This document shows positions 1-64,000 of a stretch of 64,000 bases of DNA, in pieces. Under the pieces are notes generated by a model. That model was not told the DNA's origin and made no database searches. It worked only from the letters and a program-made list of their open reading frames with translations. Every line of letters begins with the position of its first letter. The first letter of the stretch is position 1. A program made the position numbers and the translations under genes. Source of the stretch: Croceibacterium aestuarii (GTDB taxonomy: Bacteria > Pseudomonadota > Alphaproteobacteria > Sphingomonadales > Sphingomonadaceae); NCBI RefSeq assembly GCF_030657335.1, contig NZ_CP131039.1:2372501-2436500 (forward strand), given 5' to 3'.

Positions 1-566
1 AGCGTGATGCCGCCATCGTCGTTGTACTTGTGGGCGAAGGCGAGTCCGGCCCCGAGCGGGACCTGCGCTCCCACGATGCCGTGGCCCCCGTAAAACGCGT
101 GTTCGGTGCTGAACATGTGCATCGAGCCGCCCTTGCCGTGCGAGATGCCGGCCTGGCGGCCGGTGAGCTCGGCCATGATGACCTTGGGATCGATGCCGTA
201 GGCAAGCATGTGGCCGTGGTCGCGGTAACCCGTAATGACGCTGTCCTTGCCCTCGGTCAGCGCCGACTGCAGGCCGACCGCGACGGCTTCCTGTCCGATG
301 TAAAGATGGCAGAACCCGCCGATCAGGCCGAGACCGTAAAGCTGGCCGGCCTTCTCCTCGAACCGGCGGATGAGTAGCATCGTTTCGTAAAGCGAGAGCA
401 GCTCATCCTTCTTTGCCTTGTAGCGCCGGTTGGCCTCGAAATCCTCCTGGAGGCTGTGCAGCGCAAAATTATCGTCGGCCTGAGCGTCCTTGGGGGAAGA
501 CTTTGCCGCCGCGGATTTCGGGCTGGCGGCGGGCTTGCTTGAGCGTGGGCTGGCGGCTTTAGCCAA
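1..566 (-). CDS. pdhA: Pyruvate dehydrogenase E1 alpha subunit, N-terminal part (runs off the window)
   Basis: This is the first 188 residues of the thiamine-diphosphate-dependent E1 alpha subunit, which decarboxylates pyruvate for the pyruvate dehydrogenase complex. After an Ala/Pro/Lys-rich N-terminal extension the reading frame shows MLLIRRFEEKAGQLYG, then IGGFCHLYIGQEAVAVG, GYRDHGHMLAYG, and HGKGGSMHMFS followed by FYGGHGIVGAQVPLG. These are hallmark E1 alpha segments. The GDG cofactor motif lies beyond position 1. The start is taken as TTG at 566, preceded by an AGGA stretch, because no ATG or GTG precedes the conserved core. Other sphingomonad homologues begin with a similar AKA-type sequence. 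It lies 118 bp downstream of ftsB on the same strand. Confidence 0.95.
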   Translation of the reverse strand, partial: MAKAASPRSSKPAASPKSAAAKSSPKDAQADDNFALHSLQEDFEANRRYKAKKDELLSLYETMLLIRRFEEKAGQLYGLGLIGGFCHLYIGQEAVAVGLQSALTEGKDSVITGYRDHGHMLAYGIDPKVIMAELTGRQAGISHGKGGSMHMFSTEHAFYGGHGIVGAQVPLGAGLAFAHKYNDDGGIT

Positions 567-684
567 GGTGGTTCGTCCTGTCCGTCTGTGGTGCCAGGCA
601 CCGTCTCGTGGGCAGGCCTATAGGCGCAGAGACGGGCGCGTTGCAACGCCTGCTAATCGTATCATTTGCGACGGAAACCCCGCC

Positions 685-1002
685 TCAGCGCTGGGGCAGG
701 TCGAGGATATATTCGTCGGGATGGGCGACGTTGAGATCGCGCCGCAGAAGCTCGGTCGAAAGGTCGGGATCGACATGATTCGGATCGAGGAGCGCTACGA
801 GGTTTTGGAGCCGCGCCTTTTCCTGCTTCAGCTCACTGATCTGTTGCTGCCGCTTCTCGAGCACCGAGACGTTCTCCCCCCAAGCGAGCACGCCATAGGG
901 CCCCGCCAAGGCCATCCCGCCAAGCAGCAGCAGCCAGCAAAGCGCGCCGAGCTGGATCAGCTTTTCACGGGGCAGCGCAGATATCGGTCGGCGAGGGTTC
1001 AT
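685..1002 (-). CDS. ftsB: Septum formation initiator, FtsB/DivIC family
   Basis: This is a small bitopic cell-division protein of about 105 residues that would bridge FtsL and FtsQ in the divisome. It has a short basic cytoplasmic N-terminus, one membrane segment (about residues 19-37, LGALCWLLLLGGMALAG), then a coiled-coil stretch (KRQQQISELKQEKARLQNLV) and a C-terminal LLRRDLNVAHPDEYIL region typical of the alphaproteobacterial DivIC family. The ATG at 1002 is preferred over a TTG three codons upstream, although no strong Shine-Dalgarno is visible for either. It precedes pdhA on the same strand, an arrangement common in this group, and is divergent from hppD across a 124 bp gap. Confidence 0.85.
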   Translation of the reverse strand: MNPRRPISALPREKLIQLGALCWLLLLGGMALAGPYGVLAWGENVSVLEKRQQQISELKQEKARLQNLVALLDPNHVDPDLSTELLRRDLNVAHPDEYILDLPQR

Positions 1003-1126
1003 ATCCCACAAGAATCACAGTTAACGCTGCGATTCAAGCGATTTCACCTGGAACCCTCGATCCTCTCGAACGTCGCGACGTTTTAGGCGCTTGTTCCATC
1101 TGGCCATATTCGTTACATTTGAAACC

Positions 1127-2233
1127 ATGACCGATCTTTTCGACAATCCGCTCGGCCTCGACGGCTTCGAATTTCTAGAGTTTTCAGCGCCCGAAAAGGG
1201 CGTGCTGGAAGAATGCTTCGCAGGAATGGGCTTCACACTGGTGGCGCGTCACCGCAGCAAGGACGTGCAGCTCTGGCGCCAGGGCGCGATCAACTTCATC
1301 GCCAATTACGAACCCAAGAGTCCCGCGGCCTACTTCGCCGCCGAACATGGCCCTTCGGCTTGCGGCATGGGGTTCCGCGTTCGCGACGCCGGAAAGGCCT
1401 ATGCCGAGGCACTGGCCCGCGGAGCGGAGCCGGCCAACGTCAACACCGGTCCGATGGAACTCAACATCCCCGCAATCCGCGGCATCGGTCATTCGCTGAT
1501 CTATCTCATCGACCGGTACGAGGACGGCGAAAACGAGGCGCTGTCGATCTACGACATCGACTTCGTGTGGGAAAAAGGCGTCGACCGGCATCCCGAAGGC
1601 GCCGGCCTGCGGATCATCGACCACCTGACACACAACGTCTACGGCGGACGCATGTCGCATTGGGCCGCATTCTACGAGCGCATCTTCAATTTCCGCGAGA
1701 TCCGCTATTTCGACATCAAGGGCGAATACACCGGCCTGACAAGCAAGGCGATGACTGCACCCGACGGCAAGATCCGAATTCCGCTCAACGAGGAAGGCCA
1801 GAAAGGCGGCGGGCAGATCGAGGAATACCTTCGCGAGTTCAACGGCGAAGGCATCCAGCACATCGCCATGAGCTGCGACAACCTCTACGAGGTATGGGAT
1901 CGCTTGAAAGCCTGCGGCACACCGTTCGCCCCTGCCCCGCCCGACACCTACTACGAGATGCTTGAGGGCAGACTGCCAGGCCACGGCGAACCGGTCGAGG
2001 AACTGCGCAAGCGCGGCATCCTGCTCGACGGCTCGACCGAGGACGGCGACCCGCGCCTGCTGCTGCAAATCTTCAGCCAGACCATGATCGGCCCGGTGTT
2101 TTTCGAATTTATCCAGCGCAAGAAGGACGAGGGCTTCGGCGAGGGCAATTTCACCGCCCTGTTCAAGTCGATGGAGGCCGACCAGGTGCGCCGCGGCAAA
2201 TTGCAGGCCCAGGACGAGGAATCCGCCGACTGA
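1127..2233 (+). CDS. hppD: 4-hydroxyphenylpyruvate dioxygenase
   Basis: This 368-residue protein would convert 4-hydroxyphenylpyruvate to homogentisate in tyrosine catabolism. It has the two-domain VOC fold of the family. The three Fe(II) ligands are visible: His in [12 protein letters not shown], His in GIQHIAMSC, and Glu in [11 protein letters not shown] near the C-terminus. The length is usual for the bacterial enzyme. I chose ATG at 1127 ([10 protein letters not shown]), which matches family N-termini. An upstream in-frame TTG at 1091 would add 12 unrelated residues. No Shine-Dalgarno precedes the ATG. A weak TTGTTC / TACATT pair (1091-1096 and 1114-1119) would place transcription start close to the ATG, so a leaderless message is possible. 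No other tyrosine-catabolism gene is adjacent. Confidence 0.95.
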
Positions 2234-2324
2234 GCGCCCTTCCCTGCGTTCGGCGCGCCGCAAGCCACTTGCGCGAAAAGAGGCGAGCCGTCAGAAGCGC
2301 GACAACGAGAGGGAGTTCACTCGC

Positions 2325-2873
2325 ATGACATCGGCGCTCCGCGCGACATTTCTGCTGGCCGGATCGGCGATGGCCGTGGCCGCCACGCCCGCTACCGCTC
2401 AGGTAAACAACGAAATAGTGCTCAATATCATGCGCGAGTGCGCCAAGATCGACGATCCGACGGCGCGCCTCGCCTGCTACGACAACAATATCCGCGCCGC
2501 CGGAGGCAATCCGAAATCGGTCCCTGGGCAGATGCCCTCTCCAAATGGCGGCGGTGCGGTGCTGGCGCCGCAAGGTGCGCCGGGGGGCTTCGGTGCCGAC
2601 GACCTGCGGTCCCGCTCCTCCGCCCGTTTCGACCCGAACCGTAACGGTGCGCGGCAAATCACCACCACGGTGTCCGCCGTGCGCGAACGCCAGCCGCACG
2701 TTTACTTGGTCGAGCTCACCAATGGTGCACAGTGGCTGATGACAGAAAGCGGCGGAAGTTCATTCAGGCCGCCGCGTAAGGGCGATTCTATCGAGATCCA
2801 GCGCGGCGCGCTGGGCGGCTACCTAATGGTCGTCGGGTCGCAGCAAGCCGTCCGGGTCGAGCGCATCAAGTAG
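2325..2873 (+). CDS. Secreted protein of unknown function
   Basis: I do not recognise a characterised family. The 182-residue product has a clear Sec signal peptide (residues 1-25, ending ATPATAQ). A short segment with two cysteines follows, MRECAKIDDPTARLACYDN, a motif seen at the start of many small secreted proteobacterial proteins. Then come a Pro/Gly-rich linker and a C-terminal beta-rich part (about residues 110-182) ending in VRVERIK. It is probably periplasmic. AGGGAG at 2310-2315 supports the ATG. It lies 91 bp after hppD with no terminator between, so co-transcription is possible. It converges on the MarR gene. Confidence 0.75.
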   Translation: MTSALRATFLLAGSAMAVAATPATAQVNNEIVLNIMRECAKIDDPTARLACYDNNIRAAGGNPKSVPGQMPSPNGGGAVLAPQGAPGGFGADDLRSRSSARFDPNRNGARQITTTVSAVRERQPHVYLVELTNGAQWLMTESGGSSFRPPRKGDSIEIQRGALGGYLMVVGSQQAVRVERIK

Positions 2874-2894
2874 GTCTTCGCAAGCTGGGCTCGC

Positions 2895-4205
2895 TCAGTC
2901 GCAATCGAGTTCCTCGAGCGCGCGCTCGCGTTCGAGCTGGGCAACCGCGTTGCGCCTGAGCTTGTCGAATGTCGCCAAGAACCGGGTGCGCTCCTCGTCG
3001 CCGAGCGGCGCCATCAGAAAGCTGCTGCGCTCGACGCTGGTCTCCTGAATGAGATTATAGAGCCGTTGGCCTTCTGCCGTCGGATAGAACTTGCCGTGCC
3101 GCCGCCCGGGCCGGCCATCGCGTGCGATGAGACCGCGATCCATGAGGGCCTTGACCGTACGCCCGGCCTGGCTGTGATCGCGCTGCAACGCCGCGGTCAG
3201 CGTGGGCCAATCTATCGGCGCGGCCATCCCGATTTCATTGAGCACCCATGCTTCGAAGTTCGAGAGACCGGTACGGCGTTTGAACGCGAGCGCGCCGCTG
3301 CGGCTGAAATAGGCACTCAGCGTCAGCAGCGGCGACATGATGCGTGTGCGGTCGACCAGGATCGCCTCGTCCACGCGGCGCTGGGCGATCGTTACGTCGC
3401 CTTCGCCCTCGCCGCGGTCTGGCGTATTGGCGCGAGCGCGCTCCTGCTCGTAAAGAGCGACCGAGCGCTTGAGCAGCACTTCGATCGTAGCAAAGAAGCG
3501 CTCGAGTTCGTCGTCGGCGATATCGAATATGAGCTCGCGATTGCGCAAGTCGGCGAGGCGCAGCAGGCGGTCGGCCAAAGCCTCCCCCTTGCGGGTCAGC
3601 ATAACCGGGGAGCGGATCTGCTCGCGCTCGACCATGCGCAATTCGAGCAGGCGTTTGACCGAGCGGCTGACCTGCGCCTTGTCGACGCCGACCGCAGACG
3701 ACAGTTCGGCCGGCACCAGCGGTCCCTTGCTGCGCAGAAGGAACAGGATGCGCCGGTCGAGTTCGACCAGATCGACCTCGCGGGCATAGGACAGCTCGGC
3801 GCTCTCCCGCATCTTGTGCAAGACTTGCCACAGCTCGCTCTGGAAGATCAGCGGCGACCCGTCTCCCGAGGCGCCATGTCCTTGCACACTGGGCTCGAGG
3901 CTATTGAGGATCAGGTTCAGCTGGTCGAAGAATTCCTCGCCCGGCTCCCCCGCTGTCTCACCCTTGCGCCGCGCGCGAGCCAGCGCACCGAGGGTGAAGG
4001 TTTCTATCAGAGAGACTGCTTCCTCGGCCATCTGACCCAGGTCCGGCAAACGTTCGACGGCCTCCGCCGCCGACAACCCGCCATCGGACTTCCAGGTTGC
4101 GAGGGCATGGCTTCGCAACACCTGGCGCCAACCCGCGTCGGCGCCCCGCCCGCCATGAACGAAAACATCATCGCTGGGCCCGTTCGCCCGACGCGCTCTG
4201 GTCAT
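2895..4205 (-). CDS. Tandem MarR-type transcriptional regulator
   Basis: This 436-residue protein contains two MarR-like winged-helix domains in one chain. The first (about residues 122-255) has LVELDRRILFLLRSKGPL, recognition-helix segment VDKAQVSRSVKRLLELRMVE and a wing SPVMLTRKGEAL. The second (about 283-425) has LSNFEAWVLNEIG, DHSQAGRTVKALMDRGLI and a wing HGKFYPTAEG. Typical MarR proteins are about 150 residues and bind DNA as dimers, so this chain could act as a built-in pseudo-dimer. The N-terminal 120 residues are not assigned. An AGAAG Shine-Dalgarno precedes ATG at 4205. It is divergent from TonB receptor 1 across a 573 bp spacer, so control of that receptor is a reasonable inference. 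No ligand can be named. Confidence 0.8.
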   Translation of the reverse strand: MTRARRANGPSDDVFVHGGRGADAGWRQVLRSHALATWKSDGGLSAAEAVERLPDLGQMAEEAVSLIETFTLGALARARRKGETAGEPGEEFFDQLNLILNSLEPSVQGHGASGDGSPLIFQSELWQVLHKMRESAELSYAREVDLVELDRRILFLLRSKGPLVPAELSSAVGVDKAQVSRSVKRLLELRMVEREQIRSPVMLTRKGEALADRLLRLADLRNRELIFDIADDELERFFATIEVLLKRSVALYEQERARANTPDRGEGEGDVTIAQRRVDEAILVDRTRIMSPLLTLSAYFSRSGALAFKRRTGLSNFEAWVLNEIGMAAPIDWPTLTAALQRDHSQAGRTVKALMDRGLIARDGRPGRRHGKFYPTAEGQRLYNLIQETSVERSSFLMAPLGDEERTRFLATFDKLRRNAVAQLERERALEELDCD

Positions 4206-4778
4206 ATTGCGATCTTCTCCCGCCCTCCCGGCTTACCGAAGGTCTAGCAGCTTTTCCCGCCTTGAACAGGGAGCGGTATCAGCAACGCTCCGGACATTAT
4301 CAACAGCCCCCAAAGGCGACAAAATGGGCAAGCGATGCAGGGGAGCAACACTCGCTGGGACGTCAAGGCCGCCACAGGCCTCAAACCCGCAGAAATCCGC
4401 GTCTTTCCGACACAAACCCAAAAATCTGCAGGCAACTTAATAGGACCCCGTGGCCGTCGAAACGGCAAAATGTTGCGCAAAAGCGGCAGAGTCGGGGCCC
4501 GGTGACAAGCGCCGAGGCTAGACACTATCAACGAGGCGGAATAATAACGGTCGAGACGGATCAGCTTCGATTCAGGAGCTGACCGTATGGGAGGGTATTT
4601 CGATGAGGCAAGCGCACAGATGCGCAACGGAGACTGCGCCCCGGCGCGTTTCGCCTTGCATGTACCCCCTTCAACGGTTGCGCGGTCGGCTGTCTGCCGG
4701 CCGGATTTTCACAGCAAGATTTCAGGAATCCAACCGCGGCTCGCGGGCCGTGGGCTATTTGTACGAAGGGAGCTCGAA
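4206..4778 (+). other. Long divergent intergenic region before TonB receptor 1
   Basis: This 573 bp stretch separates the MarR gene from TonB receptor 1 and should hold both promoters. Its middle (about 4300-4560) is visibly less GC-rich than the genes around it. I see a short inverted repeat, TCAGCT / AGCTGA, at about 4561-4580. There is also an in-frame ATG at 4587 that would extend the receptor by 64 residues, but it has no signal-peptide character and no good Shine-Dalgarno. I could not identify a convincing -35/-10 pair or an RNA gene. Confidence 0.5.
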
Positions 4779-7700
4779 GTGAGGAGTTTGCAGATCAACC
4801 GTAGCGCGGCTTTCAGGGCCGCTCTCATGGCCGGCGGCGCCGGCCTCGCGATCGCGGGAAGCCCGGCTCTGGCGCAAGCCGGTGGCCAGGTCGACACCAA
4901 CGAACCGGTGCAGTGCACGCCGGGCGTCGACGCCGACTGCGCCCAGGTCACCGACGAGACGACCCAAGCTGCGGGCATCGTCGTTACCGGCTCGCGCATC
5001 GTGCGCCGCGACTATGAATCGAACAGCCCGCTTGTCACTGTCGATGAGTCGCTGCTGCAAAGTTCGACGACCTCGGCGATCGAGCAAAACCTCAACAAGC
5101 TGCCGCAGTTCGTCCCCTCCAAAACGCCGGTTGGCGCTAACGCAGGTGATATCCAGCCGACGGCAACCAATACCCCGGGTTCCGCGAACATTTCGTTGCG
5201 CGGTCTTGGCGCCAACCGCAACCTCGTACTAATCGACGGTCGGCGGGCGACACCGGGCAACGCAACGGGCGTGGTTGATATCAATACTATTCCATCCGCC
5301 GCGGTGGAGCGCGTCGAGATCATCACCGGCGGCGCCTCGGCGACCTACGGGGCCGATGCTATCGGCGGTGTGGCCAACTTCATCCTTAAGAAGAACTTCC
5401 AGGGCCTTGAGCTCGACGGTACTGCCGGTCTCAGCGAGCACGGTGGCGGCTTCGAATATCAGGTGTCCGGAATCATGGGCGCCGATTTCGACGACGGACG
5501 AGGCAACGTGTCGTTCGCCATGTCAACCAATAAGCGCGAAGCGATCTATCAACGGGATCTGCCGTGGTTCGTCGACCGTTGGGCAGACCCGAACGTTGGT
5601 GGCACCGGCTTCTTCCTGCCCCGGGCCGGCGTGTCGTCGAATGGCGTCAATCCGGACCAGATGATCAGCTACTTCCCCGGCGCAAACCTCAACGGTTCGA
5701 CGTTGGTCCTCAAGCCAGGAGCCGACCCGACCCTTTCGAGCAGTTATAGCTGTACCTATCCCAACAACCCCAATCCGATTGACAGCGGCCTGTGCGTTCC
5801 CGCCAATTTCGGCTTCGGTTACTTCAACCTGTTCCAAAACACGGGCGCCTTCACGCTGTATGCCAACCCGGACGGAAGCGTCTTTACCGGTAGTGGATTT
5901 GCTCAGCGTGGGGGCGCCTCCCAAGCCCAGGGCGTAGACGGTTACACCTTGAAACAGACTGCCATCGGCACGGTCGCGGCCAATGACACCTATCTGTACG
6001 AGCAGCTGCCGCTCACTCGCTACAACTTCCTGGCTCGCGGCAATTATGAAATCAACGACTGGATCGGCGTGTTCGGACAGGCGATGTACACCCATGTGCA
6101 TACGCATACTGTGCAGGAGCCGGGTCCGGTCGTTGGCGGATGGAGCGCAAGCATTCCCTACGGCTACGATGCCTACACGGGTGACTCCGCCCGCGGAATT
6201 CCTTCATCTCTCAACGCCGACGGTTCGACAAACGCGGCCTACCTTCCGGGCGGACAATACGGGTTGACCGCCTGCCCGACCACGGGGGGATGCCCGAAGT
6301 ATGTCGTGTTCCCGCTGCCGGCCGACTTGCAGGCTCTTATGCTGGGTCGCGGGACAGGCACCAATTTCCTCGGAAATCTCCTGGCGAATTCCGAGTCCAA
6401 TGTAGACTTGGCCTACCTGTTTGACGATCCGCGGGAAAACGACTCCGACGTCGACACCTACAACATCACTGCTGGACTGCAGGGCTCGATCCCCGACACC
6501 GACTGGACCTGGGAAGTGTTCGCCAACTTCGGTGAATCCTCGACCTACGCCATCCAGACCGGCGTCAAGTCGCTCAATCGCCTGCGTGCACTCATCACCT
6601 CGCCTAACTGGGGTCAGGGTTTCAGTGCGCAGAGCAACGACGCTGGCGACGGTTTCGGCGCAAACTTTGCGACCTGCACCAGCGGCTATAACTTCTTTGC
6701 AGATCCTTCCACGATCTCACAAGACTGCCGCGAAGCGATCCGTGCCGATCTGAAGAACCGGTCGAAGATCCAGCAGAACATCTGGGAAGCAAACATAACC
6801 GGCTCGCTGTTCGATCTTCCTGCCGGTCCGTTGCAGGCGGCGCTCGGTGCCAGCTATCGCGAAACCAATTACATCTATCAGAACGACACCCTCACTACTC
6901 AGGGCGTCTCGTTCCAGGACCAGGCGCTGGGCATCTACCCGAGCGGCGACACCAAAGGCGAAATCAACGTCAAGGAATTGTACGGCGAGCTTCTGGTCCC
7001 GGTTCTGCGCGATTCCTTCATTCGTTCGCTCGATCTTGAGTTGGGCGGCCGTATTTCGGACTACAACACCACTGGCACGAGCTATACCTACAAGCTTCTG
7101 GGTGACATGGCGGTGACCGATTGGCTTCGCGTCCGTGGCGGCTTCAACCGCGCCGAACGCGCGCCGAACATCGCCGAACTGTTTCTCTCCCCGCAACAGA
7201 CCTTCGCGTTCAATGCGCTGGGTGACATCTGTTCGAAGCGGTCGAGCTACCGGATTTCGGCGGGTGCGGGTACACCCAACGAAGCGGACATCACGGCGGT
7301 CTGCGCCGCGAGGATGGACGCCACTGCTGGTGTCGGCTCTGGTTCGGCTTATTATGGCCAGCCTGTCGCCCAGATGCCCGCCCCCGGAGGCGGCTTCGCC
7401 TTCCCGACTCTCGTCGGAAATGCGAACCTGAGGCCTGAAGTGGCGGACACCTGGACTGCGGGGTTCGTTATCTCGTCCCCATTCACAAGCCCGGCGCTGA
7501 ATCGGCTGCGGTTGTCGGTCGACTGGTTCAGCATCAAGATAAAGGATGCCATCGGCTTCTCGCCGGGTGCGGCCCTCCAGGTGTGCTTCGATCCGTTCTA
7601 TAACCCGTTGGTTACAGGTGCGGCCGGAAGTTCTTCGCAGGCGGCCGCGGCTGCGGCAGCCGACGTGTGCAACGGTGTGAACTACCAAGCTTCGGCCACG

Positions 7701-8291
7701 CCGGGAGGCGCTCCAAATCTTGGCAACATCATCATGACTTACAACAACTCAGGTGCCATCGATATCGAAGGTATCGACGCGCAGCTCGATTGGGCGGTTC
7801 CGGTCGGACCGGGCACACTCAACCTGAACGTCGTTGGCAGCTATTTCATCCACTACAACGTGGCTGAACTGGCATCGAACCCGAACACGGACTACACGGG
7901 GACGTTCGGCACCACAGCCGCCGGACTGAGCGGCGCTGCCTTCGAATGGCAAACGCTGACCACCCTGGGTTACCGGGTTGGCGGTGCGAACCTGGCACTT
8001 CAATGGCAACATCGGCCTTCGGTCGAGGATTCCTCGGAAGCCTTGTTCCCCACACCGACGACCGGCGGTCCGTCCTACGACATGTTCAACTTGTCGGGCA
8101 GCTACGCCCTTACCGAAAACCTGACCGTCCGGTTCGGCGTAGATAATCTGTTCAATAAGAGGCCGCCTTACACGGGGATCGACACCTCTGCTAACACTGC
8201 TCTCGGCCAGCTTCCCGGTGGCAGCTTCTCGTCCCAGTATTATAATACGCTGGGTCGCAGGTATTCGTTGGGAGCGAACGTCAAGTTCTAA
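4779..8291 (+). CDS. TonB-dependent outer-membrane receptor 1
   Basis: This 1170-residue outer-membrane transporter has a signal peptide ending ALAQ (residues 1-31) and a TonB-box-like segment IVVTGSRI. A plug domain follows with NISLRGLGANRNLVLIDGRR and VERVEIITGGASATYGADAIGGV, then a long 22-strand-type barrel ending in an aromatic residue (GANVKF). The GTG at 4779 is chosen because GAAGGGAG sits 6 bases upstream and the signal peptide starts there. The chain is much longer than siderophore receptors (about 700 residues). Several cysteine pairs fall in predicted surface loops. This large subfamily is abundant in sphingomonads and is often linked to carbon-source uptake (peptides, oligosaccharides or aromatics). 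The substrate cannot be told from sequence. A strong terminator follows. Confidence 0.92.
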   Translation: MRSLQINRSAAFRAALMAGGAGLAIAGSPALAQAGGQVDTNEPVQCTPGVDADCAQVTDETTQAAGIVVTGSRIVRRDYESNSPLVTVDESLLQSSTTSAIEQNLNKLPQFVPSKTPVGANAGDIQPTATNTPGSANISLRGLGANRNLVLIDGRRATPGNATGVVDINTIPSAAVERVEIITGGASATYGADAIGGVANFILKKNFQGLELDGTAGLSEHGGGFEYQVSGIMGADFDDGRGNVSFAMSTNKREAIYQRDLPWFVDRWADPNVGGTGFFLPRAGVSSNGVNPDQMISYFPGANLNGSTLVLKPGADPTLSSSYSCTYPNNPNPIDSGLCVPANFGFGYFNLFQNTGAFTLYANPDGSVFTGSGFAQRGGASQAQGVDGYTLKQTAIGTVAANDTYLYEQLPLTRYNFLARGNYEINDWIGVFGQAMYTHVHTHTVQEPGPVVGGWSASIPYGYDAYTGDSARGIPSSLNADGSTNAAYLPGGQYGLTACPTTGGCPKYVVFPLPADLQALMLGRGTGTNFLGNLLANSESNVDLAYLFDDPRENDSDVDTYNITAGLQGSIPDTDWTWEVFANFGESSTYAIQTGVKSLNRLRALITSPNWGQGFSAQSNDAGDGFGANFATCTSGYNFFADPSTISQDCREAIRADLKNRSKIQQNIWEANITGSLFDLPAGPLQAALGASYRETNYIYQNDTLTTQGVSFQDQALGIYPSGDTKGEINVKELYGELLVPVLRDSFIRSLDLELGGRISDYNTTGTSYTYKLLGDMAVTDWLRVRGGFNRAERAPNIAELFLSPQQTFAFNALGDICSKRSSYRISAGAGTPNEADITAVCAARMDATAGVGSGSAYYGQPVAQMPAPGGGFAFPTLVGNANLRPEVADTWTAGFVISSPFTSPALNRLRLSVDWFSIKIKDAIGFSPGAALQVCFDPFYNPLVTGAAGSSSQAAAAAAADVCNGVNYQASATPGGAPNLGNIIMTYNNSGAIDIEGIDAQLDWAVPVGPGTLNLNVVGSYFIHYNVAELASNPNTDYTGTFGTTAAGLSGAAFEWQTLTTLGYRVGGANLALQWQHRPSVEDSSEALFPTPTTGGPSYDMFNLSGSYALTENLTVRFGVDNLFNKRPPYTGIDTSANTALGQLPGGSFSSQYYNTLGRRYSLGANVKF

Positions 8292-8316
8292 TCCAGCACG
8301 AAACCTGCCACGAATT

Positions 8317-8350
8317 GGGGCCTCTCCTTCGGGAGGGGCCCCTTTTCTTT
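8317..8350 (+). terminator. Rho-independent terminator of TonB receptor 1
   Basis: An 11 bp stem (GGGGCCTCTCC pairing with GGAGGGGCCCC, one G-T wobble) with a TTCG tetraloop is followed by TTTTCTTT, 25 bases after the receptor stop codon. Confidence 0.92.
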
Positions 8351-8429
8351 GTCTGGCCCGGACTTCGCTGGACATCGGCAATCCGGGCTGGCTAGCTCCA
8401 GTCTGCAGGCAATCCAGGGAGAAACATCG

Positions 8430-9419
8430 ATGGCGCGCGTGATCAGGGTTCATGAAACGGGCGGTCCGCAAGTACTCAAGATCGACGACGTCGAGGTCGG
8501 CGCTCCCGGCCCCGGCGAAGTACGCATCAAGGTGCTCGCGGTTGGCCTGAACCGCTCCGAAGCGATGTATCGCGCCGGGCGCTACCCGACCAAGCCGCAG
8601 CTGCCGACGCTGATCGGATACGAGGGCGTCGGGGTTGTCGAAGCGGTCGGGTCCGGCGTGTCAGAATACAAGGAGGGCGACCGCGTGTGCGTCCTGCCGA
8701 TGATCCAACAGGGCCAGTACGGCATCTGGGCGGAGCAGGCGATCGTGCCCGCGCGTATCCTCCTGCCGGCGCCCGATTTCCTGTCGGATGCCGAAGCGGC
8801 ATCGATCTGGATGCAATACATGACCGCCTTTGCCATCATCGAGGTCGCCGATGTCGGCATCAACGACGGAGTCATCGTCCGCGCCGCGTCCTCGAGCGTC
8901 GGCATCGCAGCGATCCAGCTAGCCAACTGGGCTGGCGCCGTCTCGATTGCCGCCACCCGCACCCATGCGAAAGCGGAGGCGCTGCTGGGCCAAGGAGCCG
9001 CCCATGTCGTCGCCACCGAAGAAGAGGACCTGGTCGAACGGGTGATGGACATCACCGGCGGCGAAGGGGCCTATGTCGCCTTCGATCCGGTCGGCGGCCC
9101 TTATGTCGACACACTGGCGCAGGCGCTTCGCCCGCGCGGCATCCTGTTCATTTACGGCGGGCTGTCTGAGAGCCCGACGCCCTACCCCCACTGGCCGATG
9201 GCCTTCAAGGGCTGCTCGATGCGCGGCTGGGTGGCGAGCGAGATCTGGAACCATCCACACCGCTTCGATAAGGCGAAAGAGCGGATCGTCGCCGGACTCA
9301 GGGGCGGACAGCTCAAACCGGTCATCGCCAGGGAATTTTCCGGCCTGGAATCGCTCGTCGACGCCAACGCCTACCTCGAATCGAACCAGCAGATTGGCAA
9401 GGTCGTGGTGACCTTCTGA
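8430..9419 (+). CDS. Zinc-independent MDR-family oxidoreductase (quinone-reductase-like)
   Basis: This 329-residue enzyme belongs to the medium-chain dehydrogenase/reductase superfamily. The GroES-like N-terminal domain shows GPGEVRIKVLAVGLNRSE and GYEGVGVVEAVGSGVSE. The Rossmann domain has ASSSVGIAAIQLANWAG and AFDPVGGPYVD. The catalytic-zinc Cys/His ligands and the structural-zinc cysteines of alcohol dehydrogenases are absent, which points to the NADPH:quinone reductase / enoyl reductase branch. The start at 8430 has AGGGAGAAAC 5 bases upstream. It stands alone between the receptor-1 terminator and the convergent ccmI gene. The substrate is unknown. Confidence 0.85.
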   Translation: MARVIRVHETGGPQVLKIDDVEVGAPGPGEVRIKVLAVGLNRSEAMYRAGRYPTKPQLPTLIGYEGVGVVEAVGSGVSEYKEGDRVCVLPMIQQGQYGIWAEQAIVPARILLPAPDFLSDAEAASIWMQYMTAFAIIEVADVGINDGVIVRAASSSVGIAAIQLANWAGAVSIAATRTHAKAEALLGQGAAHVVATEEEDLVERVMDITGGEGAYVAFDPVGGPYVDTLAQALRPRGILFIYGGLSESPTPYPHWPMAFKGCSMRGWVASEIWNHPHRFDKAKERIVAGLRGGQLKPVIAREFSGLESLVDANAYLESNQQIGKVVVTF

Positions 9420-9422
9420 CGA

Positions 9423-10085
9423 TTACTTTGCGGGCGGCGGTTCGAGGCCTTGTTCCTTAAGAATCTGGCGCATGACCGCCTCGAGCCGGGCGATGTGATC
9501 TTCGATTTCGGCACGCGCCGGGCTGCCCTCGGGTGCGCGGCGCGCCGCCTCCCCCCACAACGCGCGGACATCCATCAGCTGACCGGCATTCGCCTGCGCG
9601 ATCCCAACGAAAAACGGTACACCGGGGCTCTCCGGGGCCAAGGTCTCGGCCTTGCGATAGGCGAATTGGGCGGCCGGAGTCATCTGTCCGTCGGCATCCT
9701 CGACCAGAGCATTGCCGAGCGCCAGCCAGGCCTCGGCATCCTTTGGATTCTCGCGCACCGCTCCGCGCAGGATCGTCGCCGCGTCGGCCGGACGATCGCG
9801 TCGCGCCAAGGCGTCGGCGGTGATCAGGCGATTGCTCGAGCTGCGGAACTGCTCGGGCAAGACCGCGTGGCGCAGCTCGACCAAGGTTTCGCCGCTGCCC
9901 GTGGTGGCGACCCTCGCAGCCTTGGGCGCGCCCGGCTGTCCCGAGCTGCCTTGCAGGGCATAACCAACAAGCCCGAACGCCAGCGCTGCACCGACAGTGG
10001 CCCATGCCCCCTTAGGCAGACGAAAAGCGAAGACAATGCCGGCGAACGCGGCCAGCGCGAGGCCAATGGCAAGGACCCAGCTCAT
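9423..10085 (-). CDS. ccmI: Cytochrome c biogenesis protein CcmI (TPR)
   Basis: This is the 220-residue apocytochrome chaperone of the system I cytochrome c maturation pathway. It has two N-terminal membrane segments (about residues 3-20 and 27-44) and then a periplasmic region with TPR-like helices (AWLALGNALVED, PAAQFAYRKAETLAPESPGVPFFVGIAQAN), as expected for CcmI/CycH that presents apocytochrome to CcmF-CcmH. The ATG at 10085 overlaps the ccmH stop as ATGA. It is the last gene of the ccmCDEFGHI block and converges on the MDR gene. It is shorter than enterobacterial CcmH-C/NrfG fusions but normal for this order. Confidence 0.88.
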   Translation of the reverse strand: MSWVLAIGLALAAFAGIVFAFRLPKGAWATVGAALAFGLVGYALQGSSGQPGAPKAARVATTGSGETLVELRHAVLPEQFRSSSNRLITADALARRDRPADAATILRGAVRENPKDAEAWLALGNALVEDADGQMTPAAQFAYRKAETLAPESPGVPFFVGIAQANAGQLMDVRALWGEAARRAPEGSPARAEIEDHIARLEAVMRQILKEQGLEPPPAK

Positions 10086-10498
10086 GTGCGCCTCCGGAAG
10101 CGGTGCCGCATCAGCAAGAGACCGATCGCCAACAGCAACAAGGGCACGGCAAACAGCGGCCAGGTCACGCTGTTCACTTCGGGCTTGTAGCTCACGTAAT
10201 TGCCATAGCGGTCGATCAGCCACTGACGAATGTGCTCGGGCGATTCGCCCGCAGCGATCCGCGTGCGGATTTCATGGCGCATGTCGCCGGCCATCTGCGC
10301 ATCGCTGTCGGCGATGGACTGACTCTGGCACTTGAGGCAGCGAATGGTTTCCATCAGCGCCTGGGCCTTGGCCTCGAGCTCCGGGTCGTCGAGCTGTTTA
10401 TAGGCGTAAGGGGCCGGCGGCATGCGGTCTTGCGCCGTGATCGGCACAGCCCAGCTGGCGGCGAGCGCGAGCGCTAGGAGGACGAACAGCCGCTTCAT
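10082..10498 (-). CDS. ccmH: Cytochrome c maturation protein CcmH/CycL
   Basis: This 138-residue periplasmic thioredoxin-like protein reduces the apocytochrome CXXCH cysteines before haem ligation. A signal peptide (residues 1-22, MKRLFVLLALALAASWAVPI) precedes the domain. The diagnostic motif IRCLKCQSQSIADSDA carries the redox pair Cys-Leu-Lys-Cys. DMRHEIRTRIAAG and DRYGNYVSYKP follow, and a C-terminal membrane anchor WPLFAVPLLLLAIGLLLM. The start ATG overlaps the ccmG stop as ATGA, and its own stop overlaps ccmI in the same way. Confidence 0.95.
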   Translation of the reverse strand: MKRLFVLLALALAASWAVPITAQDRMPPAPYAYKQLDDPELEAKAQALMETIRCLKCQSQSIADSDAQMAGDMRHEIRTRIAAGESPEHIRQWLIDRYGNYVSYKPEVNSVTWPLFAVPLLLLAIGLLLMRHRFRRRT

Positions 10499-11031
10499 GT
10501 GCCGGCCTCCCTCAACTTCGCCAGCAGGATGGGAATGTCTTCCTCGCGGATGTCGCCGATGTGCTGGTAGCGGATCACGCCCTTGCCATCGATGACGAAG
10601 GTTTCCGGCACGCCCGAACTGCCGATCGCGAACTGGATTTCGGACAGGTTGTCGGCGCCGATGCGGGCGAATGGGTTGCCGTTGCGCTGCAGGAACGCCG
10701 CCAGGTCCTCCGGAGTGTCGCGGATCGCGACCCCGACGATCGGCGCACCCGCGCGCTCGAGCTCGGCCAGCTGCGGCGCCTCCGCGGCGCAGGGCACGCA
10801 CCAGCTTGCAAACACGTTCATCAGCTTGGGCGTGCCATCGGCGAGGTCCGCGCTCGACAGGCCCGGACGGTCCGGCGTGGCCGCCTGAAGTGCAAATTCG
10901 GGGACCGGCTTGCCGATCATCGTGCTTTCGACGAACTCGTCCTTGGGACGGGAGAGCTGCAGGGCGAACAGCGCCATGAGCGCTGCGAACAGCACGACGA
11001 CGCCCCACAAGGTCCAGCGCACGGTCTTCAC
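10495..11031 (-). CDS. ccmG: Thiol:disulfide interchange protein CcmG/DsbE
   Basis: This 178-residue membrane-anchored periplasmic thioredoxin keeps apocytochrome cysteines and CcmH reduced. It has an N-terminal membrane anchor (about residues 7-26), a thioredoxin fold with the active site FASWCVPCAAEAPQL, the cis-proline region SSGVPETFVIDGKG, and a family-typical IGDIREEDI tail. It is joined to ccmF upstream and ccmH downstream by 4-base ATGA overlaps. Confidence 0.96.
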   Translation of the reverse strand: MKTVRWTLWGVVVLFAALMALFALQLSRPKDEFVESTMIGKPVPEFALQAATPDRPGLSSADLADGTPKLMNVFASWCVPCAAEAPQLAELERAGAPIVGVAIRDTPEDLAAFLQRNGNPFARIGADNLSEIQFAIGSSGVPETFVIDGKGVIRYQHIGDIREEDIPILLAKLREAGT

Positions 11032-12971
11032 GGCGCCACCTCATGGCGCTGGGCGATCAGACGGCGGCGCTCGCGCTGGCGCAAGTCGCCGACGACGCGG
11101 CCGATCAGCGCCAGAAAGCCGCCCAGGGCGATCAGAACGCCGCCGAACCAGATCCAGGTGACGAACGGCTTCCACCACAGCCGGACCTGCCAGCGGCCGT
11201 CTTTCGCCTCCTTGCCGAGCACCGCGTAAAGCTGGCCGTTCCAGCGCGTGAGCAACGCGGATTCGGTGGTTTCCTGCGGCGGCGCCCAGAAGTTGCGGGC
11301 CTGCGGCGCGATATGGTGCCCCTCCCCGCCGTTGTAGTGCGCCGTCATCCGGCCTTCGAGCGCAGTCCAGTTGGGGCCGGCAACCGGCTCTACGCTGTCG
11401 AGAGTAACCTGCCAGGGTCCGACGGTGACGCTGTCGCCGACATTGGCGGCGGCTAGCTTCTCGATCGTCAGCGCGCTGTCGCAGGCCACTCCGAACAGCG
11501 CCACGGCGACGCCGAAGTGGGCGATGGCCATGCCCCAGATGGGCAGCGGAAGCCGGCGCAGAGAGCGGCCGCGCAGCGGCGCGAAGGCGGCCACGGCGAC
11601 GGCAGCGGCAAGCGCCATGCCGAGCAGCGGCAGAATGGCGATGCGGGCGAGCACTGCGACGCCGAAGAGCACGACGAGCCCGACCGAAACGGCGAAGACC
11701 ACCCGCCGCTGCACGCGGGAGAAGCTGTCGCGCCGCCAGCGCAGCAGGGGTCCGACCACCAGCACCAGCAACATCGGAAGAAAGAACACCGCGCTGACCG
11801 GGTTGAAGTATGGCGGACCGACCGAGACGCGCACGCCGAACGCTTCGGTGAGCAAGGGATAAAGCGTGCCGAGCAGCACGACCCCGAGAATCGCCGAAAG
11901 CGCGACGTTATTGACCACCAGCGCGCCCTCACGGCTGAGCGGCGAAAACCGCTCACCCTCGGCGATGGTGTTCGCCCGCGCCGCGAACAGCGCCAGCGCG
12001 CCGCCGATATAGATCGCCAGCAGCGCGAGGATGAACGTGCCGCGTTCCGGATCGACGGCGAAGGCGTGGACGCTCGTGAGGATGCCAGAGCGCACAAGGA
12101 ACGTGCCGATCATGCTCATCGAGAAGGCGACGACGCCGAGCATCACGGTCCAGGTTCGCAGCGCGTCGCGAGCCGCCAACACGCTGGCCGAGTGGAGCAG
12201 CGCCGTGGCGGCGAGCCAAGGCATGAGGCTGGCGTTCTCGACCGGGTCCCAAAACCACCAGCCGCCCCAGCCGAGCTCGTAATAGGCCCAGTAGGATCCA
12301 GCGGTGATCCCCAGGGTCAGGAAAATCCATGCGCCGAGAACCCAGGGGCGCATGACCCGGGCGAATTCGGGAGTGACGTTGCGGGTGAGCAGCGCCCCGA
12401 CCGCGAAGCTGAAGGCCACCGAAAGTCCGACGTAGCCGAGGTAGAGCGTGGGCGGGTGGAAGGCGAGCCCGATGTCCTGCAGGAGCGGGTTGAGGCCCGC
12501 CCCTTCGGCGGCCGGCGGATCGAGCCGCGTAAAGGGGTTGGAGGAGAACAGCAGGAAGGCATAGAAACCGAGCCCGACGAAAGCCTGCGCGCCGAGCGTC
12601 GCCAGCAGCGTGCGTTCCGGCAGGCGGCGTTCGATCAGCGCAATCAGCCCGCCGGACAGCGCCATGATCGCCACCCACATCAGCATCGAGCCTTCGTGAT
12701 TGCCCCACGCCCCGGCGAGCTTGAAGATCATCGGCTTTTCGGAATGCGAGTTCTCGGCCACCAGAAGGACGGAGAGGTCGGTCCGGGCGAAAAGCCAGAT
12801 CAGCATCAGGAAGGCGAGCGCGGTGAGCACCGCCTGCACTACCGCCGCGGGCCGCACGACGGCGGCCAGTTCCGGCGACGTCCCGCGCACGCCGGCAAAG
12901 GCGCCGACGAGCTGGAGCAGGGCCAGCGCGGCAGCCAGCCAGAGCGCGGCGAGGCCGAACTCCGCGATCAT
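11028..12971 (-). CDS. ccmF: Haem lyase subunit CcmF
   Basis: This 647-residue polytopic membrane protein takes haem from CcmE and attaches it to apocytochrome c together with CcmH and CcmI. The tryptophan-rich WWD signature is present as GGWWFWDPVENASLMPW. Numerous membrane helices surround it, with a large periplasmic loop near the C-terminus, and the length is normal for the family. ATGA junctions link it to ccmE upstream and ccmG downstream. Confidence 0.96.
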   Translation of the reverse strand: MIAEFGLAALWLAAALALLQLVGAFAGVRGTSPELAAVVRPAAVVQAVLTALAFLMLIWLFARTDLSVLLVAENSHSEKPMIFKLAGAWGNHEGSMLMWVAIMALSGGLIALIERRLPERTLLATLGAQAFVGLGFYAFLLFSSNPFTRLDPPAAEGAGLNPLLQDIGLAFHPPTLYLGYVGLSVAFSFAVGALLTRNVTPEFARVMRPWVLGAWIFLTLGITAGSYWAYYELGWGGWWFWDPVENASLMPWLAATALLHSASVLAARDALRTWTVMLGVVAFSMSMIGTFLVRSGILTSVHAFAVDPERGTFILALLAIYIGGALALFAARANTIAEGERFSPLSREGALVVNNVALSAILGVVLLGTLYPLLTEAFGVRVSVGPPYFNPVSAVFFLPMLLVLVVGPLLRWRRDSFSRVQRRVVFAVSVGLVVLFGVAVLARIAILPLLGMALAAAVAVAAFAPLRGRSLRRLPLPIWGMAIAHFGVAVALFGVACDSALTIEKLAAANVGDSVTVGPWQVTLDSVEPVAGPNWTALEGRMTAHYNGGEGHHIAPQARNFWAPPQETTESALLTRWNGQLYAVLGKEAKDGRWQVRLWWKPFVTWIWFGGVLIALGGFLALIGRVVGDLRQRERRRLIAQRHEVAP

Positions 12972-13429
12972 TCGTGCGCCTCTTGCACGACCTTGTGCTT
13001 CTGCGCTTCGGTCATGTCCTTGAGCTCGCGCGGGACGTAGTTCTCGTCATGCTTGGCGAGGAGGCTGTCGGCATGGAACACGCCGTCGGCGCCCATGCTG
13101 CCGTCGGCGGTCACGCCCGAGCCTTCGGTAAACAGGTCCGGTAGAATTCCCGAATAGGTCACAGGCACTTTCGCCTCGCCGTCGCCGACGATGAAATGCA
13201 CCGTGACGCCATCGGGATCGGTTGTCAGCGACCCTTCCTCGACCATTCCGCCGAGGCGCATTGCGTGCCCGGCTTCGGGAGGGTTGGCGGCAACTTCGCT
13301 CGGCAGCATGTAGAAGCTCGCCTGGTTGCGCAGCGCCCAGGCGGCGAGAGCGCCCGCGCAGAGAATCGCCACAAGCGCGACAACGACCAGCACCAGCCTC
13401 TGGTGTTTGGGTTTCAGTCCCGAATTCAT
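12968..13429 (-). CDS. ccmE: Haem chaperone CcmE
   Basis: This 153-residue periplasmic haem chaperone is anchored by one N-terminal membrane helix (about residues 10-32). The OB-fold region contains HAMRLGGMVEEGSL and VTYSGILPDLFTEG. The covalent haem-binding histidine lies in the canonical LLAKHDENYVPRE motif. A His/Glu-rich tail follows. It overlaps ccmF by ATGA and ccmD by ATGA, so its translation is coupled on both sides. Confidence 0.96.
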   Translation of the reverse strand: MNSGLKPKHQRLVLVVVALVAILCAGALAAWALRNQASFYMLPSEVAANPPEAGHAMRLGGMVEEGSLTTDPDGVTVHFIVGDGEAKVPVTYSGILPDLFTEGSGVTADGSMGADGVFHADSLLAKHDENYVPRELKDMTEAQKHKVVQEAHE

Positions 13430-13566
13430 TTCCGGCGCGCCTCCTCGCGGCGTTTCTCAGCGCGTTTCATCGCCAGCCAGCTCCAACCCACGAGCAGGAG
13501 CGTGACGCCGACGCCGATGACGTAGGCGGCGATCACGAAGTGCCATTGGTCGAGCGATTCTCTCAT
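13426..13566 (-). CDS. ccmD: Haem exporter protein CcmD
   Basis: This is a 46-residue single-span protein that stabilises the CcmABC-CcmE complex and helps release holo-CcmE. The sequence begins MRESLDQWHFVIAAYVIG, has one membrane helix, and ends in a basic Lys/Arg/Glu tail (KRAEKRREEARRK), as expected of CcmD. It is located by position between ccmC and ccmE, with ATGA overlaps at both ends. Confidence 0.9.
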   Translation of the reverse strand: MRESLDQWHFVIAAYVIGVGVTLLLVGWSWLAMKRAEKRREEARRK

Positions 13567-14282
13567 GCGTCGATCGCCTTGCGCCGCAAGCGTGCCTCGG
13601 TCTGTATTTCGGCCAGCAGTGCGCGCATCCGGGCCAACACGACCCCCGCAAAGACCAGGGTGAAGCCGAGCATGGCAGCGAGCAGGCCCCACAGGAACGG
13701 CCCGGCCATTGCCGAGCCCCCGGTGGTGATGCTCGGCGCCTGGTGCAGGCTGTTCCACCAGATCACCGAATAGTGAATGATCGGGATGTTGACCGCCCCG
13801 ATGAGGCCGAAGATCGCCGGGATGCGACTCGATCCACCCTCGCGGTCGACAGCGCCGGCCAACGCCATGTATCCGAAATAGAGAAACAGCAGCACCAACA
13901 TCGAAGTCAGGCGCCCGTCCCACACCCACCACGTGCCCCATGCCGGTCGGCCCCAGATCGATCCGGTGACGAGGCACACGAACGTAAAGACCGCGCCCGG
14001 CGAGGCGCTGGCGCGGGCGGCCAGGGCCGCGAGCGGATGGCGCCAGACCAGCTCGGCCAGGCTGGAGACCGCAATGGCGCTCCACCCCGCCATGCCGAGC
14101 CAGGCGGTAGGCACATGTATGAAAAGGATGCGCACGGTCTCGCCCTGCAGCCGCTCGGCGGGAGCGAAGGCCAAGCCGTAAACCAGCGATGCGGCCACGA
14201 CGACCAGCCCGGCCACGAGAAGGACGGGGGTCAGCGGGCGGGCAATGCGCAGGAAGCGGGCAGGATTGGCGAATGCATGCAT
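13563..14282 (-). CDS. ccmC: Haem transporter/handling protein CcmC
   Basis: This 239-residue, six-helix membrane protein delivers haem to CcmE. The WWD-domain signature is seen as WGRPAWGTWWVWDGRLTS, with haem-ligand histidines in the neighbouring loops (FIHVPTAWLGM and IIHYSVIWWNSLHQ). It is the first gene of the block ccmC-D-E-F-G-H-I. The ATP-binding partners ccmA and ccmB, usually upstream, are not in this window. A 350 bp gap separates it from the divergent TonB receptor 2. Confidence 0.95.
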   Translation of the reverse strand: MHAFANPARFLRIARPLTPVLLVAGLVVVAASLVYGLAFAPAERLQGETVRILFIHVPTAWLGMAGWSAIAVSSLAELVWRHPLAALAARASASPGAVFTFVCLVTGSIWGRPAWGTWWVWDGRLTSMLVLLFLYFGYMALAGAVDREGGSSRIPAIFGLIGAVNIPIIHYSVIWWNSLHQAPSITTGGSAMAGPFLWGLLAAMLGFTLVFAGVVLARMRALLAEIQTEARLRRKAIDA

Positions 14283-14468
14283 CGAGTTGGTTGTCTCTCC
14301 TGAGACGCCACCGCGTTAGGATACCCGCACGCTCGGCTCAAGTAGCGAAGCGACAAGCCGGGCAAATATGCCGCGGACCGCGAATCGGCGGCGTGGAAGG
14401 GGGGCCCGGAATCGAAAAGAGGCTGGGCTGCTCGCGATCGGCCTCACCCGTGCCGCCCCATCACCTGA

Positions 14469-14503
14469 TTGACATCGTCAACTTATGCGGTTGACAGTGT
14501 CAA
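14469..14503 (+). promoter_or_regulatory. Two TTGAC-N3-GTCAA dyads, probable operator
   Basis: Two 13 bp inverted repeats, TTGACATCGTCAA (14469-14481) and TTGACAGTGTCAA (14491-14503), share the form TTGAC-N3-GTCAA. Their centres are 22 bp apart, about two helical turns, so a dimer on each site would lie on one face of the DNA. The second contains a perfect TTGACA -35 hexamer with a weak TAGCTT 16 bases further on. Together they occupy the only distinctive part of the 350 bp gap between ccmC and TonB receptor 2. The binding protein is not known. The rest of the gap (14283-14468 and 14504-14632) shows only the AGGGAGAGAG Shine-Dalgarno of the receptor. Confidence 0.65.
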
Positions 14504-14632
14504 CTGCAAGAGTAGCTTCGCGCGAAAGACTTGGTCCCTCGCCGCTCGTCGAGCCGACGTTCAGGCGTCGCTCGCTGAGTTCAGAGGGACCGCATAACAA
14601 GCCGCCAAAGGCGGAGCACAGGGAGAGAGTAT

Positions 14633-17600
14633 ATGACGAAGCGTGTCCTTCGCGGTTCCAGTTTGAGCACCATGGCCCTCGCGGTCGGCCTCGCCGCCGC
14701 CCTGCCAGGCGTGGCGCAGGCGCAAGACAGCGGCGACGAACAGGCGAGCGATGCCAAGGCTGACGTCGCAAAGGAAATCATCGTCACCGGCTCGCGAGTC
14801 GGCAAATCCACCTTCGACGAAGCCAGCCCGGTCACCGTTCTCGGGCAGGAAGAAATCGACAACCTGAATCTCAACAACGTCGGCGAGGTCGTCGCCCAGC
14901 TCCCGTCGAATTCGAACTTCTTCGCCCCGAACAACGTCGGTCTCGGCAACTTCAACGTGGGCGCCCAGCTGGTCAACCTGCGCGGCCTCAACCCTTTCTT
15001 CGGCACCCGCACCCTGACCCTTGTCGACACCAAGCGCGTCGTGCCCACGACCACCGGCGGCGGCGTCGATATCACGCTGATGCCTTCGATGCTGGTGCAG
15101 CGGACCGAAACCGTCACGGGCGGCGCTTCCGCGCTGTACGGATCGGACGCCATTGCCGGCGTCGTCAATATCATTCTCGACACCAAGCTGGAGGGATTCA
15201 AGGGCCAGGCCGACTTCAGCCAGACCTGGCGCGGCGACGGCACCGACAAGCACGTGTCGGCCGCCTACGGCACGGGATTCGCAGATGACCGCGGCCACTT
15301 CGTGGTCGGCGTCGAATACGACAACCAGGATGCGATCGGCATCTGTTCGACCGAGCGCGACTGGTGCGGCGACAATTACAACTTGGTCACCAACAACGCC
15401 TATCTGACGAACGGCGATCCGCATTACATCATCAGCAACAACACCTTTCTGGCCGACACCAGCCTGACCGGCGTGCTCGTGCCGATACTGACTCCTTGCC
15501 ACTCGCCCTTGGGCTGCCCGGGAGGAACGGAGTTCCAGGTCTCCGCGGACGGCACATCGCCGATCGCCTTTGATCCGGGGCAGTACTCCTACGCTTCAGG
15601 ACGCGGCGCGCTGCGCGTCGGCGGCGACCAGTACGCCGTCGGTCCTTACGACTCGACGACCTTGCGGCCATCGGTCGAGCGGTGGACGGCGCTCGGACAT
15701 GCCAGTTACGACTTGAGCGACGCGCTCACGGCATCGGTCGAAGTTTCCTACGCCAACACCAAGGGGCTGAACCCGGTCGCGAACGGCACGATCGGGCCGT
15801 CCATGAACCAGACCGTCGCCGGATCCTGGTCTGGTGCGCGTATCGCTCAGGACAACGCCTTCCTCACCCCGGCGCTCGCCGCGGCCATCGGCCCGAACGG
15901 AGCCACTTTCGGCCGCTCGATGGTCAACGTGGCACACGCAGACAACCATACCAACAACGAGACCTGGCGCACGGTCCTTGCGCTCGAGGGCGAGCTCAGC
16001 TCCGCCTGGGCGTGGGATGCGTACTACTCGCACGGCGAGAACAACAACGACCAGCACCTGACCCACAACGTGGTCGGCGCTTATCTGAATTATGCCCTCG
16101 ACGCTGTGACCGACGGAACCGGCAATGTCGTCTGCGGCGTCGACATTCCCGGGCGGATCAATCCGCAGACCGGCAGGCCCTACACGGCGACCGACGTGAC
16201 GAATGCCAATCTCGACGGTGCATGCGTTCCGCTGAATCTGTTCGGAATCGGCAACGCCGATCCGGCGGCGGTCGATTACGCGTTCCGGACGCTCGATGAA
16301 TACAACAAGACTAAGCAGGACGTTGCGGCAGTCAACTTCCGCGGCGACCTGTTCGACGGCTGGGGCGCCGGCCCCATCAAGCTGGCCGTCGGCGCGGAAT
16401 GGCGCAAGGAATCGGTCAAATCGACTCACGACCTCGCCAACGCGCCCTATTACAACTTCTTCACGCTCAGCTACGGGCTCGACTACGGCGGCAATACCCG
16501 CGTGATGGAAGGGTACGGCGAGTTGAACGTACCGGTCTTCGCCGACTCTGCGATCGGCAAGGCCTTGGTTCTCGACCTTGCCGCTCGCTATACCGATACC
16601 AAGGCCACCGGCACGCTCGGCGCCAATGCGGGGCTATCGAACACCCAGAACTTCTGGACCTGGCGCATCAACGGCGTGTGGGACGTGACCGACTGGTTCC
16701 GGCTTCGCGCAACCCGCTCGCGCGACGTGCGCGCGCCGCAGTTCCGCGAGCTGTTCCAGTCCTACGCCCCGCGCGTCGGTCCGCCGTTCGGCTACGTCGG
16801 ACAGAACCCCTGGGCGGTGGACTATAACGCTGCCAACCCGGCGACGCCCGTTGCGCTCGGTGACTCGCTCGTCCTCACGACCGGCGGTAACGTGGGCCTG
16901 AAGCCCGAAACCGCGGACACCTGGACCGTCGGCGGGGTGCTTTCGCCCGGAGACGGCTTCCTCTCGGGCTTCCGCTTCTCGGCCGACTGGTACCAGATCA
17001 AGATCGATCACGCGATCGCCGGTCCTCCGTTTGGAGTCGGCGCGTCCAATATTGCCTCGCTATGCTATTCGGGCGTCCAGTCGTTCTGCGACCTGATCAC
17101 CTTCGTCCAGCCGGGCGAGCCGGGCTACAATCCCGCGTTCCCCTACGACATGGCGACAGTCGACGGCACATCGCTGAATATCCAGGGCTTCACGACGCGC
17201 GGCATCGACTTCGAAGCGGGCTACTCAGCGCCGGTCGGCGACGGCTCGATCTCGATCCGGGCCCTCGCGTCGTATCTCTACGATCAGCTGTTCGCGACCG
17301 GCATCCCCGGGCGTGATGTGGTGAACTACGCCGGCCAGACCGGTCCGACCGGTGCGTTCGGCACGTTCAACACGTCGCCGAACTGGCAGGGCAATCTGAT
17401 CATGACGGCGACCCAGGGCAAGTTCTCGGGCACGGTCCAGATTCGCTATGTCGGGGCGGGCCGGTTCGAAACCCTTACGCCCAGCAACGGCTATCCGGTC
17501 GACGTGATCGATCCGGGCTACGACAACACCGACGTCAACTCGATCAACAACAACCGGGTGGACTCGGCTACCTACGTCAATCTCTCCGCGTCCTACGACA

Positions 17601-17752
17601 TCATCGACGGGATCCAGCTGTTCGGCTCGATCAACAACCTGTTCGATCGCGATCCGCCGGTCGCGCCGGGCGGGAACGGCTATCCCACCAACCCGGTGTA
17701 TTTCGACACCTACGGGCGGCTGTGGCGCGCGGGTGTGCGGGTGAAATTCTGA
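14633..17752 (+). CDS. TonB-dependent outer-membrane receptor 2
   Basis: This 1039-residue receptor belongs to the same large sphingomonad-type subfamily as receptor 1 but is clearly diverged from it. The signal peptide ends GVAQAQ (about residue 30). The TonB-box-like IIVTGSRV is followed by a plug domain with LVNLRGLNPFFGTRTLTLVD and TETVTGGASALYGSDAIAGV. A long barrel ends in RAGVRVKF. The ATG has AGGGAGAGAG just upstream. A pair of palindromic sites about 130-160 bp upstream suggests specific repression or induction. A hairpin formed by CGGAGTCA / TGACTCCG (17757-17798) follows the stop, and then a true terminator. The transported compound cannot be inferred. Confidence 0.92.
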   Translation: MTKRVLRGSSLSTMALAVGLAAALPGVAQAQDSGDEQASDAKADVAKEIIVTGSRVGKSTFDEASPVTVLGQEEIDNLNLNNVGEVVAQLPSNSNFFAPNNVGLGNFNVGAQLVNLRGLNPFFGTRTLTLVDTKRVVPTTTGGGVDITLMPSMLVQRTETVTGGASALYGSDAIAGVVNIILDTKLEGFKGQADFSQTWRGDGTDKHVSAAYGTGFADDRGHFVVGVEYDNQDAIGICSTERDWCGDNYNLVTNNAYLTNGDPHYIISNNTFLADTSLTGVLVPILTPCHSPLGCPGGTEFQVSADGTSPIAFDPGQYSYASGRGALRVGGDQYAVGPYDSTTLRPSVERWTALGHASYDLSDALTASVEVSYANTKGLNPVANGTIGPSMNQTVAGSWSGARIAQDNAFLTPALAAAIGPNGATFGRSMVNVAHADNHTNNETWRTVLALEGELSSAWAWDAYYSHGENNNDQHLTHNVVGAYLNYALDAVTDGTGNVVCGVDIPGRINPQTGRPYTATDVTNANLDGACVPLNLFGIGNADPAAVDYAFRTLDEYNKTKQDVAAVNFRGDLFDGWGAGPIKLAVGAEWRKESVKSTHDLANAPYYNFFTLSYGLDYGGNTRVMEGYGELNVPVFADSAIGKALVLDLAARYTDTKATGTLGANAGLSNTQNFWTWRINGVWDVTDWFRLRATRSRDVRAPQFRELFQSYAPRVGPPFGYVGQNPWAVDYNAANPATPVALGDSLVLTTGGNVGLKPETADTWTVGGVLSPGDGFLSGFRFSADWYQIKIDHAIAGPPFGVGASNIASLCYSGVQSFCDLITFVQPGEPGYNPAFPYDMATVDGTSLNIQGFTTRGIDFEAGYSAPVGDGSISIRALASYLYDQLFATGIPGRDVVNYAGQTGPTGAFGTFNTSPNWQGNLIMTATQGKFSGTVQIRYVGAGRFETLTPSNGYPVDVIDPGYDNTDVNSINNNRVDSATYVNLSASYDIIDGIQLFGSINNLFDRDPPVAPGGNGYPTNPVYFDTYGRLWRAGVRVKF

Positions 17753-17850
17753 AGTTCGGAGTCATGGGCGGTCACTCCCACGGCGCGCCCTGACTCCGTT
17801 CCTGCCGGATTGCCCTTCGGGTCGCAGCAAGGTCGCACTGGCAGTACATC

Positions 17851-17886
17851 GAGGGGTCATTCCGCAAGGGATGGCCCCTCTTCTTT
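17851..17886 (+). terminator. Rho-independent terminator of TonB receptor 2
   Basis: A 13 bp stem (GAGGGGTCATTCC with GGGATGGCCCCTC, two G-T pairs) and a GCAA loop are followed by TTCTTT. It lies about 100 bases after the receptor stop codon. Confidence 0.88.
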
Positions 17887-17929
17887 CGAGCCGGCCCGCG
17901 GGCAGCGAAGCGGCAGGGCAGAAAAAGGG

Positions 17930-18006
17930 TGGTGCGCCCGACAGGATTCGAACCTGTGGCCCCCAGATTAGGAATCTGGTGCTCTATCCTGCTGAGCTAC
18001 GGGCGC
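17930..18006 (-). tRNA. tRNA-Arg (CCT anticodon)
   Basis: Read on the minus strand, this folds as a 77 nt cloverleaf. The acceptor stem is GCGCCCG / CGGGCGC, the D-arm has TAGCTCAGC, and the anticodon stem CCAGA / TCTGG encloses loop TTCCTAA, so the anticodon is CCT, reading AGG. The T-arm is ACAGG / CCTGT with loop TTCGAAT. The discriminator is A and the 3' CCA is encoded. A T5 run follows. No integrase or flanking direct repeat suggests use as an attachment site. Confidence 0.97.
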
Positions 18007-18044
18007 CCGGCCGAGGCAATAGTCAGGGCTTGGCCTGCTTGCAA

Positions 18045-18503
18045 TCAGTTGAGTTCGTCGGGCGGCGCGACGGGAAAAAGGATTGGCATTACCGGAACGC
18101 CTTCCTCGGCCAGCGCGCGCGCCTCCTGGGGCGTCGTCTGGCCGTGGATCGGTTCCGCCGCGCGCTCGCCATAGTGCATCTCGCGCGACTGTTCGGCAAA
18201 TCCGTCGCCCACCCAGGTCGAGGTTTTCAGCGCTTCCGCCTGGATCCGGGCGACCTTTTCGAACATGACAACCGCTTCGGGCGGAAGCTTGCCGCCGGCA
18301 ACCGGTGCGCTCGGCTGCCCGGCGAGCTGCTGATTGCCCTTCTTCGGCACAGCCGGTGCCATCGGCGCCTTGACGACCTCGGCCGAACCGCATTGCGGAC
18401 AGGTAACTAGGCCCCCCGCCTGCTGAGCGGCGAAATCGTCCGACGAGCCGAACCAGCCCTCGAAACGGTGGCCGTCGTCGCAGGTGAGGTCGAACACGAT
18501 CAT
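18045..18503 (-). CDS. DUF1178 family protein
   Basis: This is a 152-residue cytoplasmic protein of the DUF1178 family. The N-terminus MIVFDLTCDDGHRFEGWFGS and a zinc-ribbon-like Cys pair, VTCPQCGSAEVVKAPMAP, are typical. A C-terminal MHYGERAAEPIHGQ segment is also family-conserved. The biochemical function is unknown. It overlaps the upstream nitrilase gene by ATGA and so forms a three-gene unit grxC - nitrilase - DUF1178, a linkage common in alphaproteobacteria. That suggests a role near glutathione or redox metabolism, but this is inference. Confidence 0.88.
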   Translation of the reverse strand: MIVFDLTCDDGHRFEGWFGSSDDFAAQQAGGLVTCPQCGSAEVVKAPMAPAVPKKGNQQLAGQPSAPVAGGKLPPEAVVMFEKVARIQAEALKTSTWVGDGFAEQSREMHYGERAAEPIHGQTTPQEARALAEEGVPVMPILFPVAPPDELN

Positions 18504-19330
18504 TGCGCGCCCGACGTAGGGATGTCGCGCCTGTTGGCAAGGCTCGGCAGCTGCGCGCGCACTTCGGCAGTGCGCGCCGGATCGATCTCGGCAAACGCCA
18601 GTCCCGCCGCGTCGCCGCCCATGTCGAGCCTTACGTCGCCCCAGGGATCGACCACCAGCGAGTGGCCGTAGGTCCTGCGACCGTCGGCGTGTTCGCCGAC
18701 CTGCGCCGCTGAAACAACCCAGGCGCTGGCTTCGACGGCCCTGGCACGTTGCATCAGATGCCAGTGGGCGTTGCCCGTGGGCACGGTGAACGCCGCGGGA
18801 ATTGCGATCGCATCGCAGGAGAGGCGGCCAAGCTCTTCGAACAAGCCGGGAAACCGGATGTCGTAACAGACTGTCAGCCCGAGCCGTCCGACCGGAGTTC
18901 CGGCAATCGTTACAACCTGTTCGCCCGGTACATAAGCAGCAGATTCGCGCCAGGTCTCGCCGCTCGCCAGGGTTACGTCGAACATGTGGATCTTGTCGTA
19001 CCGCGCGGCGATCTCGCCGGCCGGATCGATCACGAACGAGCGGTTGGCCCAGCGCCCGTCTTCGCGCGCTATCGCCAGCGATCCCAACGCGACCCAAATG
19101 CCCGCTTTTGAAGCCGCCTCGCGCACCGCGGCGAGGGACGGATTCTCAACCTCGGAAACGATCGAACCGGCCGCTCGCGCCCGGTCGCGGTCAAGAAGGC
19201 CGGACATTTCGGGCGTGAAAAGCATCTGCGCCCCGCCCTCGGCCGCCTCGCGCACGGCGGAGGACAGCGCCCGGGCGTTGGCGGCAGGGTCGATGCCGCT
19301 GGTCATCTGCAGGAGAGCGACGCGAGTCAT
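18500..19330 (-). CDS. Carbon-nitrogen hydrolase (Nit1-like, probable deaminated-glutathione amidase)
   Basis: This 276-residue enzyme is of the nitrilase superfamily. The catalytic Glu-Lys-Cys triad is visible: Glu in MLFTPEMSGL, Lys in ARYDKIHMFD, and Cys in LTVCYDIRFPGLF. The closest recognised family is Nit1/YbeM, which hydrolyses deaminated glutathione, a metabolite-repair reaction. The neighbouring glutaredoxin gene fits that reading. It starts 12 bases after grxC and overlaps the DUF1178 gene (ATGA). Other amides cannot be excluded from sequence alone. Confidence 0.85.
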   Translation of the reverse strand: MTRVALLQMTSGIDPAANARALSSAVREAAEGGAQMLFTPEMSGLLDRDRARAAGSIVSEVENPSLAAVREAASKAGIWVALGSLAIAREDGRWANRSFVIDPAGEIAARYDKIHMFDVTLASGETWRESAAYVPGEQVVTIAGTPVGRLGLTVCYDIRFPGLFEELGRLSCDAIAIPAAFTVPTGNAHWHLMQRARAVEASAWVVSAAQVGEHADGRRTYGHSLVVDPWGDVRLDMGGDAAGLAFAEIDPARTAEVRAQLPSLANRRDIPTSGAQ

Positions 19331-19342
19331 GGCGCAGCCGTG

Positions 19343-19603
19343 TCAGACCCCGAGCAGGCTGTCGAGTTTGCCGGCGCGTTCGAGTGCGGCCAGATCGTCG
19401 CTGCCGCCGATGGCGACGTCATCGATGAACACCTGAGGGACGGTTCTCGCGTCCGGTTTGCGGCTGCGCATCTCCGCGGCCTTTTCGCCGCCCATGGTGA
19501 TGTCGTATTCGAGATAATCGACGCCCTTGGAATCGAGCAGACGCTTGGCGCGGGAGCAGTAGCCGCAGAACATCTTGGTATAGATTTCGACTTTGGCCGC
19601 CAT
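19343..19603 (-). CDS. grxC: Glutaredoxin 3
   Basis: This 86-residue dithiol glutaredoxin uses glutathione to reduce disulfides. The active site is KMFCGYCSRAKRLL (CGYC in place of the commoner CPYC). The cis-proline segment is TVPQVFIDDVAIGGSDDL, with the GG-hairpin that binds glutathione. It is full length, leads the grxC-nitrilase-DUF1178 unit, and is divergent from the heat-shock gene. Confidence 0.95.
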   Translation of the reverse strand: MAAKVEIYTKMFCGYCSRAKRLLDSKGVDYLEYDITMGGEKAAEMRSRKPDARTVPQVFIDDVAIGGSDDLAALERAGKLDSLLGV

Positions 19604-19636
19604 GGTTTATCCTTTCTTTTCAGCGCCTTGCCAGCT

Positions 19637-19667
19637 CTTGAATCGCCACGCCGAAATCATATCTATT
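19637..19667 (+). promoter_or_regulatory. Possible sigma-32 (RpoH) promoter of the small heat-shock gene
   Basis: CTTGAA (19637-19642) is followed, 15 bases on, by CATATCTATT (19658-19667). This resembles the heat-shock sigma-factor promoter pattern (CTTGAA ... CATAT) known in enterobacteria and alphaproteobacteria. It sits just upstream of the predicted RNA thermometer, as expected for a doubly heat-controlled gene. The match is by eye and not scored. Confidence 0.5.
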
Positions 19668-19672
19668 CCAGT

Positions 19673-19724
19673 GAGGCGCCAAACCGGGCCTCGAACACAC
19701 TCAAATTGCTCAAAAGAGGATTTG
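19673..19724 (+). ncRNA. ROSE-type RNA thermometer in the 5' leader of the hsp20 gene
   Basis: Two hairpins can be drawn in the leader. The first pairs GAGGC (19673-19677) with GCCTC (19688-19692). The second, 19702-19724, pairs CAAATTGCTC with GAGGATTTG around an AAAA loop. This gives nine pairs, including one G-U, with a single bulged G. It buries the Shine-Dalgarno GAGGA opposite UUGCU. A U(U/C)GCU anti-Shine-Dalgarno with a bulged G is the defining feature of ROSE elements, which melt on heating to allow translation of small heat-shock proteins. The ATG is 6 bases after the hairpin. Confidence 0.82.
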
Positions 19725-19730
19725 TTTCAA

Positions 19731-20216
19731 ATGAACCGTTTCGATTTTACTCCCTATCGCCGTTCCACCGTCGGCTTCGATCGCCTTTTCGACCTGCTCG
19801 AAAACACCGCCCGCAATTCCGGTGGCGGCGACAATTACCCGCCCTTCAACATCGAGCGCCGCGACGAGGACAGCTACCGCATCACCCTCGCGGTCGCCGG
19901 CTTCCGCCCCGATGATCTCGATATCACCGCGCAGCAGAACTTGCTGATCGTGCAGGGCCGCAAGCGCGAGGAGGAGGCTGCCGGCGAAATGCTTCACCTC
20001 GGCATCGCCAATCGCGGGTTCGAGCGCCGCTTCGAGCTGGCCGATTACGTGCGGGTGGCGAACGCCGACCTTGCCGACGGTCTGCTGATGATCGACCTCG
20101 TCCGCGAAGTGCCGGAGGCGATGAAGCCGAAGAAGATCGGCCTGCCGGGCCAGCGCAAGCTCGACCTCGTCAAGAATGACGACAAGAGCGATACGGACCA
20201 GGCCGACGCCGCCTGA
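19731..20216 (+). CDS. Small heat-shock protein, Hsp20/IbpA type
   Basis: This 161-residue holdase chaperone has an alpha-crystallin domain (about residues 35-130). Within it are YPPFNIERRDEDSYRITLAV, GFRPDDLDITAQQNLLIVQG and a family-typical GIANRGFERRFELADYV followed by GLLMIDL. The N-terminus MNRFDFTPYRRSTVGFDRLF matches alphaproteobacterial IbpA-like proteins, and a Lys/Asp-rich tail follows. The ATG at 19731 is chosen over an upstream in-frame start at 19593 because the Shine-Dalgarno AGAGGA and the thermometer hairpin lie directly before it. Expression is probably controlled by sigma-32 and by the thermometer. Confidence 0.95.
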   Translation: MNRFDFTPYRRSTVGFDRLFDLLENTARNSGGGDNYPPFNIERRDEDSYRITLAVAGFRPDDLDITAQQNLLIVQGRKREEEAAGEMLHLGIANRGFERRFELADYVRVANADLADGLLMIDLVREVPEAMKPKKIGLPGQRKLDLVKNDDKSDTDQADAA

Positions 20217-20246
20217 TCTGCAAAGTTACGCACAACATTGCGAAAA

Positions 20247-20281
20247 AATGCGGGGGCGGAACCGGGATAGGTTCCGCCCCC
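20247..20281 (-). terminator. Hairpin with minus-strand T run, probable terminator for pyrG
   Basis: GGGGGCGGAACC pairs perfectly (12 bp) with GGTTCCGCCCCC around GGGATA. On the minus strand the stem is followed by GCATTTTTTCG, so it should end transcription coming from pyrG. On the plus strand no T run follows, although the stem may still protect the 3' end of the hsp20 message. It lies about 225 bases past the pyrG stop. Confidence 0.65.
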
Positions 20282-20506
20282 TCGACGCCTGAGCGCCGAT
20301 TCACCCCCGGTACTGGCCGTCCGGGTCGCAGAAGACGGCCAATTCCGATCGGCGAACCCATGTGACGAAACCGTTGAAAACGCTGGTTTCGCGTCCCACG
20401 CACCCGCGCCCGGTGCGTAAATACGAGGAAACGATAATGAAGGTGAGACTATTGCTCAAGCCATCAAATATTACAATCGGCTAAAGTTAACTTACCCGTC
20501 CCGAAA
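20282..20506 (+). other. Structured, AT-richer spacer with a 15-codon reading frame
   Basis: Between the terminator and pyrG I see two further hairpins: CGAAACC / GGTTTCG (20366-20390) and ACGCACC / GGTGCGT (20398-20418). GAGGAA then precedes an ATG at 20437 that opens a 15-codon frame (MKVRLLLKPSNITIG, stop at 20482). The spacing and Shine-Dalgarno look real, and the base composition drops to AT-rich from about 20430. The peptide shares MKVR..LK with the start of ribosomal protein L36, which may be chance or a remnant. Nothing further is recognised. Confidence 0.3.
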
Positions 20507-22153
<1,647 letters not shown>

Positions 22154-22172
22154 TTAAGCCGCCAAACGGATT

Positions 22173-22196
22173 CGGGGCAAGCGTTTGCTCGCCCCG
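22173..22196 (-). terminator. GC-rich hairpin between secG and pyrG
   Basis: CGGGGC pairs with GCCCCG, with an inner AGC / GCT stem around GTTT. It lies in the 81 bp gap between the secG stop and the pyrG start. No clear T run follows on the minus strand, so it is at best an attenuator or an RNA-processing/stabilising stem. Confidence 0.35.
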
Positions 22197-22222
22197 ATTT
22201 CACACAAGGGGTGGATAACGGC

Positions 22223-22603
22223 TTACTGTGCGACGTCGCGCAGCGGGTCGTTGCTGGCCGGAGCCTGATCGCCCGCGGCGCCGTCGGTCGTCGCAGGGCC
22301 CGTCACCGGGGGTTGCCCGGCCGGCGTTACCGTGCGGTCGAGCGAATCGTCGATCACTTTGCTCTTGGTGGTGCCGACGGCGACCGCCGCCATGGCGATC
22401 GCGAGAACCACGAAGACCACGGCCAGCCACTTGGTCATGCGTGTGAGGAAATCGGCCGCACCGCGCGCGCTCATCAGACCGCCGGGGCTGCCACCGCCGC
22501 CGATGCCGAGACCGCCGCCTTCCGACCGCTGCATCAGCACGATGCCGACGAGCGCGGCAGCGATGATCGCCTGGACGACGGTAAGGAAGAGGAAAAGGCT
22601 CAT
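22223..22603 (-). CDS. secG: Protein translocase subunit SecG
   Basis: This 126-residue inner-membrane subunit of the SecYEG channel has two membrane helices. The first is FLFLTVVQAIIAAALVGIVL and is followed by the conserved QRSEGGGLG loop. The second begins in a MTKWLAVVFVVLAIAMA segment. A Thr/Pro/Ala-rich C-terminal tail is typical of alphaproteobacterial SecG. It sits between tpiA and pyrG, the usual order. Confidence 0.93.
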   Translation of the reverse strand: MSLFLFLTVVQAIIAAALVGIVLMQRSEGGGLGIGGGGSPGGLMSARGAADFLTRMTKWLAVVFVVLAIAMAAVAVGTTKSKVIDDSLDRTVTPAGQPPVTGPATTDGAAGDQAPASNDPLRDVAQ

Positions 22604-22679
22604 GACGTCGAATATCCCGGTGGGTCTGCGTGGCCGCCAGATAGGCGCGCCGCGCGCGAATTACAATTGCGCCCCGGCG

Positions 22680-23438
22680 TCAGCCTTCGCCGCGCTCCGC
22701 AGCCGCGGTCATGATGCCGACGAAACTCTCCGCCGTCAGACTCGCCCCGCCGACCAGCGCCCCGCCGACTTCGGGGATCGAAAGGATTTCCGCCGCATTG
22801 TCCGCCTTGACCGAACCGCCGTAGAGAATGCGAACCCCGTCCGCCGCTTCGCCGTAAATGCCGCGCAGGCGCAAACGGATTGCCTGATGCATCGCACCGA
22901 TATCCTCGAGCGTGGGCGTGCGGCCGGTGCCGATGGCCCACACCGGTTCATAGGCCACGGTGACCTTCTCGGCAGCCTGTTCGGTTTCCGGCAACGAACC
23001 CTCGAGCTGCTTCGAAACGACCTCGGCCGCCTTTCCGGCGTCGCGTTCGGCCTCCGTTTCGCCGACACAGACGATAACCGAAAGACCGACCGCCAGCGCG
23101 GCTTCGGCCTTGGCCTTGACGTCGGCGTCGGTCTCGCCGTGGTCGGCGCGGCGTTCGCTGTGCCCGACGATGACGAACCCGGCGCCCGAATCCTTGAGCA
23201 TCGCGGCGGAGATGTCCCCGGTGTGCGCGCCGCCTTCCGCGGCATGGCAGTCCTGCGCCCCGACGCCGATCAAGGCGGCTTCCTTGCGCGTTGCGTGGAT
23301 CAAGGTGAACGGCGGCGCAATCGCCACCTCGACCTTCATCAGGCGTTCGGCCGCGCGGTCGATCGCGCGGGCTTCGGACAGCATGGCGCGGGAGCCGTGC
23401 ATCTTCCAGTTACCGACAATGTAGGGACGTTCGGACAT
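22680..23438 (-). CDS. tpiA: Triosephosphate isomerase
   Basis: This 252-residue glycolytic enzyme interconverts dihydroxyacetone phosphate and glyceraldehyde 3-phosphate. It shows the substrate Asn-Lys in VGNWKMHGSR, the catalytic His in IVGHSERRADHGE, the catalytic Glu in VAYEPVWAIGTGRTPT and the phosphate-binding LYGGSV and GGALVGGASL loops. It leads the tpiA-secG-pyrG unit and is divergent from ppiD across 183 bp. Confidence 0.97.
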   Translation of the reverse strand: MSERPYIVGNWKMHGSRAMLSEARAIDRAAERLMKVEVAIAPPFTLIHATRKEAALIGVGAQDCHAAEGGAHTGDISAAMLKDSGAGFVIVGHSERRADHGETDADVKAKAEAALAVGLSVIVCVGETEAERDAGKAAEVVSKQLEGSLPETEQAAEKVTVAYEPVWAIGTGRTPTLEDIGAMHQAIRLRLRGIYGEAADGVRILYGGSVKADNAAEILSIPEVGGALVGGASLTAESFVGIMTAAAERGEG

Positions 23439-23526
23439 CGCTTGCGAAGAAATCTTGCCTTGTGGGAAGCCTGCCCGGCAGGCGTGGTGGAGGGGCGCTA
23501 ATCCGCGGGACCGACGTTGTCAAAGT

Positions 23527-23545
23527 CCCATTTTCACAAAGTGGG
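23527..23545 (+). repeat. Short inverted repeat in the tpiA/ppiD divergent promoter region
   Basis: CCCATTTT and AAAGTGGG form an almost perfect inverted repeat around CAC, midway between the divergent tpiA and ppiD starts. No T run follows, so an operator is more likely than a terminator. No regulator is known to me for this sequence. Confidence 0.35.
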
Positions 23546-23621
23546 CAAGGTGCGGGCAACTGTTGCGGGCGCGCCGCAGCGGGGATATGGCGCGAGCCCG
23601 TTCCCCCAGAGAATTGGCCTC

Positions 23622-25556
23622 ATGCTGCACCTGTTCCGTAAAATCTTTCAATCCAAGTTCGGCATCCTGCTGACTCTCGGCTTCCTCGCGCTCATCGCGC
23701 TGGCCTTTGCCAGCTCCGATATCGTCAGCAACAACCCGACCTTCGGCGGCGTCGCCGGGGGCGACCAGGTGGCCGTGGCGGGCAAGACCAAGATTTCCGC
23801 TGCCGATTTACGTCAGGCGATGAACAGCGAACTCGATCGCCGCCGGCAGCAGCAGCCGACGCTGACGATGCAGGCGCTCGTCGCCAACGGCGCGACCAAG
23901 AGAGTGGCCGACCAGCTTGTCCAGCGCGCCGCGCTGGTCGAATGGGGCCGCAAGTACGGGCTGCGTGCGGGAAAGCGGCTGGTCGACAGCGAGCTGGTCA
24001 AGATTCCGGCCTTTTTCGGCGCCAACGGCCAGTTCGACCAGAACGCGTTCAACGCGATCCTCGCCCGTGAGGGGCTGACCGAAGCGTCCGTGCGGCAGGA
24101 CATCGCCAGCGGGCTGGTGGGCCAGCAGGTGCTCGTCCCGGCGAGCCACGGTGCGGTGGTGCCGCAGGCGCTGGCCAGGCAGTACGCCAAGCTGCTGCGC
24201 GAGCGGCGCAAGGGCGATATCGCCGAATTGCCGAGCGCGCTTTTCGCTCCCAAGGGCGCCCCGAGCGATGCGCAGCTGAGTGCATACTACACGGACCACG
24301 GCAACGACTATCTCCGGCCCGAGCGGCGGGTGATCCGCTATGCCACGTTCGGCGAGGACGTGCTCGGAGACGTGCCGGCCCCGACCCCGGCACAGGTCAA
24401 GGCGCGTTACGAGCAGGACAAGGCGCAGTACGCCGCCAAGGAAGAACGAACCTTCACCCAGATGGTCGTGCCCACCGAGGCGGCCGCGAAAGCGATCGTC
24501 GACGAGCTGAACGGCGGCAAGAGCCTCGCCGCGTCGGCCCGCGAGAAGGGCCTCTCGACCACGACGGTCGGGCCGGTCGGCAAGACCGCGTTCGCCACCC
24601 AGTCTTCGCAGGCAGTGGCCGACGCCGCCTTTGCCGCCGCCGAGGGCTCGCTGGCCAAGCCCGCGCGAGGCAACCTCGGCTGGTACGTGCTCAAGGTCGA
24701 CAAAGTCGCGCGCCAGCCGGGCCGCTCGCTTGACGACGTTCGGGCCGAGATCGCCAAGACTCTGGCCGAGGAGCAACGCCGCCAGGCCTTCGTCGACATG
24801 GCGAGCAGGATCGAGGACGAGTTCGACGAGGGCAGTTCGATCGACGACGTCGCCAAGGAGCTCAAGATCGAGCTCAAGGACACGCCGCCGCTGACCGCCG
24901 ACGGCAGGGTCTACGGCAAGGCGGACACGGCGCCGCCCGAGCTGGCCAGCGCGCTCAAGACCGCGTTCGAAATGCAGGAGGGCGAACCGCAAATCGCCGA
25001 AGTCGAACCGGGCAAGACCTTCCTCGTCTTCGGCGTGAGCGACATCACGCCTTCTGCGGTCGCGCCGCTGGCCGAGATCCGCGACGATGTCGTGGCCGAC
25101 TGGCGCCGGTCCGAAGGCGCGAAAGCGGCCAAGGCCGCGGCCGACCGCATCATGAAAGCCGTTGACGGCGGCAAGAGCCTGGCCGAAGCCGTCGCCGCCG
25201 AAAAGGTCGCCCTACCCCGTCCCCAGGAAGTGGCGATGGGCCGCGAAGAACTGGCCCGCGCCGGGCAGGTACCGCCGGTCCTCGCGCTGCTGTTCTCGAT
25301 GGCACAGGGCACCACCAAGCGGCTCGAGGCTCCGCGCAACCAGGGCTGGTTCGTAGCCCATCTCGAAACCATCACTCTGCCCGACGTGAAAGGCGACGAT
25401 CCGATCATCGCTCAGACGCGCCAGCAGCTCGCGTCGGTATTCGGCGACGAATACGCCGAGCAGTTCGTCCACGCGGCAATGGCCGACGTCGGCACCGAGA
25501 CAAACCAGGCGGCGATCGACGCCGTGGTGCGCCAGCTGACCGGCCAGGCCGAGTAG
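23622..25556 (+). CDS. ppiD: Peptidyl-prolyl isomerase / periplasmic folding factor, PpiD-like (SurA_N)
   Basis: This 644-residue inner-membrane-anchored periplasmic chaperone has one N-terminal membrane helix (about residues 12-32, GILLTLGFLALIALAFASSD), then a SurA_N-like region (AVAGKTKISAADLRQAMNSE). A parvulin-like domain follows (about residues 270-370, with KEERTFTQMVVPTEA and LGWYVLKVD), then a second, weaker parvulin-like part (about 400-600). The length and layout match PpiD. ATG 23622 is chosen because an upstream in-frame start at 23517 adds 35 residues without family character and the membrane anchor begins here. trpE follows after 10 bases. Confidence 0.88.
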   Translation: MLHLFRKIFQSKFGILLTLGFLALIALAFASSDIVSNNPTFGGVAGGDQVAVAGKTKISAADLRQAMNSELDRRRQQQPTLTMQALVANGATKRVADQLVQRAALVEWGRKYGLRAGKRLVDSELVKIPAFFGANGQFDQNAFNAILAREGLTEASVRQDIASGLVGQQVLVPASHGAVVPQALARQYAKLLRERRKGDIAELPSALFAPKGAPSDAQLSAYYTDHGNDYLRPERRVIRYATFGEDVLGDVPAPTPAQVKARYEQDKAQYAAKEERTFTQMVVPTEAAAKAIVDELNGGKSLAASAREKGLSTTTVGPVGKTAFATQSSQAVADAAFAAAEGSLAKPARGNLGWYVLKVDKVARQPGRSLDDVRAEIAKTLAEEQRRQAFVDMASRIEDEFDEGSSIDDVAKELKIELKDTPPLTADGRVYGKADTAPPELASALKTAFEMQEGEPQIAEVEPGKTFLVFGVSDITPSAVAPLAEIRDDVVADWRRSEGAKAAKAAADRIMKAVDGGKSLAEAVAAEKVALPRPQEVAMGREELARAGQVPPVLALLFSMAQGTTKRLEAPRNQGWFVAHLETITLPDVKGDDPIIAQTRQQLASVFGDEYAEQFVHAAMADVGTETNQAAIDAVVRQLTGQAE

Positions 25557-25566
25557 GCCGGCAGCC

Positions 25567-27078
25567 TTGGCCGGCGGCCTTCCCGAGAACGCCCAGAAGG
25601 CGCGCAGTCAGCTGGTAGCGGGCGCGCCGGCGCTCGTCTGGCGCAAGCTCGTCGCCGATACCGAGACCCCGGTCGGCGCGGCGCTCAAGCTGATCGAGCC
25701 GGGGCGCGGCGACTTCCTGCTCGAATCGGTAGAAGGCGGCGAGGTCCGCGGCCGCTACTCGCTGCTCGGCATCGACGCCGACCTGATGTTCCGTGCCACC
25801 GGCAATGCCTGCGAGGTGAATCGCAGGTGGCGCTATGACCAGGACGCGTTCGAGCCGCTGCCAGGCGGAAGCCTCGAGGAGCTGCGCGCGCTGGCTGCCT
25901 CCTGCCGAATAGAGGTGCCCGAGGATCTGCCGCCCATCGCCTGCCTGGTCGGCTATTTCGGCTACGAGACCATCGGCGTGGTGGAAGACCTGCCGCGCGC
26001 GCCGCAGAGCAAGCTGGCGCTGCCCGACATGCTGTTCGCCCGCCCGGCGCTGATCTGCGTATTCGACCGGCTCTCGGACGACTTGTTCTGCATCGCTCCG
26101 GTGTGGGCCGGCAGCGGCGACCCCGATGCGGTGATCGCGGCGGCCGGCGAGCGGATCGACGAGGCGCTGCGCAAGCTTGCCGCGCCCGCGCCCAAGGCGG
26201 ACGTCATCGCCGATCTGCCTGCGATGGCGCTCGAGCCCGTGATGGACGCCGCCGACTACGAACGCATCGTTCTCGCGGCAAAGGACTACATCACCGCCGG
26301 CGACATCTTCCAGGTGGTGCTGGCCCAGCGCTTCACCTGCCCCTTCCCGCTGCCGCCGTTCGCGCTGTACCGCGCGCTGCGCCGGGTGAACCCCTCGCCG
26401 TTCCTCTATTTCCTCGACCTGCCCGGTTTCGCCGTGGTCGGCTCAAGCCCGGAGATTCTCGTCCGCGTGCGCGACGGCGAGGTGACCATCCGCCCCATCG
26501 CCGGCACGAGGCCGCGCGGCGCGACGCGCGAAGCCGACGAAGCGGCCGAGGCGAGCCTGCTGGCCGATCCCAAGGAATGCGCCGAGCACCTCATGCTGCT
26601 CGACCTCGGCCGCAACGACGTCGGCCGCGTCGCTGCCGCGGACAGCGTCCATGTCACCGCCAGCTTCACTGTCGAACGCTATAGCCACGTGATGCACATC
26701 GTCAGTAACGTGGTCGGCAAGCTCGATCCGAACAGGGACGCGCTCGATGCGCTGTTCGCCGGCTTTCCCGCAGGCACCGTCAGCGGCGCGCCCAAGGTCC
26801 GCGCCTGCCAGATCATCGCCGAGCTCGAGCCGGAAACGCGCGGCCCCTACGCCGGCGGTGTGGGCTATTTCGCGCCCGACGGCTCGGTCGATTCGTGCAT
26901 CGTCCTGCGCACCGCGGTGGTGAAGGACGGGGTCATGCACGTGCAGGCCGGCGCCGGCATCGTCGCCGACAGTGTGCCCGAATACGAACAGCGTGAGTGC
27001 GAGGCCAAGGCCGGCGCGCTGATTGCCGCGGCGCGCGAGGCGGCACGGGTGGCTACGGAACCGGGCTTCGGCCAGTGA
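25567..27078 (+). CDS. trpE: Anthranilate synthase component I
   Basis: This 503-residue enzyme forms anthranilate from chorismate, the first step of tryptophan synthesis, with ammonia supplied by TrpG. The N-terminal region PALVWRKLVADTETPVGAAL and LLESVEGGEVRGRYSLLGID carries the tryptophan-feedback LLES element. The catalytic domain has VVGSSPEILVRVRDGEVTIR, PIAGTRPRG, and PAGTVSGAPKVRACQII. The TTG at 25567 is the only start that gives a normal N-terminus after the ppiD stop. No leader peptide with Trp codons is visible. trpG is not adjacent: three genes intervene. Confidence 0.95.
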   Translation: MAGGLPENAQKARSQLVAGAPALVWRKLVADTETPVGAALKLIEPGRGDFLLESVEGGEVRGRYSLLGIDADLMFRATGNACEVNRRWRYDQDAFEPLPGGSLEELRALAASCRIEVPEDLPPIACLVGYFGYETIGVVEDLPRAPQSKLALPDMLFARPALICVFDRLSDDLFCIAPVWAGSGDPDAVIAAAGERIDEALRKLAAPAPKADVIADLPAMALEPVMDAADYERIVLAAKDYITAGDIFQVVLAQRFTCPFPLPPFALYRALRRVNPSPFLYFLDLPGFAVVGSSPEILVRVRDGEVTIRPIAGTRPRGATREADEAAEASLLADPKECAEHLMLLDLGRNDVGRVAAADSVHVTASFTVERYSHVMHIVSNVVGKLDPNRDALDALFAGFPAGTVSGAPKVRACQIIAELEPETRGPYAGGVGYFAPDGSVDSCIVLRTAVVKDGVMHVQAGAGIVADSVPEYEQRECEAKAGALIAAAREAARVATEPGFGQ

Positions 27079-27866
27079 GGCTGATCCTCGCTGCCCTTGC
27101 TCTGGCCGCCCTCAGCGCCTGCCACCAGAAAGTCGAAGAAAGCTCTGACGTCGCGGCGTTCGAACCCGGACCGCCGGCCTGCGGGCCGGTGATGTTCGAA
27201 GACTCGCCGCTCACCGAATGCGTCGCCGAGCCGGGCCGCGACCGCATCCGCATGGTTCTGTCCGGCAAGGACGATGTGCCTTTCCGCAGCTTCAAGGCCT
27301 TTGCCGACAGCCGCCCCGGCGACGCCGCGCCCGTCGCCTTCGCGATGAATGCCGGGATGTTCGACGAGGAGGGTCAGCCGATCGGCTACTTCGTCGCGGA
27401 CGGCAAGCGGTCGAAGGTGCTCAACGAGCGCAAGGGGCCGGGCAACTTCCACATGCTGCCCAACGGCGTGTTTTTCGGCACTGGCGATAATTGGCAGGTG
27501 CTCGACACCGAGCGCTTCGCCGACGAAGTCTCCCAGCGCCCCGAGTTCGCCACCCAGTCGGGGCCCATGCTGGTCATAGGCGGCGAATTGCATCCCGCGT
27601 TCGATCCCGACGGCGCGTCGCTCAAAATCCGCAACGGCGTCGGCGTCGACGAGGCCGGGCGGGCGCATTTCCTGATCAGCGAAGCGCCCATCAGCTTCGG
27701 CAAGTTCGCCCGCTATTTCCGCGACGTGGCCAAGACTCCCAACGCCCTGTTCCTCGATGGCAGCGTCTCGTCGCTATGGGATCCGGGGCACGAGCGCATG
27801 GACAGCCGCGTCCCGCTCGGGCCGCTCGTGGTGGTCGAGCGCATTCCCCAGCGCGCTCAGGAGTAA
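27075..27866 (+). CDS. Lipoprotein with phosphodiester-glycosidase (NAGPA/DUF2233) domain
   Basis: This 263-residue protein starts at a GTG that overlaps the trpE stop (GTGA), so it is translationally coupled to trpE. The first 16 residues form a lipoprotein signal ending LSAC. The rest is a DUF2233 domain with AFAMNAGMFDEEGQPIG, NGVFF, TQSGPMLV and FLDGSVSSLWD. The eukaryotic member NAGPA removes N-acetylglucosamine from phosphate esters, and bacterial members are thought to act on cell-envelope sugar phosphodiesters. The substrate here is unknown. Its 3' end overlaps the convergent monooxygenase gene by 10 bases. Confidence 0.82.
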   Translation: MRLILAALALAALSACHQKVEESSDVAAFEPGPPACGPVMFEDSPLTECVAEPGRDRIRMVLSGKDDVPFRSFKAFADSRPGDAAPVAFAMNAGMFDEEGQPIGYFVADGKRSKVLNERKGPGNFHMLPNGVFFGTGDNWQVLDTERFADEVSQRPEFATQSGPMLVIGGELHPAFDPDGASLKIRNGVGVDEAGRAHFLISEAPISFGKFARYFRDVAKTPNALFLDGSVSSLWDPGHERMDSRVPLGPLVVVERIPQRAQE

Positions 27867-29035
27867 TCGGGCAGCTCGACCTGGTCGCGCAGGCTGCGGC
27901 CGACCAGCAAGTCAGCCACCCAGCCGATGCCGAGGACGCGGGAAGCGAGGTTACGGAACTTGAGGCCCAGGGCGGTGCGCGGCACGAACGAGCGCGCCAA
28001 TCCCTGCGCGGCATCCTGCTTGGAGCGCATGAAATCCCCGAGCCGCCGTTCGTACGCCGCCAGCGCCGGCTCGATCGTGCCGGCGCTGCGCTGCAGTTCG
28101 CCCGCCAGGACATAGCCGCCGATCATCGCCAGCGCCGCTCCCTGCCCGGCGAGAAAGGACGGCGCATAGGCGGCATCGCCGACCAGCGCGATGCGCCCGT
28201 CGTGCCAACTGTCCATGCGGATCTGGCTGACCCGGTCGATGTAGAGATCGTCGGCGCGATGGAGCGCGGCGAGGAAGTCGGGAACCTCCCACCCCGCCCC
28301 GGCATAACGCTCGCGCAGCAGCTCGCGCTTGGCATCCGGGTCGTGAGGGATCGCCGCGCGTTCGTCGTCGCGCCAGATCAGCAGCACCAGCGAGGCGCCG
28401 CCACGCAGGGCGAAGCGCGCGGCCTGCCGCCCCGGCTCGCCGTACATCACGTAGGCGTCCGCCGCGCGGCGACCGTAACTCTCGGCGGTGAAGGCGGCGA
28501 AACTATAGCCGAGAAAGCGCTCGAATCTCTCCTGCGGCCCGAAGGCGAGGTCGCGCGTGCGCGAGTGGATGCCCTCGGCGCCGACGACGAGATCAAAACG
28601 CCGCTGCGAGCCGTTGGAGAGGCGCACGCTGGCGCCGCGCGCGTCCTGCGATATTTCGACCAGTTCGGTGTCGAACAGCACCTCCGCCCGGTCCTTCACA
28701 CTATCGTAGAGCGCCAGCGACAGCTCGCCGCGGGGCAAGCTGACGAAGCGCCCGTCGGTCGCCCGATCGAAGACTTGCGCGCCAAAGCCCCCGCTCGGCT
28801 CGCCATCCTTACCGAGGAAGCGGACGTGTTCGACGTGGTAACCGGCCTGCTGCAGCCTCGGCATCAAGCCCATGCGCTCGGCGAGGTCGTAGCCCTTGCC
28901 CCAGAAGTCGATGATGTAACCGCTGCCGCGCGGCTCGGGCGCCTTCTCCAGCATGGTCACCCGGTGCCCGCCGCGCGCCAGCCACCAGGCGAGATTGGGC
29001 CCCGCGATGCCCGCTCCGCTGATCAGCACGTCCAT
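27857..29035 (-). CDS. FAD-dependent monooxygenase (PHBH-type)
   Basis: This 392-residue flavoprotein hydroxylase is of the p-hydroxybenzoate-hydroxylase class. The FAD-binding GxGxxG is seen in VLISGAGIAGPNLAWWLARG, followed by an acidic LEK. The second dinucleotide motif is DLVVGAEGIHSRTR, and the ribityl-binding GD motif is RIALVGDAAYAPSFLAGQG. The substrate is not evident. Related proteins act on aromatics or tetracycline-like compounds. It lies on the minus strand inside what is otherwise a plus-strand trp region, which marks it as an insertion relative to the conserved gene order. Confidence 0.85.
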   Translation of the reverse strand: MDVLISGAGIAGPNLAWWLARGGHRVTMLEKAPEPRGSGYIIDFWGKGYDLAERMGLMPRLQQAGYHVEHVRFLGKDGEPSGGFGAQVFDRATDGRFVSLPRGELSLALYDSVKDRAEVLFDTELVEISQDARGASVRLSNGSQRRFDLVVGAEGIHSRTRDLAFGPQERFERFLGYSFAAFTAESYGRRAADAYVMYGEPGRQAARFALRGGASLVLLIWRDDERAAIPHDPDAKRELLRERYAGAGWEVPDFLAALHRADDLYIDRVSQIRMDSWHDGRIALVGDAAYAPSFLAGQGAALAMIGGYVLAGELQRSAGTIEPALAAYERRLGDFMRSKQDAAQGLARSFVPRTALGLKFRNLASRVLGIGWVADLLVGRSLRDQVELPDYS

Positions 29036-29122
29036 GGCGGGGGCCTAACCTCTACCCCGCGAGATTTCAAACGCGCGCCCGGCAATTGCCTTGGCGCCCG
29101 CCGGACCGTAAGCGCTGGCTTC

Positions 29123-30082
29123 ATGACCGGATACCGCACGCTCTATCCCGAGATCGAACCCTACGAGAGCGGCATGCTCGATGTCGGCGAAGGCCATTCG
29201 CTGTACTACGAACGCGTCGGCACGCCCGGCGCCAAGCCGGCGGTGTTCCTCCACGGCGGCCCCGGCGGAGCGATGAGCCCGAAACATCGCCGCCAGTGGA
29301 ACCCGGACCTCTACGACGTGCTGCTGTTCGACCAGCGCGGCTGCGGCAAATCCCTGCCCTTCGCCGAGATCGAGCACAACGACACCTGGCGCATCGTCGG
29401 CGATATCGAGCGGCTGCGCGAAATGTGCGGCCACGAGGCCTGGCAGGTGTTCGGCGGCAGCTGGGGTTCCACCCTAGCGCTCGCCTACGCCGAGACATAT
29501 CCCGAGCGCGTGACGGAGCTCGTCCTGCGCGGGGTATTTCTCGCTCGGCAGAAGGAGAAGCACTGGCTCTACGCTTGTGGCGCGAGCGAGCTCTATCCCG
29601 AGCAGTGGGACAAGTTCAGCGGCCACATCCCGGCAGCTGAACGCGGCGACCTGGTGAAGGCCTACCACGACCGCCTGACCAGCGACGACGAAGCGGTGCG
29701 CCTCGCCGCTGCCAAGGAATGGTCGTCGTGGGAAGGCAGCGTCATCACCCTGCGGCCCGACCCTGCCCTGCTCGACGATTTCAACGATCCCGCCAAGGCC
29801 CTGCCCTTCGCCCGCATCTGCGCGCGGTTCTTCCTCGACGATTTCTACCTCGAGGAGAATCAGCTCCTGGCGAACATCGACCGCATCCGCGGCATCCCCG
29901 GGATCATCGTCCAGGGCCGCCACGACGCCTGCACCCCGCCGGTTTCGGCGTGGGATCTCAAGAAGGCCTGGCCCGAGGCCGAGCTGTGGGTCGTCCCCGA
30001 CGCCAGCCACGCGGCGAGCGAGCCGGGCATCGTCGATGGACTGGTGCGCGCGACCGACACATTCGCTAGAGGCGCGCCATGA
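29123..30082 (+). CDS. pip: Proline iminopeptidase (alpha/beta hydrolase, S33)
   Basis: This 319-residue cytoplasmic exopeptidase removes N-terminal proline. It begins [19 protein letters not shown], typical of the family. The oxyanion-hole segment is [14 protein letters not shown]. The nucleophile elbow is [14 protein letters not shown], and the likely acid and histidine are in [10 protein letters not shown] and [12 protein letters not shown]. The ATG at 29123 fits family N-termini although the Shine-Dalgarno is weak. Its stop overlaps the trpG start (ATGA), an unusual coupling of a peptidase to tryptophan synthesis. Confidence 0.9.
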
Positions 30083-30678
30083 TTCTCGTCGTCGACAATT
30101 ACGACAGCTTCACCTTCAACCTGGTCCATTACGTGATGGAGCTGGGCGCCGAGGTGCATGTCGTGCGCAACGACCGGATTTCGGTCGCGGACTGCATGGC
30201 CAGCGGCGCCAGCGGCGTCCTCATCTCGCCTGGACCGTGCACGCCCAACGAGGCCGGGATCAGCCTCGCCCTGGTCGCCGCCTGCGCCGAGGCGAAGTTG
30301 CCGCTACTCGGGGTGTGCCTCGGCCACCAGGCCATCGGCCAGCACTTCGGCGGTCGGGTCGTTCGCGGCGGGCTGATGCACGGCAAGACCAGTCCGGTCG
30401 ACCACGACGGGACGGGCGTGTTCGAGAGGCTGCCCTCGCCGTTCATCGCCACGCGCTATCACTCGCTCGTCGTCGAGGACATTCCCGAATGCCTGGTGGT
30501 CAACGCCACCAGCGAGACCCCGGGGCTCGACGGCACCGCGGTCATGGGCTTTCGCCACGCCGAGCTGCCGATCCACGGGGTGCAGTTCCACCCCGAATCG
30601 ATCGCCACCGAGCACGGACACGAACTGCTGGCCAATTTCCTCAAGATCTGCGGCCTGCCGGTCAAAGTGCCGGCATGA
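30079..30678 (+). CDS. trpG: Anthranilate synthase component II (glutamine amidotransferase)
   Basis: This 199-residue class-I amidotransferase subunit supplies ammonia to TrpE. It starts [18 protein letters not shown]. It shows the nucleophile cysteine in [17 protein letters not shown] and the His/Glu in [20 protein letters not shown] overlaps join it to pip upstream and trpD downstream. Sphingomonads may also use this subunit for aminodeoxychorismate synthase, but no pabB is seen here. Confidence 0.96.
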
Positions 30679-31667
30679 AGACGCTTCCGCCGGTCGAACC
30701 GCACCTCTCCGAAGAGGAAGCCGAAGCCGCGTTCGCCGCCATGCTCGACGGCGAGACCTCGGACGAGGAAATCGCCCGCTTCCTGGCCGAACTGGCCGAG
30801 CGCGGCGAAACCGCCAGCGAGATCACCGGCGCGGCGCGAGCGCTGCGGGCCCGGCTGATTCCGATCGAGGCCCCCGCCAACGCCATCGACGTCTGCGGCA
30901 CCGGGGGCGACGGCAAGAACACGCTCAACGTTTCGACCGCCGTCAGCCTCGTGGTCGCCGCCTGCGGGGTGCCGGTGGCCAAGCACGGCAACCGCGCGGC
31001 AAGCTCGAAGGCCGGCGCGGCCGACACGCTCGAAGCGCTGGGCCTGGACATGGAAGCCGCAGGGCGCACCGCGGAGATGACCCTGCGCGAGGTCGGCATC
31101 TGCTTCCTGTTCGCTGCGAACCATCACCCAGCGATGCGCCGAATTCAGCCGATTCGTCAGAAGCTCGGTCGGCGGACGATCTTCAACCTGATGGGCCCGC
31201 TGTCCAACCCCGCGCACGTCAAGGGCCAGTTGCTCGGCATCGCCCGGCCCGCCTACGTGCCGATCTACGCCGACGCGATGGCGCGTTTGGGGACGACGCG
31301 CTCGCTCATCGTCTCCGGCGACGAGGGGCTCGATGAACTGAGCCTCGATGCCGGCAACGAACTGGCCGACGTGCGCGGGCACGATTTCGAAATGCGCCGG
31401 GTCGATGCCTCGATGGCCGGCCTGCCCCACGCGCCGGTCGAGGCGATCCGCGGCGGCGATCCGCAGCACAACGCCGCTGCCCTTCGCGCACTTCTGCTGG
31501 GCGCGCCGGGCCCCTACCGCGATGCGGTGCTGTTCAACGCCGCCGGGGCGCTGATGGTCGCCGGCGAGGTCGAGGACTGGCGCGAGGGCGTCGAGGAAGC
31601 CGCCGAGGTCATCGACAAGGGACTGGCCAACGCCTTGCTCGACTGCTGGATAGCGGCGGCGAAATGA
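30675..31667 (+). CDS. trpD: Anthranilate phosphoribosyltransferase
   Basis: This 330-residue enzyme transfers phosphoribose from PRPP to anthranilate. The PRPP-binding glycine motif is [39 protein letters not shown] and [11 protein letters not shown], both conserved in the family, are present. The start is ATG 30675, overlapping the trpG stop (ATGA). Its own stop overlaps trpC in the same way. Confidence 0.97.
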
Positions 31668-32458
31668 CCGACAAGCTCGCCGAAATCTGCGCCACCAAGC
31701 GCCTCGAAGTGCAGGAGCGCAAGGCGCTCGCCACGCTCGAGGACCTCGACCGCGCGGCGCTGGGCGCCACGGCTCCGCGAGGGTTTCGCAGCGCGCTCGA
31801 GGCAAAGGCGTCCGCCGGCTTTGGCCTGATCGCGGAAATCAAGAAAGCTTCGCCTTCCAAGGGCCTGATACGAAGCGATTTTCGTCCCGCCGAACACGCC
31901 GTCGCCTACGAACACGGCGGCGCCGCCTGCCTCTCCGTCCTGACCGACGCGCCCTATTTCCAGGGGCACGAGGACTACCTGATGGACGCGCGCGCTGCAT
32001 GCACCCTGCCGGTGCTGCGCAAGGACTTCATGGTCGACCCGTGGCAAGTCGCCGAAAGCCGCGCGATCGGTGCCGACGCCATCCTGATCATCGTCGCCGC
32101 GCTCGATGACGCCGTGATGGCGGAGATCGAGGCCGCCGCGCTCGAACGCGGCATGGACGTGCTGGTCGAGGTCCATGACGAGGCCGAGATGGAGCGCGCC
32201 GCGACCCGGCTGCAGTCGCGCCTGATCGGCGTCAACAACCGCGACCTGCGCACCTTCAAGACCGACCTCGCCACCACCGAACACCTCGCCCCGCTGGCGC
32301 CCGAAGGCGCGCTGCTGGTCGGCGAAAGCGGGATCGACAGCCACGCCGATTGCCGGCGCCTCGCCGAATCCGGCGTGCGCTGCTTCCTCGTCGGCGAAAG
32401 CCTGATGCGCCAGGATGACGTCGAAGCGGCAACGCGCGCCTTGCTTTCAGGCGCCTAG
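31664..32458 (+). CDS. trpC: Indole-3-glycerol phosphate synthase
   Basis: This 264-residue TIM-barrel enzyme closes the indole ring. Catalytic segments are [47 protein letters not shown] and LVGESGIDS. It is monofunctional (no TrpF fusion). It ends the trpGDC unit and is coupled to trpD by ATGA. In many related genomes moaC follows directly. Here three other genes intervene. Confidence 0.97.
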
Positions 32459-32495
32459 GGCGCGGCGAAGTGCACGCTTCGAAAGCGAACAGACG

Positions 32496-32795
32496 ATGAT
32501 CCGCGCCGCGCTGCCGCCGGAAGTCTATGAGCGCATCCGCACTGGCGATCTCGCACAGCGGGGCAGGCGCATCGCCGAACTGATCGAAGCCGCTCGGCCG
32601 GAGGCACCCGAAGATATCAAGCGCCTGACGGCCCGCAACATCCAGTACCACGTTGTCGCCACGACCTGGTTCTACTATCGTTTCCGCTTCGGGCTCTCGG
32701 CGGCCGACACGGTCAGCGCGGCGACACTCGCCATCGCGACCGCCATCTTGGGGCTGCCGCCGGAACCCGCTGAGGGGGAGAGACACGATGGGTAG
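32496..32795 (+). CDS. Small protein of unknown function
   Basis: This is a 99-residue product starting MIRAALPPEVYERIRTGDLA. The N-terminal half is charged and helical. The C-terminal half has a hydrophobic stretch (ADTVSAATLAIATAILGLPP) that is more amphipathic than a firm membrane helix. I recognise no family. The start is uncertain, since no good Shine-Dalgarno precedes ATG 32496. It overlaps the next gene by 8 bases, which suggests the two are co-translated. Confidence 0.5.
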   Translation: MIRAALPPEVYERIRTGDLAQRGRRIAELIEAARPEAPEDIKRLTARNIQYHVVATTWFYYRFRFGLSAADTVSAATLAIATAILGLPPEPAEGERHDG

Positions 32796-32997
32796 CCTTT
32801 TCAACGTGGTGTTCCGGATCGTCAGCAGCCTGCTCGGCATCCTGATGATCTGCATGGGCGGTATCTGGATACTTCAGGGCCTCAACATCGCCTTCCTCGA
32901 CAGCTTCATGGCCAACGATAAGCAGTGGGCGATCTGGGGCGTTATCCTCGCGTTGTTCGGTGTCGGGCAGCTGGTGTGGAGCAACACTCGGCGATAG
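32788..32997 (+). CDS. Small two-span membrane protein of unknown function
   Basis: This 69-residue protein has AGGGGGAGAG ahead of its ATG. It has two membrane helices (about residues 10-31, VSSLLGILMICMGGIWILQG, and 46-64, QWAIWGVILALFGVGQLVW). No family is recognised. Position and overlap tie it to the preceding small gene, and the MscS channel gene follows after 118 bp. Confidence 0.6.
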   Translation: MGSLFNVVFRIVSSLLGILMICMGGIWILQGLNIAFLDSFMANDKQWAIWGVILALFGVGQLVWSNTRR

Positions 32998-33115
32998 CTC
33001 CATTCCCCTGCGGATTCGGATTTCGCGGTCCGTTCGCTCTATGCGGGGGGGCAAGAATGGGAACAATCCCGCGGCGAGGCGCCTGAAGATCAGTAGCCAC
33101 TGACAAGGAGCCGCC

Positions 33116-34207
33116 ATGCTCGAAAACATCTGGCCGAACCTCGCCAACCAGCCCGCCTGGCTGCAGCAAACGCTCGACTTCCTCGTCGCCGGCGGCATTG
33201 CCGTGGCTATCGCCTTCGTCGTGCACTGGCTGGCGTTTCGCCTGCTGTCGGCGCTGGCCAAGGCGAGCGAGAGCGAATCCGACAACATCCTGCTCCAGCG
33301 CCTGGGCCGCCCCACGCTGTGGGGGCTCATCGCCCTCGCCCTGGTGCTGGTCGCGCGTGAACAGCCGGCGCTGGACAAGACCTGGGACAAGGTCGCCGGG
33401 TTCGTCATGCCGGCGCTGATCGGCTGGATCGTCATCGCCATCGTTCACGCCCTGGTCGAAGCGATGAAGCTGCGCTCCGACATAACCGTCGCCAACAACC
33501 TCGAAGCGCGGCGGCGCCGCACCCGGCTCGCCATGTTCAGCCGCATTGCCAGCTTCATCATCGTGTTCGTCACCGTCGGGCTGATGCTGCTTTCGATTCC
33601 CGGCGTGCGCGACATCGGCGTGACGCTGGTGGCCTCGGCCGGGCTCGCCGGGCTGGCGGTCGGGGCTGCGGCCCAACCGGCGCTCAAGTCGCTGATCGGC
33701 GGCGTGCAACTGGCGATCACCGAGCCGATCAACATCGACGACGTGGTCATCATCGACGGCGAGTGGGGACGGATCGAGGACATCCGCACGACGTACGTGG
33801 TGGTCAAGATCTGGGACGAGCGCCGCCTGGTCGTGCCGACGTCCAAGTTCCTCGAGGACGTGTTCGAGAACTGGACCAAGCAGACCGCGCAGCTGCTCGG
33901 CACAGTGTTCCTCTACCTCGACCCTGCGACCCGCATGGGCCCGGTCCGCGCGGAGTTCGAACGCCAGGTGCGCGCCCATGAAGGTTGGGACGGGCGGGTC
34001 CAAAAATTGCAGGTTACCGATACCACGCCAGAGGCGCTCGAAGTGCGCCTGACGATGAGCGCGCAGGATGCCGGCACGCTGTTCGGCCTGCGCTGCGACA
34101 TCCGCGAAGGGATGAGCGACTGGATCGCCGAGAACCTGCCGGGCGCGATCGTCCGGCGCCGCTACCTTCGCGTCGAGGAGGACGATCGGGAGCAGGTAGC
34201 AGCCTGA
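33116..34207 (+). CDS. mscS: Small-conductance mechanosensitive channel (MscS family)
   Basis: This 363-residue inner-membrane channel releases solutes on osmotic downshock. Several N-terminal membrane helices lead into the conserved pore helix and beta domain: ASAGLAGLAVGAAAQPALKS, then QLAITEPINIDDVVIIDGEW and WDERRLVVPTSKFLED. AAGGAG sits 5 bases before the ATG. A weak terminator follows. It lies between trpC and moaC, apparently as an insertion in the conserved order. Confidence 0.92.
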   Translation: MLENIWPNLANQPAWLQQTLDFLVAGGIAVAIAFVVHWLAFRLLSALAKASESESDNILLQRLGRPTLWGLIALALVLVAREQPALDKTWDKVAGFVMPALIGWIVIAIVHALVEAMKLRSDITVANNLEARRRRTRLAMFSRIASFIIVFVTVGLMLLSIPGVRDIGVTLVASAGLAGLAVGAAAQPALKSLIGGVQLAITEPINIDDVVIIDGEWGRIEDIRTTYVVVKIWDERRLVVPTSKFLEDVFENWTKQTAQLLGTVFLYLDPATRMGPVRAEFERQVRAHEGWDGRVQKLQVTDTTPEALEVRLTMSAQDAGTLFGLRCDIREGMSDWIAENLPGAIVRRRYLRVEEDDREQVAA

Positions 34208-34287
34208 TGCGCTCTGTCCTACATCTGCGCGATCTGCCATGAGGCGAGTCATGAACCTCGCCATCGCGCCCCTAACTCGACGTTTCC

Positions 34288-34316
34288 CGGCGCCTCGTAT
34301 GAAGGCCGATTTTTTT
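34288..34316 (+). terminator. Weak rho-independent terminator after mscS
   Basis: GCCT pairs with AGGC around CGTATGA, with partial extension through flanking C/G bases, and is followed within four bases by a run of seven T. It would separate mscS from the moaC-moeA unit. A second hairpin, GGACC / GGTCC (about 34323-34343), lies just downstream in the moaC leader. Confidence 0.5.
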
Positions 34317-34381
34317 GCCCCTGGACCGTGTAACACCCGGTCCATGTCTGTCACCTTTGCTCTTGCCGCGAGGGCGTGCAG

Positions 34382-34852
34382 GTGAGCCGCCTCACCCATC
34401 TCGACGAATCGGGCGCGGCACGGATGGTCGACGTCGGGGGCAAGCCGCAGACCGCCCGCTCGGCCACGGCCGAAGGCCGGATCCGCATGGCTCCCGCCAC
34501 GCTTGCGGCGGTCCGCGAAGGCAGCGGTCCCAAGGGCGATGTCCTCGCCGCCGCGCGCATCGCCGGGATCATGGCGGCCAAGAAGACCGGCGAGCTCATC
34601 CCGCTGTGCCACCCGCTGGCGCTCGACGCGGTGACGGTCGATTTCGCCTTCGAGGAAGGCGCCGTGCGGGTGATCGCCCGGGCCTCGCTGACCGGCAAGA
34701 CGGGCGTGGAAATGGAAGCGCTTACAGCCGCTTCGGTCGCTCTGTTGACAATCTACGACATGGCCAAGGCGCTCGAAAAGGGCATGGTCGTCGAAGGTCT
34801 GCGCTTGCTCGAAAAGACCGGCGGCAAGAGCGGCGACTGGCGCGCGGAATGA
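34382..34852 (+). CDS. moaC: Cyclic pyranopterin monophosphate synthase
   Basis: This 156-residue enzyme makes cyclic pyranopterin monophosphate, an early molybdenum-cofactor intermediate. The sequence starts [20 protein letters not shown] and contains the catalytic [31 protein letters not shown] and a Lys-rich C-terminus. GTG 34382 is preferred to GTG 34376 because GAGGG lies 7 bases upstream and the resulting N-terminus matches the family. The stop overlaps the moeA ATG (ATGA). Confidence 0.94.
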
Positions 34853-36048
34853 CCCCGCCGCTGCCGCTCGGCGAGGCGCAGGCGCGCCTGCTCGGGACGG
34901 TCGAACCGCTGGCGGCAGAAACCGTCGCCGCACACGGGGCGATTGGGCGCCATCTTGCCGAGCCGCTTCGCGCCGCCCGCACCCAGCCGGCCGCGGACCT
35001 CTCGGCGATGGACGGCTACGCGGTGTGCGGCGACGATCTCGAAGGGCCCTGGGCCGTCGATGGCGAAAGCGCCGCCGGACACCCGTTCGCCGGTACGCTC
35101 GCCCCGGGTCAGGCCATCCGCATCTCCACGGGCGCGCTGATGCCCGCCGGCGGCGGCGCGGTGCTGCTGCAGGAAAATGCCGTCCGCGAGGGGAATTTCC
35201 TGAAGCTCAACGGCGAAGGGGTGCCGAGCGAGCGGCACATTCGCCGTGCCGGGTTCGATTTTCGCGCCGGGGATGCCTTGCTTGATGCGGGAACACGAAT
35301 TGGCCCGGCCCAGCTCGCGCTCGCCATGGCTGCCGGTCACGGCGCCCTGGCGGTGCACTGTCTGCCCACGCTGGCGGTGCTCGATTCGGGCGACGAACTG
35401 GCGGCTGATCCGGCGAACTGTCCGCCGGGCAAGCTCCCGGCCAGCAACGGGGCGATGCTCACGGCGATGAGCGCGCCCTATGCCGCCTCGATCCGGCGAC
35501 TCGGCCCGGTGCCCGACACGATGGAGGCGATGCTCGCCGCCTTGGAAAGCGCCGGCGACGTGGATGTTATCGTCACCAGCGGCGGAGCCTCCGTCGGCGA
35601 CCATGACCTGGTGCGCCCCGCGCTCGAGCACTGGGGCGCGGACATCGATTTCTGGCGGGTGGCGATCAAGCCGGGCAAGCCGCTGCTCCTCGCGCGCAAG
35701 GAAGCGCAATGGGTCCTCGGCCTGCCAGGCAACCCGGTCTCGAGCTACGTCACCGCATTCCTGTTCCTGCTGCCGCTGCTGCGCCGGCTCGGCGGGGCCG
35801 CAGAACCGCTGCCGCGCCCGCTGCAACTCCCGCTCGGCATGGCGCTGCCCGCAGCCGGCGATCGCACCGAATTTCTCCGCGCCCGGATCGTGGCAGAAGC
35901 GCTGGTCGCCGTCGACGAACAGGATTCGAGCGCCCTGCGCGCGCTGTCCGCGGCCGAAATGCTGATCGTGCGTCCCGCCGGAGCGGGTCCTGCCTCGCCC
36001 GGCGACGGCGCCCTGGCCTATCGCCTCGAAAACGGCGGTATCGCTTGA
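34849..36048 (+). CDS. moeA: Molybdopterin molybdenumtransferase
   Basis: This 399-residue protein inserts molybdate into adenylylated molybdopterin. It has MoeA domain order: an N-terminal segment with [31 protein letters not shown], then the MPT-binding domain with [28 protein letters not shown] and [20 protein letters not shown], and a C-terminal beta domain. It is coupled to moaC by ATGA. lexA follows after 73 bp with its own promoter. Confidence 0.95.
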
Positions 36049-36072
36049 CGGCCTTGCAAAAGTTGCCTACCT

Positions 36073-36099
36073 GTTCCGCATTCGTTCCCGAATTGGAAC
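36073..36099 (+). promoter_or_regulatory. SOS box of lexA
   Basis: GTTC (36073-36076) - CGCATTC - GTTC (36084-36087) is an exact match to the alphaproteobacterial LexA operator GTTC-N7-GTTC. The second GTTC also begins a palindrome, GTTCC-N6-GGAAC (36084-36099). Both lie 23-49 bases before the lexA ATG, so LexA should repress its own gene. Confidence 0.9.
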
Positions 36100-36121
36100 A
36101 CTTTTTGCGGAGAGAACAGGG

Positions 36122-36808
36122 ATGTTGACCGCCAAGCAGCACGAATTGCTCCTCTACATCCAGCGCAAGCTGGAGGAGACCGGTATTTCGCCCTCGTTCG
36201 AGGAGATGAAGGAAGCGCTCGATCTGAAGAGCAAGTCGGGCGTGCACCGCCTGATCTCGGCGCTCGAAGAACGCGGTTTTCTCCGCCGCCTGCCCAACCG
36301 AGCCCGCGCGCTCGAAGTGCTCAAGCAGCCGGAGAACGTAAAGGGTCAGACCCCGGCAGCGGCCAATTCGAACGACCCGCTTACCCGGGTGACGACGCCG
36401 CCGCGCGCCGCCGCGCCGGCCAACGACGTGATCGAGATCCCGCTCCACGGCCGCATCGCCGCCGGCGTTCCGATCGAGGCGATGGAAAGCGACCGCACGC
36501 TGCCGGTTCCCGCCGCGCTGCTCGGCTCGGGCGCTCACTACGCGCTCGAGGTGTCGGGCGATTCGATGATTGAAGCCGGCATTCTCGACGGCGACTTCGC
36601 GCTGGTGAAGAAGACCGACACCGCACGCGACGGCGAGATCGTCGTCGCCCTCGTCCGCAACGAGGAAGCGACCCTCAAGTACCTGCGCCGCGAAAACGGC
36701 AAGATCCGCCTCGACCCCGCCAATGGCGCCTACGATCCGCAGATCTACGCCGAGCATGAAGTCCAGGTGCAAGGCAAGCTTGCCGGGCTGCTGCGGCGAT
36801 ATCACTAG
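36122..36808 (+). CDS. lexA: SOS repressor LexA
   Basis: This 228-residue repressor self-cleaves when bound by RecA filaments. The winged-helix N-terminus [19 protein letters not shown] includes [20 protein letters not shown] and [20 protein letters not shown]. The cleavage site Ala-Gly is in [12 protein letters not shown]. The catalytic Ser is in [12 protein letters not shown] and the Lys in [12 protein letters not shown]. The start has GGAGAG 7 bases upstream. The SOS box predicts autoregulation. The convergent comEC gene ends 5 bases away. Confidence 0.97.
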
Positions 36809-36813
36809 GCGTT

Positions 36814-39000
36814 TTACTTCCGCGGGTGCCACCACCCGTGCTCACCCTGGCTCGCCGCCACGGTCGTGACGTCGACGCCGCTCTCGCCCAGCACCAGCGC
36901 CACTCCGCCGGTCTCGCCCAGGGTCCGCGCGTCGGCCAGCAACGCGCGCGGCCGGCATGAGCGCGGAAGGTAGCGGTCGGCGACCACGATGTCGGCGCGT
37001 TCGCAGGCTGCCGCCAGTGCGCGTTCCTCGATCATGTTGCGGCTGCGGGCCATGAGGAGGCGCCAGGACCGCCCCGCCCGTTCTATCGTCAGGGTGCAGA
37101 AATCGCGCGAGCACTCGGCCCCCCGCCAAGTCGCCAACGGTACCGGCTCGGCCTCGACCCCGGCGAGCTCCATCAGGTTGTCGCGGGTAAACTCGCTCTT
37201 CGTGTCGCGCAAAGACAGCAGACGCCCGTCCCGGGTGACGATGCCGACCTGCCGGCCGTCGCCCGAGACCAATACGTCGGGGGCCGGTGTGAGCAGCATC
37301 GACAGCGTCGCCGCGCCCGCCGCCGCAAGGCCCCACAGCCGTTCCTTGCCGCGCCACAGCGCGAGCCACAGTCCGCCGAGAACGAACAGCGCGAAGGTGC
37401 CCCAGCCCATCTGCGGCATCAGCGTGACCGCGCCCGGCTGGCTTGCGGCGAGGTGCGCGATCCACAGCAGGAGGTCGAGCGATTGGCCCGCAAGCCACCA
37501 GACCGGCAGTCCAAGCCCCACGAGATCGAGCAGGAGGGCGAGCGCGATCAGCGGCATCGAGACGAACGTGACCAGCGGGATCGCCAGCACGTTGGCGAAG
37601 GCGCCGTAGACCCCTGCGCGGTGAAAGTGGAACAACACGATAGGCATCAGCGCCAATTCGATCACCACGCCGGTGAGAAGCAGCCCAAGCGCGCCGCGCA
37701 GTATTCGCATCGCAAGCCTCTCCTCGCGCGCGCCAAGCGAGGCCCGCACCGGGCCGGCATTGTGCAGCGCGACGATTGCGACGACCGCGGCAAAGCTCAT
37801 CTGGAAACTCGGTCCGGCGAGCGATTCCGGCCACAGCAGCAGGACGAACACCGCGGCCACTGCGACCATCCGCAAACTCAAGGGCTCGCGCCCCAGCGCC
37901 AGCGCGCCGAGAACCAGAACCGCGCCGACGCAGCTGCGCACGGTCGGCACCTCCGCTCCGGTGAGCAGGGTGTAACCGATCCCGGCAAGCGCCCCGACGC
38001 CCGCCGCGACGACCGGCAGTCGCACCCGCAGCGCCAGCCACGGCCAGGCGGCCAGCACGGTCATCGCAAGGAAATAGGCCGCAGCTATGACCGCGCTGAC
38101 GTGGAGGCCGCTGATCGACAGCAGGTGGGTCAGTCCGGCATCGCGCATGGCGTCTTCGTCGGCCGTAGTGATGGCGCCGCGGTCGCCGCTGGCGAAGGCC
38201 GCGGCGATGGCCCCTGCCGAACCGCCCAAACGCGATCGGACATGTGCTGCGAGGCGCCGCTGCAACGGCGCGAGCCACGCCTCGCTGGCCGGCGGCGCGA
38301 CCAGTTCGACCGGCCCTTGCACGCTGCCCGTTGCGGCATAGCCGGCGAACCAGGCGGCGCGAGCGAAGTCGTAGCCGCCGGGCAGCATCGGCGAGGCAGG
38401 CGGCATGAGCCGCGCCTTGAAGCGGATCACGGCTCCCTCGCGAAAATCCTCGCGGTCGGCATCGAGCGGCACGTTGACCCGGATCTTGACCGCCTCGCCC
38501 GCGCGATCGCGCGCCGCGAGCACGAGCCGGGTGCGGTCTTCCGCCGGTTGTTCGATGCGCTCGAGCACTCGCCCTTCGACGACGGCCGAGACGGGCCGGG
38601 CGAAGGGTTCGGCCCCGACCGCGGCCGAGCGTGCCCAGATCAGCGCCGTTCCCGCCGCGAGCAGCGCACCGGTGCTCGCCACGGCAGTGAGAAGATGCAC
38701 GCGCCGCTCCTGGCCGCGCCACAATGCAACCGCGCCGAGCGCCGCGAGCATGCCCGCGGCGATGGTACCGATCCACCACGCGGATGCCGGCAGCGCGAAC
38801 CACGCGGCGATCCCGCCGGCCAGTGCCACCGCCAGCCAGGGTCCGCGATCGAACGCCGCCCGGGCGAGAAACGCATCGGCTCCGTCGAGGAAACTGGACA
38901 AGCGGGCGCGCATTCGCCAAGGCGTCTGCTGCAACGCAGCATCGCCTGGTTCCTGCCCCAACGGGACCAGAGGCGCCTCGCGCGTGGCCATCGGGCGCAT
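36814..39000 (-). CDS. comEC: ComEC/Rec2-family DNA-uptake membrane protein
   Basis: This 728-residue inner-membrane protein would form the DNA-entry channel in natural transformation. It has an N-terminal DUF4131-type region, then the competence core with [37 protein letters not shown] and many membrane helices. The C-terminal part (about residues 570-728) corresponds in position to the metallo-beta-lactamase domain but shows no HxHxDH zinc motif. Whether the protein takes up DNA is therefore open. ATG 39000 is used; a second in-frame ATG at 38991 is possible. It is divergent from gltX with only 20 bp between them. Confidence 0.88.
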
Positions 39001-39020
39001 TGGAAAGGAAAGTCAGTTAC

Positions 39021-40433
39021 ATGGCAAGCGGTAGCGAGGGACAGGTGGTCACCCGTTTCGCCCCGTCGCCGACCGGATTCCTGCACATCGGCGGCGCCCG
39101 CACGGCGCTGTTCAACTGGCTCTACGCGCGCCACCACGGCGGCAAGGCGCTGCTGCGGATCGAGGACACCGATCGCAAGCGCTCGACCCAGGAAGCGATC
39201 GACGCAATTCTCGACGGCCTCGCCTGGCTCGGCCTCGACTACGACGAGCCGCCGGTGTTCCAGAGCGAGCGCGCCGCCCGCCACGCCGCGGTTGCCGAGG
39301 AGCTTCTCGCCAGCGGCCATGCCTACAAGTGTTACGCCACGCCGGAAGAACTCGAGGAAATGCGCGCCGAGCAGCGGGCGAAGAAGCTGCCGCTGCGCTA
39401 CGACGGGCGCTGGCGCGACCGCGACCCGTCCGAAGCGCCCCAGGGTGCGCACTACGTGATCCGGCTGAAGACCCCCAACGAGGGCGAGATGGTGATCGAT
39501 GACCGCGTGCAGGGCCGCGTCACGGTAAAGAACGCAGAGATCGACGATTACGTGCTGCTGCGCGCCGATGGCACGCCGACCTATATGCTCGCCGTGGTGG
39601 TCGACGATCACGACATGGGGGTGACCCACATCGTCCGGGGTGACGATCACCTCAACAACGCCTTCCGCCAGCTGCCCATCTACCACGCCATGGGCTGGCC
39701 TATTCCCGTCTATGCCCACATTCCGCTGATCCACGGCAACGATGGCGCCAAGCTGTCGAAGCGCCACGGGGCCATGGGGGTCGACGCCTACCGCGACGAG
39801 CTCGGCATTCTGCCTGAAGCGCTGTTCAACTACCTGCTGCGCCTCGGCTGGGGTTTCGGCGACCAGGAGGAGTTCACCCGCGAGGAGGCGATTGCCGCCT
39901 TCACGCTTGAAGGCGTCGGCAAGAGCCCGAGTCGCTTCGATATGAAGAAGCTGCTGAGCATGAACGGTACCTATATCCGCAAGGCCGACGATGGCGAGCT
40001 GGCCGGGCTCGTAGCAGCCAGAATCGGTCCCCAGGCCGACGTCGCCGTCCTGACCACGGCCATGCCGGTGCTCAAGACCCGCGCCCGCGACCTGCACGAG
40101 CTTGCCGATGGTGCCGGGTTCTTGTTCAGCTCCCGCCCCTTGTCGATGAGCGAAAAGGCACAGGAACTGCTAACACCCGAGGCCCGCGTCCTGCTCGGCG
40201 GGATTTCGGAGCGCCTAGCCGCGGAAGCGCACTGGACAACCGAGGCGCTGGAGGCCAATCTCAAGACATATGCGGAAGACCTGGGGCTCGGCCTCGGCAA
40301 ACTCGCCCAGCCGCTGCGTGCGGCGCTTACGGGGCAGACCACCTCCCCCGGAATTTTCGATGTACTGGCCCTTCTCGGCAAAGAAGAGAGCCTGGCCCGG
40401 ATCGACGCTCAGGCGGCCGAAACGGGCAAATGA
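39021..40433 (+). CDS. gltX: Glutamyl-tRNA synthetase
   Basis: This 470-residue class-I synthetase charges tRNA with glutamate. The HIGH-like site is [20 protein letters not shown]. The KMSKS-like loop is [27 protein letters not shown] and [20 protein letters not shown] are typical of bacterial GluRS. Alphaproteobacteria often have two paralogues, and this window cannot tell which it is or whether it also charges tRNA-Gln. The citrate synthase gene follows after 23 bases. Confidence 0.95.
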
Positions 40434-40456
40434 ACACGACAGACAGGAGACGCGAA

Positions 40457-41740
40457 TTGGCGGACAAGGCAAAACTGGCAGTCCACGGAAACGACTACGA
40501 GCTGCCTGTACTCGAAGGGACCTGCGGCCCCGATGTGGTCGATATCCGCAAGCTCTACGGCCAGACCGGCATGTTCACCTATGATCCGGGCTACAAGTCG
40601 ACCGCCAGTTGCGAGAGCGCGCTGACTTACATCGACGGCGAGGAAGGCGTCCTGCTCCATCGCGGTTATCCGATCGGGCAGCTCGCCGAACACTCAAGCT
40701 TCATGGAAGTCTCGTATCTGCTGCTCAACGGCGAGTTGCCGAGTTCCGACGAGCTCGACCAGTTCACCTGGACGATCACCCGCCACACAATGCTGCACGA
40801 GCAGTTGATCCAGCTTTTCCGCGGCTTCCGCCGCGACGCGCACCCGATGGCGGTCATGTGCGGGGTGGTCGGCGCGCTCTCGGCGTTCTACCACGACAGC
40901 ACCGACATCTCCGATCCCGAGCACCGGCGGATTTCGAGCCACCGGCTCATTGCCAAGATGCCGACCATCGCTGCGATCGCCTACAAATATTCGGTCGGGC
41001 AGCCGTTCCTCTATCCCGACAACTCGCTGTCCTATACCGGCAACTTCCTTCGCATGACCTTCGGCGTTCCGGCAGAGGAATACGAGGTGCACCCGGCGGT
41101 CGAAAAGGCCATGGACCGGATTTTCATCCTCCACGCCGACCACGAACAGAACGCCTCGACCTCGACAGTGCGGCTCGCCGGCTCCTCTGGCGCCAATCCG
41201 TTTGCCTGCGTCGCGGCGGGCATCGCCTGCCTGTGGGGTCCCGCGCACGGCGGCGCCAACGAGGCCGCGCTCAACATGCTGCGCGAGATCGGCACCCCAG
41301 ACAGGATTCCGCACTACATCGAGCGCGCCAAGGACAAGAACGACCCGTTCCGCCTGATGGGTTTCGGTCACCGCGTCTACAAGAACTACGATCCGCGGGC
41401 GACGGTGATGCAAAAGACCGTGCGCGAGGTGCTCGAAGCGCTCAAGGTCACCGATCCGGTGTTCGAGACCGCCTTGCAGCTTGAGGAAATGGCGCTTCAC
41501 GACGATTACTTCATCGAAAAGAAGCTGTTTCCCAACGTCGATTTCTACTCCGGCATCATCCTTTCGGCGATCGGTTTCCCGACGACGATGTTCACCGCGC
41601 TCTTCGCGCTGGCCCGCACCGTCGGCTGGGTGGCGCAGTGGAACGAGATGATTTCCGACCCGGCGCAGGTCATCGGGCGTCCGCGCCAGCTCTACACCGG
41701 GCCGACGCAGCGCGATTACGTGCCGGTCGACAAGCGGTAG
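40457..41740 (+). CDS. gltA: Citrate synthase (type II)
   Basis: This 427-residue enzyme condenses oxaloacetate and acetyl-CoA at the entry of the citric acid cycle. Typical segments are [38 protein letters not shown], the catalytic His in [12 protein letters not shown] and in [16 protein letters not shown], and the catalytic Asp in PNVDFYSG. The TTG at 40457 is chosen because AGGAG lies 7 bases upstream and the protein then begins as homologues do (ADKAKLAV). The ATG at 40430, which overlaps the gltX stop, would add nine atypical residues but may allow coupling. It converges on the kinase-like gene with 1 base between stops. Confidence 0.96.
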
Positions 41741-41741
41741 G

Positions 41742-43127
41742 CTAGCGGCGCTTCTGGCGCCGGTCGTCGAAGGCGGGGAGCTCCAGCGTGAAGCGGGCCC
41801 CCTGCCCCGGCGCGCTTTCGACCGACAACTCGCCGTCCATCGCCCGCGCCAGGCGGCGTGAGATGTAGAGGCCAAGGCCCGAACCGCCATCCCCGCTTCG
41901 GCCGAGCCGCTCGAACTTTTCGAACACTCTCGCCTGCTGTTCGGCGCTCAGTCCCTCGCCCTGATCGGCGACGGTCAGGCGCGCGCGTCCGCCCTCGCGC
42001 TCAGCGCGCAGCCAGACTTGCGAGCCTTCGGGGGCATAGCGCAAGGCGTTGCCGAGCAGGTTGAGCAAGATTTGCAGCACGCGTCGGAACTCGCCGACAG
42101 CCAGCACGCTTTCGTCGTCTTTCGGTGCATCGATGGAAATTCCCCGCTCGCGCGACCGCACGCCGAGAATGCCGGAAGCGCGGCGCGCGACATCGGCAAG
42201 GTCGATCTTGTCGGGCGCGGTGTCGAATTCTTCTGCCTCGACCACTTCGAGATCGGCAAGGTCGTCGATCAGCGCGAGCAGGTGCTCGCCCGCGGTGGCG
42301 ATGTCGGCGGCATACTTGCTGTATTCATCCGACAGCGGGCCGGCGAGCTGCGTCCGAATGGTCTCGGCATTGGCGATGATCCGGCTGATCGGTTGACGCA
42401 AGACCGGCGCTATGTCGCGCCCAATGGCGGTGCTGAAGACCGATTTCGTTGCCGTCGTCCTCGGTGCGGGCGCAGGCGGCTCGTCGGCGACGAAAAGCAG
42501 GTCGAAACCGGTCTTGCCCGGCTCGGCGCGCCCGAGCGGGAGCAGAACCGCTTTCCAGTGGCGCGACGAGCCCGGGATCACCAGTCTCGCCCCGTCGAGC
42601 AAACGCCAATGAAGGTTCTTGCGGCGTGTGTCGCCGGCGATCTCGACGAGCTCGGTCCAACGCCTGCCTTGCCCTTCGCGCAGGCGCTGCGCAATTTCGG
42701 CCAATTCGGCGCAATCGCAGTCGACCGAGAGCACTTCCTGCTGCGGACCGAGACGAGCGGCGAGTTCGGCCACGTGACGCTCGATTGCTTCGTGGCGGCG
42801 CGCGGCGGCCGCCTGGTCTTCGGCGGTCAGGGGGGCCGCTTGCCAATTGGTCAATCCGATGCGACAGCCCTCGCCATCTTCGTCGGGTTCGATCTCGACC
42901 CACGCGGTAACGCTTTCGCTGTCGTCCTGGGCCTGGATCGCCCGCGCCAGTCGCAGACCGTACTTGCGCGACTTGCGGACCAGTTGCAGCAACGCCGGCG
43001 TGGCGATGATGCCTGGCAGGTCGCCCCCGCTGCGCAGTTGCAGCTCGGAAAGCGGCTCCGCCGCCTCGACCAGCCAGTCGCGCCCATCGGTCCGAGCCGT
43101 GGCGATGAATTGGGCTGCGCCCGCCAT
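41742..43127 (-). CDS. Histidine-kinase-like protein lacking the phospho-acceptor histidine
   Basis: This 461-residue soluble protein has an unassigned N-terminus (1-150), a PAS-like middle (about 150-215), a HisKA-type dimerisation helix (about 230-295) and an intact ATP-binding domain. The HisKA H-box, normally SHELRTPL, reads APVLRQPI: Pro241 stands where the phosphorylated His should be, while the following EHLLALIDDLADLEVVEA matches normal kinases well. The ATP site keeps its N-box (LLNLLGNALRYAP), DQGEG, FEKFE and GSGLGL. It therefore should bind ATP but cannot autophosphorylate in the usual way. It is 3 bases downstream of the DUF2336 gene, in a four-gene minus-strand cluster that ends with it. 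Confidence 0.85.
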   Translation of the reverse strand: MAGAAQFIATARTDGRDWLVEAAEPLSELQLRSGGDLPGIIATPALLQLVRKSRKYGLRLARAIQAQDDSESVTAWVEIEPDEDGEGCRIGLTNWQAAPLTAEDQAAAARRHEAIERHVAELAARLGPQQEVLSVDCDCAELAEIAQRLREGQGRRWTELVEIAGDTRRKNLHWRLLDGARLVIPGSSRHWKAVLLPLGRAEPGKTGFDLLFVADEPPAPAPRTTATKSVFSTAIGRDIAPVLRQPISRIIANAETIRTQLAGPLSDEYSKYAADIATAGEHLLALIDDLADLEVVEAEEFDTAPDKIDLADVARRASGILGVRSRERGISIDAPKDDESVLAVGEFRRVLQILLNLLGNALRYAPEGSQVWLRAEREGGRARLTVADQGEGLSAEQQARVFEKFERLGRSGDGGSGLGLYISRRLARAMDGELSVESAPGQGARFTLELPAFDDRRQKRR

Positions 43128-43130
43128 CGC

Positions 43131-44087
43131 CTAGCTTTCGGCCCGCAAATCGGAAGCGGCCAGTAACGCAGCCGCGCGCTGGGGCGTCAGATGGTCGAAA
43201 TTCTCCGGCAGCGATACATCGGGATGGAGATAGAGGAACTGCTCCTCCAGGGCACGCGTCTTGAGCCCTGCCGCGCGCAGGCCCAGGGCGAGGCGGGCGA
43301 ACTGACGATCCGAGAAAGCCAGCACGGTCACGTCGCGATCCTGCCCAATGGCCATGGCCAGCCCGGTCGCGAAGAGCGCGAGCCCGGCGGTATCGATGTC
43401 GAGCGCGCGAGAGGCGCCCTTGCCGAGACGCATGACCAACCGGGTCAAAAGGCCGATACGGCCGAGCCCTTCGTCGAACTCGTCGCGCAACTTGCGTTCC
43501 GCCGCCGCGGCACTTTCGTCGCCGCCGGAGGTCTCTCGGAAGGCGACGAGAGCGCTATGCAACAAGTCGCCCGGCAGTTCGCCGAGCGGCATGGCCATGC
43601 GCTGCAGCTGCTGCATGAAGCGGGCCTGCGCAGCGATGGCCGACATCGCCGCGGCCGCCATGGCATCGTCCTTTGCCGCAACCAGCTCCTGCAGCAGCGG
43701 CGAAAGCACCGGATCGAGTCCGGTGCGGTCCTGCAGCTTGCGCGCCAGTTGCCCTTCCATAGTCAAGGTGTGCAGATGGCCCAGGAAGCCAGCATCGCCC
43801 GCCAGTGCGGCGACGAGCGGCTCGCTGCGCGACTCGGCAAACTCGGCACGGTCCGCCGCCATGGCCGCTTCCGCTTGGGCATAGAGCATTTGGCGAGCCA
43901 CGTCGGTCAGCATCCCGCGAACCCGCGCGACGATCTCGTCGCTGAACAACGCCTGGTCCTCGTTGGCGAGTAGATGGCGCATGATCGGCGCGGCGTTGGA
44001 CAGCACGGAATCACCCTGCGCGAGCTCGTCGCGCATGACGGCCTCGACCGCTTCGAGACTGCTCTCGGTCAGGGGGGCGTTGTCCAT
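43131..44087 (-). CDS. DUF2336 family protein
   Basis: This 318-residue, mostly helical, soluble protein resembles the DUF2336 family of alphaproteobacteria, whose role is unknown. A conserved-looking stretch is RDVTVLAFSDRQFARLALGL near the C-terminus, and another LTRLVMRLGKGASRALDID in the middle. No catalytic motif is visible. ATG 44087 (MDNAPLTESS) is preferred to an upstream GTG/ATG option near 44180 that runs into the neighbour gene, although its Shine-Dalgarno is weak. It sits directly before the kinase-like gene, suggesting the two work together. Confidence 0.7.
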   Translation of the reverse strand: MDNAPLTESSLEAVEAVMRDELAQGDSVLSNAAPIMRHLLANEDQALFSDEIVARVRGMLTDVARQMLYAQAEAAMAADRAEFAESRSEPLVAALAGDAGFLGHLHTLTMEGQLARKLQDRTGLDPVLSPLLQELVAAKDDAMAAAAMSAIAAQARFMQQLQRMAMPLGELPGDLLHSALVAFRETSGGDESAAAAERKLRDEFDEGLGRIGLLTRLVMRLGKGASRALDIDTAGLALFATGLAMAIGQDRDVTVLAFSDRQFARLALGLRAAGLKTRALEEQFLYLHPDVSLPENFDHLTPQRAAALLAASDLRAES

Positions 44088-44121
44088 CGCTAAGCCATAG
44101 TCGAAGTGGGTTAAATGCGCG

Positions 44122-45300
44122 TTAGCCGCGTTTGTCGGAAAATGGCCAGATTCGCACTGCCAGCAGCACCAGGGCGACAATCATGAAGCCTTTTTCCGCC
44201 GCGTCGATCGCAACCGAAAAGGCCAGGGCAAGGACGAGCAGCACACGATCCGCAAATATCGCCTGCCAACCAGCCCGGTCAGGCAGCGGTTTTACGTGAA
44301 GCAGCCCGACGGTGAGCAGTGCCAGGAATAGCCGCCGGTGCAGTGTGCCGGGCAACGCCAGCACCGCCACGACGAGCAGCGCAAGATCGAATGCAGCCCG
44401 CAAGCCTCTGGAGACCCGCGATGGCTTTCGCTCACCGGCAAAGCTCGGACGCAACAGCCGGGAGATCCCGTCGCCCAGTTCGATCGCCAGTGCAGCCAGC
44501 GCGAGCAGAGTGAACCCGGCAATCGGAAAGGCAAACCACGCCGACGCGAGAGCCCCCGCCAAGGCTAGAGCGGCAGCCATCCGCGCGAGCGGAGCGGCCC
44601 GCCGCGAGGCCGTGGCGGCGGCGCCGAAACGACGCAACAGCAGACGCGCGAACCAGCGCGTCGGATTGCGCAGCGAGGCGGCCGGCAGGCGGCGACGCAT
44701 CCAGCCCGGCTCCGCCGCCGCGGCCTGGTCGGCCGTGCGCAAGAGCCCCCAGCGCCCTTCCGCAAGCTCGCTTTCGGGAAGTTGCCGCTCGGGCACGCCG
44801 GCCTGGCGGGCGATCCTCAGGAGGCCGGAGATCGGCTCCGCATCCTCGGGCAGCATGTCGAGGCGGTCCACGAGGCGTCCGGGAATGACCATTGCCCCGC
44901 CCCAGGCGGTGGTCAAATCGAGCAGCTCGAAACCCGCGCCGGCGCCCGGCTGCACCGGCAGGCCGAGGAGAACCGGCTCTTTGAGCAAGGCCTCGAAGGC
45001 AAGCGGCGAATCCGGCAGAAGGCCGCGCGCGAAGACGAGCAATTGATCATCACCGCGAACGGCCGCGGGCAGATCGCGCGCGCCGCGAAGGACCTGGAAC
45101 TGGGTCCCCGCCCTCTCAGCCCCATGGCGCAAGGCGATCGCTTCGGGCGAGGCGCCGTGTCCGAGACAGAGGATTTTCTCGCAGCCTTGCCCGAGAGCGA
45201 ATTCCAGTTGGTGGAGCGACAGCGCGCGGCCGCCGAGAACAGCGGGGTCGCGGGCCGGGTCGAAGCCCGCGTCATCGGTCGCAATCAGGGCAATTCGCAC
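44122..45300 (-). CDS. Membrane protein of unknown function with soluble N-terminal domain
   Basis: This 392-residue protein is not recognised. The N-terminal half (about 1-190) looks like a soluble alpha/beta domain: RIALIATDD, CEKILCLGHGASPEAI, GDDQLLVFARGLLPDSP. That is loosely reminiscent of nucleotidyltransferase folds, but I see no certain active-site motif. The C-terminal half carries five or six membrane helices (from about residue 240). The start is a GTG at 45300. The gene lies between the Hpt-like and DUF2336 genes on the same strand. A CDP-alcohol transferase-like role was considered, but the diagnostic DG..AR motif is not seen. Confidence 0.65.
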   Translation of the reverse strand: MRIALIATDDAGFDPARDPAVLGGRALSLHQLEFALGQGCEKILCLGHGASPEAIALRHGAERAGTQFQVLRGARDLPAAVRGDDQLLVFARGLLPDSPLAFEALLKEPVLLGLPVQPGAGAGFELLDLTTAWGGAMVIPGRLVDRLDMLPEDAEPISGLLRIARQAGVPERQLPESELAEGRWGLLRTADQAAAAEPGWMRRRLPAASLRNPTRWFARLLLRRFGAAATASRRAAPLARMAAALALAGALASAWFAFPIAGFTLLALAALAIELGDGISRLLRPSFAGERKPSRVSRGLRAAFDLALLVVAVLALPGTLHRRLFLALLTVGLLHVKPLPDRAGWQAIFADRVLLVLALAFSVAIDAAEKGFMIVALVLLAVRIWPFSDKRG

Positions 45301-45349
45301 ATGGGGTCACTAGGCCGGGCCTGGCGCGCTGCCAAGCTGCAGCGCTTGG

Positions 45350-45649
45350 TCAGACCTGAATCTTCCCGATGAAACGTTCGAGTTGGCGCAGTACGGCGGG
45401 GTCGCCCGGCGCGCTCTCGAGTGCGAGAACGGCAAGATCGACCAGCCGGGGGGCGTGGAAAGAGGCGCCGAGGCTTTTTAGGCGCTGCGCCGCAATTTCC
45501 CAGTTACCGTCGCAGCGCGCGCGGCGAAGCAGGTCGATCTGACGCGCGAGACTCTCGACGAATGCAGAGCGCAGTTCCTCAAGCAGCTCCAGGTCGTCAC
45601 CGGCAGCCGCGGAAATAGTTGCGTCGAAACCGTTGCTCTGCACAGCCAT
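45350..45649 (-). CDS. Hpt-like protein lacking the phospho-acceptor histidine
   Basis: This 99-residue helical protein resembles a histidine phosphotransfer domain. The usual xHxLKG core appears as AAQRLKSLGASFHAPRLVDL, with Gln55 in place of the phosphorylated His. The preceding LLEELRSAFVESLARQIDLL matches the first helices of Hpt domains. ATG 45649 has GGAG 6 bases upstream, better than ATG 45661. It heads the minus-strand cluster Hpt-like, membrane protein, DUF2336, kinase-like, and is divergent from the large coiled-coil gene across 70 bp. Confidence 0.7.
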   Translation of the reverse strand: MAVQSNGFDATISAAAGDDLELLEELRSAFVESLARQIDLLRRARCDGNWEIAAQRLKSLGASFHAPRLVDLAVLALESAPGDPAVLRQLERFIGKIQV

Positions 45650-45719
45650 CCACAGCTCCATGCGCGCATCAGGGTTAATGAAGGGTTTTTTGCGGACGGG
45701 CCTGTGATATCCTCTGCGA

Positions 45720-48266
45720 ATGTCTCGACGGGAAAACTTGGTTGCGGTGGGCTCCGAGCCTGACACTGCACAGAGCACGGAATCGTCCGAAGCGATTGAT
45801 TCTTCAGCAGCAGAGATCGACGTCGAAGAGGTCGCGTGGGACGAGGAAGCGCCGCGGCGCCACCTCGACTGGATCGTGCCGACGCTTGCCGTCATGGCGG
45901 CACTCGTCTGGAGCGGCTTTTTCGGCTGGGTCTACAGAGACGAAATGCTCGCCGGCGCCACTCCCGAGCAGTGGAGCAATTGGGTTGTCGCCTGGACAGT
46001 CCCGATCCTGCTCATCGTATCGCTATGGCTGCTCGCCATGCGCCATTCGCGGCGCGAGGCGTCGCGTTTCTCCGACACGGCCCGCTCGTTGTCGCTTGAA
46101 AGTGCGCGGCTCGAGGAACGGCTGTCGGTCGTCAACCGCGAACTCAGCCTGGCTCGCGAGTTCCTGGCCGCGCAATCACGCGATCTCGAAGCGCTCGGCC
46201 GCATGGCCGGCGAGCGGATTTCCAAACACGCCGGGCGTCTGCAGGAACTGATTGTCGATAACTCGCAGCAGGTCGAGACGATCGGCAGGGTTAGCGAGAC
46301 GGCGCGCGACAACATGGAACGTCTGCGCAGCGACCTTCCGGTCATTTCGAACTCGGCCCGCGATGTCAGCAACCAGATCGGGCACGCGGGAGATGTCGCT
46401 CATGGCCACGTGCAGTCGCTGGTCGATGGCTTCAACCGGCTCAATCAGTTCGGCGAAGCGAGCGAGAGGCAAATCACTTCGCTCCGCGAACGTATCGACG
46501 ACGCGCTAGGGCACTTCGAAACCCAGCTGAGCCAGCTCGAGAAAATCGCCACAGAGCGGTTCACGGTGTTGGGTCAGCAGAGCGAGGAGTTCCGAGCCAG
46601 ACTCGACGGCCGGGAAGTCGAAGCGCTCGCGTCCTTGCGCCGCCAGGCCTCCGCGCTCGACGAGGAGCTGACCGCACGGGGGAGCGAAATCCAGGACCGC
46701 ACCGAGAGGGAAATTGCCGCGCTGCGCGAACGCGTTGCGCTGGCAGACGACGAAGGCCGCGCGCTGCTCGACCGAATGCGCGCCGGGCAGGACGAGGCCG
46801 CGGAGAAATGGTCTGCCGCGATCGCAGACTTCAAAGACCGGCTGAAGCAAGCAATCGACGACATATCGCGGATCGACGCTGCCGCGCTCGACCAGGCGCG
46901 GCGTCGGCTCCACGCTTTGAGCGACGAGGCGGAGAGGGTCGACACGGCCATGAACGATCGTGTCGCGGCGTTCGAACAAGCCCTCGCAGGCCGCCGAGAG
47001 GAAGCACAAGCGCGCGAAACCGATGCCATCATTGCGCTCGAAAACCGCCTCGCGTCGCTCGACGAGCACGTTCGCGAGCGACAGGAAGAGCATCTCGCGC
47101 ATGTCGCCGGGCTGGCGGAGCGCGGCGAGGCCATGTCGGCGCTACTGGGCGAACTGGGGCGCAAGATGGCCAGCATCGCCGAGCAAGGCAACCAAGCCGG
47201 CGGAACCTTGCAAGAGGCCACGGTCAACCTCGCTCTCAGCCTCGCCGAATCGCGCGAGGAACTGGTTCGCAACAGCGACCTCATTGCCCGGCTTACCGAT
47301 GAAAGCGTGCGCCTGCTCGAACTCGTCAGGGCCGGCTCCGAACATGCCCAGCGCGATCTGCCGCGTGCCCTGGCCGATGCCACGAACGAACTGGACGGGT
47401 TCCAAAAGCGCGTCAGCGATGCGCGCGATGTCATTGGCGAGGCCGTCGGCCGGGGCGAGGCGCTTGCTGCGCATGCCGCCGCGGCGCGACGCGAGGGGGA
47501 CGGGGCGCTCGATCAGTTCGCTGCGCTCGATGCACAAATTGCCAAGGCTGCCGAAACGCACGCCGAGCGGCTCGCCGAACTGGAGGCTTCGCTCGCGGCG
47601 ATTGCCGAAAAGTCGGAGGCGATTGCCGAGCGCGCCCGCGGAACGCTCGGCGAAGCGCTCGAAGGCATGACCGAACGCTTTGCCGAGGACAGCGCGGTGT
47701 CGATCGAGCGTGCGCTGCGCGAGCACGCCGACAGCGCCATCGAAGACCTGCAGGAAAGCGCGCGCAAGGCAAGCGAAGCGAGCCGCGACGCTGCGATGCA
47801 ACTGCGCGATCAGCTTTCGGCGGTCAACGAACTCGCCGGCAATCTGGAACATCGCGTCGCCTATGCGCGGCAACGCGCCGAGGAACAGGTCGACAACGAC
47901 TTCGCCCGCCGCATGGCTCTCATCACCGAGAGCCTCCATTCGAGCGCGATCGACATATCGAAGGCGTTCGACACCGAGGTGACCGACACCGCCTGGGCAA
48001 GCTACCTGCGCGGCGACCGCGGAATATTTACCCGCCGTGCGGTGCGCCTGCTCGAAACGCAGGATGCGCGAGAGATCAGCGAGATCTACGGCGAGGACGG
48101 GGAATTTCGGGAAACGGTCAACCGTTACATCCACGATTTCGAGGCGATGCTGCGCAGCGTCCTGTCCACGCGCGACGGCCACGCGCTGGGGGTGACGCTG
48201 CTGTCGTCCGACCCGGGCAAGCTCTATGTCGCGCTCGCCCAGGCGATCGAACGCCTGCGCGGCTAG
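45720..48266 (+). CDS. Two-span membrane protein with very long coiled coil (TipN-like architecture)
   Basis: This 848-residue protein has an acidic N-terminus and two close membrane helices (about residues 51-71 and 88-107). About 600 residues of heptad-rich, Glu/Ala/Arg-rich coiled coil follow (about 110-740), and then a distinct C-terminal domain (about 740-848) with SLHSSAIDISKAFDTEVTDT and TDTAWASYLRGDRGIFTRRA. No MCP or kinase motif is seen. The layout is that of Caulobacter TipN, which marks the new pole and steers division and chromosome movement. Sequence homology cannot be shown here, so this is inference. Its TAG stop overlaps the TAG stop of the convergent DUF1467 gene in a CTAG. 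Confidence 0.75.
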   Translation: MSRRENLVAVGSEPDTAQSTESSEAIDSSAAEIDVEEVAWDEEAPRRHLDWIVPTLAVMAALVWSGFFGWVYRDEMLAGATPEQWSNWVVAWTVPILLIVSLWLLAMRHSRREASRFSDTARSLSLESARLEERLSVVNRELSLAREFLAAQSRDLEALGRMAGERISKHAGRLQELIVDNSQQVETIGRVSETARDNMERLRSDLPVISNSARDVSNQIGHAGDVAHGHVQSLVDGFNRLNQFGEASERQITSLRERIDDALGHFETQLSQLEKIATERFTVLGQQSEEFRARLDGREVEALASLRRQASALDEELTARGSEIQDRTEREIAALRERVALADDEGRALLDRMRAGQDEAAEKWSAAIADFKDRLKQAIDDISRIDAAALDQARRRLHALSDEAERVDTAMNDRVAAFEQALAGRREEAQARETDAIIALENRLASLDEHVRERQEEHLAHVAGLAERGEAMSALLGELGRKMASIAEQGNQAGGTLQEATVNLALSLAESREELVRNSDLIARLTDESVRLLELVRAGSEHAQRDLPRALADATNELDGFQKRVSDARDVIGEAVGRGEALAAHAAAARREGDGALDQFAALDAQIAKAAETHAERLAELEASLAAIAEKSEAIAERARGTLGEALEGMTERFAEDSAVSIERALREHADSAIEDLQESARKASEASRDAAMQLRDQLSAVNELAGNLEHRVAYARQRAEEQVDNDFARRMALITESLHSSAIDISKAFDTEVTDTAWASYLRGDRGIFTRRAVRLLETQDAREISEIYGEDGEFRETVNRYIHDFEAMLRSVLSTRDGHALGVTLLSSDPGKLYVALAQAIERLRG

Positions 48267-48553
48267 TTATCCGACACGGAGCCCGAGATCATCGGCGAAA
48301 TGAAGTCGAGGTCGTCTGCCTCTATCCAGCCGAACGTGTAATTGGCGACGAACAGCGCGGTCAGCAACGCGGAGAGGATCGTCGCGCGGATCGCCACCTT
48401 GCCCGGCCTGAAATTGGCCGGTGCGCTGTCGGCCTGCCCCGCGGTCTTGTCCTTGCCCAGTTCGTCGTGCGTGCGAATTCCGAGCGGCAGCATGATGAAC
48501 GCGCTCAGGACCCAGACCAGGCCATAGATGGCAATAATCGAGGTCCACTGCAT
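48263..48553 (-). CDS. DUF1467 family membrane protein
   Basis: This 96-residue inner-membrane protein has two helices (about residues 5-25 and 57-77). It begins [20 protein letters not shown] and is followed by LPLGIRTHDELGK, which matches the DUF1467 family. The function is unknown. It is the last gene of the long nuo-birA-coaX-rnj operon, and its ATG shares one base with the rnj stop (TGATG). Confidence 0.88.
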   Translation of the reverse strand: MQWTSIIAIYGLVWVLSAFIMLPLGIRTHDELGKDKTAGQADSAPANFRPGKVAIRATILSALLTALFVANYTFGWIEADDLDFISPMISGSVSDN

Positions 48554-50205
48554 CAGTCGTCGCCCACCAGGATCACACGCGTCTGCGGCTTCTTGCCCGA
48601 CCAGCGCTGCGCGGCGCGGCGCGCGGCGAGGCGGGCAGCCTCCATGATCGCCGCCCGATCTCGCGACCTGGCGCTCTTGAGGCGCTTGAGCGCATCGACG
48701 ATATCCTCCTGCGCCTCCTCGACGAAAGCGTCGTAGTCCTCGTCGAGAGGCAACCCGTAACCTTCGACCTGCGGGCGGCCCGCCGCATCGATCACGACGA
48801 GCAACATTCCGTCACGCGCCAGACGCCGGCGCAAGGTCACCGCTTCGCCGTCGGCGGGGGCGATGATATCACCGTCGAGCACGAGCCGCCCGGCGCGAAC
48901 TTGCGCGAGGCGCGACGGCGTGCCGGGCGCAAGGCGTACGACGTCGCCGTTTTTCTGAAACACGCAGTGCTCGATACCGTTCGCCCGGCCGAGCCGCACC
49001 TGCTCCTGCATATGGCGTATTTCTCCGTGAACAGGGACCAGGATATTGGGCCGCAGCCAGCCGTAGAGCGCTTCGAGTTCGGGCCGGCCGGGATGGCCCG
49101 AGACGTGGATTTCGCTCTGCCGGTCGGTGATCATGACGATCCCGCGCTCGGCAAGGCGGTTTTGGATTCTTCCGATGGCAATCTCGTTGCCGGGAATCTG
49201 GCGGCTGGAGAAAAGCACGACGTCGCCCGACGTCAGGCCGACCTGGTGATTGTCTTCGGCGATTCGGGCTAGCGCCGCGCGGGGCTCGCCCTGCCCGCCG
49301 GTGCCGAGAATCAACACTTCGCCGCGCGGCAGGCCCATCGCCGTGACGAAATCGATCAGCGGGGGGAAATGCTGCAGGTACCCGTTGTCCTTGGCGACCT
49401 CGATGATGCGGTCGAGCGAGCGCCCGGCGACGCACAGCTGGCGCCCGGTTTCCTCGGCCACGTGGCCCAGAGTCTGCAGCCGCGCGACATTGGAAGCGAA
49501 GGTCGTTACCAGCACCCGTTTGCCGCGATGCTTCTTCACTTCCTCCAGCAATCCGCGGTAGACCGCCCCCTCGCTACCGGATGCCGCGGAATTGAAAACA
49601 TTGGTCGAATCGCAGACCAGCGCGAGCACTCCCCCGTCGCCGATGTCCGTCAGTTCCTCCTCGGTTGCCGGCTCGCCGATCAGCGGTTCCTCGTCGAGCT
49701 TCCAGTCGCCGGTGTGGAACACCCGGCCAAAGGGCGTCTCGATCAGCAGCGCGTTGCCCTCGGCAATCGAGTGAGCGAGCGGGATGTAGGTTATCTCGAA
49801 CGGACCGAGTTGGATCGATCCATGGTCTTCCTCGATGATGTTGATCTCGATCTTGCCGGCGATGCCCGCCTCTTCGAGTTTGCGCCGCACCAGCTCGGCG
49901 GTGAACGGGGTGGCATAAAGCGGCACCCCCAATTCCTCGGCGAAGTAGGGCACCGAGCCGATGTGATCCTCGTGCGCGTGGGTCAGCACCACGCCCAGCA
50001 GATCCGCGCTGCGCTCCTCGATGAAGTCGAGGTCGGCGAAGACGAGGTCGATGCCGGGATATTCATCGCCGCTGAAGGTCATGCCGAGATCGACCATCAG
50101 CCATTTGCCGCGGCAACCGTAGAGATTGACGTTCATCCCGATCTCGCCGGAGCCACCGAGCGCCAGGAACAGCAATTCGTCTTCGGGTGTGAAATCCTTC
50201 TTCAC
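48553..50205 (-). CDS. rnj: Ribonuclease J
   Basis: This 550-residue metallo-beta-lactamase / beta-CASP nuclease has 5'-exonuclease and endonuclease roles in RNA decay and rRNA maturation. The zinc site is [20 protein letters not shown] with further ligands in [13 protein letters not shown] and [13 protein letters not shown]. The beta-CASP part has [20 protein letters not shown] and [13 protein letters not shown]. It overlaps coaX by ATGA and the DUF1467 gene by one base. Its location at the end of the nuo operon is common in alphaproteobacteria. Confidence 0.95.
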
Positions 50206-50978
50206 GACATCTCCATGCGTTCGGCGAGTATTGCGAGGCCTTCGAGCGTCAGATCGGCATCGACGTGGTCGAAAATCTCGGTGTGCTCGTCGAACAGGAT
50301 AGCCATGCCGCCGGTCGCGACGACCTTTGCCGGTCGGCCGATCTCCGCGCGGATACGGGCTATCAGGCCCTCCATCATCGCCACGTATCCCCAGTATACG
50401 CCGATGTGCATCTGATCCTCGGTGTTGCGTCCGATCACGCTTGCGTTGCCGGTTGGCGCTTCGATGGCGATGCGCGGAAGCTTGGCGGTGTTGTTGACGA
50501 GCGCATCGAGCGAAAGGTTGATGCCCGGTGCGATGATCCCCCCCTTGTAGGCGCCGTTGAAGTCGACGACATCGAAGGTCGTCGCAGTGCCGAAATCGAC
50601 CACGATCAGATCGTCGCCGTATTTCTCATGCGCGGCGATGGCGTTCACAGCGCGGTCGGCGCCCAGAGTGGCCGGTTCCTCGACGTCGATCTCGATTCCC
50701 CAGCCCCTTTCGCCCGCAAACACCGCCGTGACGCCGAAATACTTGCCTGCCAGGACTTCGAGGTTGTGCCGGGTGCGCGGCACAACCGAGGATACGATCA
50801 TCCCGGTCACGGCCGCCCGCTCGATCCCTTCGATGGCCATGAGCTGCAGCAACCACACCGCGTATTCGTCGCCGGTCCGGCGCGGATCGGTGGTGATCCG
50901 CCAGCGGGTGCGGATATCGCGCCCCTCGAGCACCGCGAAAACCACGTTGGTGTTGCCGACATCGACGGCGAGCAGCAT
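50202..50978 (-). CDS. coaX: Type III pantothenate kinase
   Basis: This 258-residue enzyme phosphorylates pantothenate, the first step of coenzyme A synthesis. The acetate-kinase-like fold shows [16 protein letters not shown] (phosphate-1), [32 protein letters not shown] and [15 protein letters not shown]. It starts 3 bases after birA and overlaps rnj (ATGA). Confidence 0.96.
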
Positions 50979-50981
50979 GGT

Positions 50982-51695
50982 CTATCCTTCCAGCGAGACG
51001 TCGCCGGCGTGGATAGGCCGGATGGTGCCGTCTTCCAAGCGCAGCCGCAGCGCGCCGTCGGGTTCGAGGCCGTCGAAGATGCCTGACACGGTTGCTCCGG
51101 CGGCGTCGTGGACGGTCAAGCGCGTGCCGGGCCGATGTGCTGCCGCCCGCCAGCGGTTGAGCAGCGGCTCGAGCCCGAACTGGCGCCAGCGGCCCAGTTC
51201 GAGATCGAAATTCGCGGCAAGACGGATGGCAAAATCGTCGCGCGACGGGGCGGGACCGACATCGGCCAGCGAGAAGGTCATCGCTCCGTCGATCTGCGGC
51301 GCCGAGACCAGGTTTGCGCCGATCCCGACAACTGCGCTGTCACCCACGCGCTCGAGCAAGAGGCCGCACAGCTTGGCGCCGCGCAGCAGCACGTCGTTTG
51401 GCCACTTGAGCATCAGATCCTGCGGCTTGGCAATCAGCGCCACGATTGTCTCGTAAACCGCCAAGGCGGCGACGAACGAAAGCCCTGACGCAGCGGGGTC
51501 CTGTGCAGCCAGATGGACGACCGTCGAGCCCATGAAGTTGCCCTCACCGTCCTGCCACATGCGCCCCCGCCGCCCGCGCCCGCCGGTCTGGCGGTCGGCG
51601 ATCAGCCAGTCACCTTCGGAAATGCGCTCGCCGGCGGCGAGCCGGGCGACGAGGTCGGCGTTGGTCGAACCTGTTTCGGGAACGGTATGAATCAA
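50982..51695 (-). CDS. birA: Biotin-[acetyl-CoA carboxylase] ligase
   Basis: This 237-residue enzyme attaches biotin to carboxylase carrier proteins. It shows the substrate-binding ETGSTNAD, the biotinyl-AMP loop GGRGRRGRMWQDGEGN and LMLKWPNDVLLRGAKLCGLL. The N-terminal DNA-binding domain of E. coli BirA is absent, so it is not a repressor. The start is TTG at 51695, which overlaps the nuoN stop as TTGA. Confidence 0.94.
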   Translation of the reverse strand: MIHTVPETGSTNADLVARLAAGERISEGDWLIADRQTGGRGRRGRMWQDGEGNFMGSTVVHLAAQDPAASGLSFVAALAVYETIVALIAKPQDLMLKWPNDVLLRGAKLCGLLLERVGDSAVVGIGANLVSAPQIDGAMTFSLADVGPAPSRDDFAIRLAANFDLELGRWRQFGLEPLLNRWRAAAHRPGTRLTVHDAAGATVSGIFDGLEPDGALRLRLEDGTIRPIHAGDVSLEG

Positions 51696-53155
51696 GCGGC
51701 GTGGAACAGCGCGGCAGCAGCGCCATTCGCCAGACCGTCAAGCCACACGGTCAGCAAGTAGCCAAGTGGCGAAATCGCCAAGGAACTGATTGCCAGCAGG
51801 GTCCAGTGCGCCCAGTCGCTCTTGCCGGTGACAGTCCCGGCGGGTTCATCGAAGTACATGATCTTGACGATCTTGATGTAGTAGAATGCACCAATCACGC
51901 TGGCGGCGATACCGAGAGCGGCAAGCGGCACGAGGTCGGCCTGCACAGCGGCCTGGAAAACCACGAACTTGCCCCAGAAGCCGAACAGCGGCGGGATGCC
52001 CGCTAGGCTGAACATGAGCATAGCGAGGCACAGCGCCAGCAGCGGACGGGTGCGCGAGAGGCCGGCGAGGTCGGCAATGGCCTCGACAAAGTTGCCTCCG
52101 TCGTCCTTGAGCATCAGCACCGCGACGAAGCTGCCGACGGTCATCGCAACGTAGATCGCGAGGTAGACCAGCATCGCGCTGGCTCCCGCCGGCGTGGCCG
52201 CAGCGAGGCCAATCAGGATGAAGCCGACGTTGTTGATCGAGGAATAGGCGAGCAGCCGCTTGATATTGCCCTGCCCGATCGCACCCAGCGCGCCGACGAC
52301 GATCGAGGCAAGCGCGGCGAAAATGACGATCTGCTGCCAGGCGAGCCACTGCGGACCAAAGGCATCGAGCGCGACCCGGGCGGAAAGGGCGATCGCGGCC
52401 ACCTTGGGGGCGCTGGCGAAGAACGCGGTGACGGGGGTCGGCGCGCCTTCGTAAACGTCGGGCGTCCACATGTGGAACGGCACCGCGCTGATCTTGAAGG
52501 CGAGGCCGGCGAGCACGAAGGTGATGCCGAACAGCGCCCCGGTGGTCATGCCGCCGTCCAGTGCGGCCCGGATGCCGTCGAAGCTGGTGGTGCCGGTGAA
52601 GCCGTAGGTCAGGCTCATGCCGAACAGCAGGATGCCCGAGGCCAGCGCGCCGAGGACGAAGTACTTGAGGCCCGCCTCGGCGGAACGTTCGTCGGTGCGC
52701 AGGAATGCAGCAAGAACGTAAGCGGCGAGGCTATTGAGCTCGAGCCCGACGTAAAGCGTGAGGAGATCGGTCGCGGAGACCATGATGCCCATGCCGAGCG
52801 CTGCAAACAGCACGAGAACCGGATATTCCGCGCGCATCATGTTGAAGCGCTCGAAGAATGCCGGGGCGATGACCAGCGCGGCGCCAGCCGCGGCGTAGAT
52901 CATCAGCTTGGCGAGGCCCGCGAAGGCATCGGCCGTAAACTGTCCGCCGAACGCGACCGTGTCGGGGCCGAGCGCGCCGCCGCAGACCGCAGGAGCGACG
53001 AGGAAGAACGCGCCGCCAAGTGCGACGCACGAAAGGATCGAGATCAGCCGGCTGGCCTTGTCCCCGACCCAGGCGGCGAACAACAGGAGCGCCAGCCCGC
53101 TCAACGAGAGCAGGATTTCGGGCGCGATCAATCCGAGCGAGTTGTGGAAGTCCAT
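51692..53155 (-). CDS. nuoN: NADH-quinone oxidoreductase subunit N
   Basis: This 487-residue antiporter-like subunit of complex I has about 14 membrane helices. Key charged helices include FKISAVPFHMWTPDVYEGAP and KRLLAYSSINNVGFILIG, with lysines expected in the proton path. Its ATG shares one base with the nuoM stop (TGATG), and its own stop overlaps birA (TTGA). Confidence 0.97.
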   Translation of the reverse strand: MDFHNSLGLIAPEILLSLSGLALLLFAAWVGDKASRLISILSCVALGGAFFLVAPAVCGGALGPDTVAFGGQFTADAFAGLAKLMIYAAAGAALVIAPAFFERFNMMRAEYPVLVLFAALGMGIMVSATDLLTLYVGLELNSLAAYVLAAFLRTDERSAEAGLKYFVLGALASGILLFGMSLTYGFTGTTSFDGIRAALDGGMTTGALFGITFVLAGLAFKISAVPFHMWTPDVYEGAPTPVTAFFASAPKVAAIALSARVALDAFGPQWLAWQQIVIFAALASIVVGALGAIGQGNIKRLLAYSSINNVGFILIGLAAATPAGASAMLVYLAIYVAMTVGSFVAVLMLKDDGGNFVEAIADLAGLSRTRPLLALCLAMLMFSLAGIPPLFGFWGKFVVFQAAVQADLVPLAALGIAASVIGAFYYIKIVKIMYFDEPAGTVTGKSDWAHWTLLAISSLAISPLGYLLTVWLDGLANGAAAALFHAA

Positions 53156-54687
53156 CAGTGGGCTCCCTCGTGCGCCGCGGTCTCGGTGGCGGATGCCGGC
53201 TTACCGATCTTGAGCAGCGAATCCCCTGCAGGTTTCACGCGGGCGAGACGCGCGTCGAGCGCGGCGATGTCCTGGCGCATGGGGGCGAGGAAACTCTCCG
53301 GATAGACGCCCATCCACAGGACGCCGGCGGCTATGGGGCCGAGCATCAGCCATTCCCGCAGGTTGAGGTCGGGCATGGCGGCGGCATCGGCGTTCCTTTG
53401 TTCACCGAATGCCACGCGGCGGTAGAGATAGAGCATGTAGGCAGCGCCAAGAATGATGCCTGTGGCGCAGATCGCGGTGACCCAGGTGTTGGCCTGGTAG
53501 ATACCGGCGAGACTGAGGAACTCGGCGACGAAGCCGCTGGTTCCCGGCAAGCCGATGCTGGCCATCGTGAACAGCATGAAGAACAGCGCGTACTTGGGCA
53601 TGTTGATTGAAAGCCCGCCGTACCGCGCTATCTCGCGGGTGTGCAGGCGGTCGTAGATCACGCCCACGCAGAGGAACAATGCGCCCGACACCAGGCCGTG
53701 GCTCAGCATCATGATCATCGCGCCTTCAAGGCCCTGCACGTTGAACGCGAACAGACCGACGGTGACGATCGCCATGTGCGCGACCGAGGAATAGGCAATC
53801 AGCTTCTTCATGTCGTGCTGGACGAGCGCAATGAGGCTGGTGAGGACGACGGCGGCCATGCTCAGGCCCCAGATCAGCCAGACGAACTGCAGGCTCGCCT
53901 CGGGAAACATCGGCAAGCTGAAGCGGATGAAGCCATACCCGCCCATCTTGAGCAACACGCCGGCCAGGATGACCGAACCTGCTGTCGGCGCCTGCACGTG
54001 CGCGTCGGGCAGCCAGGTGTGGAAGGGCCACATCGGCATCTTGACCGCGAAACTGGCGAAAAATGCCAGCCACAGCCACGTCTGCGCCTGCGGTGGGAAG
54101 TCATAGGCCATCAGCGTCGGGATGTCGGTGGTGCCGGCATTGTTGACCATCCACAGCATGGCGATCAGCATCAGCACCGAGCCGAGCAGCGTGTAGAGGA
54201 AGAACTTGTAACTGGCGTAAATCCGGTTGTCCCCGCCCCACACGCCGATGATTAGATACATCGGGATCAGGCCGGCTTCGAAGAAGATGTAGAACAAGTA
54301 CAGGTCCTGCGCCGCGAACACGCCGATCATCAGCGTTTCCATGAACAGGAACGCGGCCATGTACTCACCCACGCGCCTGGTGATCGAATCCCAGCTCGCG
54401 CCGATGCAGATCGGCATGAGAAATACCGACAGCACGATCAGCATCAGGGCGATACCATCGATGCCCAATGCATACTGGAAGCCGGCAAAGATCGGGGCGC
54501 GTTCGCTGAACTGCCACTGCGCGCCGCCTACGTCGTAATTGGCCCAGAGCAGGATGCCGAGCGCGAGATTGACCAGCGTAGCGACGAGCGCGATCGTGCG
54601 CGCCGCCTTCGCTTCGGCGAACAGACAGGCCAGCGCGCCGAGCAGCGGCACGAGGAGCATGACGGAAAGGATCGGGAAGCCGCTCAC
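53155..54687 (-). CDS. nuoM: NADH-quinone oxidoreductase subunit M
   Basis: This 510-residue proton-pumping subunit of complex I has characteristic segments including [40 protein letters not shown] and [15 protein letters not shown]. The GTG at 54687, overlapping the nuoL stop (GTGA), is chosen because it gives the normal N-terminus and coupling. A longer frame from 54804 would run well inside nuoL. Confidence 0.96.
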
Positions 54688-56747
54688 TGCGCCATCACCC
54701 ACGTCACTGCGGCAACGAGGCCGACGAGCATAATCAGCGCGTAACTGGTCAGGTATCCGGACTGGAAGCGCTTGGCGACGATCGCGCCCTTCTCGACCAC
54801 CCAAGCCGCGCCGTTGGGGCCGAAGCGGTCGATGATGCCGACGTCACCCTTCTGCCAGAAGACCCGGCCGAGCCAAAACGCCGGCTTGACGAAGACGACG
54901 TTGTAGAGCTCGTCGAAGTACCACTTGTTGTAGAGGAATCTGTAGACCGGGCCGAGCTGGGTCGCGACCTTGTTCGGGATCGAGGTATCGCGGATGTAGG
55001 CGAGGAACGCCGTTGCGAACCCAAGCAGCATGACGATCGTCGCCGCCCACTTCGCCAGTTCGGGAATTTCGTGCATCGCGTGGATCAGGTGCTCGTTGTA
55101 GGCGATTGCGCCGTTCCAGAAGGTTTCGCCCTCGATGAACGGATCGTAGAACACGAATCCGGCAAAGATGGCGCCCAGCGACAGCACGCCGAGCGGCACC
55201 AACATGGTCCACGGGCTCTCGTGCGGATGATATCCGGCGGTGCCATCGTCTTCTTCGGTGGAAGGCACGTGGTGCGGATCGCCCATGTCGGAGCTTTCCT
55301 GACGCGGCGGATTGGCGTGTTCGGGATCGTCGTGGCCGTGATGCACCGCGTGCTGAATGTGCTCGCTGTCGGCCCAGCGCGGCTTGCCCCAGAAGGTCAG
55401 GAACATGAGACGCCAGGAATAGAAGCTGGTCAGCAAAGCGGCGATCACGCCCATCCAGAAGGCGAAGGTGCCCATCTGCGTGCCCGAAGCGAATGCGGCT
55501 TCGATGATGGCGTCCTTGGAGTAGAACCCGGCAAAGCCGAAAATGCCCGCAATGCCCACCCCGGTGATCGCCAGCGTGCCCGCCAGCATGCCGTAGAAGG
55601 TCAGCGGGATCTGCTTTCTGAGGCCGCCGTAATAGCGCATGTCCTGCTCGTGGTGCATCGCGTGGATGACCGAGCCCGCGCCGAGGAACAGCAGCGCCTT
55701 GAAGAAGGCGTGGGTGAAGAGATGGAACATCGCCGCGCCGTAGGCGCCGACGCCGGCGGCGAAGAACATGTAGCCGAGCTGCGAACAGGTCGAATAGGCG
55801 ATGACCCGCTTGATGTCCCACTGCGTGGTGCCGATCGTGGCGGCGAAGAAGCAGGTCGCGGCGCCGATGAAAGTGACGAAGGTCAGCGCGCTCGGCGCGG
55901 CCTCGAACATCGGCGAGAGGCGGCAGACCATGAACACACCCGCCGTGACCATCGTCGCGGCGTGGATCAGCGCGGAGACCGGGGTTGGACCTTCCATCGC
56001 GTCGGGAAGCCAGGTGTGCAGCCCGAGCTGGGCCGACTTGCCCATCGCGCCGATGAACAGCAGCAGGCACAGCACGGTCATGGTGTCGGCCCGCATCCCG
56101 AGAAAGCCGATCGTGCTCGCCCCCTTCATCGCCGGGGCGGCGGCGAGGATTTCAGGAATCGAGGTCGTCTGGAACACGAGGTAGGTGCCGAAGATGCCGA
56201 GCATGAAGCCGAGGTCACCGACGCGGTTGACCACGAAGGCCTTGATCGCCGCGGCGTTGGCGCTCGGCTTGCGAAACCAGAACCCGATCAGAAGGTAGCT
56301 GGCGAGGCCGACGCCTTCCCAACCGAAGAACATCTGCACGAGGTTGTCCGCGGTCACCAACATCAGCATCGCGAAGGTGAACAGGCTGAGGTAGGCGAAG
56401 AACCGCGGCTGGTCCGGGTCCTCATCCATATAGCCCCAGCTATAGAGGTGGACGAGCGCGGAAACGGTGGTGATGACCACCAGCATGACAGCGGTCAGCG
56501 TGTCGACGCGCAGGGCCCAGTCGAAGCTGAGCGTGCCCGAATGGACCCACTGGAGGACAGGCGTGACAGTCGCCGGAACGTTACCGCCGAGGTGCTCGAT
56601 GAAGATCGGCCAGCTCAGCGCGCACGACAGGAACAGGCCGCCGGTGGTGATGAGCTTGACCGGTACGTTGCCGAGCCCGCGATTGCCCAGACCGCCGACG
56701 ATGGCAGCCAGCAGGGGCGCGAAAACGATGATCAGGATCGGGTTCAT
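54684..56747 (-). CDS. nuoL: NADH-quinone oxidoreductase subunit L
   Basis: This 687-residue subunit, the largest antiporter-like part of complex I, carries the long lateral helix at its C-terminus. Family segments include [40 protein letters not shown] and [21 protein letters not shown] His/Asp-rich loop ([13 protein letters not shown], about residue 470) is a local peculiarity often seen in this order. It is separated from nuoK by 103 bp that hold an inverted repeat, the largest break within the nuo block except the nuoF-nuoG region. Confidence 0.97.
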
Positions 56748-56760
56748 ATCGCGCGCCCCC

Positions 56761-56826
56761 GTTCGTCCTGAGCTTGTCGAAGGACGTTGGCCTGGCGCGA
56801 GCGTGCTTCGACAAGCTCAGCACGAG
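56761..56826. repeat. REP-like inverted repeat inside the nuo operon
   Basis: The left arm (56761-56785, containing CTGAGCTTGTCGAAG) and right arm (56802-56826, containing CTTCGACAAGCTCAG) are inverted copies with about 22 of 25 positions matching, around a 16 base loop. This element type is very common between genes in sphingomonad genomes. Here it sits in the only larger gap between nuoK and nuoL and should form a strong hairpin in the operon mRNA, where it could stabilise or segment the transcript. Only one copy is in the window. Confidence 0.85.
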
Positions 56827-56850
56827 CGGGTGTTGGGATGACCAAGGTGC

Positions 56851-57156
56851 TCATCCCTTCATCCGGTTGACGTCGTCGACGGCGATCGTGCCGCGGTCGC
56901 GGAAGTAGATGACGAGAATCGCCAGCCCTATGGCCGCCTCTCCGGCCGCCACGGTCAGCACGAACATCGCGAAGATCTGCCCGGTAAGGTCCTGCAGGAA
57001 GGCGCTGAAGGCGACGAGGTTGAGGTTCACCGCCAGCAGGATCAGCTCGATCGCCATCAGGACGACGATGATGTTCTTGCGGTTGATGAAGATGCCGAGG
57101 ACGCCGAGCACGAACAGGATCGAGCTGACGACGACGTAGTGTTCGATGCCGATCAC
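56851..57156 (-). CDS. nuoK: NADH-quinone oxidoreductase subunit K
   Basis: This 101-residue, three-helix subunit carries the conserved glutamates of the proton channel. It begins [20 protein letters not shown] and has [20 protein letters not shown] and [19 protein letters not shown]. The start is GTG 57156, overlapping the nuoJ stop (GTGA). Confidence 0.96.
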
Positions 57157-57770
57157 AATTCGATCCCCCGTCCTACTTCGGGATTGGTGTTGACCACAGC
57201 CTCTTCGGGGCGGCGGCGGACCTGGGCCGAAATGTCCTGCGGCCGCTGCATCTTGCGTCCGCGATAGGTGAGCGCGATCGCCCCGACCATCGCCACCAGC
57301 AGGATCACGCCCGCCGTTTCGAACAGGAACAGGTACTTGCCGTAGAGCAGGGCTCCGATGCTTTCGATGTTGCTTGCGCCGGGGAGCGGAGCCGAAGTCC
57401 CGTCAGGTGTACCGAGGTTGAGCGCGCCGACGCGGTAGGCACCTGCCCCGAGCACCAGTTCGGCCAGCAGCACAAGCGCAACGAGGATGCCGAGCGGGAA
57501 GTTCTTGACGAAGCCGGAGCGCAGTTCGGCGAAGTCGATGTCGAGCATCATCACCACGAACAGGAACAGCACCGCGACCGCGCCGACGTAGACGATGACC
57601 AGCAGCATGGCGATGAACTCGGCGCCGACCAGCACCATCAGGCCGGCCGCGTTGAAGAACGCCAGGATCAGCCAAAGCACCGAATGCACCGGGTTGCGCG
57701 AAGTGATCACCAGCACCGCGCTGGCGACGACCATGAAGGCGAAAAGGTAGAAGGCGATGGCGTGGATCAT
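57153..57770 (-). CDS. nuoJ: NADH-quinone oxidoreductase subunit J
   Basis: This 205-residue membrane subunit has five helices. It starts [20 protein letters not shown] and shows [20 protein letters not shown] and [20 protein letters not shown], the latter containing the conserved pi-bulge helix. A 15 bp gap separates it from nuoI, and its stop overlaps nuoK. Confidence 0.96.
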
Positions 57771-57785
57771 CGGGTCGCGCGCCGC

Positions 57786-58271
57786 CTAGCGATAGGGCGC
57801 ATCGGCTTCAAGGTTCGCGGCGATGGCCCGCTCCCACTTGTCCCCGTTGGCCAGCAGTTTCGCCTTGTCGTAGAGCAGTTCCTCGCGCGTCTCCGTCGAA
57901 TATTCCAGGTTCGGCCCCTCGACGATGGCATCGACCGGGCAAGCCTCCTGGCAGAAGCCGCAATAGATGCACTTGGTCATGTCGATGTCGTAGCGCGTCG
58001 TGCGGCGGCTGCCGTCTACGCGCGGTTCGCTCTCGATAGTGATCGCCTGCGCCGGGCACACCGCCTCGCACAGCTTGCAGGCGATGCAACGCTCCTCGCC
58101 GTTGGGATAGCGGCGCAGCGCATGCTCCCCGCGAAAGCGCGGGCTGAGCGGGTTCTTCTCGAACGGGTAATTGATCGTCGCTTTGGGCTTGAAGAAGTAC
58201 TTGAGCGTGAGGGCATGCGCCTTCACGAACTCCCACAGCGTGAACGCCTTGATGGTTTGGCCGATGCTCAT
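57786..58271 (-). CDS. nuoI: NADH-quinone oxidoreductase subunit I (2 x [4Fe-4S])
   Basis: This 161-residue ferredoxin-like subunit carries clusters N6a and N6b. Both cluster motifs are intact: [12 protein letters not shown] and [12 protein letters not shown]. An N-terminal amphipathic segment attaches it to the membrane arm. ATG 58271 overlaps the nuoH stop (ATGA). Confidence 0.97.
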
Positions 58272-59311
58272 CCGAAATGTCCTGTGGCCATGAGCCAGCC
58301 CGATACGAGCACCACGAAGAGCAGGCTGACCGGCAGGAAGACCTTCCAGCCGAGCCGCATCAGCTGGTCGTAGCGGTAGCGCGGCACGGTCGCCTTGACC
58401 CACGAGAAGATGAAGAAGAACGCGAAAATCTTGATGAAGAGCCAGATCCAGCCCGGAAGCCAGTAGAGCGGCGCCCAGTCGAGCGGAGGCAGCCAGCCGC
58501 CGAAGAAAAGGATCGCGTTGAGCGCGCACATCAACAGGACGTTGGCGTACTCCCCGAGCCAGAAGAGCGCGAAGCTCATGCTCGAATATTCGGTCTGGTA
58601 GCCTGCGACCAGTTCGCTCTCCGCCTCGGTCAGGTCGAACGGAGCGCGCTGCGTTTCCGCAAGCGACGAGATCAGGAACATGACCCACATCGGGAAAAGC
58701 AGCAGGTTGAAAGCGAAGGCGTTGACGATGCCGAGCCCGTGTCCGCGTTGCGCCTCGACGATGGCATTGAGGTTGAAGCTGCCGGCCCACAGCACCACGC
58801 AGATGAGGATGAAGCCGATCGAGACTTCATAGGAAATCATCTGGGCAGCCGCGCGCATGGAACTGAAAAACGGATATTTGGAGTTCGACGCCCAGCCCGA
58901 AACCACCACGCCGTAGACACCCAGCGAGCTGATCGCGAGCACGTAGAGCAAGCCGACGTTGATGTCGGCCAGCACGGCGCCGGAATTGAACGGAATAACC
59001 GCCCAGGCCATCAGGGCTACGGTAAAGGTGATGATGGGCGCAAGCAGGAACAATCCCTTGTTCGCCGCGCTCGGAACGATGGTTTCCTGCAGGAACACCT
59101 TGAGACCGTCGGCAAAGCTCTGCAGCAGTCCGAAAGGACCGACCACGTTCGGACCGCGCCGCAGCGCCATCGCCGCCCAGACCTTGCGGTCGACGTAGAT
59201 GATCATCGCCACCGCCAGCATCAGGGGCAACGCGATCAGCAGAATGCCGGCAATCGTGGCGACGAACCACGCCCAGTCGTAGGGCAGCCACTGGTTGAAG
59301 AAAGCGGTCAT
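58268..59311 (-). CDS. nuoH: NADH-quinone oxidoreductase subunit H
   Basis: This 347-residue, eight-helix subunit helps form the quinone-binding site. Family segments include [40 protein letters not shown] and [20 protein letters not shown]. It is coupled by ATGA overlaps to nuoG upstream and nuoI downstream. Confidence 0.97.
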
Positions 59312-61314
59312 TCCGCCGCCTCCGCGAACGTCTCGCCGTGGAGCAGCTCGGCCGAACAGCGCTGCATCGTCGTGCTCGCGCGGGCGATCGGGTTGGTCAG
59401 GTAGAAGTCCTTGATCGGATAACCGATCTTGCCCGAACCGCCGTTCTTGCCTTTCGGCAGCTCGGTGCCGTAGTCGGCAAGACCCTCGACGCCGAGCGCC
59501 GGCACCTCGGCGATCATCGCTGCGCGCAGTTCGTCGAAGCTGTCGAAGCCGACCGAAACGCCCAGCGCATCGGCCAGCGCGCGCAGAATCGTCCAGTCCT
59601 CCCGCGCATCGCCGGGCGCGAAGACGGCCTTGTCCGCGAACTGCACCCTGCCCTCGGTCGAAACGTACGTCCCGGCCTTTTCCGTATAGGCCGAGGCCGG
59701 GAGGATGACGTCGGCGACGTGGGCGCCCTTATCGCCGTGGTGGCCGATATAGACCTTCACCGCGCCCTCGAACTGGCTGTAATCCGCCTCGTCCGCGCCG
59801 AGCGCGAGCACGACCTTGGGCTTGGCCGCCACGAGGTCCTTGATCCCGGCCTTCTGCGCGAAACCGAGCATCAGCGCACCCATGCGGGCGGCGGAGAAGT
59901 GCATGACATTGAAGCCGTTCCAGCCCTCACGCACCAGGTTCCACTCGGCTGCCAGCGCCAGCGCCGGATCGAGCGCGCCGGCAACGATGCCGCCCCCGCC
60001 GAGGATGATCGCCGGCTTTTCGGCCTTGCTCATCGCCTCGGCCACGTGGTCCGGCAGGTCGCCGAGCACCGAGACGTCGTCTCCAAGGAACTCGGCCGGG
60101 AATGTCGTCTCCCAGTGCGGGCCGACGATGAAAACCTTGGCCCCGCGTTTGACCGCCTTGCGCAGCCGCACGTTCACGAGCGGCGCTTCCCAGCGGACGT
60201 GGCTGCCGACGATCAGGACGGCATCGGCTTCCTCGATGCCGGCGAAGGTCGAATTGAAGTTCATCGCCGCGAGGTTGTCGGTCGGATAGTCCATCCCGGT
60301 CTGACGGCTTTCGATCAGCGACGAGCCGCAGGCCTTGAGCAGCGCCTTGGCGGCGAACATGGTCTCGCAATCGAGCAGGTCGCCGGCGATCGCGGCGATG
60401 TCCTTGCCGGGCCTGGCCGCAGCGATTCGGCCGAAAGCCTCGCTCCAGCTCGCCTGTTCGAGCTTGCCAGTCTTGCCCCGAACCCAGACCTTGTCGAGTC
60501 GGCGACGGGTGAGACCGTCGACCTGATAGCGCGCCTTGTCGCTGATCCATTCCTCGTTCACGTCGTCGTTGATCCGCGGCAGCACCCGCATAACCTCGCG
60601 CCCACGGCTGTCGATGCGGATGTTCGAGCCCATCGCGTCGGATACGTCTATGCCCCAGGTCTTTTTGAGCTCCCACGGCCGCGCTTCGTAAGCATAGGGA
60701 CGGCTCGTCAGCGCGCCCACCGGACACAGATCGATCACGTTGGCCGAGAGCTCATGTTCGGCGGCATGCTCGAGGTAAGTGGTGATCTGCATGTTCTCGC
60801 CGCGATAGAGCGCGCCGATCTCGTCCACGCCGGCGATTTCTTCCGAGAACCGCACGCAACGGGTGCAGTGAATGCAGCGCGTCATGATCGTCTTGATCAG
60901 CGGGCCCATGTACTTCTCGGTCACCGCGCGCTTGTTCTCGTGATAGCGCGAGGCGCCGCGGCCATACATCAGGCTCTGGTCTTGCAGGTCGCACTCCCCG
61001 CCCTGGTCGCAGATCGGGCAATCGAGCGGATGGTTGATGAGCAGGAACTCCATCACCCCCTCGCGTGCGGTCTTGACCATTTCGCTGTCGGTGCGGATTT
61101 CCTGCCCCTCGGCGGCGGGCAGCGCGCAACTCGCCTGCGGCTTGGGCGGTCCCGGCTTCACCTCGACGAGGCACATCCGGCAATTGCCGGCGATGCTCAG
61201 GCGTTCGTGGTAACAGAACCGCGGGATTTCCTTGCCGGCAAGCTCGCAGGCCTGAAGCACCGTGGCGCCGTTTGGTACCTCGATTTCCTGGCCGTCGACC
61301 GTGACTTTGGGCAT
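59308..61314 (-). CDS. nuoG: NADH-quinone oxidoreductase subunit G
   Basis: This 668-residue iron-sulfur subunit carries the peripheral electron chain. The [2Fe-2S] ligands are in [20 protein letters not shown] and ASCALPA. The His/Cys-ligated cluster is in [17 protein letters not shown], and a [4Fe-4S] in [12 protein letters not shown] with a later CPVGAL. A molybdopterin-oxidoreductase-like domain follows. ATG 61314 ([10 protein letters not shown]) is the family start; a longer frame from 61404 is not. It is preceded by 117 bp with no gene. Confidence 0.96.
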
Positions 61315-61431
61315 GCTCGATCCGATTGATTCCGCGGGGCTGCGGGGTGCCCTTAGAACGCTGCGGCCTACGCGTCCATGCCCGCAAGGCGCGTATTTCA
61401 GCAAAATTTCCGCAATTGAGCGCCGCGAGGC

Positions 61432-61683
61432 TCAGGACTTGTCCGAATCGCCGTTGCTGCGGGTCCAGTGATAGAGCGTCTCTGCCAGATAGCTGCGGTG
61501 GATAAGGCCGGCCAGCTTGCTGTCGACCTCGATCTCGCCGCAAGCCTCTGTTTCCTTGGCAAGCTGCTCGCGCAACTTCTCTTCGTCGGCCGAATCAGGT
61601 GCCGCGTCGACAACCTTTCGCGCGAGCCCAGGAGCCAGCAGAACTTCGCACTGGGTGTGCTTGGACAAAGCACGAGCAACCAC
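61432..61683 (-). CDS. Small acidic protein of unknown function between nuoF and nuoG
   Basis: This 83-residue protein starts at GTG 61683, which has GAGGAA 8 bases upstream. Longer frames would run into nuoF. It is acidic in the middle (PDSADEEKLREQLAKETEAC) and ends in LAGLIHRSYLAETLYHWTRS. I recognise no family and no metal motif. Its place within the nuo operon suggests an accessory or assembly role, but that is inference only. The 117 bp that follow, before nuoG, show nothing distinct. Confidence 0.6.
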   Translation of the reverse strand: MVARALSKHTQCEVLLAPGLARKVVDAAPDSADEEKLREQLAKETEACGEIEVDSKLAGLIHRSYLAETLYHWTRSNGDSDKS

Positions 61684-61732
61684 GTCACTTTCCTCGTCGG
61701 CGCTGGGCGTGACCTCGCATATCGCAGAGCGA

Positions 61733-63028
61733 CTACTCCGCCGCTTGCGCGAACTCGCCTTGCCGTTCGGAAATGCGCCGTTCGAGCTCCGGCCGGAAGT
61801 GCTTGAGCAGTCCCTGGATCGGCCAGGCCGCGGCATCGCCGAGGGCGCAGATGGTGTGGCCCTCGACCTGCTTGGTCACCTGATAGAGCATGTCGATCTC
61901 TTCGAGCGAGCTGTCGCCGACGCGTAGGCGCTCCATCACGCGCCACATCCACCCGGTGCCTTCGCGGCACGGGGTGCACTGGCCGCAGGATTCGTGCTTG
62001 TAGAAGGCGCTGATGCGGCTGATCGCGCGGACGATGTCGGTCGACTTGTCCATGACGATGACCGCCGCGGTGCCGAGGCCCGAGCCGACTTCCTTCAGCC
62101 CGTCGAAGTCCATCGGGCAGTCCATGATCTGCTCCGCCGGGACCAGCGGGACCGAGGAGCCGCCTGGGATCACCGCCAGCAGGTTGTCCCACCCTCCGGT
62201 GATGCCGCCGCAATGCTTCTCGATCAGCTCGCGGAACGGGATGCTCATCGCCTCTTCGACAACGCACGGCTTGTCGACATGGCCGGAGATCTGGAACAGC
62301 TTGGTGCCCTTGTTGCCCTCGCGCCCGAAGCTGGCGAACCAGCTGGCGCCGCGGCGCAGGATGGTCGGGACGACGGCGATCGATTCGACGTTGTTGACCG
62401 TGGTCGGGCAACCATAGAGGCCGGCGCCGGCCGGAAACGGCGGCTTGAGGCGCGGCTGGCCCTTCTTGCCTTCGAGACTTTCGATCATCGCGGTTTCCTC
62501 ACCGCAGATGTATGCGCCCGCCCCGCGGTGGACGAAGACGTCGAAGTCGTAACCCGAGCCGGCCGCGTTCTTGCCCAGCAGTCCCGCGTCGTAAGCCTCG
62601 GCCACGGCCTTGCGCAGGGTCTCGGTCTCGCGAATGTATTCGCCGCGCACGTAGATGTATGCGGCGCGCGCGCGCATCGCATAGCCGGCGACCAGCGCGC
62701 CTTCGATCAGCTTGTGCGGATCGTGGCGCAGGATCTCGCGGTCCTTGCAGGAACCGGGTTCGGATTCGTCGGCGTTGATGACCAGGAAGCTCGGCCGGCC
62801 GTCCTTGCTCTCCTTGGGCATGAAAGACCACTTCATGCCGGTCGGGAAGCCCGCCCCGCCGCGCCCGCGCAGGCCGCTGGCCTTGATCTCGTCGATGATC
62901 GCGTCCTGCCCGACGGCCATCAGCGTCTTGGTGTCGTCCCAGTCGCCGCGATGTTCGGCCGCCTTCAAGCCCCAGTCCTGGAAGCCGTAGAGGTTGGTAA
63001 AGATGCGGTCCTTGTCGGCGAGGCTCAT
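61733..63028 (-). CDS. nuoF: NADH-quinone oxidoreductase subunit F
   Basis: This 431-residue subunit binds NADH, FMN and [4Fe-4S] cluster N3. The nucleotide-binding segment is [19 protein letters not shown]. The FMN region has [16 protein letters not shown] and [19 protein letters not shown]. The cluster ligands are in [16 protein letters not shown] with a later cysteine in [10 protein letters not shown]. It overlaps the preceding small gene by ATGA. Confidence 0.97.
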
Positions 63029-63165
63029 GCCAGAGCTCCCTGCGATAGTAGGTAGGCGGCGATGACGACGACGGCGAGGATGGCGCCGATCTTGAGCAGG
63101 CCGGTCAGCACCTTCCAGGCGATGAAGACCAGGACCAGCGCGATGACGATGGTGGCGATGCTCAT
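63025..63165 (-). CDS. Very small single-span membrane protein within the nuo operon
   Basis: This 46-residue protein starts [20 protein letters not shown] and is almost entirely hydrophobic, with one or two membrane helices and a single Lys pair (WKVL, LLKIG). It is linked by ATGA overlaps both to the small gene upstream and to nuoF downstream, so it is very likely translated. No known family is recognised, and complex I subunits of this size are not standard in bacteria. Confidence 0.65.
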
Positions 63166-63320
63166 CGTTTCGTGTCCTTGCGCATCTTCGCGCCCCAAAC
63201 GACTGCGGCGCCGCCGAATGCCGCCAGTACGGCAGTAAGCACGAACTGATGCTCGGCCGCCGAATAGAGGCCCCAGCCGATCAGCAGCAGGCCGAGCGCG
63301 ATAAGGATCGGGCCGTTCAT
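63162..63320 (-). CDS. Very small two-span membrane protein within the nuo operon
   Basis: This 52-residue protein begins [20 protein letters not shown], has a second helix [20 protein letters not shown] and ends in a basic tail (KMRKDTKR). ATG 63320 overlaps the nuoE stop (ATGA) and its TGA overlaps the next small gene (ATGA). It is short enough that automatic gene callers would often miss it. The function is unknown. Confidence 0.65.
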
Positions 63321-63988
63321 GCCCACTCATCCCGGTAATCGTGGTTTTCGGTGACCATGTCCTTGAGCGTGGTCGGTCCGCCGAGCGGTTCGCTGGTGTG
63401 GCGGCCGGGTTCCTGCGTGCCTTCCTTCGGCGTCTCGCCACGAGCGAGCGCGTCGAGGATCGCGTCCATCCGCTCGGGCGTCAGGTCCTCGTAATTGGCA
63501 TCGTTGATCTGCACCATCGGCGCGGTTGCGCAGTTGCCCATGCATTCGACCTCGGTGAAGGTCCACAGTCCATCCTCGGTCGTGTGACCCGGCTTCATCC
63601 CGCGCTTGAAGCAGGTGGCGATGATCTCGTCCGAACCGCGCAGCATGCACGGCGTGGTGCCGCAGACCTGCACGTGGAAGCGCCCGACCGGCGCCAGGTT
63701 GTACATGGTATAGAACGTCGCGACCTCGAGCACGCGGATCACCGGCATGTCGAGCTCGCGCGCGACGAATTCGATCACCGGGATCGGCAGCCAGCCCTGC
63801 GTGTTCGTTTCCGCCCCGACCTGACGCTGGGCGAGGTCGAGAAACGGCATGACCGCAGAGCGCTGCCGTCCTTCGGGATAGCGCTTGACGATCTCGCTCG
63901 CCTTCGACGCGTTCTCTTCGGTCCAGGCGAAGTTGCCCCAGCGCTCGCGCAGCTCGGACGTGTCGGGGTGGGGTGCTCGTTCAGCCAT
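63317..63988 (-). CDS. nuoE: NADH-quinone oxidoreductase subunit E
   Basis: This 223-residue subunit carries [2Fe-2S] cluster N1a. Its four cysteine ligands are in HVQVCGTTPCMLRG and EVECMGNCATAPM. ATFYTMYNLAPVGRFHVQVC is typical of the family. The C-terminal extension with [20 protein letters not shown] is characteristic of alphaproteobacterial NuoE. Only 12 bases precede its ATG in the window. nuoA-D are presumed just outside. Confidence 0.95.
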   Translation of the reverse strand: MAERAPHPDTSELRERWGNFAWTEENASKASEIVKRYPEGRQRSAVMPFLDLAQRQVGAETNTQGWLPIPVIEFVARELDMPVIRVLEVATFYTMYNLAPVGRFHVQVCGTTPCMLRGSDEIIATCFKRGMKPGHTTEDGLWTFTEVECMGNCATAPMVQINDANYEDLTPERMDAILDALARGETPKEGTQEPGRHTSEPLGGPTTLKDMVTENHDYRDEWA

Positions 63989-64000
63989 GCCGGCGCTTCC

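Follow-up and report, generated by a model that had tools for sequence, protein, structure and literature searches.

What can two proteins built like members of a phosphorelay still do once neither carries the histidine that accepts the phosphate? The question is raised by a gene cluster in the window, i.e. the whole 64,000-nt stretch of DNA analysed here. A sequence-only reading had described four minus-strand genes, for a HisKA/HATPase protein, a DUF2336 protein, an unknown membrane protein and an Hpt-like protein, and had proposed an ATP-sensing, protein-binding function without phosphotransfer. Our overall reading, to which we give about even chances, is that a dismantled phosphorelay persists as a CtrA-linked module that binds ATP and proteins and works without phosphotransfer.

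Proteins of the cluster

The ORF listing bore out the four minus-strand frames (Table 1). The frame of P2 stays open up to 44180, and its start at 44087 was chosen because a conserved promoter-like site sits directly upstream.

Table 1. Positions of genes, residues and sites at the locus (coordinates of the window)
Feature	Position	Strand	Basis
pHK, pseudo-histidine kinase, 461 aa	41742..43127	-	ORF, Pfam and alignment
HATPase_c domain of pHK, residues 348-452; N, G1, F and G2 box residues invariant	41772..42086	-	
Pro241 codon, phospho-acceptor column of pHK	42405..42407	-	computed from ORF start
P2, strongly diverged DUF2336 protein, 318 aa	43131..44087	-	homologue and profile comparison
TAAC-N6-TTAACC, tandem half-site of CtrA type preceding P2-pHK	44109..44125	-	
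MEM, NTP-transferase-like and CDP-alcohol-phosphotransferase-like membrane protein without catalytic motifs, 392 aa	44122..45300	-	
pHpt, 99 aa, putative Hpt fold with the acceptor His missing (103 aa from a second in-frame ATG at 45661)	45350..45649	-	
Gln55 codon, acceptor column of pHpt	45485..45487	-	computed from ORF start
AAAC-N6-TTAACC, tandem half-site of CtrA type between the divergent pHpt and CC genes, upstream of pHpt	45673..45689	-	
CC, divergent long coiled-coil protein, 848 aa	45720..48266	+	

The domain content read for the kinase-like protein was confirmed, as pHK matched both HisKA (PF00512, 30.4 bits) and HATPase_c (98.1 bits) above the Pfam cut-offs; its N-terminal region appears to be PAS-like. 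The window's pHpt alone matched Pfam Hpt weakly (E 0.077), and eight of 45 family copies matched at E <= 0.01 (best 1.9e-5). The best ten PDB rows for its AlphaFold model (pLDDT 92) were all Hpt proteins, yet with Foldseek E >= 0.23, and profile searches of the PDB returned nothing usable for either pHpt or P2.

The DUF2336 label of P2 stood through intermediates and not through the protein itself, which had no Pfam match at E <= 1; a near relative in L049 likewise had none at 0.1. Of the homologues occupying this slot, some matched PF10098 (L118, 7.1e-30; L099, 1e-13) and others fell below the cut-off (L090, 1.1e-6; L121, 1e-5), relatives outside the family matched at 5.3e-67 and 2.2e-64, and an iterative profile tied P2 to proteins with a PF10098 match. 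DUF2336 was present in 61 of 114 sampled genomes of the class.

MEM proved less anonymous than first described: it resembles a nucleotidyltransferase/CDP-alcohol phosphotransferase, sharing the two-domain fold of Archaeoglobus IPCT-DIPPS (PDB 4MND; Foldseek E 5.4e-8, TM 0.62; profile E 4.8e-10) and differing from it by loss of the motifs. The DGxxAR motif was found in one of 79 MEM rows and the full pattern D(x)2DG(x)2AR...G(x)3D(x)3D in none. By eye, CC has two hydrophobic segments near its N-terminus, a layout which we would liken to TipN, and its C-terminal domain is conserved. Outside the order, none of 20 loci had a receiver adjoining CC, and a canonical Hpt lay near it in three of the 20, with a weaker match in one more.

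Acceptor loss, selection and ancestry

The kinase alignment comprised 97 rows, the window and 96 fetched loci of its family (f1, probably Sphingomonadaceae). One family genome, G045, was kept apart; of the 127 family genomes that gave a match, these together make up 98, the other 29 lying outside the count. At the acceptor column, where pHK has Pro241, 95 of the 97 syntenic orthologues lack histidine (P56 R9 G6 D5 S4 E4 A3 Q3 N2 H2 K1 V1 T1), the two rows with His being L118 and L131. The following position is acidic in no row and Ala or Val in 83, and the +4 position is Gln in 60 rows and Thr in five; both positions presumably have a catalytic role in histidine kinases. The Hpt-like copies agree, with Gln55 in the window and no histidine in any of 68 family copies read, G045 not counted (55 aligned and 13 further ones). 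The missing histidines of the earlier reading were thereby corroborated, while Pro and Gln turned out not to be conserved states in themselves: the kinase column is variable, with Pro in just 56 rows, and the pHpt column is mostly Met, Leu, Gln or Trp (Met/Leu in 34 of 55).

The ATP site, by contrast with the acceptor column, is intact. N356, N360, D388, G390, F402, G417 and G419 were found in 97 of 97 rows and G392 in 96. Pairwise dN/dS, in ranges that take in the window's own pairs, was below 1 for all four genes (pHpt 0.07-0.33, pHK 0.11-0.25, P2 0.17-0.34, MEM 0.10-0.54), in concordance with purifying selection, and gene order was kept in 79 of 96 family loci, as would be expected from the earlier claim. 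The parts are nonetheless separable, since pHpt is adjacent in 54 and P2 detectable in 80 of the 96 loci; in four family genomes (L222-L225) both P2 and pHK are gone beside gltA, with MEM and CC retained. That several lineages have lost pieces would suit a decaying relic without function, an explanation which we consider extremely improbable in view of the dN/dS values (0.07-0.54), the invariant ATP site, the conserved promoter sites and the kept order. Random decay is, as had been argued from the letters, a poor explanation and very unlikely given the conserved non-His sites, ATP-site residues, gene order and dN/dS; together with sequencing error, we reject it on the strength of frames that are open family-wide, dN/dS below 1 and the invariant ATP site.

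In the tree, pHK formed a single clade (SH-aLRT 100) that grouped with DUF2336-linked kinases at a lower SH-aLRT of 85. Elsewhere, the latter carry the acceptor His in 33 of 33 readable cases from 40 loci, and the Hpt at the matching locus has it in 12 of 12 copies read (11 outside the family and that of G045). The receiver partnering this Hpt was found in 58 of 61 non-family genomes of the order (55 strongly, three weakly) and in one of 136 family genomes, again G045, which has kept both histidines too; a search confined to this receiver gave no match at E <= 1e-15 in G000. An ancestral absence of His is thus ruled out by the relatives. Close orthologues with a normal His had been named as evidence against the non-phosphorylating reading: relatives with this residue do exist, but in other families and in G045, so that the non-His state is derived rather than wrong.

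Kinase His, Hpt His and receiver gene were apparently lost jointly. Inactivation of MEM need not belong to this step, because in G045 the motif is already missing from the best MEM-like protein. The joint loss amounts in essence to a single event in evolution, and the citrate-synthase tree does not resolve the base of the family, so that it is to be read as an association and not as a pathway. Moreover, the relay was perhaps atypical even in the ancestor, because the outside receiver has Asn at the phospho-acceptor in 12 of 18 resolved loci.

CtrA-type sites upstream of pHpt and P2

The window contains just two TTAACC sites, both CtrA-type and located upstream of pHpt and of P2. Across family loci, the 220 bp upstream of the gene contained TTAACC/GGTTAA in 28 of 55 cases for pHpt and in 53 of 81 for P2, compared with 110 of 3870 background windows. 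The tandem form WAACN6TTAACC was found at 41 of 81 P2 and 20 of 55 pHpt genes, with a total of 64 in 892 kb of family loci on both strands. The window's own genome has ten tandem sites versus four in the reversed control, two of them at the cluster and one upstream of a CtrA equivalog. These conserved sites make the cluster a putative member of the genes under CtrA control. GANTC methylation sites were not enriched upstream of pHpt (22 of 55 versus a shuffle mean of 29.4). An ancestral origin of the CtrA-type sites had no clear support: outside the family, half-sites were not wholly absent, lying within about 260 bp of eight of 40 DUF2336 starts and in six of 24 Hpt/receiver loci, four of those within 60 bp of the start.

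A module without phosphotransfer and its rivals

The cluster probably signals through protein binding in place of phosphate transfer; this is a prediction from comparative data. In the proposed course of events, a true His-Asp phosphorelay, consisting of a DUF2336-linked PAS histidine kinase, an Hpt and a 183-aa receiver beside the membrane coiled-coil protein, would have been the origin. The ancestor of most of the family would have lost both histidines and the receiver gene; the kinase/DUF2336 pair, the Hpt and the motif-less membrane protein would have gathered alongside gltA, and two promoters bearing tandem sites of CtrA type would have arisen. The pHK dimer may now bind ATP, its nucleotide state shaping a surface that has become conserved on what was the acceptor helix; bound partners would read this surface (P2 foremost, pHpt and MEM possibly). 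If they share a single pathway, these partners would act on the membrane and the coiled-coil protein, with CtrA setting the timing (cell cycle or motility). We put forward only tentatively, and with rather more doubt than belief, the fuller version in which one ancestor converted a complete phosphorelay into a phosphorylation-free assembly of nucleotide-gated pseudo-kinase, pseudo-Hpt and pseudo-lipid synthase, clustered behind CtrA promoters and conserved in most of a large family as a cell-cycle or polarity device.

Alternatively, pHK might be a second DivL, whose dead core binds a phosphorylated single-domain regulator (e.g. DivK~P) and relays to CckA-ChpT-CtrA, while pHpt serves as a decoy. 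This is favoured by the helix-2 part, where we take pHK to resemble PleC/DivJ-type kinases, and the CtrA-type sites link the cluster to DivL's network; a joint clade of pHK and DivL was not rejected (p-AU 0.24). DivL is an alphaproteobacterial pseudo-kinase sensing DivK~P according to PMC4211667, by whose numbering the docking face differs: the +12 position matching DivL Y562 is Asn in 74 of 97 rows. DivL moreover binds ATP weakly according to the same source, whereas the ATP site of pHK is invariant. Another kinase of the genome, L004, has Tyr where the acceptor His would be, and is called DivL-like solely by this Tyr, as no NCBIfam model names it. We therefore judge a second DivL to be unlikely; that pHK simply is DivL is unsupported given L004, while the tree leaves room for kinship.

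The conserved key residues of the ATP site would equally suit a GHKL-type ATPase such as MutL or Hsp90, where hydrolysis drives a mechanical dimer cycle and not a nucleotide-sensing switch; the N-box, in our view of histidine-kinase type, speaks against this, and it appears distinctly unlikely. It is highly unlikely that other residues keep phosphotransfer going, or that it occurs in trans with a different kinase or Hpt. Apart from the intact ATP site, this explanation could draw on H282 of pHK (His in 94 of 97 rows) and on a new His65 of pHpt (36 of 45 copies). However, H282 is not a replacement acceptor, because all four His-bearing DUF2336-linked kinases compared have the matching His as well; His65 is Gly in seven of 45 copies and falls outside the modelled helix 47-63, positions +1 and +4 from the former acceptor have changed too, and the partner receiver is not found in the family beyond G045. 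The preferred reading remains a phosphotransfer-free function of the retained proteins, which are still under selection.

Single pseudo-kinases are already known. In the present case phosphotransfer was apparently lost by kinase, Hpt and receiver in one ancestor, and the canonical relatives offer a natural before-and-after pair with which to ask what histidine kinases do besides phosphate transfer and whether ATP binding by itself can carry a signal. It is a candidate CtrA-linked membrane system for the family. Literature searches, covering titles and abstract starts among the matches listed, found no description of the cluster or its function, and nothing on DUF2336.

Among known systems, DivL shares with pHK a HisKA/HATPase core without acceptor His, alphaproteobacterial origin and proximity to the CtrA network (PMC4211667). 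pHK departs from it by its DUF2336 partner gene, variable acceptor column (Pro here, Tyr in DivL), invariant ATP site and different docking face. P2 belongs with other DUF2336 proteins (PF10098) only by way of intermediates, the window copy being too divergent for the Pfam model, and its partner kinase lacks the acceptor, unlike DUF2336-linked kinases elsewhere. Arabidopsis AHP6, a pseudo-HPt described in PMC7402358 as a competitor of true HPts, likewise has its acceptor His replaced; pHpt, in contrast, is bacterial, adjoins a pseudo-kinase and has mostly Met, Leu, Gln or Trp. Finally, Caulobacter HmrABCX resembles the present cluster in being alphaproteobacterial and combining a kinase, an atypical Hpt and a membrane protein; in PMC11481889 it is read as a phosphorelay, in which the HmrB histidines are needed.

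Locus layout and separability of its parts

The window spans positions 2372501-2436500 of contig C1 in the single-contig genome of 3.35 Mb (G000). In it, four minus-strand genes lie convergent to gltA: those of an Hpt-like protein (pHpt), an NTase/CDP-alcohol-phosphotransferase-like membrane protein (MEM), a divergent DUF2336 protein (P2) and a pseudo-histidine kinase (pHK).

Features of the locus in window coordinates
Feature	Position	Strand	Remarks
gltX, gltA		+	named from their translations
pHpt	45350-45649	-	first of the four in reading order
MEM	44122-45300	-	second in reading order
P2	43131-44087	-	third in reading order
pHK	41742-43127	-	fourth in reading order; HisKA + HATPase_c
CC (coiled-coil protein)	45720-48266	+	divergent from pHpt; long coiled coil and, as judged by eye, two hydrophobic segments

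The search for pHK covered 197 genomes of the order, 136 of them from the window's family (f1), which is probably Sphingomonadaceae, judging by named relatives that stand for the order's other families (Kordiimonas, Eilatimonas, Iodidimonas and Rhodothalassium). Matches at E <= 1e-30 were found in 182 genomes, including 127 of f1. One hundred loci were fetched: 96 from f1 with the cluster, one from G045, an f1 genome with an ordinary kinase, and three from outside f1. Neighbours in the 96 loci were MEM (95), P2 (80), pHpt (54) and CC (83); gltA was convergent within 700 bp in 85, and the order MEM-P2-pHK was kept in 79.

pHK went unmatched in nine f1 genomes, six of which (all but G099, G111 and G151) were read at this locus. 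In four of the six (G109, G113, G159 and G171) P2 and pHK were both gone beside gltA, with MEM and CC kept; the stretch read in G089 and G133 held no gltA. G109 retains, between MEM and gltA, a 42-aa pseudo-kinase remnant (L222; 76% identical, query 410-451). P2 was undetected at 16 of the 96 pHK loci, which counts against a strict P2-pHK unit. Of the 12 moved copies of pHpt, 10 still diverge from a long gene whose product has hydrophobic segments at its N-terminus, as judged by hydropathy and not homology; the divergent neighbour was ambiguous in L203 and L204. The CC domain itself was found by homology beside the moved copy of G005. Among 114 class genomes, 46 have the C-terminal domain of CC.

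The half-site TTAACC/GGTTAA was present within 220 bp upstream of pHpt at 28/55 loci and of P2 at 53/81, against 6/96 for MEM, 8/97 for pHK and a background of 110/3870 windows (P2 sites included). Tandem WAAC-N6-TTAACC preceded pHpt at 20/55 loci and P2 at 41/81, with a total of only 64 in the entire 892 kb of f1 loci, both strands counted. The only two TTAACC of the window stand upstream of pHpt and P2; the whole genome holds ten WAACN6TTAACC (reversed control, four), two at the cluster and another 83 bp upstream of a gene whose product passes the NCBIfam CtrA equivalog (425 bits, cutoff 350). Passages of published work give CtrA sites as TTAA-N7-TTAA and TTAACCAT (PMC6180460, PMC9437464), so that the N6 spacing at pHpt and P2 is not that of a canonical full site; CtrA binding at both is predicted from these motifs.

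Acceptor residues and active-site motifs

The sequence-only reading had proposed that both phospho-acceptor histidines are missing, and alignment bore this out, with Pro241 of pHK and Gln55 of pHpt in the acceptor columns. Across 97 pHK rows (the 96 fetched f1 loci and the window) this column held P56, R9, G6, D5, S4, E4, A3, Q3, N2, H2, K1, V1 and T1; the two His-bearing rows (L118, L131) lack the neighbouring acid. The ATP-site residues N356, N360, D388, G390, F402, G417 and G419 were kept in 97/97 rows and G392 in 96/97. The pHpt column (55 rows) contained M18, L16, Q8, W5, A3 and a single S, E, T, G and Y, with no His, which was absent also from 13 further f1 copies (12 away from gltA, one at gltA in G109); with His-bearing G045, the copies read represent 69 of the 93 f1 genomes matching the Hpt profile. 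By the tested residues neither protein belongs to its catalytic family. A new conserved His was seen at pHpt residue 65, ten residues past the lost acceptor, in 36 of 45 proteins; eight canonical Hpt proteins carry Gly there.

The MEM profile matched Archaeoglobus IPCT-DIPPS 4MND (E 4.8e-10), also the best fold match of its AlphaFold model (pLDDT 94; E 5.4e-8, TM 0.62). Among 79 MEM rows, DGxxAR was found in one, the full CDP-alcohol pattern and the nucleotidyltransferase signature AGxGxR in none, and the looser GxGxR in one. Sixteen MEM-like proteins from outside the alignment and outside the gltA loci without pHK were compared: seven (L206, L210, L211, L217, L218, L220, L221) keep DGxDGKLAR, though not the full CDP-alcohol pattern, L219 has a variant, and in eight, including L207 of G045, the motif was not seen. 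Two scanned DGxDGKLAR-bearing proteins passed the Pfam CDP-alcohol model and L207 failed it. By these motif data MEM is the third protein of the cluster that looks like an enzyme and lacks the motif of the active site, the loss of which may be earlier. The relatives L210, L214 and L217 adjoin a second CDP-alcohol phosphotransferase with the full motif, possibly an unstudied phospholipid pathway.

Ordinary relatives of the phosphorelay proteins

The pHpt profile matched 107 of the 197 genomes, of which 93 belong to f1 and 14 to other families. The acceptor His was present in 8/8 Hpt proteins from seven of these 14 and G045, and in 12/12 after four more genomes were added (11 outside f1 and G045). 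At 8/8 loci the gene after Hpt encodes a 183-aa receiver (the G045 copy matching PF00072, E 4.9e-17), and at the seven whose contig continues, Hpt diverges from a gene that codes for hydrophobic segments close to its start. Asn replaces the phospho-acceptor Asp in 8/8 aligned receivers (L186-L193) and 12/18 resolved loci (L280-L299).

At E <= 1e-15 the receiver was detected in 58 of 61 non-f1 genomes versus 1 of 136 f1 genomes (G045), the 58 including weaker matches, possibly a paralogue, in G014, G037 and G081 (1e-17 to 1e-27). Among the 20 receiver-set loci, Hpt was present at six and the CC domain, by homology, at 13; the acceptor was Asn (SNW or TNW) in 12 and Asp (SDW) in six. These six belong without exception to another family, f8, in which G008 has Asn and two loci gave no pattern match. 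The receiver beside Hpt is a widely conserved pseudo-receiver, with Asp only in f8. Canonical Hpt (AH[ST]LKGSA) lay near the coiled-coil gene at 3/20 loci outside the order (L344, L346, L348), and this neighbourhood may therefore be older than the order.

G045 has His in both kinase (L132) and Hpt (L193), together with the receiver. In the citrate-synthase tree it groups with G089, G099 and G111 (89/83), three genomes that pHK did not match at E <= 1e-30; apart from this grouping the tree leaves the base of f1 unresolved. The simplest reading is a joint loss of the receiver and of the acceptor His in both kinase and Hpt throughout f1 except G045; as one event, this provides association only.

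In L132, L135, L136 and L137 the P2 profile also matched the immediate upstream neighbour of an ordinary kinase, and two scanned proteins among these matches were clear DUF2336 members. Forty DUF2336 loci came from a named scan, with the adjacent kinase partly in view in L151 and L166 and not in view in L159, L170, L175, L176 and L177; all 33 kinases with a visible acceptor region carry His in HELRTPL. An f1-only pHK profile scored DUF2336-linked kinases at 147-290 bits and the other kinases of G000 at <= 113; partly covered kinases gave 66 (L172), 18 (L151) and none (L166), and the second kinase of L163 gave 126. DUF2336 occurs in 61/114 sampled class genomes and 1/14 control genomes (Caulobacter); since a kinase was in view at only 5/30 short DUF2336 loci of class genomes, pairing with a kinase characterizes just some of the DUF2336 family.

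Readings of the cluster

We give an even chance to the reading that a dismantled phosphorelay left a nucleotide-gated protein-binding module. Against it stand the single loss event, the separable parts, the new His65, the moderate tree support and the outside receiver, often already without Asp. In the kinase tree all pHK formed one clade (SH-aLRT 100), on one side with the DUF2336-linked kinases (SH-aLRT 85, not strong; computed after removal of the acceptor column and of four rows). A clade of pHK with DivL was not rejected (p-AU 0.24), and that pHK is a DivL-like sensor of DivK~P appears unlikely, if the least so of the alternatives.

A GHKL ATPase would fit the invariant ATP site and is an improbable reading of pHK; residual phosphotransfer, for which His65 might be considered and against which the missing receiver counts, is slightly more doubtful still. 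Decay of the cluster would agree with the pieces missing in several lineages, and we regard it as very improbable: dN/dS (Nei-Gojobori) was 0.07-0.30 in nine pairs of other f1 members (P2 in five pairs, pHpt in three), 0.22 (pHK), 0.29 (P2) and 0.29 (MEM) for the window versus L038, and 0.20 (pHK), 0.34 (P2), 0.54 (MEM) and 0.33 (pHpt) versus L039, many of the underlying dS estimates being > 1 and rough.

In function pHK is like DivL, a kinase fold that probably serves for binding, and the counterpart of pHpt is AHP6 of plants; CC is reminiscent of TipN in its layout.
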